Shown here: positions 1 through 33,447 of the stretch, in pieces
Numbering within the stretch: position 1 is the first letter of the stretch
Layout of the letters: each line of letters begins with the position of its first letter
DNA from: Desulfurococcales archaeon
Lineage (GTDB): Archaea > Thermoproteota > Thermoprotei_A > Sulfolobales > NBVN01
DNA length: 33,447 nucleotides
Assembly (NCBI GenBank): GCA_027002995.1
Contig: JALWZB010000149.1
Span: 1 to 33,447 of the forward strand
Direction: 5' to 3'
Notes under the pieces: model-generated
Database searches by the model: none
What the model was told of the DNA's origin: nothing
Seen by the model: the letters and a program-made list of their open reading frames with translations, nothing else
Made by a program: the position numbers and the translations under genes

Positions 1-2
1 TG

Positions 3-611
3 CCCATAATAGCGGCTCCTGTTCCGGGGACAAACAAGTACTTAATAGTTGACGGACATCATCGATGGGCAGCTCTTAAGAGGCTAGGAGCCAGAAAGGT
101 TCCAGCCATAATAATCAATTACTTCAGCCCCGAGGTCCGCGTGTACACCTGGTACCCCGGATTCAAAGGGGATGCAGGAGAATTCCTGGAACTCATTAAT
201 GAGGTTGGGGTGAACATAGAGACCGGGACAGACGGTGAGGACGCGATAAAGAGTGTTGAGTCAGGGAAATGTAAGGTCGGTGAGCGGGAGTGTGCGTTCA
301 TAATGTTAGGGAAGAAGGGTAAGTACTTCAAACTTGGCGGCTGGTTGGAGGGACAGAAGAAAGTCGTTAAGGTGCTTGATGAATTAGCTGGCATGGGCAA
401 GCTAACCATGACGTGGTATGGACTGCTTGAAGACGCCCTTAAGGATCTTAAGGAAGATGAAATTGACTACGTACTGGTGCGGAGGGGATTAACGAAGGAT
501 GAGGTAATGAAGGTAGTTAAGGCAGGTAAGGTGCTCCCTCCGAAAACAACCCGGCACGTTCTTCCCTTCGTACCGGAAAAGGTGTACACGAAGCTATCCA
601 TGCTCATGTAG
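3..611 (+). CDS. ParB/SerK-fold protein, 5'-truncated by window edge
   Basis: The reading frame is open from the left edge, so the N-terminus is outside the window; the GTG at 141 is internal. The first visible residues hold the ParB/Srx signature VDGHHRWAALKRLGARKVPA, the nucleotide/phosphate-binding loop of the ParB N-terminal fold. The remaining ~150 residues carry no HTH or dimerization domain of a true partition protein. Known family: archaeal stand-alone ParB-fold proteins include the ADP-dependent free serine kinase SerK of Thermococcus. The length and the lack of a DNA-binding region fit that group better than chromosome partition, but the substrate is an inference. The stop codon overlaps the end of convergent htpX by 8 bp. 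Confidence 0.75.
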   Translation, partial: PIIAAPVPGTNKYLIVDGHHRWAALKRLGARKVPAIIINYFSPEVRVYTWYPGFKGDAGEFLELINEVGVNIETGTDGEDAIKSVESGKCKVGERECAFIMLGKKGKYFKLGGWLEGQKKVVKVLDELAGMGKLTMTWYGLLEDALKDLKEDEIDYVLVRRGLTKDEVMKVVKAGKVLPPKTTRHVLPFVPEKVYTKLSMLM

Positions 612-1590
612 CTCCCGAGGCAAGCGTATCTAGGAACCTCAGCCTCTTTGCCGGGTCCGGATGAGTCATGAATATCTCGGTAGGCACTAACCTAGGCTGT
701 GACTTAATCCACTCAACAACCTCATCAATGTCGATGATGCCGTATCCACGCACCTCAATACCCTCTTCAGGATCCGCTATTAGGAATGCCTTAAACTTAC
801 TTGCGGACGCGACCTTACTGGGTGCGAACGCCTTCAACTCACCGCTCGCTACGAGTATCCTAGCTAGTGCCCGCTGGAGCTTCCTAGCCCCGCCAGGCAC
901 GGTTAGGGCGGCATGCGCGTCTGCGTAGTACTCCCGTAACCTGCTCACGTAAAGTACGGCGAAGTTAAAGAGGAACGCCACACCCATGAGGACAGCTCCG
1001 ATTATGGGAAGGATCGATGCTTCACTCTCTCTATCCCCGCCACCAAACCAGCCAAAGTACATGAGTACTCTCCCAAGCCAGAATATGAGTGCCGGAAGAA
1101 TGCTGATAACCATCATTAGCTCAACGTCCTTATGCTTTATATGACCTACCTCGTGTGCTAAGACAGCCTCGACTTCCTCTGGGGGTGCTATGCGGAGTAA
1201 GCCCTCAGTAACAGCTACCTTGTACCCGGTGAGCCTGTTGCCGTAAGCAAACGCGTTAGGCACGTCAACATGGGCTATCATCGCCTTCGGAACGAAACCT
1301 AGGTCGGAAGCCCGAGCAATGCGCGCTATTAACTCCTCAACCCACGCATACCTCCCGCCCATGATTGGCTCAACATCGTATGCCATCTCAATTATCTTCG
1401 GACCCGCAAGCCACTGAAGCACATGTATACCTATAACAAACACTAGGGAGAGGACAAGAACAGTCGATAATCCGGTCGTTGGGGTAAGCACGTAAGTGAA
1501 TAGCGCTGTGAGTATAAGCGTTGATAAGCCAATAAGGAACGCTAAGGTCGTCAACATCGATACCCTCAACTTAGTTAAGGTCCTCATCAT
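604..1590 (-). CDS. htpX: HtpX-like M48 membrane metalloprotease
   Basis: A 328-residue integral membrane zinc protease expected to degrade damaged membrane proteins. Two N-terminal hydrophobic segments (about 10-35 and 41-62) precede the catalytic motif HEVGH at 146-150. Two more hydrophobic segments lie at about 157-178 and 192-214, and the third zinc ligand is probably E220 in REYYAD. The layout and length match the HtpX family (M48B). The start is the first of two adjacent ATGs, behind a GGGTGGGAT-like ribosome site. It is last in a minus-strand series and converges on the ParB-fold gene. It could also be named a generic M48 peptidase. Confidence 0.9.
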   Translation of the reverse strand: MMRTLTKLRVSMLTTLAFLIGLSTLILTALFTYVLTPTTGLSTVLVLSLVFVIGIHVLQWLAGPKIIEMAYDVEPIMGGRYAWVEELIARIARASDLGFVPKAMIAHVDVPNAFAYGNRLTGYKVAVTEGLLRIAPPEEVEAVLAHEVGHIKHKDVELMMVISILPALIFWLGRVLMYFGWFGGGDRESEASILPIIGAVLMGVAFLFNFAVLYVSRLREYYADAHAALTVPGGARKLQRALARILVASGELKAFAPSKVASASKFKAFLIADPEEGIEVRGYGIIDIDEVVEWIKSQPRLVPTEIFMTHPDPAKRLRFLDTLASGAT

Positions 1591-1691
1591 ATCCCACCCT
1601 AATATCTAAGGGATTTCTAGAAAGAATTAAGTTTTAACATAATTAGCGGTGGGGCCTGTCCATAACGTCATGCTAAAAGTATTATCGTGGA

Positions 1692-1961
1692 TCAATACTT
1701 GAAGGCTGAGGATATCGCTCTCCTAATATCAGTTGGTAATGTCTTATAGTCTACCTCTGAGTCCTTAAGGCCCTTGAACTCATCCAGCTCTAGGAGGTCC
1801 CACTCTTTAGGTTCCTCTTCCTCCTTCCTAGTGTATACGCCCTTGAAGGTCTTGTGGATGGCTACGAAAGTCTTGCCATCAGGGGTTCTTAAGACCTCAA
1901 TAAGCATGAGGTCATTCCCTTTCCTCACGAGATATGCTTCTTCCTTCGTAGCCTTCAGCAT
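1692..1961 (-). CDS. small conserved-looking hypothetical protein
   Basis: An 89-residue, charged, soluble protein I do not recognise. The N-terminal half looks like an antiparallel beta segment (LMLIEVLRTPDGKTFVAIHK) and the middle is very acidic (EEEEP...). ATG start with GTGAGG a few bases upstream; a TATA-like GTTTAAAGG (minus strand) lies near 1994-2003. It sits between the DUF2192-like gene and htpX on the same strand with separate gaps, so co-transcription is possible but not shown. Codon choice resembles its neighbours, which supports a real gene. Confidence 0.65.
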   Translation of the reverse strand: MLKATKEEAYLVRKGNDLMLIEVLRTPDGKTFVAIHKTFKGVYTRKEEEEPKEWDLLELDEFKGLKDSEVDYKTLPTDIRRAISSAFKY

Positions 1962-2018
1962 TCCTCACACCACTTACCTTTGAGGGGGCATCCTTTAAAC
2001 CTTACCGCTCCTCAGAAC

Positions 2019-2738
2019 TCAATGGTTGTTACTGGATTTCCTGCCCCCGAAGATATTGTTCAGCACTTTGTCTGGTATCTCATATGTTACGGATGCTATC
2101 TTAGCTACGTAACTATCGGAAGGCGTTGATTTAGGTATCCCTGTCTCAAGGGATATTAGCTGCTTCCTTATTTCCTTCTCGACTTTATTCCTTATTGAGC
2201 CGGAGGATATCTCCTCAGCTAACTTAACGGCAACGAAGAATTTCGTAAACCTACGTATGGTGTCCTCAAACTCTGGTAGTGCCTCTAACATCCTCCTTAT
2301 AGCTTTAACCACGAACTCATAAGGTTCAAAGTCAAGATAATATAAGGTTAAAGCAAACCTAAGTATCCTAGCAACGTCACCCTCACTCATCTCAGGTATG
2401 AGCGACTTTATCCCCTCCCTAACCCTCTCCACGGGGAGGTCGGACGTTAGTAGCTTGATTATTTCCTCGTACCGTTCCTCCTTATCGAAGACCTTACTAA
2501 ATACCTCACTATAGTCGTCCCTTATGCCTAGCCCGCGAACCCCTACAATATAGAGGCTTATGAGTTCCTTCTCAAAAATGTCATCAGGCTTGGAAGCCCC
2601 TCTGAAAGGCTCGACGCCCTCACTCTCTAAATGCTTTTTTACTAACTCAGCAGCCTTCTCACGACTTGGGTTAGGATCCATTAATAACTCACTTATGGCG
2701 TCAACGTATGCTTTTACTCGCTTTCTCTTAGCGTTCAT
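2019..2738 (-). CDS. DUF2192-like crenarchaeal protein of unknown function
   Basis: A 239-residue, predicted all-helical cytosolic protein. The segment KELISLYIVGVRGLGI (about residues 57-72), following a short helical N-terminus, recalls the conserved core of the archaeal DUF2192 family; I make this match from memory and hold it moderately. The middle is a run of amphipathic helices and the tail (GGRKSSNNH) is low in structure. No catalytic motif is visible. ATG start; on the minus strand a TATA-like ACTTAAAGT lies at about 2801-2812. Members of this family are restricted to Thermoprotei, which agrees with the rest of the window. Confidence 0.7.
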   Translation of the reverse strand: MNAKRKRVKAYVDAISELLMDPNPSREKAAELVKKHLESEGVEPFRGASKPDDIFEKELISLYIVGVRGLGIRDDYSEVFSKVFDKEERYEEIIKLLTSDLPVERVREGIKSLIPEMSEGDVARILRFALTLYYLDFEPYEFVVKAIRRMLEALPEFEDTIRRFTKFFVAVKLAEEISSGSIRNKVEKEIRKQLISLETGIPKSTPSDSYVAKIASVTYEIPDKVLNNIFGGRKSSNNH

Positions 2739-2834
2739 GCACTCACCTCAACCGACATTAAAATGCCAGTTACCCGGTATTCCCGAGCGACCCTCGTTAT
2801 TTTACTTTAAGTAATCTACGTTTTTAAGAATGCC

Positions 2835-3794
2835 TTAAGGCGCAGATGGCAGGAGGATAGCTTCCACTTTAGAGTCTGGCGTGTCAAGGGACACTATGGC
2901 AGTGTCATCGTTCCTTAACATTATATCTCCTTTAGCAATGACTAGGGATCCGGGAGGCATCTCAGCAAATCTTACCCTGTGAGTTATGAAGTATGTCCCA
3001 CGAGAAGAGAGTAGTGTAGGTCTGAGTAACTCCACCTTGTATATTGAGGGTGTCCTATAGTCGAAGTCCACCACCTTAAAGACTACATACGTATTCTTAA
3101 TAACGTGAGTATACGGACCAAGAAATTTCCGTATGCGGTCACAGTCAATTATCCTGAGGGTGTATCTCAGATCCCTAAAAACACCTTGCGTAAGACGATG
3201 CACGACCAACTTACTCATGTCACTCCAGCCAAGGGTTTCAGAGACTAGAGGCAACTCTTCAATGAATTCCTCAGGAGTCAATGGCTTTAGAAATCCCTTG
3301 ATCCTTAGACCACGTAAGCACTCCAATGCATTTTGCTTCTCCTCTACGCAATTGATGTCTACGTCAGACCCCCTCCCAGCATACCCGCCTAGAAGGCTGC
3401 CTGTAGGGCCACACCGCAATCCACATTCTTCACGGAGCAGTTTGATTAGTTCCATAGCTACCGACTTAACCTTACTTCTAAAAACGTGAGTGATGCCTTC
3501 AACGTCGCTGAAGTGAAGGAACCTCCGGGTCTGCCTTATCCAGGAGGGGCTAATGACAGGTGCTTCCCTACCTAACTCAGGCACGTACTTAATAAAGAAT
3601 AGGTAGTACCTAGTAATTATCTCGAAAGCTTCACCCAAACGCTTCACTTTCTTCCCATTCACAAGTCGGGGTACGGCAATAGGAGCGCCAGGGTGGACAC
3701 AGCCCTTCACAACCCAGAGAGAGCCGTCAGTAAGTTCTAAGAGATCACCTTCTAAGTATGCTTCAGTACAGTAGTAATTCTGGTTAGCTGGCAT
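2835..3794 (-). CDS. predicted nucleotidyltransferase (pol-beta fold)
   Basis: A 319-residue protein with a nucleotidyltransferase active-site motif: GS at 132-133 followed by an aspartate pair D144/D146 in GRGSDVDINC. This is the metal-binding pattern of the pol-beta/minimal NTase fold. An N-terminal ~120-residue domain begins with a small beta-rich stretch, and the C-terminal ~150 residues contain beta strands of unknown role. The architecture resembles archaeal COG1665 proteins (predicted nucleotidyltransferase), whose substrate is not established to my knowledge. It follows the winged-helix gene by 15 bp on the same strand and is probably co-transcribed with it. Confidence 0.72.
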   Translation of the reverse strand: MPANQNYYCTEAYLEGDLLELTDGSLWVVKGCVHPGAPIAVPRLVNGKKVKRLGEAFEIITRYYLFFIKYVPELGREAPVISPSWIRQTRRFLHFSDVEGITHVFRSKVKSVAMELIKLLREECGLRCGPTGSLLGGYAGRGSDVDINCVEEKQNALECLRGLRIKGFLKPLTPEEFIEELPLVSETLGWSDMSKLVVHRLTQGVFRDLRYTLRIIDCDRIRKFLGPYTHVIKNTYVVFKVVDFDYRTPSIYKVELLRPTLLSSRGTYFITHRVRFAEMPPGSLVIAKGDIMLRNDDTAIVSLDTPDSKVEAILLPSAP

Positions 3795-3809
3795 GATCTA
3801 TGTGGCGCC

Positions 3810-4214
3810 TCATGGTTGCTGGTTACCTAGGGAGCCTGAGGATCTTAGCTCCAAGTTTAGTTTGCGCGCGTGTCCTCCATGGTTCCTTATTTTACCTGTT
3901 CTCCTCTGTCCTCTGATGCGGAAGGACCTCCTATGCTTCTCTTGGCTAGTGGTAGTCTTGATCTTCATTTTCTTTAGGCTCAATGTTCCCCGCACACCCT
4001 TATCCCTGTTGAGCAGGTTTAGGTTCACCTTATACACTATGAAGCGACCTCGCCTCTTACAATGCACTTTCAAGTAGCCGCTTTCCTTGAGCTTCCTCAG
4101 CAAGTAACCAGCACGCTTTGTACTCATCTTAAACGCCTTTGCAAGCCTACGCGCATTAATGAACATGTCCCCCCTCTTCCTTAACCATTCAAGCACGTCA
4201 TCAATTTCAGGCAA
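3810..4214 (-). CDS. winged-helix DNA-binding protein with basic tail
   Basis: A 134-residue protein. Residues about 1-70 form a winged helix: an initial helix, then NARRLAKAFKMSTKRAGYLLRKLKES as the helix-turn-helix, then a beta wing (FIVYKVNL). The last ~60 residues are strongly basic, rich in R, K and H, and look unstructured; this may be an RNA- or DNA-binding tail. The start is TTG with GGTG 8 nt upstream; no in-frame ATG is available nearby. It lies first in the two-gene unit with the nucleotidyltransferase. The target is unknown. The lower complexity of the tail leaves some doubt about the true 3' end. Confidence 0.65.
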   Translation of the reverse strand: MPEIDDVLEWLRKRGDMFINARRLAKAFKMSTKRAGYLLRKLKESGYLKVHCKRRGRFIVYKVNLNLLNRDKGVRGTLSLKKMKIKTTTSQEKHRRSFRIRGQRRTGKIRNHGGHARKLNLELRSSGSLGNQQP

Positions 4215-4301
4215 GAAGTTAGCACCTAATCAAACGTCTACAAGGTTCCTAAAATAGGCTTACCCATTATTCCCTGATTTCTCTCATTCGCGATAATTAC
4301 C

Positions 4302-4310
4302 TTTTAAATT
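4302..4310 (+). promoter_or_regulatory. TATA-like box for glycosyltransferase unit
   Basis: The AT-rich stretch TTTTAAATT stands in otherwise mixed sequence. It predicts transcription from about 4330, just ahead of the GGTGAGG ribosome site at 4343-4349. Confidence 0.45.
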
Positions 4311-4351
4311 AAAATGAGAAGACAAATGACAGGTAGTGGAGTGGTGAGGGC

Positions 4352-4399
4352 TTGACACTCATGATTACTGCATGCACAGTGAGGGTCCCTGCCGGGTGA
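4352..4399 (+). CDS. possible leader peptide (uORF) before glycosyltransferase
   Basis: A short frame, TTG at 4352 or ATG at 4361, encodes about 12-15 residues ending VRVPAG. It follows the best ribosome-binding site in this region (GGTGAGG, 4343-4349). Its TGA at 4397-4399 overlaps the GTG at 4396, which is an in-frame candidate start of the glycosyltransferase (GTGA overlap). This arrangement is typical of translational coupling. The frame is short, so chance cannot be excluded. Confidence 0.3.
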   Translation: MTLMITACTVRVPAG

Positions 4400-5874
4400 G
4401 GAGCGTGCTGGGAGCACAGCTCTTCTTCAGTAGCGTTGCTCAAGTAGTGGTGTTCATCATACTCCTCTCGCCACCGGTTATAATGGGACTCGTTCACGCC
4501 ATCCTATACTTCCGGGGAAGAGGAGGTAGGGACTCCCAGGTGCTTAATGTTGCTGATAGTGGAGGTGACTTAAGCGGGGTCACGATAGTAGTTCCTGTGA
4601 AGGACGAGCCCGAGAGCCTAGTGCTCGGCATGATTAACCATATGGCGCAATTAAGGAGCGAGCTACGCGGCGATTATGAGGTAGTGTTTGTTTGCGATGA
4701 TCCTCCCGAGAAGGCGGCACCCGTAAAGAAAAGTGCTGAGAAATTAGCTCAAGATTTAAACTTGAAGGTACGTTTCATGATAAGAACTGAGGGCCGGAAA
4801 GGCAGGGCTGCCGCCCTTAACTGGGTTGTCCGGAATTTTGCTAGGGATGTAGTCATTATCCTAGACGTTGATACGAGACCGCAACCCGGTTACCTAACTA
4901 ACTTAGTCAAATGCGTTCGTGAGGGTAATGCAGCTTGCGTAGGGCGCTGGGACGGTTACTGGATAATACCAACAAAACTAGCACGTGCAGTGGGTCACTC
5001 AATGAAGTACCTTGTCGATACGCTCTACAGGGGGCGAGCTTCAAAGAGATTCTTCATCTTCCCCCTAGGATCTGGGACAGCCTTCGACAAGAGCGCCTTA
5101 CTGAAGGTCGGGTTATGGGATGAAGGCATAGTTCAGGACGACATGCACATAGGCACTAAGCTCATGTGGAAGGGATACAGGGTAGGATTCATAGATAACG
5201 TGTCACTCAAGGTGCTAGTACCCTCCAGGTACGAGGCCCTGAAACTACAGCAGGCTAGATGGTCTTACGGAGCCATGGAGACGCTGAAGAACGGATGGAG
5301 AAGAATATTTCGCTCTCCACATCCCCTCCTTAAGAGGGTTGAAGCCACACTTTTTCTAATGCAGTACGTACCGCACGCGCTGCTGGCCCTGTCGGGCTTA
5401 GTCATCCCGGCACTTGCCTTACTTCTGAGGCAGGACATAATGCTTCTAGGGGTAGTACCTACTGCCTCCCTACTGGTACTTATCGGGCTTTACGGCTACT
5501 CCTTCTACTCCTCCCTAAGGGAGGCCGGGCTGCCAAGATCCCTAACTATACGTACGATGGGTGCATCATCGTCATTCACGATAAGCCTGTCACCAATAGT
5601 GCTGGCGTACACGGTAATTGGTTTACTGCGAAATCGGTATAGCTACAGGGTCACGCCGAAGGGTGAGTCAGAGAGCGCGTTAGTTAGTAGGTGTCTAGAA
5701 GAGAAGATCTTCCTAGCGTACGTAGTGGGGATGATGATCCTCAACATTATCCTAGGCAATTACGCGACCGGCTTATGGTTACTGATGTTCATAGCCCCAT
5801 TAATCTACACACTCACAAACGCTGAGCGCATAATAGAGTTGAGGAATCCTCAGCCTGGTCTAGGTTCCTCATAG
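4372..5874 (+). CDS. membrane processive-type family 2 glycosyltransferase
   Basis: Up to 500 residues. An N-terminal membrane segment (about 22-46) is followed by a GT-A domain with VVPVKDEP (73-80), the metal-binding DVD (165-167), the acidic QDD (255-257) and QQARW (293-297). Together these are the D,D,D,QxxRW signature of processive GT2 enzymes such as cellulose and hyaluronan synthases. Several membrane helices follow (about 325-351, 356-375, 397-417, 447-483). It probably extends or exports a cell-surface glycan; the sugar is not readable. The start is uncertain: ATG 4372 lacks a ribosome site, while GTG 4396 overlaps the stop of a short upstream frame. It appears monocistronic. Confidence 0.85.
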   Translation: MHSEGPCRVRSVLGAQLFFSSVAQVVVFIILLSPPVIMGLVHAILYFRGRGGRDSQVLNVADSGGDLSGVTIVVPVKDEPESLVLGMINHMAQLRSELRGDYEVVFVCDDPPEKAAPVKKSAEKLAQDLNLKVRFMIRTEGRKGRAAALNWVVRNFARDVVIILDVDTRPQPGYLTNLVKCVREGNAACVGRWDGYWIIPTKLARAVGHSMKYLVDTLYRGRASKRFFIFPLGSGTAFDKSALLKVGLWDEGIVQDDMHIGTKLMWKGYRVGFIDNVSLKVLVPSRYEALKLQQARWSYGAMETLKNGWRRIFRSPHPLLKRVEATLFLMQYVPHALLALSGLVIPALALLLRQDIMLLGVVPTASLLVLIGLYGYSFYSSLREAGLPRSLTIRTMGASSSFTISLSPIVLAYTVIGLLRNRYSYRVTPKGESESALVSRCLEEKIFLAYVVGMMILNIILGNYATGLWLLMFIAPLIYTLTNAERIIELRNPQPGLGSS

Positions 5875-5966
5875 CAGTCAGTAGCTCGGCCTGCCGACCT
5901 CTTCATCGGTACTCCATAATAGTGGGTGGCATTCAGGTTATTAGGTGGTCTTACACAGGTTAATTT

Positions 5967-6022
5967 CAGGATGATGAGGAAGAGCCGACATGATCGATGA
6001 AGTGATTATCCTCGGCTGACCT
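5967..6022 (+). ncRNA. candidate C/D-box guide sRNA
   Basis: Box C ATGATGA is at 5971-5977, a C'-like TCGATGA at 5994-6000, and box D CTGA at 6016-6019. Possible weak D' boxes are CCGA (5985-5988) or ATGA (5990-5993). The flanks AGG/CCT can pair as a short terminal stem, and the size (~50 nt) is that of archaeal C/D RNAs. A TATA-like GTTATTAGG centred near 5941 is ~26 nt upstream. The sequence just before box D would be the guide; I cannot identify its target. The weak D' box is the main doubt. Confidence 0.4.
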
Positions 6023-6027
6023 ACATG

Positions 6028-6040
6028 TTTTAACTTAAAA
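6028..6040 (+). promoter_or_regulatory. TATA-like box for HD hydrolase gene
   Basis: TTTTAACTTAAAA is the strongest AT block in the 5875-6085 gap. It predicts a start near 6060, followed by the ribosome site GAGGGGTGATC just before ATG 6086. Confidence 0.5.
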
Positions 6041-6085
6041 AGCAACACACCCCCTAACATAGTGTGTCTTGAGGGGTGATCATAA

Positions 6086-6877
6086 ATGAGTGTCTTAGTT
6101 AGTCCCGCACTAGTTCAAAAGCATGTAGAAAACTCTGAACTCCTGAGGAAAGCTTACGAAATCCTAGAGCATGACGAAGAAGTACAAGAACTCATAAAGA
6201 TGGCGAACATCATGGCTGTTGGGAGGCTAAAGTACAACGACCACGGCATAATTCACTCTAGGATAGTTTCAGGGGCAGCGCTGGAGATTTTTGACAGGCT
6301 AGTTAGGTCTGGCATTAAGCCAACAACCATTGAGTTCGGGACTGCGCGTAGCATAGATGAGGCTAAGCTAGTGGTTCTCCTGGCATCCTACCTTCACGAC
6401 ATAGGTAATGCTGTGCATAGAATCAATCATGAGATGATGGGGGCCATCCTAGCAAAGGATCTCATTGACAGGATCCTAACGACGGTGATCCCAGACATTG
6501 GTAAGAGGAGGTATATGCTGAGGCAGGAAGTGATGCATGCAATTTACGCAACCGAGATGAGTACTGATGCACTAACTGTGGAGGCGGGCGTCGTGAAGAT
6601 AGCTGACGGAACCGACATGGCTGAGGGACGTGCACGTATACCCTATAAGTTAGGGAAGTTAGATATGCATGCTGTCTCAGCCTTAAGTATAAAGAAGGTA
6701 GCGATAGGCGGCGACGATAGCACCCCAATACGTATAGAGATATTCATGGAGGACTTCGCTGGTCTATTCCAGGTGGAGGCTGTCCTTAGACCGAAGATAC
6801 TCTCCAGCGGTTTACAAAAGTACGTTGAGGTATACGCGAGCGTCAACGGTAAAATACATAGAGTTTTCCCAACGTAG
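6086..6877 (+). CDS. HD-domain phosphohydrolase
   Basis: A 263-residue cytosolic protein with the metal-binding HD pattern: H57 in IIHSRI, H104-D105 in YLHDIGN, a histidine at 115, and aspartates D174/D177 in IADGTDMAEGRARIP. These are the residues expected in HD-superfamily phosphohydrolases acting on nucleotides or phosphate esters. The C-terminal ~75 residues form a beta-rich extension of unknown role. It has its own promoter and a strong GGTGATC ribosome site with an ATG start. It is separated from the importer operon by 101 bp, so a functional link is not implied. The substrate is unknown. Confidence 0.82.
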   Translation: MSVLVSPALVQKHVENSELLRKAYEILEHDEEVQELIKMANIMAVGRLKYNDHGIIHSRIVSGAALEIFDRLVRSGIKPTTIEFGTARSIDEAKLVVLLASYLHDIGNAVHRINHEMMGAILAKDLIDRILTTVIPDIGKRRYMLRQEVMHAIYATEMSTDALTVEAGVVKIADGTDMAEGRARIPYKLGKLDMHAVSALSIKKVAIGGDDSTPIRIEIFMEDFAGLFQVEAVLRPKILSSGLQKYVEVYASVNGKIHRVFPT

Positions 6878-6978
6878 AATGGGTTTTGTTTCAACATTGG
6901 GAGCGCTCAGCCTGATCCGACAGGATCGCATCTATCTTTATTAGTTTCCTCAAAAATATTGGATATGGTGTCCAATAA

Positions 6979-8379
6979 ATGCCCGGGAAAGCAACGATCT
7001 TAGGGGTAGCTATCATAGCGTTAATCCTAAGCTTCGTAGCGCTGGGCTTCATGTACTGGCAGAATCAGTCACTTAAGTCCCTAATAGCTAAGCAGAACGA
7101 GGAACTAAACAAGCTAGCCCAGAAGTTAGGAAGCATAGAGAAAAACTTGGCGAGTAATTCAGGAAAGATAGAGGACATAGGGCAAAAAGTGTCTAGCGTA
7201 GCTAGTGAAGTGAGTTCCGTGAAGAGCAGTGTCAGTAGTGTGGCAAGCAACCTTCAAAGCGTTCGGAGCGGGCTTAATAGCGTGCAGAGTAATGTCAAGA
7301 AGCTTAGTAACACTGTGAAAAGCGTGACCGCTGAAGTTAAGTCCCTAGCTGAAAGGCTTGCGAGCGTTACAAGTAACATTACGCTGATTCAAGATCAAAT
7401 TAAGGTGGTACAGAAACAAGTTGAGTCAATGAGGTATCCGCTCACGCTAACCGACGCCTTAGGCAGGCAAGTGACGATACCCTACAAGCCTCAGAGGATT
7501 GTCTCAACAGCCCCCTCCATAACCGAGATACTCTTCCTGGTTGGTGCTGGTAGCAACGTTGTCGGTGTCGATAAGTTCTCTAATTACCCCCCAGTAGTTA
7601 AGGAACTAGTCAAGAACGGCACCATCAAAGTCGTTGGGGGGTTCTCAACACTAAATATTGAGGCAATATTAATGCTGAAGCCCGACATAGTGTTTATGAC
7701 GACAGGTGTTCAGGAGCGCTACGCTAAGGAACTAGCTGGCATGGGCGTAACTGTGTTCGTGCTCCCATCTAGGGACATGGCTGACGTGTTTAGCGACATC
7801 CTAACGGTTGGGCTAATAACGGGTCATTTCAATAAGGCACTTAAGGTTGTGGAGGAGATGAGGAACATAATAACTAGCACTAGATTAAAGGTTGAGGAGT
7901 ACCTGAATAAGACAGGAGGTAAACCTGTTAAGGTGTACTATGAAATATACCCAGACTACTGGACTGTAGGTAGAACATCATTCATAAACGACATAATAAC
8001 GTTGGCAGGCGGTGTTAACATATTCGAGAACGAAACCACCTCCTACTTTGTGGCATCACCGGAAGCGGTCATAGCAGCGAACCCCGACGTGATCCTAATG
8101 AACTATAACTACGGGTACTTCGGCACAGTGAATGACTTAATCAAGCGCATCACATCAAGGGAGGGTTGGGCAAACATAACGGCTATCAAGGACGGGAGGA
8201 TATACGTGTTCAGCGGTGTTGCAGAAGATATCATGGTCCGTCCCGGGCCTAGGGCCGCGTTAGCGATAGCGCTCATGGCTAGGGTGCTTTACCCGCAGGC
8301 TTTCGGGATAACGGTAGTGCCTCACAACATAAACGAAACAGTTATGCAGGAGTGGGGCATACCTACATCGCTGGGGTAG
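6979..8379 (+). CDS. BtuF/FepB-like substrate-binding protein on a coiled-coil stalk
   Basis: 466 residues: an N-terminal membrane anchor (about 7-26), a long coiled coil (about 50-150), then a class III periplasmic-binding domain (about 155-466) starting LTDALGRQVTIPYKPQRIVS and containing PSITEILFLVGAG. This is the fold of cobalamin, haem and ferric-siderophore binding proteins. From residue 71 to 137 the heptads are unbroken, with V, L or I at every a position (71, 78, 85 ... 134) and d position (74, 81 ... 137). It should sit outside the membrane and deliver ligand to the permease encoded 3 bp downstream. ATG start, with GGTG 8 nt upstream. The ligand cannot be decided from sequence. Confidence 0.9.
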   Translation: MPGKATILGVAIIALILSFVALGFMYWQNQSLKSLIAKQNEELNKLAQKLGSIEKNLASNSGKIEDIGQKVSSVASEVSSVKSSVSSVASNLQSVRSGLNSVQSNVKKLSNTVKSVTAEVKSLAERLASVTSNITLIQDQIKVVQKQVESMRYPLTLTDALGRQVTIPYKPQRIVSTAPSITEILFLVGAGSNVVGVDKFSNYPPVVKELVKNGTIKVVGGFSTLNIEAILMLKPDIVFMTTGVQERYAKELAGMGVTVFVLPSRDMADVFSDILTVGLITGHFNKALKVVEEMRNIITSTRLKVEEYLNKTGGKPVKVYYEIYPDYWTVGRTSFINDIITLAGGVNIFENETTSYFVASPEAVIAANPDVILMNYNYGYFGTVNDLIKRITSREGWANITAIKDGRIYVFSGVAEDIMVRPGPRAALAIALMARVLYPQAFGITVVPHNINETVMQEWGIPTSLG

Positions 8380-8382
8380 CGG

Positions 8383-9411
8383 ATGTGTGCGTTAAGGGTG
8401 TACGTTGAGGTAACACGAAGAAGGTTTTTCGTAGCATTACTGATCGCCTTACTAATCCTTGTTCTTTCCTTTATGGCTCAACTAGCGTTCGGTGCAGTCA
8501 CGCTTAACCCTCTTCATGTTCTTGAAGATGGGTTAAGGGAAATACTTACCGCGACCACCGGTGTAGCTAGGTACAGGCTTGAACGTGCTTTAGCTGGCGT
8601 GGTGGTTGGAGCATCGCTTGCACTCTCTGGCTACTTAATACAGACAACTACGAGGAACCCCCTCGGCGACCCATACCTTCTCGGGATCTCATCAGGTGCT
8701 TTATTCGCTGTAGTGCTTACTTTCGCCCTCCCTGCCTCAGCCATCACGTTATTTGTAGTGAGGCCCTTTGCCGCCTTAATTGGGGGGATTATAGCGTACT
8801 TGCTTACCTTGCTAATAGCTAGTAAGGCTGGGATGACCCCGACCTCAATAGTGCTTTCGGGGGTTGCGGTCGGCACCTTCTTCTATTCAGCCTCGTTGTT
8901 TCCGCAGTACTTCATACTGCGTGACATACATAAGGTGTTCGCGTGGAGCATGGGTTCGTTGGTGGTGGTTAACCTTAATAAACCCATCGCAATAGCACTT
9001 GCCTTGGCGGTCTGCACAATATACTCGTGCGTATCTAGGAATGTCCTCAATGCGCTAAGCATTAGTGATGACTTCGTCCGTGACTTAGGTCGTGATCCCT
9101 CGAGAGAGCGGGTGATCCTAACAGCAATGGCCGCGGTGCTTGCTTCCTTCTGCGTAGCTTACTTCGGCGTAATAGGTTTCGTGGGTCTAGCATCACCGCA
9201 TTTCGCGAGAAGACTGCTGGGTAGCGGCGACGCGCGCTACATAATACCGCTCTCTCTTGTTTTCGGCGCGTCATTGCTTAGCTTAACTGATGTTGCGGCT
9301 AAAACAGTGTTCTACCCTATAGAAGTGCCTGTGAATGTGGTCGTATCACTGGTTGGTGCGCCTACACTGGCAGCTATAATGGTGGGGATGAGGAGGCATG
9401 CTCAGGGTTAA
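8383..9411 (+). CDS. FecCD/BtuC-family ABC importer permease
   Basis: A 342-residue polytopic membrane protein with about 9-10 hydrophobic segments. Family landmarks include RLERALAGVVVGASLALSG near residues 62-80, TRNPLGDPYLLGISSGA at 90-106, and the late GVIGFVGLASPHFARRLLG that contacts the ATPase. It forms the channel for the substrate held by the preceding binding protein, a cobalamin- or Fe(III)-chelate-type ligand. The ATG lies 3 bp after the upstream stop, and its 3' end overlaps the ATPase gene by 14 bp, so the three genes form one operon. Confidence 0.92.
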   Translation: MCALRVYVEVTRRRFFVALLIALLILVLSFMAQLAFGAVTLNPLHVLEDGLREILTATTGVARYRLERALAGVVVGASLALSGYLIQTTTRNPLGDPYLLGISSGALFAVVLTFALPASAITLFVVRPFAALIGGIIAYLLTLLIASKAGMTPTSIVLSGVAVGTFFYSASLFPQYFILRDIHKVFAWSMGSLVVVNLNKPIAIALALAVCTIYSCVSRNVLNALSISDDFVRDLGRDPSRERVILTAMAAVLASFCVAYFGVIGFVGLASPHFARRLLGSGDARYIIPLSLVFGASLLSLTDVAAKTVFYPIEVPVNVVVSLVGAPTLAAIMVGMRRHAQG

Positions 9412-10132
9412 GAACTTAAGCGTTGCTTATGGCAAGGCTAACGTTATTAAGAGCGTGAGCTTCGAGTTAAGACCGTCGTTGGTTGCGTTGATAGGGCCTA
9501 ACGGGTCTGGCAAGACCACATTACTTAAGGCGATAGCCGGCATGATACCGTACTCAGGGAAGGTACTCATTAATGGTATCAACTTGAGGCGTATCCGCGC
9601 AGACGAGCGCACGAAGTATGTTACCTATGTGCCGCCAACAATATCAGCGCTCCCTGACATGACGATAGGTGACCTCCTCCTAAGCGACAGTAATGCTGAC
9701 GTAGCCTTACTTGAGAAGTACGTAAGGATCTTCGGCGTAGAGCACTTGCTCTTCCGCAGAATATGGGAGGTTAGCTCGGGTGAATTAGAACGGGCCCTGC
9801 TGGCCAGGGGTTTAGCAAGGCGCTCTAAAGTGTTGCTAGTGGATGAACCTCTCTCATACACGGACGTGAGGTATCAGTTGGTGGTTATGAGGTGCTTAAG
9901 GAAGCTCGCTAACGAGGGCAGGGTGGTCGTGGTTGCGTCGAACCAGTTAAACCCCCTTCTTAACTATGTTGATCACGTGCTAGCGCTTAAGGATGGTAAG
10001 TTATTCATCAACGCCTCACTAAAGACCGGTGTGGACGAGGATAAGTTAAGTGAGCTCTACGGAGTTAAGATGAAGGTCATTACAATTGGCAACATTGTGG
10101 ATGTTGTTCCTGTTGACGAAGCGAAGGGCTAG
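9398..10132 (+). CDS. ABC importer ATPase with degenerate Q- and H-loops
   Basis: A 244-residue ATPase partner of the BtuC-like permease. Walker A is GPNGSGKT (33-40), the signature is VSSGELE (125-131), and Walker B is KVLLVDEP (144-151). Two normally invariant positions differ. The Q-loop reads YVPP near 77-80 instead of YVPQ. The switch histidine is replaced in VVVASNQLNP, where HDL would be expected. The catalytic Walker B glutamate is kept. The ATG overlaps the permease gene. Loss of the switch histidine usually weakens hydrolysis, so coupling in this transporter may be unusual. The role as the importer's motor comes from operon position. Confidence 0.88.
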   Translation: MLRVKNLSVAYGKANVIKSVSFELRPSLVALIGPNGSGKTTLLKAIAGMIPYSGKVLINGINLRRIRADERTKYVTYVPPTISALPDMTIGDLLLSDSNADVALLEKYVRIFGVEHLLFRRIWEVSSGELERALLARGLARRSKVLLVDEPLSYTDVRYQLVVMRCLRKLANEGRVVVVASNQLNPLLNYVDHVLALKDGKLFINASLKTGVDEDKLSELYGVKMKVITIGNIVDVVPVDEAKG

Positions 10133-10207
10133 AGGTTGGCGGTAGTTGTTACTTAGGTAACTATCATTAAGGAGCACCGTATCCTTAGTTAATGATGGTG
10201 AGATAAT

Positions 10208-10774
10208 ATGGAGCCGCTGAAGTACGAGAAGGCTGTAAGCATTAAGAGCCTAGCTAGGACTGGCTGGATGAATAGGGGGGTGCCTCCCGCTTTAGCCGAG
10301 ACCGTTGCTGCGCATACTTTCGAAGTGACATTCCTCACGCTACTCATCGCGAAAGCATTAGCCAGGCGAGATATTGACGTGGACCTCGGCAAGGCATTAA
10401 CCATTGCGATAATACATGACATCCCGGAGGCATTGGCGGGAGACATAGTCAAGTGGAGTAAGGAAAGGTTACGCGGCGTGGAAAAGCTTGATGAGAAGGC
10501 TCTGAGGGACTTAGGCCTGGGCTCATTCAATGAGTTGCTGAGGGAGTTTGAGGAGAAAGCAACGCTAGAGGGCGCCTTAGTTAAGCTAGCTGATCACCTA
10601 GCAACGATGCTTGAAGCCAAACGCTACCTGAGGCGTGGATACGACGTTAGCGACATTGCTGAAGGGAGCGCATCAGCAATCAAGAAATTACTGGAAACAC
10701 CTGCACTAAGCCAGTACAGGCAGGAGGTGCAGGAGGTGCTCCAAGAGTTACTTGGAGAAAACACCAGCTTGTGA
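10208..10774 (+). CDS. YfbR-like HD-domain 5'-nucleotidase
   Basis: A 188-residue HD-domain protein of the COG1896 type. The metal site is H36 (AAHTFEV), H70-D71 and E74 (IIHDIPEALAGDI), with a later aspartate in KLADHLATM. The size and motif order fit YfbR-like 5'-deoxynucleotidases that remove phosphate from nucleoside monophosphates. The start ATG follows GGTGAG, after a 75-bp gap from the importer operon. Its 3' end overlaps a small minus-strand frame by 27 bp. Substrate specificity is inferred from family only. Confidence 0.85.
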   Translation: MEPLKYEKAVSIKSLARTGWMNRGVPPALAETVAAHTFEVTFLTLLIAKALARRDIDVDLGKALTIAIIHDIPEALAGDIVKWSKERLRGVEKLDEKALRDLGLGSFNELLREFEEKATLEGALVKLADHLATMLEAKRYLRRGYDVSDIAEGSASAIKKLLETPALSQYRQEVQEVLQELLGENTSL

Positions 10775-10912
10775 AGCCTCCTCCAACGCGCGCAGAAACT
10801 CATGGTCAGTCTCAGCAACCTTATCGAGCCATCCGAGCCTCTCATAGAACCTCCTAAGCAACTTAAGCGAAGACTCAACGAACCAGAAATTCCTCACGTA
10901 GGACCCCCTCAT
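10748..10912 (-). CDS. small leaderless protein, 54 aa
   Basis: The frame encodes 54 residues beginning MRGSYVRNFWFVESS and ending AGVFSK, helical and rich in aromatic and charged residues. Support: a TATA-like AATAAAAGCT (minus strand, 10931-10940) lies about 25 nt upstream of the ATG, exactly the spacing of a leaderless archaeal transcript, and codon use resembles neighbours. It converges on and overlaps the YfbR-like gene by 27 bp. I do not recognise a family; short helical proteins of this kind occur beside HEPN or PaREP-type genes, but nothing here proves that. Confidence 0.45.
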   Translation of the reverse strand: MRGSYVRNFWFVESSLKLLRRFYERLGWLDKVAETDHEFLRALEEASQAGVFSK

Positions 10913-10930
10913 GAAAGAAAGGAGCTAACA

Positions 10931-10940
10931 AGCTTTTATT
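10931..10940 (-). promoter_or_regulatory. TATA-like box for the 54-aa gene
   Basis: It reads AATAAAAGCT on the minus strand. Its centre is about 25 nt upstream of ATG 10912, predicting transcription from the start codon itself. Confidence 0.45.
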
Positions 10941-10963
10941 GCTGACCACCATACCTTACCGTG

Positions 10964-10973
10964 AAAAATTAAT
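10964..10973 (+). promoter_or_regulatory. TATA-like box for tRNA-Val
   Basis: AAAAATTAAT lies about 30 nt ahead of the tRNA 5' end at 11001, the normal distance for an archaeal tRNA promoter with a short leader removed by RNase P. Confidence 0.55.
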
Positions 10974-11000
10974 AAGGAAGCACATGTAACCAATGCTGGA

Positions 11001-11078
11001 GGGCCCGTCGTCTAGCCCGGTTAGGACGCCGCCCTTACAAGGCGGAGGTCCGGGGTTCGAGTCCCCGCGGGCCCACCA
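11001..11078 (+). tRNA. tRNA-Val (anticodon UAC)
   Basis: A full cloverleaf can be drawn. The acceptor stem GGGCCCG (11001-11007) pairs with CGGGCCC (11068-11074). The anticodon stem CCGCC/GGCGG closes the loop CTTACAA, with anticodon TAC at 11036-11038. The T stem CGGGG/CCCCG closes TTCGAGT. Discriminator A is at 11075, and the 3' CCA is encoded at 11076-11078. The anticodon loop has no intron. The D arm contains CCGGTTAGG. Confidence 0.97.
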
Positions 11079-11463
11079 AAACTTGTTCATTCCCCATAGA
11101 TCTTCACTCACCATTACGATTCAAAAAGTCGAATGCTTTTAATTCTCTTATCAGAAGTAAGTATTAAGGGACCGCTAATTGCAGTGAAAGCCTCTGCATC
11201 CAATAATGCGTACACCCCTACAGCGTCTGCACATAAGTTTCAGATTAGCAGTAAGGTGATCAAATCGTGAAGAAAACTAAAATGCTAGTTTTAATCGTTC
11301 TAATTCTCCTTTTCCTGTTGAATAAAGTATTGTGCCTAAGCACTCTTTAAGCGACTAATGATACTCGACTGCACTAATGTGTCATGCGTAAGGGCTCCAA
11401 ACACTTCCGCCTATAAGGGAGGAGTTCGAGTTTCGCATTTCTGCGAGTCAGTCACTCGTAATT
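11079..11463. other. 385-bp gap after tRNA-Val
   Basis: It contains a TATA-like CTTTTAATT (11136-11144), a 28-codon frame starting at a GTG near 11182 whose TGA overlaps the GTG of the small membrane frame at 11267, and a short inverted repeat CGAGT/ACTCG near 11446-11460. Otherwise I see no gene. The tandem small frames could be real microproteins or the debris of an older gene. Confidence 0.4.
11267..11350 (+). CDS. possible 27-aa single-pass membrane microprotein
   Basis: The frame is GTG to TAA. Its product starts with a positive cluster (KKTK), then an unbroken hydrophobic stretch of about 13 residues, then NKVLCLSTL. It is preceded by AAGGTGATC, a near-perfect match to the archaeal anti-Shine-Dalgarno complement, 5 nt before the GTG. 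The charge-then-helix pattern fits a tail or signal anchor. It is very short and without a known family, so coding status rests on the ribosome site. Confidence 0.3.
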   Translation: MKKTKMLVLIVLILLFLLNKVLCLSTL

Positions 11464-12516
11464 TTAAGTCTGACCATATTGCTGACCTTGCTGTAGGGAC
11501 TCAGATATTTCCTTTATCGCTCTTATGAAGTAGTTCATTTCATCTTTAGTTCCTATGGTGACTCTGACGTACTCTTGGAGCCTCTCATGGGTGAGTGGCT
11601 TAACTATTATGCCGTGTTTCATGAGTTCTGCATATAGTTCCTTCCCTTGAATATCGCTCACCCCTACCAGTATAAAGTTAGTGACACTGTCCCTTACCTT
11701 TACGCCACGTATTTTATTGAGCGAACTAACGGTGTTTTCACGGGTTTTGACGATGTTATTAACGTATTCTCGGATGATTTCCAAACTCTCTAAGGCTCCT
11801 ATCCCCGCCGCTATCGAGGTTATCGGTATGTCAAACGCTCTCTTCTTGGATAGTACTTCGCGGAGGGTTTGAGGCTGGCCAAGCACATACCCCAACCTAG
11901 CCCCAGCTATAGCAAATGCCTTGGAGAGGGTCCTCAGTATTATTAAATTGCCATAACTACTTATCCAGTCCTTGAATGTTACGCCAGAGAATTCGAAGTA
12001 TGCCTCATCAACGATGACGTACCTGAATTTCTCCAGCGCCTCCCTAAGGAAGTCCTCATTAACGATGAGGTTCCCTGTGGGATTATTAGGGTTGGAAACG
12101 TAGAGCACACCCCCCTTGCTGGCAAATTTAAGCACCAGCTCCTCATTGAGGAGAAGGTCATTATCTAAGGGAACCCTAATGACGGGAACACCGGCTGACT
12201 CAAAATCAATGAGTGCGGGCTCAAACGTCGGCGAGGGTGAAACCACGTAAAGACCTAAGCTCCTGAAGTAGAGAGCGCTGTACAGCATAAACGACTCAGA
12301 GCCAGGTAATAACTTAATGTACTCTGGCTCAACACCTGCGTAACCTGACAGTAAATTCATTAGTGATTCGTTTAAATCAGCATAATCATATCTGTTCATA
12401 AGGGATGCTGCTTCCCTAACTCTATCAATCACAGGTCTAGGAGGAGGGTAAGGACACTCATTCAGGTTTAGCCTTATGAGTCCGTCTCCGGTCAAGTTTC
12501 CCACCCTTATCAACAA
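11464..12516 (-). CDS. hisC: histidinol-phosphate aminotransferase
   Basis: A 350-residue fold-type I PLP aminotransferase, step seven of histidine synthesis: imidazole-acetol phosphate plus glutamate to histidinol phosphate. Landmarks: RLNLNECPYPPP at the N-terminus (HisC-like LNxNENP region), NPNNPTG at 142-148, D170 and Y173 contacting PLP, and the Schiff-base K199 in TLSKAFAIAGARLGY. TTG start; no ATG lies near. No other his gene is visible beside it, so the gene is detached from the pathway cluster. The upstream 78 bp are shared with the divergent pilin-like gene. Related broad-specificity aminotransferases cannot be fully excluded. Confidence 0.87.
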   Translation of the reverse strand: MLIRVGNLTGDGLIRLNLNECPYPPPRPVIDRVREAASLMNRYDYADLNESLMNLLSGYAGVEPEYIKLLPGSESFMLYSALYFRSLGLYVVSPSPTFEPALIDFESAGVPVIRVPLDNDLLLNEELVLKFASKGGVLYVSNPNNPTGNLIVNEDFLREALEKFRYVIVDEAYFEFSGVTFKDWISSYGNLIILRTLSKAFAIAGARLGYVLGQPQTLREVLSKKRAFDIPITSIAAGIGALESLEIIREYVNNIVKTRENTVSSLNKIRGVKVRDSVTNFILVGVSDIQGKELYAELMKHGIIVKPLTHERLQEYVRVTIGTKDEMNYFIRAIKEISESLQQGQQYGQT

Positions 12517-12523
12517 TCACACC

Positions 12524-12537
12524 AACATAATTATGTT
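12524..12537. promoter_or_regulatory. 14-bp perfect palindrome upstream of hisC
   Basis: AACATAATTATGTT is a perfect inverted repeat, located 8 bp upstream of the hisC start and next to its likely TATA region. It could be an operator or part of the promoter; AT-rich palindromes can also arise by chance. Confidence 0.3.
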
Positions 12538-12560
12538 AAAGATTTCGACGCTCACGAACG

Positions 12561-12570
12561 CTTTTTAAAG
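12561..12570 (+). promoter_or_regulatory. TATA-like box for pilin-like gene
   Basis: CTTTTTAAAG is centred about 29 nt before ATG 12595, predicting an almost leaderless transcript. Confidence 0.6.
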
Positions 12571-12594
12571 CAACTTACATAACGGGGCAGAATA

Positions 12595-13689
12595 ATGAAA
12601 ATTAATCGAAGAGGCATAAGTGGTCTTATAGCGGCAATAGTGCTCACAGCAATAGCCCTCCAGCTACTCTACGTACTCACGGAAACATACCGAAACTCTG
12701 CCAGAGCTCTTGATCGAGAGTATTTACAGTCAGTTAATAATTTAGCTAAGCTTCAAACCAACGTGAAAGTTAGTGTAAGTAACTCAACAATATACTTAAG
12801 CTCGTCCAACACCCTAAGAATACTTGATGCATACCTCGTGAACGGCTCCACGATCCAGAGAGTGAAATTACTGAAGTCCGTAGTTCGACCCACGAAAACC
12901 CCGGTTCTCGCCTCAACAATATATGATGCTATACGAAGAGGAGGGACTGCCTTACTAATATTCGATGGGGGAAAATACCTAGTGATAAGGAACAGTACGT
13001 TAGTTCAGCCCGTAACTAACAGCAACCCGACATATGCTGAGGACGCGAGGATAGCGACGATAGCCATCTCTGAAGTATTCAACCAATACTCTAGCGTGTT
13101 GTGCTTTAACGGTAGCTGCAAGCTTGACTTAGTTTGGTTTGCTCCAATGTTCGCTGGCTATAATAAGGTGCAACCACTGAGGTTCCCTAGCGTACTCTAC
13201 TGGAACATAAATTACACCGGTTCTAAGTTCATTAACGAAACATGCTTTAACTTCACGGGTAAGATTTCTATTCAGTGGTTCTCGGCAGCATTCTTCGGCG
13301 TTGTGGTGTACTATTCACACGTAAGGACACTAAACGTAACCCTAACGATAGGATATAGCACTCCATATACTCCACTATTCAATAATAATGGTAAAGGCAT
13401 AGTCGGTCAAGTAGTATATTATGTATTCCCAAGTAGCGATAACCCTGCAAGACCTTTTCACCTGCACCCGGTTGTCTTAACCGATGTAGGGATTCCTAAC
13501 ATACCGCTATATAGGCGAGTGGTGAGGATTTACAGAGTACCAAGTACTTGGGGTCAATGGGTGATAAGGGATAAGCTCACGTTCACCGCGGACCTAAGTA
13601 ACGCCCCGCCAGAAGGGTATGTCCTCTTAGGTTTTGAGGCGAACATAAATACTCAGTTTATTTACTATCAGAATACCCACGTATCATAA
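12595..13689 (+). CDS. secreted protein with class III (type IV pilin-like) signal
   Basis: 364 residues. The N-terminus MKINRRG followed by ISGLIAAIVLTAIALQLLYVL is a type IV pilin/archaellin-type signal: two arginines and a glycine before a hydrophobic helix, cleavable by the archaeal prepilin peptidase after G7. The remaining ~330 residues are beta-rich, have many potential N-glycosylation sequons (NXS/T), and show no domain I recognise. It is larger than ordinary pilins, so it may be a surface or pseudopilin-associated protein rather than the main fibre subunit. It is transcribed alone from a strong TATA. Confidence 0.75.
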   Translation: MKINRRGISGLIAAIVLTAIALQLLYVLTETYRNSARALDREYLQSVNNLAKLQTNVKVSVSNSTIYLSSSNTLRILDAYLVNGSTIQRVKLLKSVVRPTKTPVLASTIYDAIRRGGTALLIFDGGKYLVIRNSTLVQPVTNSNPTYAEDARIATIAISEVFNQYSSVLCFNGSCKLDLVWFAPMFAGYNKVQPLRFPSVLYWNINYTGSKFINETCFNFTGKISIQWFSAAFFGVVVYYSHVRTLNVTLTIGYSTPYTPLFNNNGKGIVGQVVYYVFPSSDNPARPFHLHPVVLTDVGIPNIPLYRRVVRIYRVPSTWGQWVIRDKLTFTADLSNAPPEGYVLLGFEANINTQFIYYQNTHVS

Positions 13690-13710
13690 AACTTAGGTTA
13701 AGTGAGTTAA

Positions 13711-14346
13711 TTATGAAGATTTCTCGGGCTGAGTTACCTGGTAAATTAGCCTGCCGAAACCCTCCCTTGATGCTGACTTATCGTAAATTCTCCTTATCCG
13801 TAGTATGTATGCAGGATATTTAACACTCGATGAGCTGGGTGTGCCATGGTACAGATCATGCATTAGGTTCAGGTACTCCATCACCTCTCCCTCCTCCACG
13901 ATTTTGGCGTCGCATTTAACCTCAAACGAGGTTATCGGTGGTGTATAGAAAAGTAGCGTTACTTTCCCGTTCGCTTTAATGTTCTCCCAAGTGTGTTTTC
14001 TCGCCATTTCAAGCGCACCGAAGACTCTGAGGTCAAGCTTGTTAACATCGTAAAAATACTCAGTAAGTTCCTTAAGCACGTACTTCATCCCCTTACTACT
14101 TTTCTCCCTCAAGACTTCCCGAGCCCTCTCAAGCATTTCATGTAGGTACTCACCCTTCGGCACGAAGCCAATCATTTTCACAGAACCATTAAGACCGGCA
14201 GGTCCATCCGTGATGAATACGGGATTAGCCCTCGTGAACATTAAGTAAACGTCTCGAGGATCAACCTCCCCCTTAAGCATTTTCTTAAGGAATTCCAGCC
14301 TATCATAGAAGACATACTTCAGGAACTTCTCAGGTAGTGCAGACAC
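13711..14346 (-). CDS. uncharacterised protein, possible flavin split-barrel relative
   Basis: A 211-residue soluble protein. A helical N-terminal half is followed by ARKHTWENIKANGKVTLLFYTPP and a beta-rich region ending YPAYILRIRRIY. That order recalls the FMN-binding split-barrel (pyridoxamine-phosphate-oxidase-like) proteins, where a TWxNI segment precedes strands; the resemblance is weak and the name is tentative. No membrane segment is seen. It lies downstream of the PadR gene on the same strand (54-bp gap), so PadR control is possible. Confidence 0.6.
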   Translation of the reverse strand: MSALPEKFLKYVFYDRLEFLKKMLKGEVDPRDVYLMFTRANPVFITDGPAGLNGSVKMIGFVPKGEYLHEMLERAREVLREKSSKGMKYVLKELTEYFYDVNKLDLRVFGALEMARKHTWENIKANGKVTLLFYTPPITSFEVKCDAKIVEEGEVMEYLNLMHDLYHGTPSSSSVKYPAYILRIRRIYDKSASREGFGRLIYQVTQPEKSS

Positions 14347-14400
14347 GATCCTACTCCCCTCATATAGGCGTCCCCATTAATTAGAACTTAACGCTAGGCA

Positions 14401-14742
14401 CTAGTGCCTCGGTTCTCCCTCACCCTTAGCAACGAGCTGAAGTAACCTAGCCAGGATTAATGCCTCAGTATTAACTACTCTAAGCACCTCTTCACCATAG
14501 TCTGTTATGACGTAATACTTCCTCGGGGGTCCTTTACCGGACGCCTTGCCCCAGAAGGACTTAATCAAGCCACGCTTTTCCAAATACTTAAGAGACTCGT
14601 AAATAGTACTCTCACTAGGCGTTAAGGTATTATCACTCAGCTCCATGACCTTAGCCCTTAGGGCATACCCATGGATCGGACCGTTAGTCTTAATGATGTT
14701 CAGCATTATAAGTGAGTATATGCCGGTCCTTAAGTCCTTCAA
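14401..14742 (-). CDS. PadR-family transcription regulator
   Basis: A 113-residue winged-helix protein. Family landmarks: GIYSLIMLNII...GPIHGYALRAKV at 7-31, the recognition helix region SESTIYESLKYLEKRGLI, the wing with GKGPPRKYYVIT, and a C-terminal helix for dimerisation. The start is TTG, where family alignment places the N-terminus; upstream in-frame codons to the TGA offer no better start although a GGTGATGG ribosome-like site lies ~30 nt upstream. It is the first gene of a minus-strand run, with a TATA-like CAATAAAAAC near 14850. Likely targets are itself and the downstream 211-residue protein. Confidence 0.88.
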   Translation of the reverse strand: MKDLRTGIYSLIMLNIIKTNGPIHGYALRAKVMELSDNTLTPSESTIYESLKYLEKRGLIKSFWGKASGKGPPRKYYVITDYGEEVLRVVNTEALILARLLQLVAKGEGEPRH

Positions 14743-14877
14743 CAGCTTCCTTACAACAGCATCCGAATCGCTAGGCGTATTCCATCACCTTACATGCGTG
14801 GTGCTAGGGCATGAGCCCACACCGATTAATGTACGTATCATTGGTTCCCGTTTTTATTGAATACGCTGTCAATTAAC

Positions 14878-15399
14878 TTAATAGCGTTTAGGACCCCTCT
14901 CGAAGACTTTACTCCACGGTCCCTTTAAAGACGAGAACAGCGTAATGAGCACAAGGTACGTTACAGGATGTGCTAACACTAGGGCAAGCAATGAGCCGTT
15001 AATTGTGCCAACAATAACGCCAACAATAAGTAGTGATATGAAAGGTACCACCCCGAACGCAGTAAAGTAAAGCATCCCGCTAATAAAGGCAGCTATGGGG
15101 GCGCTAAGGCCAGCTTTCGTCAGAACCTCAGCTATCACGCCAAAGATAGCTCCATACAGCGTGCACTGAACCACGGCAAGTAGAGGGGAGATTCCCAAGG
15201 CTATTCTAATTAGCCATTCGAATGGACCTGAAAAAGCGCTGTTGACGGAGCCTGCCGAGAACGGGGTAAGTGTGCTGTTAAAGTTACTGATTATAACGAT
15301 AGTCGCAACGAACTGCACTATTCCTGATGAGATACCGGCCAGTAACCCATATAATACTAGCCTGCTCTCCACCCTGCTTGAATTGGCGCCGAACTGCAT
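14878..15399 (-). CDS. polytopic membrane protein, unknown
   Basis: 173 residues with four or five hydrophobic segments (about 18-38, 58-85, 95-118, 121-145), many small residues (GISSGIVQF, GLSAPIAAFISGMLYF), and a basic tail. This is a small integral membrane protein; the composition recalls small transporter or S-component-like folds but no motif supports a name. Its ATG is 12 bp downstream of the YbjQ gene on the same strand, so the two are probably co-transcribed. Confidence 0.65.
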   Translation of the reverse strand: MQFGANSSRVESRLVLYGLLAGISSGIVQFVATIVIISNFNSTLTPFSAGSVNSAFSGPFEWLIRIALGISPLLAVVQCTLYGAIFGVIAEVLTKAGLSAPIAAFISGMLYFTAFGVVPFISLLIVGVIVGTINGSLLALVLAHPVTYLVLITLFSSLKGPWSKVFERGPKRY

Positions 15400-15411
15400 C
15401 TCCCTTCTTCC

Positions 15412-15750
15412 TTACTCGGGCTCCACTATTACGGCAGTACCGTACGCTAATATCTCTGCAGCACCTTGGGCTACCTGAGATGAGCTTAACCTGACGTTCA
15501 CTACAGCATTAGCGCCCAGCGCACGCGCTTTCTCGATCATTCTCCTAATGGCTTCATCCCTAGCGTCTGCCAGTAGCTCCGTGTACTCGCTTATCTCTCC
15601 ACCAACGATGTTCTTTAGCCCAGCCAGTATATCCCTCCCTATGTGTCGTGCTCGCACGGTGCTTCCGCTGACAATACCTAATACCTTAACTATCCTGTAT
15701 CCGGGAATTGACTCAGTAGTGGTTATGATTATTTTCTCGGACAAGTCCAT
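15412..15750 (-). CDS. YbjQ/UPF0145 family protein
   Basis: A 112-residue member of the YbjQ (UPF0145) family. It has the N-terminal IIITTTESIPGYRIVKVLGIVSG, the conserved middle ...RDEAIRRMIEKARALGANAVVNVR, and the final strand AYGTAVIV. Members form ring-like pentamers; a metal or small-molecule role has been suggested but not settled. ATG start with GAGGG just upstream and a TATA-like ATAAATACC (15779-15786, minus strand) giving a short leader. It leads a two-gene unit with the membrane protein at 14878. Confidence 0.9.
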   Translation of the reverse strand: MDLSEKIIITTTESIPGYRIVKVLGIVSGSTVRARHIGRDILAGLKNIVGGEISEYTELLADARDEAIRRMIEKARALGANAVVNVRLSSSQVAQGAAEILAYGTAVIVEPE

Positions 15751-15788
15751 TCCCTCAAATAATACATCGGACTACGAGGTATTTATCC

Positions 15789-16769
15789 TTAACGTTGTGG
15801 TGGTGACCTTAACCTGAGGAAACGCTGACCCATGTAATGGATTAACTCAAGAGAGGGGTCGTTGAGTAATATCCTAAGGGCATCCTCCTCCGCTACCCCA
15901 GTGTTAGATACGAGTAGCCTAATAGCGTACTCCAACTTAAGGGGATGAACTTGAACAACGGATCTAATGTGGCTCAGGATCCTATCAAGATCACCTAGAG
16001 AGCAAGGGATGTCATGCGGAGGCTCTATATGACCCAGAAGCACAACGCGGTTCTTTCCTAGACCACCCCTTAAAACATCAAGGAATGCCTCAACAGCATT
16101 AGCAGGTGGAGGCAATACCCAATCCTCAGCTGGCGGGCGGACTGGAAGCATCACGTAAGCTACGCGGGGTTCAATACTTTGAAGGATCTCAAGCAAGCCA
16201 GCAGCATCCTCGACAGTATCATTCACGCCCCTCACCAGCATTGTCTCGGTAATCAAGTCACCTTGGAACTCCCTTGAAAAGGCTTGAAGTCCATCAAGAA
16301 CGATTCTTAGACTGAGATTCGGGTGAGGCCTATTCAGTACCCTATACACTGATTCGGTACTAGAATCAACCTTAACGGATACTAAGTCAGCCGAACTCAA
16401 ATCCCGCCTAACATCCTGCCTATACAGTAGCGACGCGTTAGTAATCACTGCAATCTTAACGTCCACAATATCCTTCAACATCCTTATCTCCATCCCTAGG
16501 TTCATGTCCAAAGTAGGCTCACCGTTAGGGACAAAGGTCACGTAATCAACCTTCCCTGCATTCTCCAGCGCCTTAATGACAGCATTAACAAGGATTTCGG
16601 GTTTATAGAATGCGGTCCTCTCAATAGTTAGATTGGTGGTTTTCCCCGCTTGGCAATAAATACAGGAGTAGGTGCAGTACTTCATGAACACGTTATTTAC
16701 ACCCAGAGACCTACCCAACCTCCTTGAAGGTACTGGACCAAAAACTATTTCATTCCAAGATGTCCTCAC
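15789..16769 (-). CDS. radical SAM protein, COG0731-like
   Basis: About 326 residues from GTG 16769. This start is chosen because family members begin just ahead of the conserved FGPVPSRRLGRSLG, whereas the open frame runs upstream without family similarity. The [4Fe-4S]/SAM motif is C-x3-C-x2-C in YCTYSCIYCQ, followed by VTFVPNGEPTLD, the GGE-like SAM-binding region. The C-terminal ~70 residues look like a small helical winged domain. COG0731-type Fe-S oxidoreductases include wyosine tRNA enzymes and relatives of unknown reaction; this one lacks an obvious flavodoxin domain. It is divergent from the gene at 16813. Confidence 0.82.
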   Translation of the reverse strand: MRTSWNEIVFGPVPSRRLGRSLGVNNVFMKYCTYSCIYCQAGKTTNLTIERTAFYKPEILVNAVIKALENAGKVDYVTFVPNGEPTLDMNLGMEIRMLKDIVDVKIAVITNASLLYRQDVRRDLSSADLVSVKVDSSTESVYRVLNRPHPNLSLRIVLDGLQAFSREFQGDLITETMLVRGVNDTVEDAAGLLEILQSIEPRVAYVMLPVRPPAEDWVLPPPANAVEAFLDVLRGGLGKNRVVLLGHIEPPHDIPCSLGDLDRILSHIRSVVQVHPLKLEYAIRLLVSNTGVAEEDALRILLNDPSLELIHYMGQRFLRLRSPPQR

Positions 16770-16781
16770 CCATACTCCCCA

Positions 16782-16790
16782 CTTTATAAC
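16782..16790. promoter_or_regulatory. TATA box of divergent promoter
   Basis: CTTTATAAC contains the symmetric TTATAA. On the plus strand its centre is 26 nt before GTG 16813, giving a leaderless mRNA. The minus-strand gene may use this box or the nearby AATTATAG at 16802-16809. Confidence 0.55.
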
Positions 16791-16812
16791 CCGGTACTGC
16801 CCTATAATTACG

Positions 16813-17343
16813 GTGTCGGTGTTGACCCAAAGAATCAAGGAACTAATAACGAACTGGCTGGTGGAGGAGGGTTTCGAGGTTAAGAACTTAGGCTCTCTAC
16901 CCCCAATTCAGATTGCTTGGGGCTTAGACGTATTCACCCCTCCCCCGCTAAAGGTAAACCTAAAAATATTCAAGCCTAAGGGGAAGGAAGACAGGATTAT
17001 CATCCTACTCGGCGTTGGTGTGTCACCCATTCACGCCAAGAAACTAGCTGAGCTTAAGCCCGAAGGCAGGCTAAGGTTCTCATCGAAGCTCCTAGGAAGA
17101 ATATTGTCGGTATGCAACATATGCAATGTGGCTATCCAGCCAAACCCCGTGGAGATCCAAGCAATAACGGTTGCGTTAACGATATTTGATTCAAGGATCA
17201 GCGAGGACTCGAAACCCGAATTCCTGGAAAGGGTAACCTTAGTAGTCAATGCGTTTCTCGAGATAATATCAACGTTTAACGAAGAATTCCCTACCCTTCC
17301 TGAGACAGGAGGTAAGGAGGAGAGCACAACGACAAGAATCTAA
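16813..17343 (+). CDS. archaeal protein of unknown function (DUF2299-like, tentative)
   Basis: 176 residues from GTG 16813; the frame is open upstream but that part overlaps the divergent radical SAM gene and looks unrelated, while the TATA spacing fits this GTG exactly. The protein has an alpha/beta look: TQRIKELITNWLVEEGFEV, then PPIQIAWGLDVFTPPPLKVNLKIFKP and repeated strand-helix units. It resembles archaeal proteins in which a short helix is followed by beta strands (DUF2299-type), but I hold that loosely. The tail is polar and disordered (GGKEESTTTRI). Confidence 0.6.
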   Translation: MSVLTQRIKELITNWLVEEGFEVKNLGSLPPIQIAWGLDVFTPPPLKVNLKIFKPKGKEDRIIILLGVGVSPIHAKKLAELKPEGRLRFSSKLLGRILSVCNICNVAIQPNPVEIQAITVALTIFDSRISEDSKPEFLERVTLVVNAFLEIISTFNEEFPTLPETGGKEESTTTRI

Positions 17344-17348
17344 AGAAC

Positions 17349-17375
17349 CCCTTTTTTGTTCATTGCTAAAAAGGG
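17349..17375. terminator. bidirectional hairpin between convergent genes
   Basis: CCCTTTTT (17349-17356) pairs with AAAAAGGG (17368-17375) around an 11-nt loop. The T-rich arm lies between the ends of the gene at 16813 and pckA, so it could end both transcripts. Confidence 0.5.
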
Positions 17376-17397
17376 AATCTGACGCAATTATGAAACC

Positions 17398-19191
17398 TTA
17401 ATCCTCGAAGTCCATCGCTTCATAGATCTCTCTAGGAAGCCCAGGACAGTTCTTGTCCAGCCAGTACTTACTAACTTCAATCTGTGCCTTCAACAGCCTC
17501 TTGAACTCCTCCATAGTCAAGTAGGTAGTCGGCTCAAGCTGCTTAAGCCTCTCAGCAGATATTCCAGGAACCTCCTTAGGTATCAACATCTTCTCTCCCC
17601 ACACCGGGTGGGGCTTGTACTTAACGGCTCCACGCACAGCTTGCAGTATGAATAACTCGGTCTCCTCTATGGTCGGTCTCTCCCCACCCACAGGCCTGGG
17701 CCTCCCGTCCTTCTCCACCAGAACCGGTTCGGGCACCTCAAGTACCTTATCACCGAACTTCTTCTCGGTCCAGTAGTACTTAGCTATGATCCTACCGGTA
17801 TTATTAAATACGTAGACCTCGACAGGGTCACCCTTCTCTATCCTCTTCTTAAGGTACTCGTAGAACCTAACCACGTGAGCAGTGTTCGGCACACCCATTG
17901 TAAATGGTTGCGCGAACCTAGCGACATACCTTATCCTCCCAACTACTTCCTTGGCTTGTGCTGGGTGACCTATTGTCCTCCCATCAGCCAGAATCTTCGC
18001 AGCCAGTGCAGGGTCCGTTACCTTAGCCCAAGCCCATTCTGTAAAGTAACCTGGGCTGAGAAATATTGCTGTGGTTAATGGACCGGAGGATTCAACATCG
18101 CCGTCGAAGTACCCCGTGTCCTCTAACTTAAGCACCGAACGGGCGTTTCTGTTAGGAGCGCCGAAGTACTGGAATAACTCGCCCTTGAAGGATGGGTATC
18201 CCTTCTCATCGAATTCGGTGTTCTCGTGTAGGGCTCTGGGACTCATAGCTGCTCTCCACATAGCTTCCTGCTCCGGCGTCAGGTCCTCAGTCTTAGTCCA
18301 GCACCCGGCTTCTGACCCTATTACCCTATCCTCGAATATCGCGACTATGTCGTCATTCTTTATTACCTGATCCTTAACGTAGTCGAGCGGGTTTATGCCG
18401 AACTGCTCTATGTACTTCTTAGCGTTATTCTCGGTCCAGACGTAGAGCCCGTGCGTGGACTTCCCTGTCCCTGTGAGACCCCAAACACACATGACTATGC
18501 GCTTCCACTTACCGTCAACAGTTTTGACAGTGAATTCCCTTAGTGATGCGTGCTCGCCAGTGCCTCCTCTCTGATAGACGTGAAATATCCAGTGAGTTAG
18601 GACGGCCTTCTTAACCTCGCCTTGATACGACGATACCGTTATTATTGTGAAGTAATGATGCGGGAACCTCATAACCATGAGCATCCTGTCAGTTCCCGGT
18701 ATATTCGGGTTACCTAGGTAGTGCGGTACGACGAAGACCTCCACGTCAGGCTTCTCATCGGGTGGCGCTGGAAACACTAGTTGCTTCCACCTATACGCTA
18801 AATCAGGGAACTGTGGATCAACATACACAGTTGCATGCATCTGAGCACGGGTTCCAGGCTTACCGACGTAGCCGTCAACCTTAATGAACGGTCCCTGCGC
18901 TAGTATGTGCTCAAGTACACGTAACATTAGTAACTTATGTTCATACTTGAGGTCCTCATCCTTCTCTATAACTACGGTGTTTTTAGCTGATCTACTCCAT
19001 ATATTGGATGCCCAACCCCATGACCCATTTCTATACTGTGTACCGTACATCTTCGCACGTTCAAACAGGTCTGGCGGATTATCTCGTAAGGGGACAAGAC
19101 CCGCCTTTTTCTTTAACTCTAGTATCTTCCTAAAGGTTTCCTTGAATTTCTCAGGTGTTAACTCCTCTACGGGAGGAATAATTTTCCCCAA
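17398..19191 (-). CDS. pckA: phosphoenolpyruvate carboxykinase, ATP-type
   Basis: A 597-residue cytosolic enzyme converting oxaloacetate plus nucleotide to PEP and CO2, the entry to gluconeogenesis. The ATP-type (PF01293-like) assignment rests on SSYQGEVKK at 187-195 (YxGExKK motif), the P-loop GLTGTGKST at 238-246, and RPTIEETELF near the C-terminus; the GTP-type P-loop FxSACGKTN is absent. It is somewhat longer than bacterial ATP-type enzymes (~540). TTG start with GGAGAT upstream. A TATA-like element at 19258-19268 (minus strand) gives a leader of ~45 nt. Some Thermoproteota carry the GTP-type enzyme, so the type is of interest. Confidence 0.9.
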   Translation of the reverse strand: MGKIIPPVEELTPEKFKETFRKILELKKKAGLVPLRDNPPDLFERAKMYGTQYRNGSWGWASNIWSRSAKNTVVIEKDEDLKYEHKLLMLRVLEHILAQGPFIKVDGYVGKPGTRAQMHATVYVDPQFPDLAYRWKQLVFPAPPDEKPDVEVFVVPHYLGNPNIPGTDRMLMVMRFPHHYFTIITVSSYQGEVKKAVLTHWIFHVYQRGGTGEHASLREFTVKTVDGKWKRIVMCVWGLTGTGKSTHGLYVWTENNAKKYIEQFGINPLDYVKDQVIKNDDIVAIFEDRVIGSEAGCWTKTEDLTPEQEAMWRAAMSPRALHENTEFDEKGYPSFKGELFQYFGAPNRNARSVLKLEDTGYFDGDVESSGPLTTAIFLSPGYFTEWAWAKVTDPALAAKILADGRTIGHPAQAKEVVGRIRYVARFAQPFTMGVPNTAHVVRFYEYLKKRIEKGDPVEVYVFNNTGRIIAKYYWTEKKFGDKVLEVPEPVLVEKDGRPRPVGGERPTIEETELFILQAVRGAVKYKPHPVWGEKMLIPKEVPGISAERLKQLEPTTYLTMEEFKRLLKAQIEVSKYWLDKNCPGLPREIYEAMDFED

Positions 19192-19257
19192 CTTTATCTC
19201 CGCACTGAAGTATCGGGAGTCTCCCTAAATAATGTTTTCAAGAGTCAAGCAATCATG

Positions 19258-19268
19258 AATTTTTATAC
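19258..19268 (-). promoter_or_regulatory. TATA-like box for pckA
   Basis: On the minus strand GTATAAAAATT, predicting a transcript start near 19236 ahead of TTG 19191. Confidence 0.5.
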
Positions 19269-19285
19269 ACGATAGCTAGTTCTAG

Positions 19286-19513
19286 CTAGATAGGGATGTC
19301 GTTGGCGCTATAAATATCGGGTTAAAGTACCTCTCCTCAAATGGGAGGGCTGTGGCGTTGCCCTCGACCGAACCCCATGAGGTGCGGGCGAAGCCAATGA
19401 ACCCACACCAAGGGCTAACCTCGCTCACGGAACTAAAAATACGAAAACTAACTAAAAGTACCGTGAGTGGGGAAACGCAACTATGCTTAATAACGCACAT
19501 GTTAATGACTTAA
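19286..19513 (+). pseudogene. C-terminal relic of IS200/IS605 TnpB (OrfB)
   Basis: One frame reads LDRDVVGAINIGLKYL at its start, then STEPHEVRAKPMNPHQG and LTSLTELK, open to TAA at 19513. DRD followed by a GAxNI-type motif is the last RuvC catalytic motif of TnpB, and the STEPHEV...NPHQGLTxLTELK tail is typical of crenarchaeal IS605-family OrfB. The frame is closed upstream by TAG at 19283-19285, and no zinc-ribbon or earlier RuvC motif remains, so about five sixths of the gene is gone. The relic runs into the promoter and first codons of the PH-domain gene in another frame. The omega-RNA region of TnpB elements maps to this 3' end. Confidence 0.8.
19422..19469. repeat. inverted repeat around PH-gene promoter
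   Basis: CGCTCACGG (19422-19430) and CCGTGAGTG (19461-19469) pair over 9 bp with one G-U, enclosing the TATA-like ACTAAAAGT at about 19451-19460. It could be an operator, or the subterminal hairpin left by the IS605-type element. Confidence 0.4.
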
Positions 19514-20364
19514 TCGGTTTATGTGAGATGGAAAAAGTCGGAACCTTAGGCGAAGAAAAGATACTTGCAAGCCTTCACCCACATCCCTTAGCCTTCACAG
19601 GACAAGCACTCCTATGGGTCTACGTGCTAGCAGTATCCCTTACGATGTACTTTGTAGGCAATCAAGTGAATGCATTATTCAAGAATATACCAGTGATTAG
19701 CGGGTTGATAGGTGCTTACGGAGAGTACGTGGTCTACGCGTTAGTGATAATTATACCCACACTCATATACACCGTAGTTAAGATCGTGTGGAGGTACTTC
19801 CTCATAACACTACTCATTACCGTTGGAGTACCGCTAGTGCTAGCCTTCGCTGTGAAGCTACCGTTACGGTACACATTCATAATAGGTACTGTGGTAGGCA
19901 TCTTAGGAGTGCTTGCTGTAGAGATGCATAGAAAGGCGCATAGGTACATAGTTACTGACAGAAGGATAATATTTGAGTACAATGGACTATTCAAGAAGAT
20001 CAGGAGGGATCTAGTTTACTCAAGAATCTCCGACATAATACTCGAAAAAGGTGCCCTAGGCAAGCTATTTAACTTCGGAAACCTCATACCAGTCTCGCAA
20101 CCAGGACTAGGCCTTGGAAGCGATATGTCCTTCGTCACCTTAGGAGGCAGTGTAGGTAAAGACGTCCGAGCAGGTCTTGCGGTAACGGGAGGCAGGTCCG
20201 TTAAGGTACCTAGGTCCAGATCGTTCTATATGCTGTACGGTGTCCCACATCCTGAGAAAGTATACGACATGATAGTTGAAGCAGTAAAAGCCAGTGAAGA
20301 GGCACCCTACCTTAAAAAGATTTTAGATAAAATGGATCAAGGATCGAGTCTTAACATTAAATAA
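19483..20364 (+). CDS. membrane protein with bacterial-type PH domain (bPH2)
   Basis: 293 residues. Four membrane segments (about 42-60, 83-100, 104-122, 128-146) precede a cytosolic bPH_2/DUF304 domain starting HRYIVTDRRIIFEYNGLF at 153-170 and continuing SRISDIILEKGALGKLFNFG. The VTDRRI turn and the following basic strand are characteristic. bPH proteins are thought to organise membranes or partners; the specific role is unknown. ATG 19483 fits a leaderless start from the TATA at ~19456; an internal ATG (residue 16) is an alternative. Its 5' end overlaps the TnpB relic, so its present promoter lies within former transposon sequence. Confidence 0.8.
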   Translation: MLNNAHVNDLIGLCEMEKVGTLGEEKILASLHPHPLAFTGQALLWVYVLAVSLTMYFVGNQVNALFKNIPVISGLIGAYGEYVVYALVIIIPTLIYTVVKIVWRYFLITLLITVGVPLVLAFAVKLPLRYTFIIGTVVGILGVLAVEMHRKAHRYIVTDRRIIFEYNGLFKKIRRDLVYSRISDIILEKGALGKLFNFGNLIPVSQPGLGLGSDMSFVTLGGSVGKDVRAGLAVTGGRSVKVPRSRSFYMLYGVPHPEKVYDMIVEAVKASEEAPYLKKILDKMDQGSSLNIK

Positions 20365-20414
20365 CGTATATTACGGGAAAACATTTAATTCTCCTTCGAA
20401 GATTTTTAATAACG

Positions 20415-21635
20415 GTGTTCAAAACTTTGAGGAAAATATCAAGAAGAGTAAGCGTCTTCCAACCCTCACCCCACAGAAAACTTGTTGCAAAGGTCGACGA
20501 ACTACTTAGGGCAGGGCGCGAAGTATACAGCTTCTCTGCTGGGCAACCAGGCTTACCGCCTGACGAGGAGGTTATAAGGAAGACCTTCGAACACGCCTTA
20601 AAGGATCCCTTCAACCACTATAGATACATGAGCACTAGAGGCATGATGCAGCTACGGGAAGCGTTAAGCCAAGACCTTAAGAAGTACGGAGGTATAGACG
20701 TGCCCCCATCAAGGATAATAATAACTAGTGGAGGAGTTGAAGGATTTAACCTAGCCTTAGCGGTGACTACAGACCCCGGCGACGAGATAGTATTGCTTGA
20801 CCCAACCTACAGCGTGTACTGGGATCTTGCAAAGTACCTTCAATTAAAAGTTAAGACGTGCCCACAGTTAATTGAGGATGGTTTCCAGCCCAGCGACGAA
20901 TGCTTAGAGCAAGTAATAACGAAGGATACCGCAGCAATAGTTGTTGTCAGCCCAGATAACCCGACCTCAAGGATACTTTCTGAGAAAAAACTCCGCCTCA
21001 TAGCGGACCTAGCATCAGACAATGACGTGTGGGTAATATATGATGAAGCGTACAAGCACGTCATTTACGAAGGACAACACGTGTGGATCCACAACTATGG
21101 CGACATGCCGGAAAGGCTAATCAGCGTTAATTCATTCTCGAAGGACATAGCAATTCCGGGCTTCCGACTGGGATACACATACGGACCTGAGAAGATAATC
21201 AATGAGATGGCTAAGCTTAAGGGAATACTAACGATAAGCTCCTCCGTACCTGCCCAGTGGTTCGCATACTACGCACTAACTACGGGAGCTAAGGAAAGGT
21301 ACCTGAGGAAGGTCCTACCCATATATAGGAGCAGAAGGGACGCCGCCTACAACGCCGTCAAGAAGTACCTCCCTGAAGCGAAGGTATGGAAACCGCCAGC
21401 AAGCATGTACCTATTCCCCGACCTAAGCCCATACCTGGAGAAACTAGGCATGGATGACATAACCTTCGCCTACCAGCTAGCCGACGCCAAAGGCGTTGTA
21501 GTGATACCTGGCTCAATATTCGGGAAAGCTGGTAAGAACCACCTACGCCTAACATTCGTGACGCAACCCGAGGAAAGGCTGGAGAAGGGCATATCACTGA
21601 TAGCTGAGTTCATCGAGGAGAAAGAATCTAAATAA
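20415..21635 (+). CDS. class I aminotransferase (AspB-like)
   Basis: A 406-residue fold-type I PLP enzyme transferring amino groups between an amino acid and 2-oxoglutarate or a similar acceptor. Landmarks: SAGQPGLPPD at 41-50, SGGVEGF at 105-111, SPDNPTS at 179-185, D210 and Y213 for PLP, and Schiff-base K243 in NSFSKDIAIPGFRLGYTYG. A conserved arginine in NHLRLTF near the C-terminus binds the substrate carboxylate. GTG start; the TATA-like ACATTTAATT (20381-20390) lies ~26 nt upstream. The substrate is unresolved: aspartate, alanine, aromatic or kynurenine types share these motifs. Confidence 0.88.
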   Translation: MFKTLRKISRRVSVFQPSPHRKLVAKVDELLRAGREVYSFSAGQPGLPPDEEVIRKTFEHALKDPFNHYRYMSTRGMMQLREALSQDLKKYGGIDVPPSRIIITSGGVEGFNLALAVTTDPGDEIVLLDPTYSVYWDLAKYLQLKVKTCPQLIEDGFQPSDECLEQVITKDTAAIVVVSPDNPTSRILSEKKLRLIADLASDNDVWVIYDEAYKHVIYEGQHVWIHNYGDMPERLISVNSFSKDIAIPGFRLGYTYGPEKIINEMAKLKGILTISSSVPAQWFAYYALTTGAKERYLRKVLPIYRSRRDAAYNAVKKYLPEAKVWKPPASMYLFPDLSPYLEKLGMDDITFAYQLADAKGVVVIPGSIFGKAGKNHLRLTFVTQPEERLEKGISLIAEFIEEKESK

Positions 21636-21658
21636 AGAGCATTTCTTCCATCTTAACC

Positions 21659-22165
21659 TCAAGCACTCATGGACTCACTTAAGGTCCTCAGAACCTCATC
21701 GTATTCATTTTCCTTAATACGCGTCACAACATGGTAAACCGTGGGTGGGCTTAAGGAGTCCCTCTTAATGAGACCTAATACTTTCCTCGTGCTTATCGAT
21801 AGCCTCATGCGAAACGCCTCATCGAGGCTAAAGAACCCGGCATCCTCGCTTTCCTCGTTTAATCTAAGTTCGCCGCTAAAGTCCTTAATTAAGAAATCAA
21901 TAATGACATAATGATACTTCAAGTGTCCAGTAGTACTCAGGCAAATATACTCCGTAACCGCCAGCAACCTTGGATCATAACCAACTAAGCCCGTCTCCTC
22001 TAGCAATTCACGTAACACAGCCTCCTCCAGAGTTTCCCCTGGCTCCACATGTCCCCCTGGGAAAGACCAATACCCTGCTGACGGCTCAAACCTTCTCTTA
22101 ACCAGGAGTATCTTGTCCTGGTCTATGACAACAGCACCCACCCCTACCTTAGGTTGCGTGCTCAT
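21659..22165 (-). CDS. Nudix hydrolase
   Basis: A 168-residue pyrophosphohydrolase with a complete Nudix box G-x5-E-x7-REUxEExGU at residues 38-60 (GHVEPGETLEEAVLRELLEE). The first ~30 residues give the usual beta strands (VGVGAVVIDQDKILLVKRR), and WSFPGGH precedes the box. An extra C-terminal ~40 residues are not part of the core fold. Substrates of this group include ADP-ribose, 8-oxo-dGTP and NADH; the sequence does not say which. ATG start. It is divergent from the synthase-PadR gene, with a 95-bp gap. Confidence 0.88.
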   Translation of the reverse strand: MSTQPKVGVGAVVIDQDKILLVKRRFEPSAGYWSFPGGHVEPGETLEEAVLRELLEETGLVGYDPRLLAVTEYICLSTTGHLKYHYVIIDFLIKDFSGELRLNEESEDAGFFSLDEAFRMRLSISTRKVLGLIKRDSLSPPTVYHVVTRIKENEYDEVLRTLSESMSA

Positions 22166-22260
22166 GTTCTCCCCTCTACGCTAACCATGGTGTTTCGCTG
22201 GCTTAGGCTAATGTTATTTTACCTCTACTTCACTCAGATATAGTATGGTAAGTAAGGCTA

Positions 22261-23574
22261 ATGAAGAATGAGTTAACGTGTGTGGAGTGCGGCCGCACGT
22301 ACCCTGCGACGTCAGGCAGGGTTAGGTGCGTTTGTGGGGGGCAGTTAGTCCCAACCTTACCCAAAAGCTTGAGACGCGTTAACGCACCCGGTATTTGGTC
22401 CTGGGAAGCCGCCCTAATGACATCAGTATTTAGTGACAGGGTAACGCTGTACGAGGGAAACACACCGCTGGTACGCGCCCCTAAGCTAGCTAAGGAGCTT
22501 AACCTGAAGGAAATTTACCTTAAGGACGAGTCTAGAAACCCGTCAGGTACGTTCATAGACAGAGGTTCAGCAACCCTCGTTACCGCGACTAGGTCGTTGC
22601 GTCTAGCACGTCTAGTCACGGCGTCCTTAGGTGATTTAGGGGTATCGGTGGCTACATACTCTAGACGTGCAGGGCTCAGATGCAAGGTGATAATGCCCTC
22701 ATACATTACTCCAGTGAAGGCGTACCAGACGGCAATGCTGGCAGATAGTGTTGAGTATGTTGAGAGTTACGAGGAATCGCTGAGCAAGGCTTGGAAGTAT
22801 GGCTCAGCACCAGCCAGCATGCCAGTAACGCCACAGAACCCCTTCTTGCTTGATGGCTATAGAACCCTAGCCATGGAGATACTTACCGACCTGAGGACAG
22901 GGAAACCAGGCGTGGTACTTGTCCCCGTGGGGGACGGTGCCTTAGCTTACGCGACCCTGCAAATCATAAGCAAGTTCAGCCCAGACACGACGGTCATAGG
23001 GGTTCGAACATCCTCAAAGTCACCACTACTCAAAGACGTGGCTGTTGACCACCCTCTCTTCGCTGACCTACTTAAGGATCTAATGGACCGTAGTGGAGGA
23101 TACATGATTGAAGTTGAGGAGGACGATGTTGTGTCGGCGCTCAAGCTACTAGCAAGGTGCGAGGGAATGCTAACGGAACTCACCGGCGCTACGGCTGTCG
23201 CCGCATTGATTAAGCTATCTGACGACCTACGTAGTACGTCACCAATAGTCTCAATAATATCGGGAGGACCTGCCAGGGACCCGGCAGTCCTCAGGATGGT
23301 GGTGGGCGAGGGGCACCCCAGGTACTTAACAAGAATAGGCTTCACTAAAATGAAGATCCTAGAGATCCTTGCACTCCAAGGTCCCTTACACCCTTACGCC
23401 GTATGGAAGATCCTGAAGAGCGAGTACGGAGTGAACGTAAGTTTACGTTCCATATACCAGCACTTCAGCGAACTGAGCGAGATGCAGCTCGTGGAGAGTG
23501 CCGAGGAGAGGGAGGGTAAGAGGAGAAGGAAGGTGTTCAGAATAACGGATGAGGGTCTAAGCCTGATCAGGTAG
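22261..23574 (+). CDS. pseudo-threonine-synthase fused to PadR winged helix: putative regulator
   Basis: A 437-residue fusion. Residues 7-25 form a C-x2-C...C-x-C zinc knuckle. About 55-350 follow the threonine-synthase/fold-type II PLP plan. Residues 358-437 are a PadR-like winged helix (ALQGPLHPYAVWKIL, SLRSIYQHFSEL, KRRRKVFRITDEG). Cofactor residues are changed: NPSGTFIDRG (93-102) has I99 (ATA at 22555-22557) where the Schiff-base lysine of SFKDRG belongs; SLGDLGVSV (122-130) replaces the SxGNxxxS loop; and VGDGALA (223-229) replaces the VGNGG phosphate loop. Catalysis is therefore unlikely. I infer a ligand-sensing transcription factor. It is followed on the same strand by an ECF transporter. 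Confidence 0.85.
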   Translation: MKNELTCVECGRTYPATSGRVRCVCGGQLVPTLPKSLRRVNAPGIWSWEAALMTSVFSDRVTLYEGNTPLVRAPKLAKELNLKEIYLKDESRNPSGTFIDRGSATLVTATRSLRLARLVTASLGDLGVSVATYSRRAGLRCKVIMPSYITPVKAYQTAMLADSVEYVESYEESLSKAWKYGSAPASMPVTPQNPFLLDGYRTLAMEILTDLRTGKPGVVLVPVGDGALAYATLQIISKFSPDTTVIGVRTSSKSPLLKDVAVDHPLFADLLKDLMDRSGGYMIEVEEDDVVSALKLLARCEGMLTELTGATAVAALIKLSDDLRSTSPIVSIISGGPARDPAVLRMVVGEGHPRYLTRIGFTKMKILEILALQGPLHPYAVWKILKSEYGVNVSLRSIYQHFSELSEMQLVESAEEREGKRRRKVFRITDEGLSLIR

Positions 23575-23669
23575 TCCTTTCGCTAAGCACGGATGGACAA
23601 GGGTATTGAAGCGCATACTGAGGTTAACTCCCTTATTGATGGACACCTTCTTACAGGCTTGGGGAGATC

Positions 23670-24428
23670 ATGGGTAGGGTGAGCGTAGCTAAACTAGCGC
23701 TCTTCACGGCGCTAGTTTACGTGGCGACCATAGTCCTTCAGGTATACACACCCGCGACCAGAGGTTACTTCAACTTAGGCGAGACCGCTATCTACGCCAT
23801 AGCTGCTTTAGCAAATCCGTTGCTAGCCGGCATTGCTGCTGGTGTAGGGTCGGCGTTGGCGGACCTAACGACAGGTTACGGATATTTTGCACCCGGTACC
23901 TTAGTGATTAAATTTGTTGAGGGATTCACTGTAGCGTACCTAATGAGGAAGCTGGCCCCCAAATCAAGGTACTGGTTAGCTAGGGCGTTATCCGTGATTG
24001 CTTCGGTAGCCACTGGCGCCGCAATAGCCGCTGTAGGTTACTTCACACTATCGGGTCTATCGGAAATAACGTCAATACCGATTCAGGTCGGCGGCTTTGA
24101 GGTGACGGCCTTCTACGGTAAAATAGTGATCCCTAGCCTCGTGTGGTTGCTCATAGGCGTGCTAGTGACGGTGATACTACTGTACGCTGTCCTCGTAAGG
24201 AGTAAGGAGAACGTCTCTGCCGCAGCCTCTATGCTTGTGGGAGGTACGTTTATGGTGCTAGGATACTTCCTCTACGAGTTCTTCATCACGAACCCGCTGA
24301 TATATCACGCGCCGCCAGAACAGGCACTAGTGGAGGTACCAGTAAACTTTGGTCAAGTACTAGTTGGCATCACGGTCGCATTACCGATAACGTCATTCAT
24401 AAGAGAGGCTACTGGAAGTGAGGGTTAA
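23670..24428 (+). CDS. ECF transporter S component (vitamin-type)
   Basis: A 252-residue membrane protein with about six hydrophobic segments. The start VAKLALFTALVYVATIVLQV and the stretch FNLGETAIYAIAALANPLLAGIAAGVGSALADLTTGY with GTLVIKFVEG are typical of S components of the COG4720 type, a group that includes proposed hydroxymethylpyrimidine and pyridoxine carriers. The protein binds the vitamin and docks to the shared EcfT/ATPase module encoded downstream. ATG 23670 abuts GGGGAGATC; GTG 23679 is better spaced from it and is an alternative. The extra C-terminal ~60 residues are longer than most S components. The substrate is an inference. Confidence 0.85.
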   Translation: MGRVSVAKLALFTALVYVATIVLQVYTPATRGYFNLGETAIYAIAALANPLLAGIAAGVGSALADLTTGYGYFAPGTLVIKFVEGFTVAYLMRKLAPKSRYWLARALSVIASVATGAAIAAVGYFTLSGLSEITSIPIQVGGFEVTAFYGKIVIPSLVWLLIGVLVTVILLYAVLVRSKENVSAAASMLVGGTFMVLGYFLYEFFITNPLIYHAPPEQALVEVPVNFGQVLVGITVALPITSFIREATGSEG

Positions 24429-25671
24429 GGTAAAAGACTTAAACGTAGTTTTCGATGGTGCGAGTATTCTCTCAAACCTCAACTTAACAGTATGTGAGGG
24501 GGAGGCAGTACTCGTCACGGGACCGTCAGGGTCAGGTAAAACAACGTTGCTCAGAACGATCCTTGGCATAGTGCCTAATGTAATCTCCGGGTCGGTGAGG
24601 GGATTCATTGAGCCTGAGCCATGTATAATTAGAAGTAAAGCATATTACGTCCCTCAAGAGCCGTGGTTTTCCGTAATTACACCCTACGTCTGGTCCGAGA
24701 TAATGTCGTTTACTCCCTCCCAACTCGGGTTGGGAGACGTTGAGGATATGCTTAGTGCTTGGGGCATGAGCGGGTATGCCTTCAGGACAACGTACACCCT
24801 GAGCGCTGGGGAGCTACAGAGACTAGCGTTAATGGTGGCTATGCTCTCACGTAAGGAGGTAGTGTTGCTTGATGAGCCAGCATCACATCTAGACTCGAGA
24901 AACGCTGAGAAAGTCGTAAGAACCGTTAACGCGCTCAGGGACTCCGGCGTAGCAGTGATTATAGTTGATCATGACGTTAAGGCGTGGATGGGCTTAGTTG
25001 ATAAGGCCTACGTTCTCAGAAACGGCACGCTGGACGAAGACATCACGAGTTACTACAAGGAGTTTGATAAGCTAGTGAGTGAGCTAAGCAAGCCAAGGAC
25101 GCAGGGCGACACTGCACTTGAGGTAAGGGTAACCAAGTACAGACCTCCGGGATCACGCAAGATAGTGTTAGAAGACGTAGAGTTCACCGTGAGGAGGGGT
25201 GAGGTAGTGCTGGTGAAGGGCCCATCAGGCTCCGGTAAGACGACGTTGCTTAGGTTACTCGCAACGAGCGTCAAGGAGCCTGTGCCTGGCATAAAGGCTA
25301 ACGTCACCGGCAGGCTCATCTACGTCCCGGACAACCCTCTACTTTACTTCACAGAACCGATAGTAGCTAAGGAAGTGGGTGAAGGCGGTATTGAGAAGTT
25401 AAGGGAGTTCGGTATTACCGGCAGAGAATTCACGCCGATCACTAGGTTAAGCACGGGCGAGAGAAGAAGAGTGGCTGTGGCTTCAGCCATAGTTAGGGGT
25501 GCTTCAATTGTCGTCATGGATGAACCGACGGTGGGGCTAGATATTATCAGTAAGGTGCGGGTGTTGAAGGCCATAGTTAAGGCGGCTGAGGACGGCGCAG
25601 CTTTCGTTATCGCCTCCCACGATCCCCTGGTGGAACGCATAGCGAATAAGGTAGTGAACATCCATGGTTAG
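24418..25671 (+). CDS. fused ECF ATPases (EcfA-EcfA')
   Basis: A 417-residue protein with two ABC ATPase domains in tandem. Domain 1 (about 1-220): Walker A GPSGSGKT (35-42), Q80, signature LSAGELQ (128-134), Walker B VVLLDEP, H185. Domain 2 (about 234-417): Walker A GPSGSGKT (268-275), signature LSTGERR (344-350), Walker B IVVMDEP, H401; its Q-loop reads YVPD (302-305), with D in the Gln position. In ECF importers these are usually two separate proteins, EcfA1 and EcfA2. GTG start overlaps the S-component gene by 11 bp, and the 3' end overlaps ecfT by 8 bp. Confidence 0.92.
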   Translation: MRVKVKDLNVVFDGASILSNLNLTVCEGEAVLVTGPSGSGKTTLLRTILGIVPNVISGSVRGFIEPEPCIIRSKAYYVPQEPWFSVITPYVWSEIMSFTPSQLGLGDVEDMLSAWGMSGYAFRTTYTLSAGELQRLALMVAMLSRKEVVLLDEPASHLDSRNAEKVVRTVNALRDSGVAVIIVDHDVKAWMGLVDKAYVLRNGTLDEDITSYYKEFDKLVSELSKPRTQGDTALEVRVTKYRPPGSRKIVLEDVEFTVRRGEVVLVKGPSGSGKTTLLRLLATSVKEPVPGIKANVTGRLIYVPDNPLLYFTEPIVAKEVGEGGIEKLREFGITGREFTPITRLSTGERRRVAVASAIVRGASIVVMDEPTVGLDIISKVRVLKAIVKAAEDGAAFVIASHDPLVERIANKVVNIHG

Positions 25672-26371
25672 CGCAGGCACGGTGTTTCGGTGGATCTCCG
25701 AAGTTATATTCAGGTCAATCTTTGCTGGCGATGATACGCCGTTCAAGCACTCCACGCTACTAATAAACACACCTTTAGTCGTTACTCAGATACTCCTAGC
25801 ATCCGAGGGACCAACAGGAGTAGTTGTAACAATGGCATCCCTCTTAGCAGTTCACCTCATGGCAGGAACTTTAGAAGCGCTAGCATACGCGTTAATAATG
25901 ACTTCCTTGCCGGCAGTCTGGTACTTCCTGACAACACTACCATTTACAACATCTTTGACGACATCCGCCATAATTGCGTTCAGAGTAATCGCCGTTGGGT
26001 CAGCACTCTTAACGTTCATATACTTCCTGAACCCGCTGGAACTCTCAACGCTGGCACATAAGCTATGCCTTAAGAAAGTATCATTGTACCCAGCAATGAC
26101 GTGGAAGGTCACACCCCACGTGATGAGGGACATGAAGTCAGCAATGCTCTCGGCGGAATTAAAGGGTGAGAAACTCTGGAAGGCATTAGCAGTAACAATA
26201 CTTGCTGTGAACGAGTATAGCAGTATGTATGAAGAGGGAACCTACGCGCGTATGCAGGACTTCAAGCCACGGTACTGGTATGACGGCAAAGCAATGTTGG
26301 TATTCACCCTAATCCTTGCGGTAGACATTACTGTGTTACTCCTGCTCTACCTAAGGATGATTCCAGCTTAA
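25664..26371 (+). CDS. ECF transporter transmembrane T component
   Basis: A 235-residue membrane protein, the scaffold joining S component and ATPases. Hydrophobic segments lie at about 33-65, 69-90, 98-120 and 212-229, with a cytosolic coupling region between about 140 and 205 (KVTPHVMRDMKSAMLSAELKGEKLW). EcfT proteins carry two short A-R-G type coupling motifs that dock in the ATPases; here they are degenerate (SAELKG, TYARMQ). The name therefore rests on position and topology as much as motif. ATG overlaps the ATPase gene by 8 bp. Confidence 0.78.
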   Translation: MVSAGTVFRWISEVIFRSIFAGDDTPFKHSTLLINTPLVVTQILLASEGPTGVVVTMASLLAVHLMAGTLEALAYALIMTSLPAVWYFLTTLPFTTSLTTSAIIAFRVIAVGSALLTFIYFLNPLELSTLAHKLCLKKVSLYPAMTWKVTPHVMRDMKSAMLSAELKGEKLWKALAVTILAVNEYSSMYEEGTYARMQDFKPRYWYDGKAMLVFTLILAVDITVLLLLYLRMIPA

Positions 26372-26406
26372 ATTATCCGCTAGATTTAGATAGTAGGGTG
26401 TGATAC

Positions 26407-26796
26407 ATGAACGTAACTCCGGGAGAGAAGTTCTCATTTAAATTCAAGGCAGGACCGGAACACTCAGCCAAACACGTGGGTTCAGGAGATGTTGACGTTC
26501 TCTCAACACCCTCAATGATACTATTTATGGAGGAAGCGTGCAGGCGATTCATGGATAGGCACTTACCAGAGAGCGAAACCACCGTCGGCACAAGGGTCGA
26601 TGTCTACCACGTGAAGGCAGCCCCTATCGGTAGTGAGATTGAGGTGCGAGGAACACTCCTAGCTGTTGAGGGGAGGAAGCTAGTGTTCTGGGTTGAGGCA
26701 TGGTACGGTGACCGACGCATAGGGTACGGCGTGCATGAGAGATACGTAGTGAATAGGGAGGCATTCATAAGCAAGCTTAAGGGTGAGAAGAAGTGA
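26407..26796 (+). CDS. hotdog thioesterase, FlK-like
   Basis: A 129-residue single hotdog domain. STPSMILFMEEACRRF and the following VDVYHVKAAPIGSEIEV match the fluoroacetyl-CoA-thioesterase-like family. T34, E42 and H68 are spaced exactly as the catalytic T42/E50/H76 of Streptomyces FlK. The natural substrate in archaea is unknown; a short acyl-CoA is likely, not fluoroacetyl-CoA. ATG start. It overlaps the next gene by 4 bp, showing co-transcription with the creatininase-family gene. Confidence 0.82.
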   Translation: MNVTPGEKFSFKFKAGPEHSAKHVGSGDVDVLSTPSMILFMEEACRRFMDRHLPESETTVGTRVDVYHVKAAPIGSEIEVRGTLLAVEGRKLVFWVEAWYGDRRIGYGVHERYVVNREAFISKLKGEKK

Positions 26797-27539
26797 AGGA
26801 ATGGGCCTCCCTAACAGGGAAGGAGTTCGAGGAAATACCTAAGGACGTAGCCATACTGCCAGTGGGTAGCTTAGAGAGGCACGGTGACCACCTACCCCTA
26901 GGAACAGATATATTCGCGCCCGAGCGGATAGCGCGTCAAGTAGCCAGTAAGTTGCGTGAGTATGGAGTATCAGCACTAGTAATGCCTACAGTGCCGTACG
27001 GATCCTCAAGAATCCTCGCCAAATTCCCTGGAACGATAAACGTTGATGACTCAGCTTTCAGGGAGTACGTCAAGTCAGTCTTGAAGGAAGCTCTAAGGAA
27101 TGGGTTCAAACTCATCCTAGTAATAAACGGTCATGGAGGAAACACGTCCCTACTCAGGGAAGCTGCGAGGGACGCCGCGTACAGTACTGGCGGGGCGGTA
27201 CTACTGATTAACTGGTGGACGGACGTAGCACAAGATAAGCGTAAGTCGCTCTTTCCAGAGGAAACCCTAGGCCATGCGGGGGCGGATGAAACCGCCGTGA
27301 TGATGGCTATAACACCTGACCTAGTCAAGATGGAGCACCTAAAGAAAAACCCGGTCAAGTATCCGTCACTAAGGCTATATTACAGGAAGTACGAGGAGGA
27401 AGTGCTCTTCCCTGAAGCACTCTCAGGTGACCCAAGCGTGGCAAACCCAGAGAAGGGCAGGGAGCTACTTGCGGCTGTTGTTGACGGTATTACTGACTCC
27501 GCGCTGAAAGCACTTAAACTAATTCAAGAATGTGGGTGA
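26793..27539 (+). CDS. creatininase-family amidohydrolase
   Basis: A 248-residue metal-dependent amidohydrolase. Family motifs: LPVGSLERHGDHLPLGTD (N-terminal metal ligands E, H, D), VPYGSSRILAKFPGT, LVINGHGGN, and HAGADETAVM with the late glutamate. In archaea the family includes ArfB, the formamide hydrolase of riboflavin/F420 synthesis; creatinine is an unlikely substrate. Whether this is ArfB cannot be decided by motif alone. GTG start overlapping the thioesterase stop; its 3' end overlaps the open region upstream of tyrS by a few bases. Confidence 0.85.
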   Translation: MKEWASLTGKEFEEIPKDVAILPVGSLERHGDHLPLGTDIFAPERIARQVASKLREYGVSALVMPTVPYGSSRILAKFPGTINVDDSAFREYVKSVLKEALRNGFKLILVINGHGGNTSLLREAARDAAYSTGGAVLLINWWTDVAQDKRKSLFPEETLGHAGADETAVMMAITPDLVKMEHLKKNPVKYPSLRLYYRKYEEEVLFPEALSGDPSVANPEKGRELLAAVVDGITDSALKALKLIQECG

Positions 27540-27624
27540 GGACCCCGCAGGTTTTTATGCGGTAAGGCGGCCACTGTTAAACATTAAATATGTAAAGTCA
27601 CTTCACTATCCTAGGGTGACTTTA

Positions 27625-28704
27625 ATGGATACCGAGGAGAGGCTACGGTTAATAACTAGAGGAACTGTAGAGATAGTTACTCCGCAGGAGCTTAAGGAAC
27701 TTATTGAAACAAAGTCACCCTCAGGGTATCTGGGGTTTGAGCCCAGCGGTATATTCCACGTTGGGTGGCTTGTTTGGGCACTGAAATTCAAGGACTTAGT
27801 AGATGCTGGGGTACAAATGTACCTACTGGCAGCAACATGGCATGCATGGATAAACGATAAGTTGGGAGGGGACCTAGAACTAATACGCTTCGCGGCGACC
27901 CACGTTGAGGAGGTGCTTAATGCGTTAGGGCTTGAAGGGAGATTTAACCTAGTATTTGCTGAGGATCTAGTCTCACACATCGAATACTGGGAAAAATTAC
28001 TGAAGACCGCTAAATCCGTTTCTCTAGCAAGGGTTAGGAGGGCACTCACCATAATGGGTAGGAGACTCGATGAGGGAGAGGCAGACTTCTCAAAATTAAT
28101 ATACCCGCTCATGCAGGTAACAGACATGTTTGCCTTGGACGTCGACATAGCGTTAGGAGGTATGGATCAGAGAAGGGCTCATATGCTTCAAAGGGACGTG
28201 GCAGAGAAGCTAGGGTGGAAGAAAGTGATTGCGATACACACACCGCTAATACCTTCGCTACAGGGTATTGGGAGAATGGACTTGAAGAGCGGTGAGGCAA
28301 ACGAGCTCCTAGCCCAGGCAAAGATGAGCAAATCGAAACCCGAGACAGCGATCTTCATAATCGATAGCGATGACGAAATAAGAAAGAAAATCCGTAAGGC
28401 GTACTGCCCAGCAAGAAGCGTTGAAGGCAACCCCATAACCGAGATAGCTAAGAACATAATCTTCCGCGGCGAAGAAAAAGAATTCACCATCAACAGACCA
28501 TCAAAATTCGGGGGACCCATAACTATATACACCTACGAGGAATTAGAGAAGCTCTATGTCGAGGGTAAATTACATCCACTAGATCTAAAAAACGCTGTTG
28601 CTGAGTACCTAATCAAGATGATATCGCCATTAAGGGAGAGGTTACTTGCAAGCAAGAAATCAAGAGAATTCATAAAGACAATAATGGCGCGGGTAGGAAG
28701 GTAA
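27625..28704 (+). CDS. tyrS: tyrosyl-tRNA synthetase
   Basis: 359 residues from ATG 27625, chosen because archaeal TyrRS begins with a MDxEERLxLI-type helix and GGGTGAC lies just upstream; the open frame extends 31 codons further but without similarity. Class I landmarks: FEPSGIFHVGW (HIGH equivalent HVGW, 45-48), YPLMQVTDMFAL and GGMDQRRAHML for tyrosine and the Rossmann core, and KMSKS at 233-237. It charges tRNA-Tyr with tyrosine. The C-terminus ends after a short helical region, as in compact archaeal enzymes. A TATA-like CATTAAATATG near 27585 suggests its own promoter besides read-through. Confidence 0.93.
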   Translation: MDTEERLRLITRGTVEIVTPQELKELIETKSPSGYLGFEPSGIFHVGWLVWALKFKDLVDAGVQMYLLAATWHAWINDKLGGDLELIRFAATHVEEVLNALGLEGRFNLVFAEDLVSHIEYWEKLLKTAKSVSLARVRRALTIMGRRLDEGEADFSKLIYPLMQVTDMFALDVDIALGGMDQRRAHMLQRDVAEKLGWKKVIAIHTPLIPSLQGIGRMDLKSGEANELLAQAKMSKSKPETAIFIIDSDDEIRKKIRKAYCPARSVEGNPITEIAKNIIFRGEEKEFTINRPSKFGGPITIYTYEELEKLYVEGKLHPLDLKNAVAEYLIKMISPLRERLLASKKSREFIKTIMARVGR

Positions 28705-28771
28705 TAACTCCTGTGAACGTCTAGACTTTAATCACAGTTAGTTAAACTCAATAGCTTATTACGAGGGCCAG

Positions 28772-28823
28772 GGGTGACCCTCCCTGCTTCATAACCTCCC
28801 GTGACGCGGGAGCTTCAGCAGGG
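28772..28823. repeat. nested hairpin between tyrS and RHH gene, IS605-end-like
   Basis: An outer stem CCCTGCT (28782-28788)/AGCAGGG (28817-28823) encloses CTCCCG (28796-28801)/CGGGAG (28807-28812) with a 5-nt loop, and GGG-TGA-CCC lies just before. The minus-strand reading resembles the hairpin plus GGAGGGTCA type right end of IS200/IS605 elements; it could equally end both convergent transcripts. A separate CTGTGA/TCACAG repeat is at 28711-28737. Confidence 0.4.
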
Positions 28824-28841
28824 CCAAGAAGACTTCTCCCT

Positions 28842-29177
28842 TCAGGACTTATTAATCCTTCCACTGCTATATCTCCTGCCTCTCAAGAGGAAGTCAGGGG
28901 ACTCAAGCTCATCGATGCGCTCCTCTAAGTGATCAACACGTGAGAGGAGATCGTGGAGTAGGTTCTCAAGCACGTATAATTTACCTTTAAGGAATGCTAT
29001 CTCGTCTTCGTAATCCTTAATCTTCTTAACTACTGGTGAATTGCTTCGGATATCGCCATGAAGGCCCTCGCTTATAAACATTTTTATCACATCAGTTACT
29101 TGGACACCCATAGACGCAGCTAAGGTCTTCAGCTCTTCGTAGGTCTTCGATGGTAGCGATACATGTACTGTCGGTAT
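28842..29177 (-). CDS. ribbon-helix-helix protein with C-terminal coiled coil; apparent ATA start
   Basis: 111 residues if translation begins at the ATA at 29175-29177. From there the frame reads as an RHH domain (TVHVSLPSKTYEELKTLAAS then a second helix VTDVIKMFISEGL), followed by a coiled coil (about 55-98) and a basic tail. Only the ATA position is consistent with a full RHH beta strand; the first ATG (29111) would delete it. GAGGGGAT (minus strand, 29183-29190) lies 5 nt before the ATA and a TATA at 29211-29220 lies ~26 nt before that. No ATG, GTG or TTG occurs between the upstream TAG and the RHH strand. Likely a DNA-binding dimer, possibly autoregulating. Confidence 0.7.
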   Translation of the reverse strand: MPTVHVSLPSKTYEELKTLAASMGVQVTDVIKMFISEGLHGDIRSNSPVVKKIKDYEDEIAFLKGKLYVLENLLHDLLSRVDHLEERIDELESPDFLLRGRRYSSGRINKS

Positions 29178-29210
29178 GTCCTATCCCCTCAAGAGGAATA
29201 CTGAAGTCTT

Positions 29211-29220
29211 ACTATATAAA
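29211..29220 (-). promoter_or_regulatory. TATA box for minus-strand RHH gene
   Basis: Plus-strand ACTATATAAA; centred ~26 nt from a predicted start near 29191, directly ahead of the GAGGGGAT ribosome site. Confidence 0.55.
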
Positions 29221-29231
29221 ATTGCCCTCCA

Positions 29232-29263
29232 ATATGTCTTCCGCTTTAAAGCAGAAGACATAT
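29232..29263. promoter_or_regulatory. 32-bp near-perfect palindrome between divergent RHH genes
   Basis: The arms ATATGTCTTC (29232-29241) and GAAGACATAT (29254-29263) are exact inverted complements, and the core GCTTTAAAGC (29243-29252) is itself a perfect palindrome. Only the pair 29242/29253 mismatches. The core could also act as the TATA of the plus-strand RHH gene. The location and length suggest an operator for one of the two RHH proteins. Confidence 0.65.
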
Positions 29264-29333
29264 GGTAGCAGTACATGTAATAGTTATGCATCTTTTTTCA
29301 TGGACTCTGTAGTCAAAGGATTGGGGATATGTT

Positions 29334-29516
29334 GTGAAGATAGTGACTTTCAAGGTAGAGGAAGCACTACTTCGAAAGATAGACGAGATAGCTAGGATGG
29401 AGGGTGTCAGTAGGTCTGAGATAATTAGAGAAGCGTTAAGCGTCTACGTTACTAGGAGCTGGAGAGGGGAGAGGGTACGAAAAGGTATCCGTATAAGGCA
29501 CGTTATTCTGACTTGA
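29334..29516 (+). CDS. CopG-like ribbon-helix-helix protein
   Basis: 60 residues from GTG, with GGGGAT about 8 nt upstream. The order MKIVTFKVEEALLRKIDEIA (beta strand and first helix) then VSRSEIIREALSVYV (second helix) is the RHH/CopG fold used by small repressors and antitoxins. The last 15 residues are strongly basic. It is divergent from the coiled-coil RHH gene, with the 32-bp palindrome between them. No toxin-like gene is adjacent on the same strand, so a regulator role is more likely than an antitoxin. Confidence 0.85.
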   Translation: MKIVTFKVEEALLRKIDEIARMEGVSRSEIIREALSVYVTRSWRGERVRKGIRIRHVILT

Positions 29517-29563
29517 CGGTCTTATATTTCGTGCTTAACCGCCCTCAAATTTATTCTGTGCTT

Positions 29564-30232
29564 TTAAAAAGGAAAAGGAAATACGACAACCTTGGTTTTA
29601 GGCCACGATAGTAACTCATTCTTACTTGCATTCCATTCATTGTTTTCGAGCCTCAAGATTTCATATTTGTTACTGGCTATTTTTAGGAAATCATCTAGCG
29701 GTCTTAGAGGAAGGTTAACTCCTTTTACCCAGTAGTGCATTGGTATCACGGCTTTGGGGCTGATCATGTCTGATAATTCAAGTGCTGCCTTACTATTTAT
29801 GGTAAATGTGCCGCCTACAGGGACCATTAGGATATCGATTTCACCTAAATCCTGTATGGTTTTATCGTCCAGTAAGTGACCTAGGTCACCTGTGTGGAGT
29901 ATGCGTAGCCCCTCAACCTCAATTAAATACATTATTACCTTACCGCGTCGCCTTCCCTTGAATTCGTCATGGTATGCCTCGAACCCCGTTACGGTGAAGC
30001 CATCCACCCGGAACTTACCTTTCTTCATAGAGAACGTCCTGCCTCCCTCCTTCAGCACTACTTGGTAGGCGTTATGATCGAAGTGCTCATGCGTTATCAG
30101 GACGGCATCAGCCCTAACCTGAGGCTTAGGAAGCCCTATGCTTCCACCATCATGGGGGTCTACGACGAGCGTGAACCCATCGCTGGACCTTATCTCAAAG
30201 CATGCATGACCCCACCACTTTATCGTGACCAT
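29564..30232 (-). CDS. metallo-beta-lactamase-fold hydrolase, UPF0173-like
   Basis: About 222 residues from ATG 30232; the GTG three codons upstream lies inside the GGTG ribosome site and is less likely. WWGHACFEI opens the fold and THEHFDH carries the HxHxDH metal motif. LHTGDLGHLLDD and the late PMHYWVKGVN supply further ligands. UPF0173 members are close to ascorbate-6-phosphate lactonase (UlaG) but their archaeal substrate is unknown. It lies alone on the minus strand, 121 bp from the divergent methyltransferase. Confidence 0.88.
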   Translation of the reverse strand: MVTIKWWGHACFEIRSSDGFTLVVDPHDGGSIGLPKPQVRADAVLITHEHFDHNAYQVVLKEGGRTFSMKKGKFRVDGFTVTGFEAYHDEFKGRRRGKVIMYLIEVEGLRILHTGDLGHLLDDKTIQDLGEIDILMVPVGGTFTINSKAALELSDMISPKAVIPMHYWVKGVNLPLRPLDDFLKIASNKYEILRLENNEWNASKNELLSWPKTKVVVFPFPF

Positions 30233-30362
30233 TGCTGGCACCTATAGGTAAGGCGTTTCTAAGGTTTTAGAGATTTGCAGTACTTCAACGCTGTAATGCG
30301 TCTTGGATACTCGAAAAATTCAAGAATTCTAACCATGCATTAAGTAATGGAGCCGTGCCGGG

Positions 30363-30836
30363 TTGACGGTGCCAGTCCCTTGGATACCGACAGAGGGACG
30401 GGTGATCAAGTATATTGTCGAATTACTTAAGGCAGGTAAGGGCAAAGTAATAGCTGAACTTGGATGCGGTGATGGGCGCGTTGCGATAGCCTTAGCTAAA
30501 ACGGGATCTAAAGTCTTGTGTATCGAATTACGGAGGGAGTTAGCGCGTAAGGCTAGGCAGAATGTTCTCAAGGAAGGTGTTGACGATTTAGTCACGGTCA
30601 TTGAGGGAGACTTTATGCATGTACCGCTTAACAACGTTGACGGCGTGTATGCATACTTAACTGAAAGTAGTAACGCGAAGTTAAGACAAAAGCTCGAGTC
30701 GGAGTTGAGAAGTAGTGCACGAGTAGTGACTCTGGACTTTCCAATACCTGGGTGGGAACCTACCCACGTAACTATAGTGTCCTCCGTAAATGGCGGTAGG
30801 CCCAGAACCCTCTTCCTGTATATCAGGGGGAGATGA
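30363..30836 (+). CDS. aKMT-like SAM-dependent methyltransferase
   Basis: 157 residues (TTG 30363, or GTG two codons later). VPWIPTEGRVIKYIVELL leads into the SAM-binding ELGCGDGRVAIALA, followed by VLCIELRREL and DFMHVPL. The overall order, including VVTLDFPIPGWEPTHV, parallels aKMT, the broad-specificity protein lysine methyltransferase of Sulfolobus. Known role of that family: monomethylation of many cytosolic and DNA-binding proteins. The 3' end overlaps the convergent pilin-like gene by 14 bp. The target is an inference from family. Confidence 0.8.
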   Translation: MTVPVPWIPTEGRVIKYIVELLKAGKGKVIAELGCGDGRVAIALAKTGSKVLCIELRRELARKARQNVLKEGVDDLVTVIEGDFMHVPLNNVDGVYAYLTESSNAKLRQKLESELRSSARVVTLDFPIPGWEPTHVTIVSSVNGGRPRTLFLYIRGR

Positions 30837-31194
30837 TGAATGTCGGTACAGGGTTTCCGTTCAAAGCCACTACTAGGTCACCTTGACATGTTGTCTCCTC
30901 TACCACCGTCGAGTTAGGCTCCACAATCACGGACTTAGTAGTTATTGACCCGTTATCCATCACGCACACCAAATCTACTTCCTCTTTCTCGTCCCCCCAA
31001 TTCGCTATGATGACTTTGTTTGACCCATTAATTACGTAGGCGGCAACGTCACCTGCTCTATCTTCCACACTCGGTGGCGGTTGAACGCCTCTTACTGTTG
31101 AAAGTAGTATTGTGCCAAAGGCTACGACTATCATTGTTAATATGAGTTCTGTGTAGAGGTTCTGAATGCCTTTCCTCAAGCACTCACCCATCAA
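30823..31194 (-). CDS. small type IV pilin-like protein
   Basis: 123 residues. LRKG followed by IQNLYTELILTMIVVAFGTILL is a class III signal: a basic residue and glycine before a hydrophobic helix, with a glutamate near the start of the mature helix as in pilins. Cleavage is expected after G9. The rest is a short beta domain with NGS and NST sequons and two cysteines. The start is uncertain: TTG 31194, the adjacent ATG, or the TTG before RKG, which has GGGTGAG upstream. It may be a minor pilin or a secreted protein using the pilin route. Confidence 0.7.
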   Translation of the reverse strand: MMGECLRKGIQNLYTELILTMIVVAFGTILLSTVRGVQPPPSVEDRAGDVAAYVINGSNKVIIANWGDEKEEVDLVCVMDNGSITTKSVIVEPNSTVVEETTCQGDLVVALNGNPVPTFIISP

Positions 31195-31214
31195 GTAAGA
31201 GGGTAATTAAATTG

Positions 31215-31985
31215 TTACTTAGTCTCGCCTTTTGAGGTTTCTTGAAGTTTACTTCTGTGATAAGGGCACATGGAGTTAATCATGCATTCATGGCATAGGG
31301 GATTCCTAGCTCTGCAGACCTTACGACCATGCATAATTATCGCTAGGTGTGCGGCTAAGAGGAACTCCGGGTCTCTAGGGAGGAGTTGCAGTACTCTCCC
31401 CCTAAGTCTCTCGTATGGTTCACTTCTACGCCCTATACCCATCCTCTCTAGGAACCTCCTTATATGCGTGTCCATGGGGAAGGTTGGGTAGCCCCTCACA
31501 AACAACAGGAAAACGTCTGCGGTCTTCGGTCCAATACCACCTATTCCCAAAAGTCTCTCCCTCAATCTCTCGGGGTCCTCCCTCATCAGCGCATCTGGAT
31601 CGCTCCTAAACTCCTTCAGTACGTTGGCTATTGCCCGACTCTTTTGACGCTGCATTCCTGACGGCCTGATTATTTCCTCGAGTTCCTCAACCGATACCCC
31701 TCTCAACTTAGCAGGGTCTAAGAATTCACCGACTCTTTCCTTGAGTCTCCGAAGCGCGATACTAGCATTCCTGTCAGATGTGTTTTGGGATAGGATAATG
31801 GACACTAGGATACCGATAGGGTGGATGCCCCCATTCCTGACGAGCTTATATGATGGGAAGTCATCTAAACGTATGTTAGGGTAATATACGCTAATCAACG
31901 TTCTCACAGCCTTAAGGAATTCCTCGCGCCTAGCAGTAATGCTCTCATTACCCTTTTTGGAGGTGATGTCGTTCAAGGGGCGCAA
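31215..31985 (-). CDS. nth: endonuclease III-like DNA glycosylase/AP lyase
   Basis: 256 residues of the HhH-GPD family, removing oxidised pyrimidines and cutting abasic sites. The hairpin LLGIGGIGPKTADV carries the catalytic lysine K154, MDTH supplies D172, and the [4Fe-4S] cluster ligands are C224, C231, C234 and C240 in the canonical C-x6-C-x2-C-x5-C spacing. The N-terminal extension of ~20 residues is polar. TTG start; no ATG lies in reach. It is upstream of the pilin-like gene on the same strand, with a 20-bp gap. Other members of the superfamily (MutY, mismatch glycosylases) are less likely. Confidence 0.87.
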   Translation of the reverse strand: MRPLNDITSKKGNESITARREEFLKAVRTLISVYYPNIRLDDFPSYKLVRNGGIHPIGILVSIILSQNTSDRNASIALRRLKERVGEFLDPAKLRGVSVEELEEIIRPSGMQRQKSRAIANVLKEFRSDPDALMREDPERLRERLLGIGGIGPKTADVFLLFVRGYPTFPMDTHIRRFLERMGIGRRSEPYERLRGRVLQLLPRDPEFLLAAHLAIIMHGRKVCRARNPLCHECMINSMCPYHRSKLQETSKGETK

Positions 31986-32115
31986 CCACTACCCATAGTG
32001 GTAGTCTCAGGATAAAACTGTCGGTGCTTCGGTGTTGCCCGAGTATCACTTAGGAAATACTGATCCACCTAACCCCCGGTTTTTAATGCTTGAGTGACTT
32101 AGAGAGGAATATACG

Positions 32116-32412
32116 GTGGGGAAGGTGAAGTGGGGAAAGGCGATAGCGTACGGAGTAAGGTTCTTCCTAATGTCTGCGGCATTCACTATTATTGGATTAG
32201 TTATGTTGGCCTCGGCACTATCTGTGAAGATAGCGGCGGATGGTGATGGTGCATACGTCCTCAGCGTGAACGTATCAGCCCTAAGCAACTTAGGCGCGTT
32301 AATACTCGCTATCATGGGACTAACAATACTAGTTATAGGGAACGCCGCCTCATTCTTTAAGATACTCTCTGAACTACTCAATGATTCATCCTCACGAGAT
32401 TACTTCTGGTAA
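32116..32412 (+). CDS. small membrane protein, two helices
   Basis: 98 residues: basic N-terminus, a membrane helix (about 15-36), a short external loop with a VNVS sequon, a second helix (about 57-77) and a polar tail. I do not recognise a family. GTG start; the TATA-like GTTTTTAAT (about 32078-32087) sits ~30 nt ahead. Its 3' end overlaps the convergent gene at 32400 by 13 bp. It may be coupled to the secreted protein opposite, but only position says so. Confidence 0.6.
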   Translation: MGKVKWGKAIAYGVRFFLMSAAFTIIGLVMLASALSVKIAADGDGAYVLSVNVSALSNLGALILAIMGLTILVIGNAASFFKILSELLNDSSSRDYFW

Positions 32413-33263
32413 GCTTTCCGTACCCTGAAATACATTATCCCCATAGCAACCGCTAACGCTATGCTTAGGGCGAGTAATGCGTAGGGAACCCATCCCGGCA
32501 TTGAGGAGGTTTTGGTCGGTAGTGTGGTTGATGTGGATGGTACATGACCCACCACAATCTCCTTCAGAAGTTCCGTGTTAGCCGCAACTAACTTAACGTA
32601 CAGGGTCACCCGAACCTTAACATTCCTTGAACCTAGGTTCATTACGGACGTGGTCCCATTGACGTACCTTAACAGGATCCCTGTCCTGCATTCGTAGTAC
32701 GCCTCACCACTGACACCGACATCATATCTTCTCGCGTTAAACAAGGCTTCATCCACACTGATTAGGTTGCACGATTTTGACGGAACCTCCAATCGTACTG
32801 GCGAGACAGCTGCTACGGCCCTCAACACTTCCTGCAACTTACTCTTAGGCACTACGGCATTATCTATGGACGGGATAATGAACTTCTTAATGAACATGGT
32901 GACGTTACTCCCCGCCCAGCCAAGCAGTGCTGCCAGCGCTACCCACGATCCTGAAACGAACCTCACGGTAATGTTTCCTACGGGGCTTGAAATAACTTTA
33001 ACGTGAGTTGAGTTTAGGTTAGTTATTACGTACATATAGTATTCGCTCACATTAAGTGTCACGGAAGCGCCGCCTATGTTGCTTACCTCCACGCTGTACG
33101 TATACTCATACTTCAGCCTAAGGCTTTCTCCAACAATATTGAAGGCGTCGTCAAGTCCGCCCGCACGTACTGCTATACTAGAGAAGACCATCCCAACCGT
33201 TGCTAAGGCAATCGGAACAAGAAGCACTACACTAAGAATTACTCGTGGGTGTTCAGCCCTCAT
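32400..33263 (-). CDS. secreted membrane-anchored protein, unknown
   Basis: 287 residues. An N-terminal signal/anchor (about 9-31) is followed by a ~215-residue external part rich in beta strands, with several N-glycosylation sequons and two cysteines (CNL, YEC). Then come a threonine/serine-rich linker (STSTTLPTKTSS) and a C-terminal membrane helix (about 256-279) with basic end RKAYQK. This stalk-like layout is typical of archaeal surface proteins. ATG start; a TATA-like TTATTTAAAGG (minus strand) lies near 33301-33311. No domain is recognised. Confidence 0.7.
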   Translation of the reverse strand: MRAEHPRVILSVVLLVPIALATVGMVFSSIAVRAGGLDDAFNIVGESLRLKYEYTYSVEVSNIGGASVTLNVSEYYMYVITNLNSTHVKVISSPVGNITVRFVSGSWVALAALLGWAGSNVTMFIKKFIIPSIDNAVVPKSKLQEVLRAVAAVSPVRLEVPSKSCNLISVDEALFNARRYDVGVSGEAYYECRTGILLRYVNGTTSVMNLGSRNVKVRVTLYVKLVAANTELLKEIVVGHVPSTSTTLPTKTSSMPGWVPYALLALSIALAVAMGIMYFRVRKAYQK

Positions 33264-33313
33264 CGTTTACCCACCGTTACCTAGGGATTATGTGGAGGTT
33301 CCTTTAAATAATA

Positions 33314-33445
33314 TCATGCATTAGGGCACCTGAGGACACGATATATTAAATGCACTTCATTGCCGCACTCACATCTGATGACGTGGATAAGTTTCAGTTT
33401 AACCCACTCACTGAAGGCTCCGAAGCCACGTCCCTCCACGGGTGT
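33314..33445 (-). CDS. C-terminal end of a minus-strand gene, truncated by window edge
   Basis: An open frame enters from the right edge and stops at 33314-33316 after about 43 residues ending VIRCECGNEVHLIYRVLRCPNA. The C-x-C...C cysteines suggest a small zinc-binding end. The stop lies just before the TATA of the next minus-strand gene, as expected for a real 3' end. A plus-strand ATG frame over the same bases (from 33350) is also open, so coding strand is not certain. Confidence 0.4.
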   Translation of the reverse strand, partial: TPVEGRGFGAFSEWVKLKLIHVIRCECGNEVHLIYRVLRCPNA

Positions 33446-33447
33446 GA

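Follow-up and report, generated by a model that had tools for sequence, protein, structure and literature searches.

The closest described counterparts of the regulator presented here are the MocR/PdxR proteins, a bacterial GntR-MocR subfamily that has been characterized as 'not present in Archaea' (PMC5320631). In these bacterial proteins a PLP-fold sensor of enzymatic origin, namely a fold type I aminotransferase, follows an N-terminal GntR winged helix, and their regulon comprises pdxST and B6 transport. On the transport side the nearest relative is the ECF transporter HmpT/PdxU2 (PDB code 4hzu), originally named after hydroxymethylpyrimidine, for which pyridoxamine has been reported as substrate (PMC4860826).

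At the level of individual domains three further families are to be compared, namely threonine synthase ThrC (PF00291), the PadR regulators (PF03551), and the NCBIfam entry NF004170/PRK05638, which carries the name 'threonine synthase'. PadR regulators possess a C-terminal helical domain, which serves dimerisation, after an N-terminal winged helix.

The DNA analyzed in this study, denoted the window, comprises the 33,447 nucleotides of contig JALWZB010000149.1 from a Desulfurococcales archaeon. Its gene at 22261–23574 very probably encodes a transcription factor controlling vitamin B6 supply in archaea, a function predicted here from sequence comparison alone.

Overall architecture and altered PLP site

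The features of the locus are collected in Table 1. The best PDB match for the fold of the window protein is threonine synthase from B. subtilis (6nmx, E 6.9e-22), and the AlphaFold model, built from 14 homologues, displays a threonine-synthase fold with a fold-type II core (pLDDT 84.6). A low-confidence linker (residues 350–357) precedes a winged helix at residues 360–436 with the topology helix-helix-helix-strand-strand-helix. The PadR match is well above threshold (38.8 bits, cut-off 27), and the boundaries given in the initial annotation (358–437) agree with both the Pfam match (366–432) and the model. Similarity to PadR regulators is confined to the winged-helix domain, which in the window protein is C-terminal and joined to a pseudoenzyme, a layout other than that of PadR regulators.

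Table 1. Features of the regulator gene and the adjoining ECF transporter genes (window coordinates).
Feature	Position	Strand	Basis
Regulator gene	22261–23574	+	Open frame of 437 aa; N-terminal zinc ribbon, then the PALP pseudoenzyme domain and, at the C-terminus, the PadR winged helix
PALP domain (fold-type II, threonine-synthase-like), residues 61–335	22441–23265	+	Pfam PF00291, E 6.5e-55; PDB matches are threonine synthases
I99 codon at the Schiff-base lysine position	22555–22557	+	Alignment with lysine-bearing ThrC-like proteins of own genome and relatives
SLGD in place of SxGN, residues 122–125	22624–22635	+	D125 in 18/18 I/M-class proteins
Glycine-rich phosphate-cup loop GDGA, residues 224–227	22930–22941	+	Alignment
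PadR winged-helix DNA-binding domain, residues 366–432	23356–23556	+	Pfam PF03551, E 9.6e-10; model topology
Predicted operator TATTGAAGCGCATACTGAGG, direct repeat of period 12	23604–23623	+	Directly upstream of TATA-like stretch of ECF operon
ECF transporter S component, predicted B6 vitamer substrate	23670–24428	+	PF07155, E 1.6e-25; profile matches HmpT
Fused double ECF ATPase (A-A')	24418–25671	+	PF00005, two stretches
Probable ECF T component	25664–26371	+	Position only: conserved after ATPase in I- and R-class loci

The window protein shares with ThrC the PALP fold, many PALP motifs and the zinc-ribbon-like N-terminus of archaeal ThrC-like proteins, but differs by the missing Schiff-base lysine, the changed PLP loops and the added DNA-binding domain. 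Isoleucine 99 lies within the motif NPSGTFIDRG, and the SxGN and glycine-rich phosphate loops typical of threonine synthase are not present either, the latter being replaced by VGDGAL (residues 223–228). What had been read from the sequence at the outset is confirmed, a fold-type II plan with I99 for the lysine and with both PLP loops altered; these loops read SLGD and VGDGA. Two separate lysine-bearing ThrC-like genes (L002 and L003), with the motif SFKDRG and without a winged helix, are present in the same genome.

The zinc-ribbon-like cysteines are encoded at 22261–22340; their second pair is of the type CxC (C23, C25) in the genus of the window and CxxC in nearly all relatives outside it.

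A sequencing error at 22555–22557, which would have invalidated the assignment, is ruled out, as the I99 change recurs in two congeneric genomes that were assembled separately (94–96% identity) and the lysine is replaced family-wide.

Loss of the lysine throughout the family

Close matches to the window protein are found in 14 of the 147 genomes of the order, its own genome counted, all of them with NP..xF[I/M]DRG-type motifs, S.GD-type and G[D/N]G loops. When the window protein and NF004170 were used to search the phylum, a larger family of identical two-domain architecture came to light, named relatives being Desulfurococcales and Sulfolobales MAGs, Zestosphaera tikiterensis, Candidatus Geocrenenecus and Nitrososphaerota. 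The family sample is restricted to one GTDB phylum.

None of the 76 sampled fusions of a PALP domain with a winged helix contains the lysine, its position being occupied by Arg (29), Ile (17), Ala (12), Ser (7), Leu (4), Val (4), Thr (2) or Met (1); ten lysine-bearing ThrC-like relatives are without a winged helix. For this count two further lysine-bearing relatives served as outgroups, L007, a protein of cysteine-synthase type, and L005, a threonine deaminase whose C-terminal domain is of a different kind. Fused homologues retaining the lysine, which would have contradicted the initial annotation, were looked for, and none was found among the proteins examined in the NF004170 and P0001 searches (about 400 genomes). 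The tabulation of residues it had called for reveals a loss that extends well beyond a single genome.

The residue at this position also delineates classes within the family. Among the 18 I/M-class homologues (17 Ile, one Met) Asp125, Gly224 and Gly226 are invariant; the PLP loops of the I class are eroded, with Asp replacing Asn in the SxGN loop. The R class keeps the S/T-x-G-N (SNGN) and G-S-G (GSGG) loops as well as the N1 threonine, and both it and the L/T class have PLP loops that are more intact than those of the window protein. Proteins of the A/S/V branch are shorter and have lost both loops. The residue classes form strong clusters in a quick tree, the deep branching order of which is poorly resolved; a single loss of the lysine across all fusions is likely from the sequences, but has not been shown.

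Family f21 includes four genomes (G156, G191, G328 and G372) in which a lysine-bearing ThrC-like gene is positioned divergently and adjoins the lysine-less regulator (L097:7098-8330, L099, L111, L115). This arrangement is compatible with an origin of the regulator by tandem duplication.

The initial annotation knew of no named family with this architecture, which holds in part only. NF004170/PRK05638 has the same two-domain architecture, its profile spans the winged helix and models one branch, the R class, over its full length, and its sampled members carry SFRDR without lysine (L029–L058). The window protein itself scores 176.7 bits against a curated cut-off of 421 and is not a member. On the other hand, no paper on the PALP-PadR architecture was found in a literature search limited to open-access papers.

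The ECF transporter locus

The regulator gene is followed by genes for the S component, the fused A-A' ATPase and the probable T component, in this order. The T component was assigned by position only because it has no Pfam match at E ≤ 1, which likewise applies to its R-class homologues. The family profile of the S component has a single PDB match at E < 0.01, namely HmpT (4hzu_S, E 3.2e-11), with the similarity residing mainly in the N-terminal 90 residues. Thus, the S component is homologous to that of HmpT/PdxU2, for which a B6 vitamer is the reported substrate, whereas B6 transport by the window system is itself inferred. In contrast to HmpT/PdxU2, the transporter described here is archaeal, has a longer S component and a fused A-A' ATPase, and is distant in sequence. 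An ECF S component adjoins the regulator in 39 of about 50 loci, which span classes I, R and L/T as well as the thaumarchaeal V class.

Several other genes are found in the neighborhood. A Nudix gene (21659–22165, minus strand) adjoins the regulator and is conserved there in 14 loci of the window's family, mostly in divergent orientation. Genes for a hotdog thioesterase similar to FlK and for a protein of the creatininase family (26407–27539) lie 3' of the ECF genes, also in several relatives, and are possible members of the ECF operon. In many R-class and thaumarchaeal loci (L094:6290-7315, L100:6468-7550, L116–L119, L079:7014-8039, L081:1095-2087) the S component gene is adjoined by an AIRS-family gene similar to HypE/ThiL, a candidate for an otherwise missing enzyme that phosphorylates or processes B6 vitamers.

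Linkage to pdxS-pdxT and B6 metabolism

The second genomic association of the family is with the genes for PLP synthase. The regulator gene stands ahead of pdxS in G029 and points away from pdxS-pdxT in G207, where 17 bp separate the divergent genes. Lysine-less regulators of the A/S/V branch lie beside pdxST at 20 of the 40 pdxS loci sampled from the order, and additionally in G036 and G071, which also carry an ECF-linked I- or R-class regulator.

The majority of sampled genomes with ECF-linked forms of the regulator are without pdxS. PdxS is absent from the window genome (97.8% complete), from 34 of 40 R/L-class genomes and from 10 of 14 I-class genomes, compared to 55 of the 133 remaining genomes of the order (Fisher p 0.046 for the I class). 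The window genome is predicted to be a B6 auxotroph. In G051, a genome of the window's genus, pdxS-pdxT is located on a 5.6-kb contig (L102, contig C183), and a recent loss, a gain or contamination may explain the difference from the window genome.

Auxotrophy does not in itself identify the transported compound. ThiC was not found in any of the 14 I-class genomes, 13 of which keep a ThiD-type kinase, so that auxotrophy alone is equally consistent with transport of B6 or of thiamine. Combined with the original naming of HmpT after hydroxymethylpyrimidine (PMC4860826), this leaves room for a regulator of thiamine supply, in which HMP or thiamine would be the cargo of the ECF system and a thiamine compound the ligand of the pseudoenzyme. 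The weight consequently rests on the operators.

Predicted operators

In the I class the S gene is preceded, some 60 nt ahead of its start codon, by a direct repeat with the consensus ATA[GT]TGAA-N4-ATA[GT]TG. Its period of 12 (z = 6.1 over 12 homologous promoters) is the only offset standing out among those from 9 to 21. TATTGAAGCGCATACTGAGG has a sole exact match in its own genome, the window site itself. With up to three mismatches allowed the genome yields 27 matches, only moderately more than the 17 of a reversed control pattern, so that no further regulon member is claimed for this genome.

The consensus sites were picked by eye on ECF promoters before any pdxS scoring, and the resulting matrices, from which pdxS promoters had been excluded, were scored on 50 pdxS promoters. 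With the I-class ECF matrix the pdxS promoter of G079 ranks first of the 50 (20.2, next 13.9), pdxS and regulator being on different contigs in this genome. The G029 site is modest (13.1, fourth of 50, exceeded in 0 of 400 shuffles), and the pdxS promoter of G051 contains no significant I-class operator (6.0, 87 of 400 shuffles).

R-class promoters of family f9 contain CTTAAAG-N5-CTTAAAG followed by TNTAAACTTTA, and the corresponding matrix yields 36.8 for the pdxS promoter of G065 versus at most 15.2 for the 49 others. In the entire 1.6-Mb genome of G065 the 23-mer of the ECF site matches two sites within three mismatches, one at the ECF operon (0 mismatches) and one at pdxS, 400 kb away (2 mismatches), whereas the reversed control 23-mer has no match there. 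A second R-class group, labeled 'bathyarchaeia-like' by us for phylum-level genomes, carries the palindrome TATAGTTATAACTATA at the S gene. Its matrix places the pdxS promoters of the regulator-bearing genomes G298, G191 and G372 as the top three of 50, with scores of 21–22 versus at most 9.3. Finally, a TTGAACGTTCAA-type palindrome is present in 16 of 22 pdxS promoters with an A/S/V regulator versus 1 of 28 without (Fisher p 2e-7).

A separate motif in each of four branches links the regulator to B6 genes, and the operators at pdxS decide for B6 where auxotrophy could not. Occurrence of the same operators and regulators at pdxS-pdxT in four separate branches, together with the descent of the sensor domain from a PLP enzyme, renders control of thiamine supply improbable. 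Equally slight prospects remain for a sensor of threonine-pathway metabolites such as O-phosphohomoserine or threonine that would coordinate these with the B6 genes. The origin of the domain from threonine synthase and the divergent ThrC-like neighbor in the four f21 genomes agree with such a role, but the targets seen are B6 genes, the ThrC-like genes of the window genome are located elsewhere, and all classes but R show a strongly eroded active site. That the protein is a working PLP enzyme, threonine synthase or another, with added DNA binding, as suggested by the NCBIfam name of the R class and its retained SNGN and GSGG loops, can practically be dismissed given the absence of the lysine from all fusions (76/76), the separate lysine-bearing genes L002 and L003 and the 177 bits of the window protein versus the NF004170 cut-off of 421.

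Control of B6 supply remains the best explanation, in which the family would serve Thermoproteota/Nitrososphaerota as a transcription factor responding to vitamin B6, much as PdxR/MocR serves bacteria. Control of B6 genes by the family is well supported, albeit as a predicted regulon without binding or expression data. The architecture, the fixed loss of the lysine, the linkage to ECF and pdxST genes and the shared operators, those at distant targets included, are established as far as sequence analysis can do so. The early suggestion of an enzyme turned into a ligand-controlled transcription factor with MocR/PdxR-like logic has accordingly gained support, the predicted targets being B6 import (ECF) and pdxST.

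Proposed mechanism of regulation

The regulator would have arisen from a threonine-synthase-like domain that lost the PLP lysine and was joined to a C-terminal PadR-type winged helix. By the latter it would bind the predicted operator sites, an inference without binding data. The pseudoenzyme domain would sense PLP or another B6 vitamer non-covalently. Since the Schiff-base lysine is missing, the absence of covalently bound PLP from the window protein is a sound inference; the identity of the ligand is untested. It is probably a B6 vitamer, though this too is inferred, and the branches may not all share a single ligand, since the PLP loops have decayed in the I class and disappeared from the A/S/V proteins. 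In the window genome the regulator is predicted to control the adjacent ECF transporter via the direct repeat, and in relatives pdxS-pdxT in addition.

Archaeal activators are situated upstream of the TATA box and repressors downstream of it. The I-class operator abuts the TATA-like box from upstream, at ECF and pdxS promoters alike, and the window protein is for this reason expected to be an activator at low B6, a sign of regulation that is inferred and only slightly favored over the opposite one. The bathyarchaeia-like branch has its palindrome immediately past the TATA box, on the downstream side, where a repressor would be expected to bind.

Implications

Compared with MocR/PdxR, the family presented here is built on fold type II instead of fold type I, lacks the lysine, carries a PadR-type winged helix at the C-terminus and occurs in archaea. 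It does not match MocR/PdxR in its domains but does so in its regulon of pdxST and B6 transport, which is predicted, not experimental. We lean towards regarding it as a hitherto unrecognized class of cofactor sensors, present at least in Thermoproteota/Nitrososphaerota. On this view a PLP enzyme of fold type II would have become a B6 sensor by losing its lysine and gaining a winged helix; the sensor would hold B6 vitamers without a Schiff base and control PLP synthesis and ECF uptake, fulfilling the PdxR/MocR role in archaea. This would represent convergent evolution of a PLP enzyme into a B6 sensor from a second fold, here without its catalytic lysine.

A 2023 survey leaves open how many prokaryotes transport and salvage B6 (PMC9997740). 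No regulator of B6 import or synthesis genes is known in archaea, and the family supplies a candidate, together with its operators and a B6 ECF transporter, all of them directly testable. The name 'threonine synthase' of NF004170 is probably wrong for the fused members, which would be regulators instead, with consequences for metabolic models of these archaea.

Follow-up and report, generated by a model that had tools for sequence, protein, structure and literature searches.

A lysine-less threonine synthase-like fold joined to a winged helix as a predicted vitamin B6-responsive regulator in archaea

The window analysed here, a stretch of 33,447 nucleotides forming contig C149 of an archaeal MAG (1.86 Mb, 98% complete; genome G000), encodes a protein, PALPr, which very probably acts as a one-component transcription factor that descends from a threonine synthase-like enzyme, likely binds a B6 vitamer and adjusts transcription of the EcfS-AA'-T importer encoded behind it. 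The case is built from sequence: the architecture of the protein, the loss of the catalytic lysine with retention of most pocket positions, linkage to both EcfS and pdxST, and operator motifs common to the two. We conclude that members of the family are putative B6-responsive transcription factors of archaea, functional counterparts of bacterial MocR/PdxR made from different parts. In many archaea they appear to switch the genes by which B6 is taken up and made. The wider reading, which we regard as rather likely, is of an archaeal B6 regulon in Thermoproteota and beyond, in which a lysine-less fold-type-II PLP-enzyme fossil with an attached winged helix would, in convergence with MocR/PdxR, sense PLP non-covalently and govern pdxST, the ECF importer and several unrecognised transporters. 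This goes beyond the initial annotation of the stretch, which had proposed a local pairing of regulator and importer: the unit would be part of a wider B6 regulon, and the regulator's family carries the annotation threonine synthase.

The regulator gene (22261-23574, forward strand; 437 aa) encodes a Zn-ribbon-like N-terminus, a threonine synthase-like PALP domain and, at the C-terminus, a winged helix of PadR type. The next genes on the same strand encode EcfS, the substrate-binding component, of the PdxU/HmpT family (23670-24428), an EcfA-EcfA' fusion in which one chain carries two complete ABC ATPase domains (24418-25671; Pfam, alignment), and the transmembrane coupling component EcfT (25664-26371; 235 aa), assigned by synteny and by fold match to CbiQ/EcfT. 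The initial annotation had read the same order, a pseudo-synthase-PadR gene ahead of S component, fused ATPases and T component with the last three overlapping, and Pfam, alignment and the T-component fold bear it out, the overlaps being 11 bp (EcfS/EcfA-A') and 8 bp (EcfA-A'/EcfT). The importer has S, A/A' and T components in one operon, as group-I ECF transporters do. The T component had no Pfam match and sequence searches gave no identity; the 12 best structural matches of its AF2 model (pLDDT 88) are all EcfT/CbiQ (Z 7.3-10.7), with the next fold at 5.5. No known riboswitch was found at the importer, an Rfam scan of the window returning one tRNA only. Divergent from the regulator lies a Nudix hydrolase gene (21659-22165, reverse strand; Pfam), a possible accessory part, which is conserved in family f1 and also stands upstream of EcfS in f9 genomes. 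Nudix hydrolases repeatedly adjoin the regulator or EcfS, and one is divergent from pdxS in G031 (examples in the window and at L064, L067, L080 and L116 10576-11037). The FlK thioesterase, creatininase-like and TyrRS genes downstream were considered as parts of the system and judged to be neighbours, their conservation being confined to f1. The window also holds a complete Peripla_BP_2/FecCD/ATPase importer of siderophore or cobalamin type (6979-10132), unrelated to the B6 finding.

In PALPr itself, Pfam places the PALP domain (PF00291) at residues 61-335 (E 6.5e-55) and the PadR domain (PF03551) at residues 366-432 (E 9.6e-10), and this winged helix is present in 17 of 18 aligned homologues. 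The AF2 model (pLDDT 89) overlays threonine synthases with Z up to 40.2 (2.4 A over 339 residues against 2c2b), the winged helix being an added C-terminal part (residues about 361-436). Where threonine synthases carry the PLP lysine (SFKDRG), PALPr has Ile99 (GTFIDRG). The gene is under purifying selection, with dN/dS of about 0.1 (about 0.08-0.12 against three congeners, by two methods), which argues that it is not decaying.

Conservation of the gene pair was the check that the initial annotation had set for its idea, and the regulator-EcfS pairing is in fact kept across archaeal orders and phyla. Among 124 HTH-fused PALPs, 55 have a COG4720/PF07155 EcfS gene no more than 4 kb away and 24 have pdxS/pdxT (PLP synthase) inside the same distance, while the other 45 have neither nearby, partly owing to contig ends; many of the genomes behind these counts are fragmented MAGs and the loci are related to one another. 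On a tree of the 124 fusions the partner changes between EcfS and pdx at least four times. Full-length fusions number 81 in 118 relatives and comprise 44 long forms (about 430-470 aa) and 37 short forms (about 370 aa). Among the 44 long forms, 25 are within 6 kb of EcfS, most of them sharing its strand and standing about 100 bp ahead of it; among the short forms, 21 adjoin pdxS-pdxT and one adjoins EcfS. One long form, in G056, stands ahead of pdxS-pdxT. Outside the order, regulator-EcfS pairs, often divergent, occur in Aigarchaeota (Terraquivivens), Bathyarchaeota, Methanomethylicota, Tiamatella and an Asgard-group MAG, and in one family outside the order (G248) the regulator is divergent from pdxST. 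In several f2 genomes a lysine-less clade of 465-470 aa proteins (L092, L093, L169) has biotin carboxylase genes nearby in place of B6 genes, and its regulon may differ.

Three lineage-specific motifs, a short form, an f9 long form and an f1 long form, are predicted operators, and each joins both partner loci. About 20 genomes carry the short-form motif TATTGAACGTTCAATAA upstream of pdxS; it is also found in the PALPr-EcfS interval of G009, and in G038 and G057 it precedes EcfS. GAACGTTC palindromes occur at pdxS and, in the latter three genomes, at EcfS. When 30 genomes were scanned with TGAACGTTCMNYAA, there were 37 matches, mostly at pdxS promoters, against 3 for the reversed control. The f9 long form, CTTAAAGNNNAAACTTTA, is located between PALPr and EcfS; the whole G088 genome holds two exact sites, at EcfS and at pdxS, where 0.02 would be expected, and CTTAAAGnnnAAACTTTA likewise occurs there exactly twice, ahead of EcfS and ahead of pdxS. 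In the window the predicted operator TATTGAAGCGCATACTGAGG (23604-23623, forward strand) consists of two TATTG boxes 12 bp apart, with the EcfS start codon 46 bp on. It is the sole exact match in G000 to the f1 pattern TATTGANGNNNATAYTGANG, which is also matched exactly at the pdxS promoter of G056. Genera g1, g9 and g10 keep the f1 operator in the PALPr-EcfS interval, a match stands before EcfS in g2, and sites with one mismatch are found at pdxS in G021 and before an unlinked EcfS in G039. No clear conserved motif was seen upstream of PALPr itself in f1.

A position weight matrix trained on EcfS promoters only was applied to 443 upstream regions and ranked the pdxS promoters of G005 and G056 (16.9 and 16.3 bits) below the EcfS promoters and below one other promoter (18.4 bits); the remaining regions scored 12.0 bits or less, except for the gene sharing the G005 intergenic region. 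The pdxS promoter of G001, from the window's genus, reached 4.7 bits, and thus the operator link does not show in all genomes. The f1, f9 and short-form operators are dissimilar, so that control by a common regulator family would need binding specificity to have drifted.

Several further genes carry these motifs. A GAACGTTC operator precedes genes for an ABC solute-binding protein and permease in three genomes (L283 6262-7635 and 4538-6265; L285 11442-14497; L284 1-356), a candidate B6 ABC importer, and a similar binding protein is divergent from a long-form regulator in G014 (L094 7325-8692). GAACGTTC palindromes also stand before MFS (Sugar_tr) and amino-acid-permease-type transporters (L279 7150-8367, L281 7461-8675, L280 8491-9888), which are candidate B6 transporters; PdxS and EcfS both went undetected in the two genomes that have them. 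In G037, a genome with a short-form regulator elsewhere, the interval separating EcfT from a radical SAM gene contains a perfect GAACGTTC palindrome (L286 4640-4657). In G008 and G016, where EcfS was not found, an exact f1 operator precedes an operon of AIRS-like, radical SAM and NCS1 permease genes (L287 1747-4934, L288 1743-4934), and an AIRS-like protein is encoded divergently from EcfS in G031 (L061 7152-8174).

The fold of PALPr is that of threonine synthase, PLP demand tracks amino-acid metabolism and some MocR regulators serve other metabolites (PMC5320631), so the protein might recognise an amino acid or a different ligand of the former substrate pocket (threonine, serine or O-phosphohomoserine) and couple B6 supply to amino-acid metabolism. 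We consider this unlikely, however, as the linked genes and motif targets are mostly B6 synthesis and transporter genes, and the operator scans placed operators on no threonine-pathway gene. A B6 vitamer is the ligand we prefer, and the initial proposal that the regulator controls B6 uptake gains support from the conserved pairing, from pdxS-pdxT neighbours elsewhere and from motifs common to EcfS and pdxS.

The resemblance of the importer's S component to COG4720, noted at the outset, holds: EcfS matches PF07155 (E 1.6e-25), and its only sequence match in the PDB is 4HZU chain S (HmpT/PdxU2; E 5.4e-5 with the single sequence, 1.3e-9 with a profile). PF07155/COG4720 is a family of predicted or verified B6 carriers, PdxU and PdxU2/HmpT (PMC9997740), and for HmpT of L. 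brevis pyridoxamine was assigned by mass spectrometry and simulation (PMC4860826). Archaeal S components keep Glu41 of HmpT (Glu38) and replace His84 and Gln87 by invariant Lys81 and Glu84, so the exact vitamer carried is uncertain. Across 118 genomes, 19 have both EcfS and PdxS, 37 EcfS only, 41 PdxS only and 21 neither, an anticorrelation (Fisher p 8e-4, uncorrected for phylogeny) that is accompanied by a weaker one between EcfS and ThiC (p 0.007); since EcfS anticorrelates with both, presence and absence of PdxS and ThiC cannot separate B6 from thiamine. The search for PdxS found none in the genome of the window, which suggests that the organism depends on uptake.

It is quite improbable that the importer carries thiamine or the HMP moiety and that PALPr is a thiamine regulator, given that pdxST shares both regulator family and operators with the importer and that the known PdxU carriers fall in PF07155. 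Members of COG4720 were initially predicted to carry HMP (HmpT; PMC4860826), most genomes with a PALPr-linked ECF importer are without ThiC, and the NCS1 permease operon of G008 and G016 bears an f1 operator, all of which would suit thiamine. The initial annotation had looked to shared promoter motifs near other B6 or thiamine genes: the B6 half of this expectation was borne out by the EcfS-pdxS operators, whereas the motif turned up at no thiamine synthesis gene.

The initial observation of a PLP-enzyme fold without its lysine extends well beyond Ile99, as the lysine is missing in 123 of the 124 HTH-fused homologues, which have R, I, L, A, S, T, V, Y, M or F instead, whereas 18 of 19 PALPs without an HTH retain it and the remaining one is truncated at a contig end. 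The second Gly of the phosphate loop is retained in all 124 fusions, the N1-contact position is Thr/Ser in 117 and the O3' position is Asn/Asp in 118, the roles being those that these positions have in this fold. A pocket retained and a lysine gone fits a binding pocket without chemistry. The sole HTH-fused PALP found with the PLP lysine (L328 4662-6074; NPTNSFKDR) sits inside a clade having Arg there. A single origin of the lysine-less fusion is not claimed, as a first tree gave one change (SH-aLRT 60) and an enlarged tree four.

The window's genome also encodes a lysine-bearing threonine synthase, directly upstream of a homoserine-kinase-like gene (L271; the kinase read from sequence). The NCBI equivalog model NF004170 (PRK05638), named threonine synthase, has a cutoff of 421 bits and gives 695 bits to a protein of G048 that is a lysine-less, Arg-bearing PALP-HTH fusion adjoining an ECF importer; the model likely names regulators as threonine synthase, a systematic misannotation. 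That PALPr is an unusual active enzyme of the kind this model names, its ECF neighbourhood being coincidental, is scarcely credible in view of the near-universal lysine loss, the separate threonine synthase, and the DNA-binding domain with its matching operators.

For PALPr as a B6-responsive regulator, the following mechanism can be proposed. An ancestral enzyme would have lost the Schiff-base lysine, retained most of the PLP pocket as a ligand site and acquired a C-terminal PadR-type winged helix. The lysine-less PALP domain would then read B6 status, most simply with PLP as an effector bound non-covalently, and we infer that the winged helix binds operators near the importer or pdxST promoter, which in the window would be the site ahead of EcfS. 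The importer would bring a B6 vitamer into the cell, and in relatives the same regulator family would govern pdxST, or pdxST plus the importer. With regard to the sign of regulation, the f9 palindrome extends into the TATA-like CTTTATATTA, which would suit repression by the PLP-bound protein at plentiful PLP, and repression is preferred where operator and TATA-like sequence overlap in this way. In f1 about 10 bp separate the end of the operator from the likely TATA sequence downstream, a position that leaves room for activation by the apo-protein, as for PdxR.

B6 transporters have been described as poorly studied (PMC9997740), and the predicted operator targets point towards new ones. A search of the openly accessible literature found no published archaeal B6 regulator and no paper on PRK05638. 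PALPr and its relatives offer a candidate for this role, with predicted operators and with relevance to cultured hyperthermophiles; they would exemplify the convergent recruitment of PLP-enzyme folds as transcription sensors, and recognising them corrects a likely misannotation of regulators as threonine synthase.

Each part of the system has known relatives from which it departs. PALPr has the PALP fold of the threonine synthase group, and its best structural matches are threonine synthases, but it is without the Schiff-base lysine, has a C-terminal DNA-binding domain and does not stand beside threonine genes. The importer shares with the L. brevis PdxU2/HmpT ECF transporter (PDB 4HZU) a PF07155/COG4720 S component, A, A' and T components and a pocket Glu (Glu41/Glu38); it differs in being archaeal, in forming a dedicated group-I operon with fused ATPases, and in having Lys81/Glu84 for His84/Gln87. 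PadR-family regulators usually have a C-terminal dimerisation helix, whereas the PF03551 winged helix of PALPr is fused to a PALP domain instead. MocR proteins retain the PLP-binding lysine and, like PdxR, place an N-terminal GntR wHTH before a fold-type-I aminotransferase domain; the archaeal PALPr has a lysine-less fold-type-II sensor (PF00291) and a C-terminal PadR domain. Both are one-component proteins that join a winged helix to a sensor derived from a PLP enzyme, and both have pdxST and importer genes as targets, those of PALPr being predicted by comparative genomics, from linkage and common operators. Bacterial PdxR controls pdxST and pdxU, and MocR is reported absent from Archaea (PMC5320631). 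Because of this absence, the different sensor fold, the different DNA-binding domain and the lost lysine, PALPr is not a member of MocR/PdxR.

Follow-up and report, generated by a model that had tools for sequence, protein, structure and literature searches.

A conserved palindrome between divergent ribbon-helix-helix genes in archaea: a probable operator with a second, weaker copy at an apparent near-cognate start codon

In the genome of a Desulfurococcales archaeon, two small genes for ribbon-helix-helix (RHH) or RHH-like proteins, here called RHH_L and RHH_R, point away from each other across a gap that contains a 32-bp palindrome (O1). The question raised by this locus is what the palindrome is for: whether it is an operator, which of the two proteins would bind it, and which of the two genes it would control. 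The window, meaning the whole 33,447-bp stretch of DNA that was analysed, is contig C149 of a 1.86-Mb genome assembled in 155 contigs, and the features of the locus are collected in Table 1. The gap is 156 bp in size, counted from the ATA codon that is the likely start of RHH_L.

Table 1. Features of the RHH_L/RHH_R locus, in coordinates of the window.
Feature	Position	Strand	Remarks
RHH_L, 111-aa RHH-like protein	28842..29177	-	long C-terminal helix, predicted coiled coil
ATA codon, likely RHH_L start	29175..29177	-	in-frame TAG stop two codons upstream (29181-29183)
O2, second degenerate dyad copy	29175..29202	-	AGTATTCC-N8-GGATAGGAC plus start codon
GAGGGG, putative Shine-Dalgarno-like ribosome-binding sequence of RHH_L	29185..29190	-	
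Putative RHH_L TATA box	29213..29220	-	TTTATATA on the - strand; between O1 and O2
O1, putative 32-bp palindromic operator	29232..29263	.	15/16 pairs match
RHH_R, 60-aa CopG-type RHH protein	29334..29516	+	Pfam RHH_1, E 1e-12; GTG start

O1 reads ATATGTCTTC C GCTTTAAAGC A GAAGACATAT and is built of two exact 10-bp arms around a self-complementary 10-bp core, with a single mismatched pair (C at 29242 and A at 29253), as a sequence-only reading of this DNA had described it. Its centre lies 70 bp upstream of the RHH_L start codon, and it is the longest inverted repeat of its type in the window. The same reading had held that such a palindrome is not expected by chance, and shuffling bore this out. 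Palindromes with no more than one mismatch grew to a maximum of 26 bp when the gap was shuffled 20,000 times with its dinucleotides preserved, and to a maximum of 28 bp when the whole window was shuffled 60 times, so that 32 bp was reached in 0/20,000 and 0/60, respectively. In two sister species (L002/L088 and L003/L086) the 32 bp are perfectly palindromic; the mismatch is therefore not common to all sister species. The symmetry is poor in some own-family loci (e.g. L090, L091, L105 and L112). Covariation between the arms (f1) was not above column composition, with 13 observed against 12.8 expected at variable position 10, so the symmetry may simply reflect two half-sites that are conserved separately. 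A weaker, imperfect inverted repeat was also seen at 28705-28740, directly after the tyrosyl-tRNA synthetase gene, with 22-nt overlapping arms that are 73% complementary.

A palindrome of this kind could also be the end of a mobile element or another dispersed repeat, an alternative that had been raised for this site together with a genome search for further copies. When the search was run, the dyad was found in the own genome at O1 alone at up to one mismatch, and at up to two mismatches there were 28 places, against 34 for a control pattern. Across 31 own-family genomes, 43 places were found at up to one mismatch, against 35 for the reversed control; seven of the 43 were O1, as were five of the six exact matches. 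Many copies at unrelated sites were thus looked for in the own genome and family and not found. The palindrome sits at one place per genome among conserved neighbours, which refutes the idea of a transposon end and makes any dispersed-repeat origin close to inconceivable. As there is no excess of dyads elsewhere, O1 appears to serve the RHH_L/RHH_R locus and not a regulon of full dyads, and a regulon of O1 copies was rejected on the same family-wide counts.

The relatives used for comparison were mostly metagenome-assembled Desulfurococcales or Sulfolobales. A 901-base DNA query matched the locus in 16 of 41 relatives, and the order RHH_L, O1, RHH_R is preserved among them. By tblastn, RHH_L was recovered in all 16 matched loci, RHH_R in 15, a metallo-beta-lactamase gene in 14 and the tyrosyl-tRNA synthetase gene in 11, several of the loci being cut by contig ends; at L014 the synthetase gene is oriented the other way. 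RHH_L is present in 28 of the 31 own-family genomes and, when weak matches are counted too, is matched in 103 of the 147 genomes taken from the order. In 88/93 loci the divergent RHH_R is complete and lies 139-200 bp from RHH_L. Many families of a single archaeal order share the divergent layout of the pair.

RHH_L falls under Pfam's RHH cut-offs, RHH_5 being below its own cut-off. Its N-terminus, PTVH-x-S-x-P, is invariant in 14 aligned members and is followed by two helices and a long third helix. The AlphaFold model has a mean pLDDT of 78.8 and a pTM of 0.39, and the list of Foldseek matches to it is led by the RHH proteins VapB, Arc, MatP and PutA, with AvtR and CopG lower down, all of the matches being weak (E 0.1 and up, none below 0.001). 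A profile search of solved structures returned, for the most part, coiled coils and helices of viral or designed origin, and no named RHH protein, and a search of phage records found nothing. By its alignment, predicted model and Foldseek list, RHH_L is RHH-like, although it is below the Pfam cut-offs.

Comparison of the gaps between the two genes revealed that O1 does not stand alone. Its half-sites (GTATTCC or GTCTTCC) recur beside the RHH_L start, again with 14 bp between GTMTT and AAKAC when the gaps are set side by side. This second dyad, O2, reads GTATT-N14-AGGAC in the window, with nine of the ten half-site letters matching, and all ten match in three sister species. The sequence-only reading had presented a lone palindrome: it holds up as a regulatory dyad, but as one of what appear to be two operators.

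The pattern GTMTT-N14-AAKAC was scored, at a threshold of at least 8/10, in 27 own-family and 61 other-family gaps. The other-family set consisted of 64 loci among the matches with E about 1e-11 or better (G102, G153 and the fragment G049:C68 were left out), and five of the 93 gaps were omitted from dyad and box scoring, either because RHH_R was missing at a contig end (L101, L144 and L171) or because its alignment was partial (L105 and L148). In the own family the dyad centre lay 68-71 nt upstream of the RHH_L start (O1) in 22 of 27 gaps and 12-14 nt upstream (O2) in 10; in the other families it lay at 12-17 nt (O2) in 38 of 61 and at 67-76 nt (O1) in 25, all of these counts being drawn from related genomes and so not independent. 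Shuffled gaps contained 0.296 dyads per whole gap at any position, a comparison to be taken as indicative and not as a formal test, because the pattern was picked after the gaps had been viewed. Where both dyads scored at least 8 (29 gaps), their centres were 53-60 bp apart, the distance being 56 bp in nine gaps, 57 in eight, 58 in four, 53 in three, 59 and 60 in two each and 55 in one, so that 21/29 fall within 56-58 bp. In some loci, among them L162, L165, L167, L176, L178-L180, L186 and L187, neither dyad scores above 7.

In the own family the putative RHH_L TATA box (consensus TTaTATA) is one of the best-conserved parts of the gap, and 68 of 88 gaps have a TATA-like word 33-58 nt from the start of RHH_L. 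The usual spacing from TATA box to transcription start is 25-27 nt. The RHH_L transcription start is predicted at about 29190, approximately 26 nt from the TATA centre and near the centre of O2, which overlaps this predicted start, the ribosome site and the start codon.

As O1 and O2 flank the RHH_L TATA box, RHH_L is the best-supported regulated gene. Two features of an RHH autoregulator with a palindromic operator were found here: an inverted repeat at the gene's own promoter that is conserved in orthologues, and an adjacent RHH-encoding gene, RHH_R being a clear RHH_1 protein and RHH_L being RHH-like. We consider it probable, with some room for doubt, that O1 is a transcription-factor operator shared by the divergent genes, that O1 and O2 bracket the RHH_L promoter, and that RHH_L, as the most likely binder, represses itself. 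O1, which is near-perfect in the own genus, would lie just upstream of the TATA box and BRE, and the weaker O2 would be centred on the predicted transcription start. RHH_L could bind both sites by its N-terminal ribbon and so hold down its own expression, and its coiled coil possibly bridges them. O1, being between both promoters, may also set the output of RHH_R. The earlier suggestion of a repressor site that controls both genes stands as far as a single-copy, conserved dyad between divergent RHH genes is concerned, with the left gene as its best target, whereas for the right gene control through O1 is plausible from position. If these proposals are correct, the palindrome becomes part of a defined, testable regulatory unit that is found order-wide, beside a gene with a Sulfolobaceae counterpart in a cell-cycle repressor clade.

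The arrangement of the two dyads could also be read as a set point, in which RHH_L at a low level occupies the strong O1 and brings in the transcription machinery, and at a high level fills the weak O2 and represses. This would be a mode of autoregulation by RHH_L and not a full alternative to it. Archaeal activators bind upstream of the TATA box, and O1 is placed in this way, with O2 centred on the predicted start; O1 is also the better dyad in the own genus, where O2 is degenerate. However, in the other families O2 is recognisable more often than O1 (38 against 25 of 61), which fits plain repression better, and we regard activation from O1 as doubtful.

Another possibility is that both dyads act as RNA hairpins, for example by hiding the ribosome site, and not as DNA sites. 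O2 overlaps the ribosome site and tolerates many G-T pairs (34/38 at one position in the other families), which could pair in RNA, although these G-T pairs are explained by the GGGG of the ribosome site. O1 is upstream of the TATA box and should fall outside the RHH_L transcript, and with the predicted start inside O2 the left arm of O2 would be absent from the RNA. No Rfam match was found within 28700-29600 at E up to 1, and there was no clear covariation beyond column composition. A structured RNA element was rejected on the lack of both a known family match and compensatory changes, and the hairpin explanation is very improbable.

A further question is whether RHH_R, and not RHH_L, binds O1 and O2, repressing RHH_L and possibly RHH_R itself. 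RHH_R is the protein with the significant Pfam match, and the half-site GGAATAC resembles a box, GTATTAC or GTAATAC, that was found in 37 of the 88 gaps (shuffle mean 2.6, maximum 8), eight of these in the own family. However, this box is separate from the dyads, lies beyond O1 towards RHH_R in most cases, at 90-109 nt from the start of RHH_L, and may be a candidate RHH_R site in its own right, while the paired dyads bracket the promoter of RHH_L. The choice of RHH_L as the likely binder draws on this separate box together with the general habit of RHH proteins. Against it, one or both of the RHH proteins could bind, the two genes travel together in nearly all loci, so that the absence of one cannot serve as a test, and the dyads are weak in some families.

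Viral proteins also speak for RHH_R as the binder, up to a point. The viral RHH protein ASV1_A59, annotated as similar to Saci_0942, has as its best match the RHH_R gene beside RHH_L in all eight f11 genomes tested, which we take to be Sulfolobaceae-type, a family name resting on the viral matches. The C80 homologues in SSV19-22 and ASSV1 are described, in PMC9608457, as highly similar to aCcr-1, and aCcr1 represses cdvA according to PMC12796447, PMC7617429 and PMC12284271. In the own genome, on the other hand, ASV1_A59 is nearer to another RHH gene, C133:6417 (51%), than to the RHH_R of the window (41%), so the link between RHH_R and aCcr1 is one of position. RHH_R is thus possibly the positional counterpart of the aCcr1-like cell-cycle repressor clade, and its binding to O1 and O2 seems to us unlikely, if well worth considering. 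The other gene (G000 C133:6417-6584, L247) encodes a second CopG-type RHH protein of 60 aa and has no RHH_L neighbour in the stretch read.

The segments upstream of cdvA were inspected by eye. Single TAATAC or GTATTA words were present in 7 of 28 segments, and no O1-type dyad was seen in the own genus, where O1-type control of cdvA was rejected for this reason. In the own assembly (G000) cdvA is split over two contigs (C31:7571-7720 and C124:2-211), and a clear TATA-like stretch (CTTTTTAAG), without an O1-type dyad, lies upstream. Should RHH_L regulate RHH_R as well as its own gene, the control of the aCcr1 clade would involve a partner that has so far been overlooked.

The inner dyad leads to the start codon of RHH_L, which is itself unusual. 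Among 29 own-family loci (L085-L113, from 28 genomes), codon 1 is ATA in 18, ATT in 10 and ATC in one, whereas in the other families the same codon is ATG, GTG or TTG in 63 of 64 loci, the exception being L154 with ATA. Search patterns containing IPTVH lean towards loci with an I start, and the start-codon counts were taken from other searches. Nine of the 29 loci, including four of the own genus (G000, G001, G002 and G004), have no ATG, GTG or TTG from codon 1 back to the preceding in-frame stop, and their next such codon downstream is at codon 6 to 23, within or past the DNA-binding ribbon. The remaining 20 have an in-frame TTG at -15 or ATG/GTG at -9, overlapping or adjoining the ribosome site, which may be used as the start. 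Assembly error is unlikely since the near-cognate codon is common to separately assembled genomes. From these comparisons, RHH_L in the own family appears to begin at an unusual AUA, AUU or AUC codon. Operator constraint as the explanation is only partly supported: in the own genus the outermost letters of the O1 arm are those of the ATA codon, and relatives with ATT or ATC misfit. A literature search of limited scope turned up no paper that deals with AUA/AUU starts conserved in archaea.

Tentatively, and with rather more doubt than conviction, we suggest that RHH_L is kept low at two levels, by a promoter with two operators, the inner of which extends into the start codon, and by a near-cognate AUA/AUU/AUC start that is kept family-wide while its third base changes. 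If true, archaea would have a natural AUA/AUU start that has been conserved for long, and with it a dose-setting device for a regulator paired with an aCcr1-type gene. Confirmation of the start codon would mean that selection has long maintained the use of near-cognate starts in archaea, and that gene finders limited to ATG, GTG and TTG would miss or mis-start such genes.

Among known systems, the locus is most readily compared with autoregulated RHH repressors such as CopG, PutA and the VapB and MazE antitoxins, which are likewise small RHH genes with palindromic sites in their own promoters. SegB, according to PMC12284271, has as its recognition sites two imperfect palindromes that precede its own segAB cassette, which again resembles the RHH_L locus. 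Unlike in all of these systems, a single archaeal TATA box at RHH_L is bracketed by two dyads whose half-sites are 14 bp apart, O2 enters the start codon and the divergent neighbour is another RHH gene; neither a toxin nor a ParA partner was seen beside the locus. The Sulfolobaceae cell-cycle repressor aCcr1 offers a possible positional counterpart to RHH_R, but differs in that the second RHH gene of the own genome is nearer to the viral protein and that the dyad was not seen upstream of cdvA in the own genus. MatP combines an RHH domain with a coiled coil and bridges matS sites. RHH_L is similar in having an RHH-like part followed by a predicted coiled coil, and MatP appears at Foldseek ranks 3, 10 and 19, but these matches are weak (E 0.35 or more) and the own genome and family have no chromosome-wide dyad sites. 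The infC gene, encoding translation factor IF3, has an AUU start codon, and its control by IF3 acts in translation. RHH_L would share with infC a conserved near-cognate start codon on a putatively autoregulated gene, but it encodes a putative DNA-binding protein, whereas the control of infC is translational. Set against these systems, the operator pair is most likely ordinary in kind and new in its arrangement, and the conserved near-cognate start is its most surprising feature.
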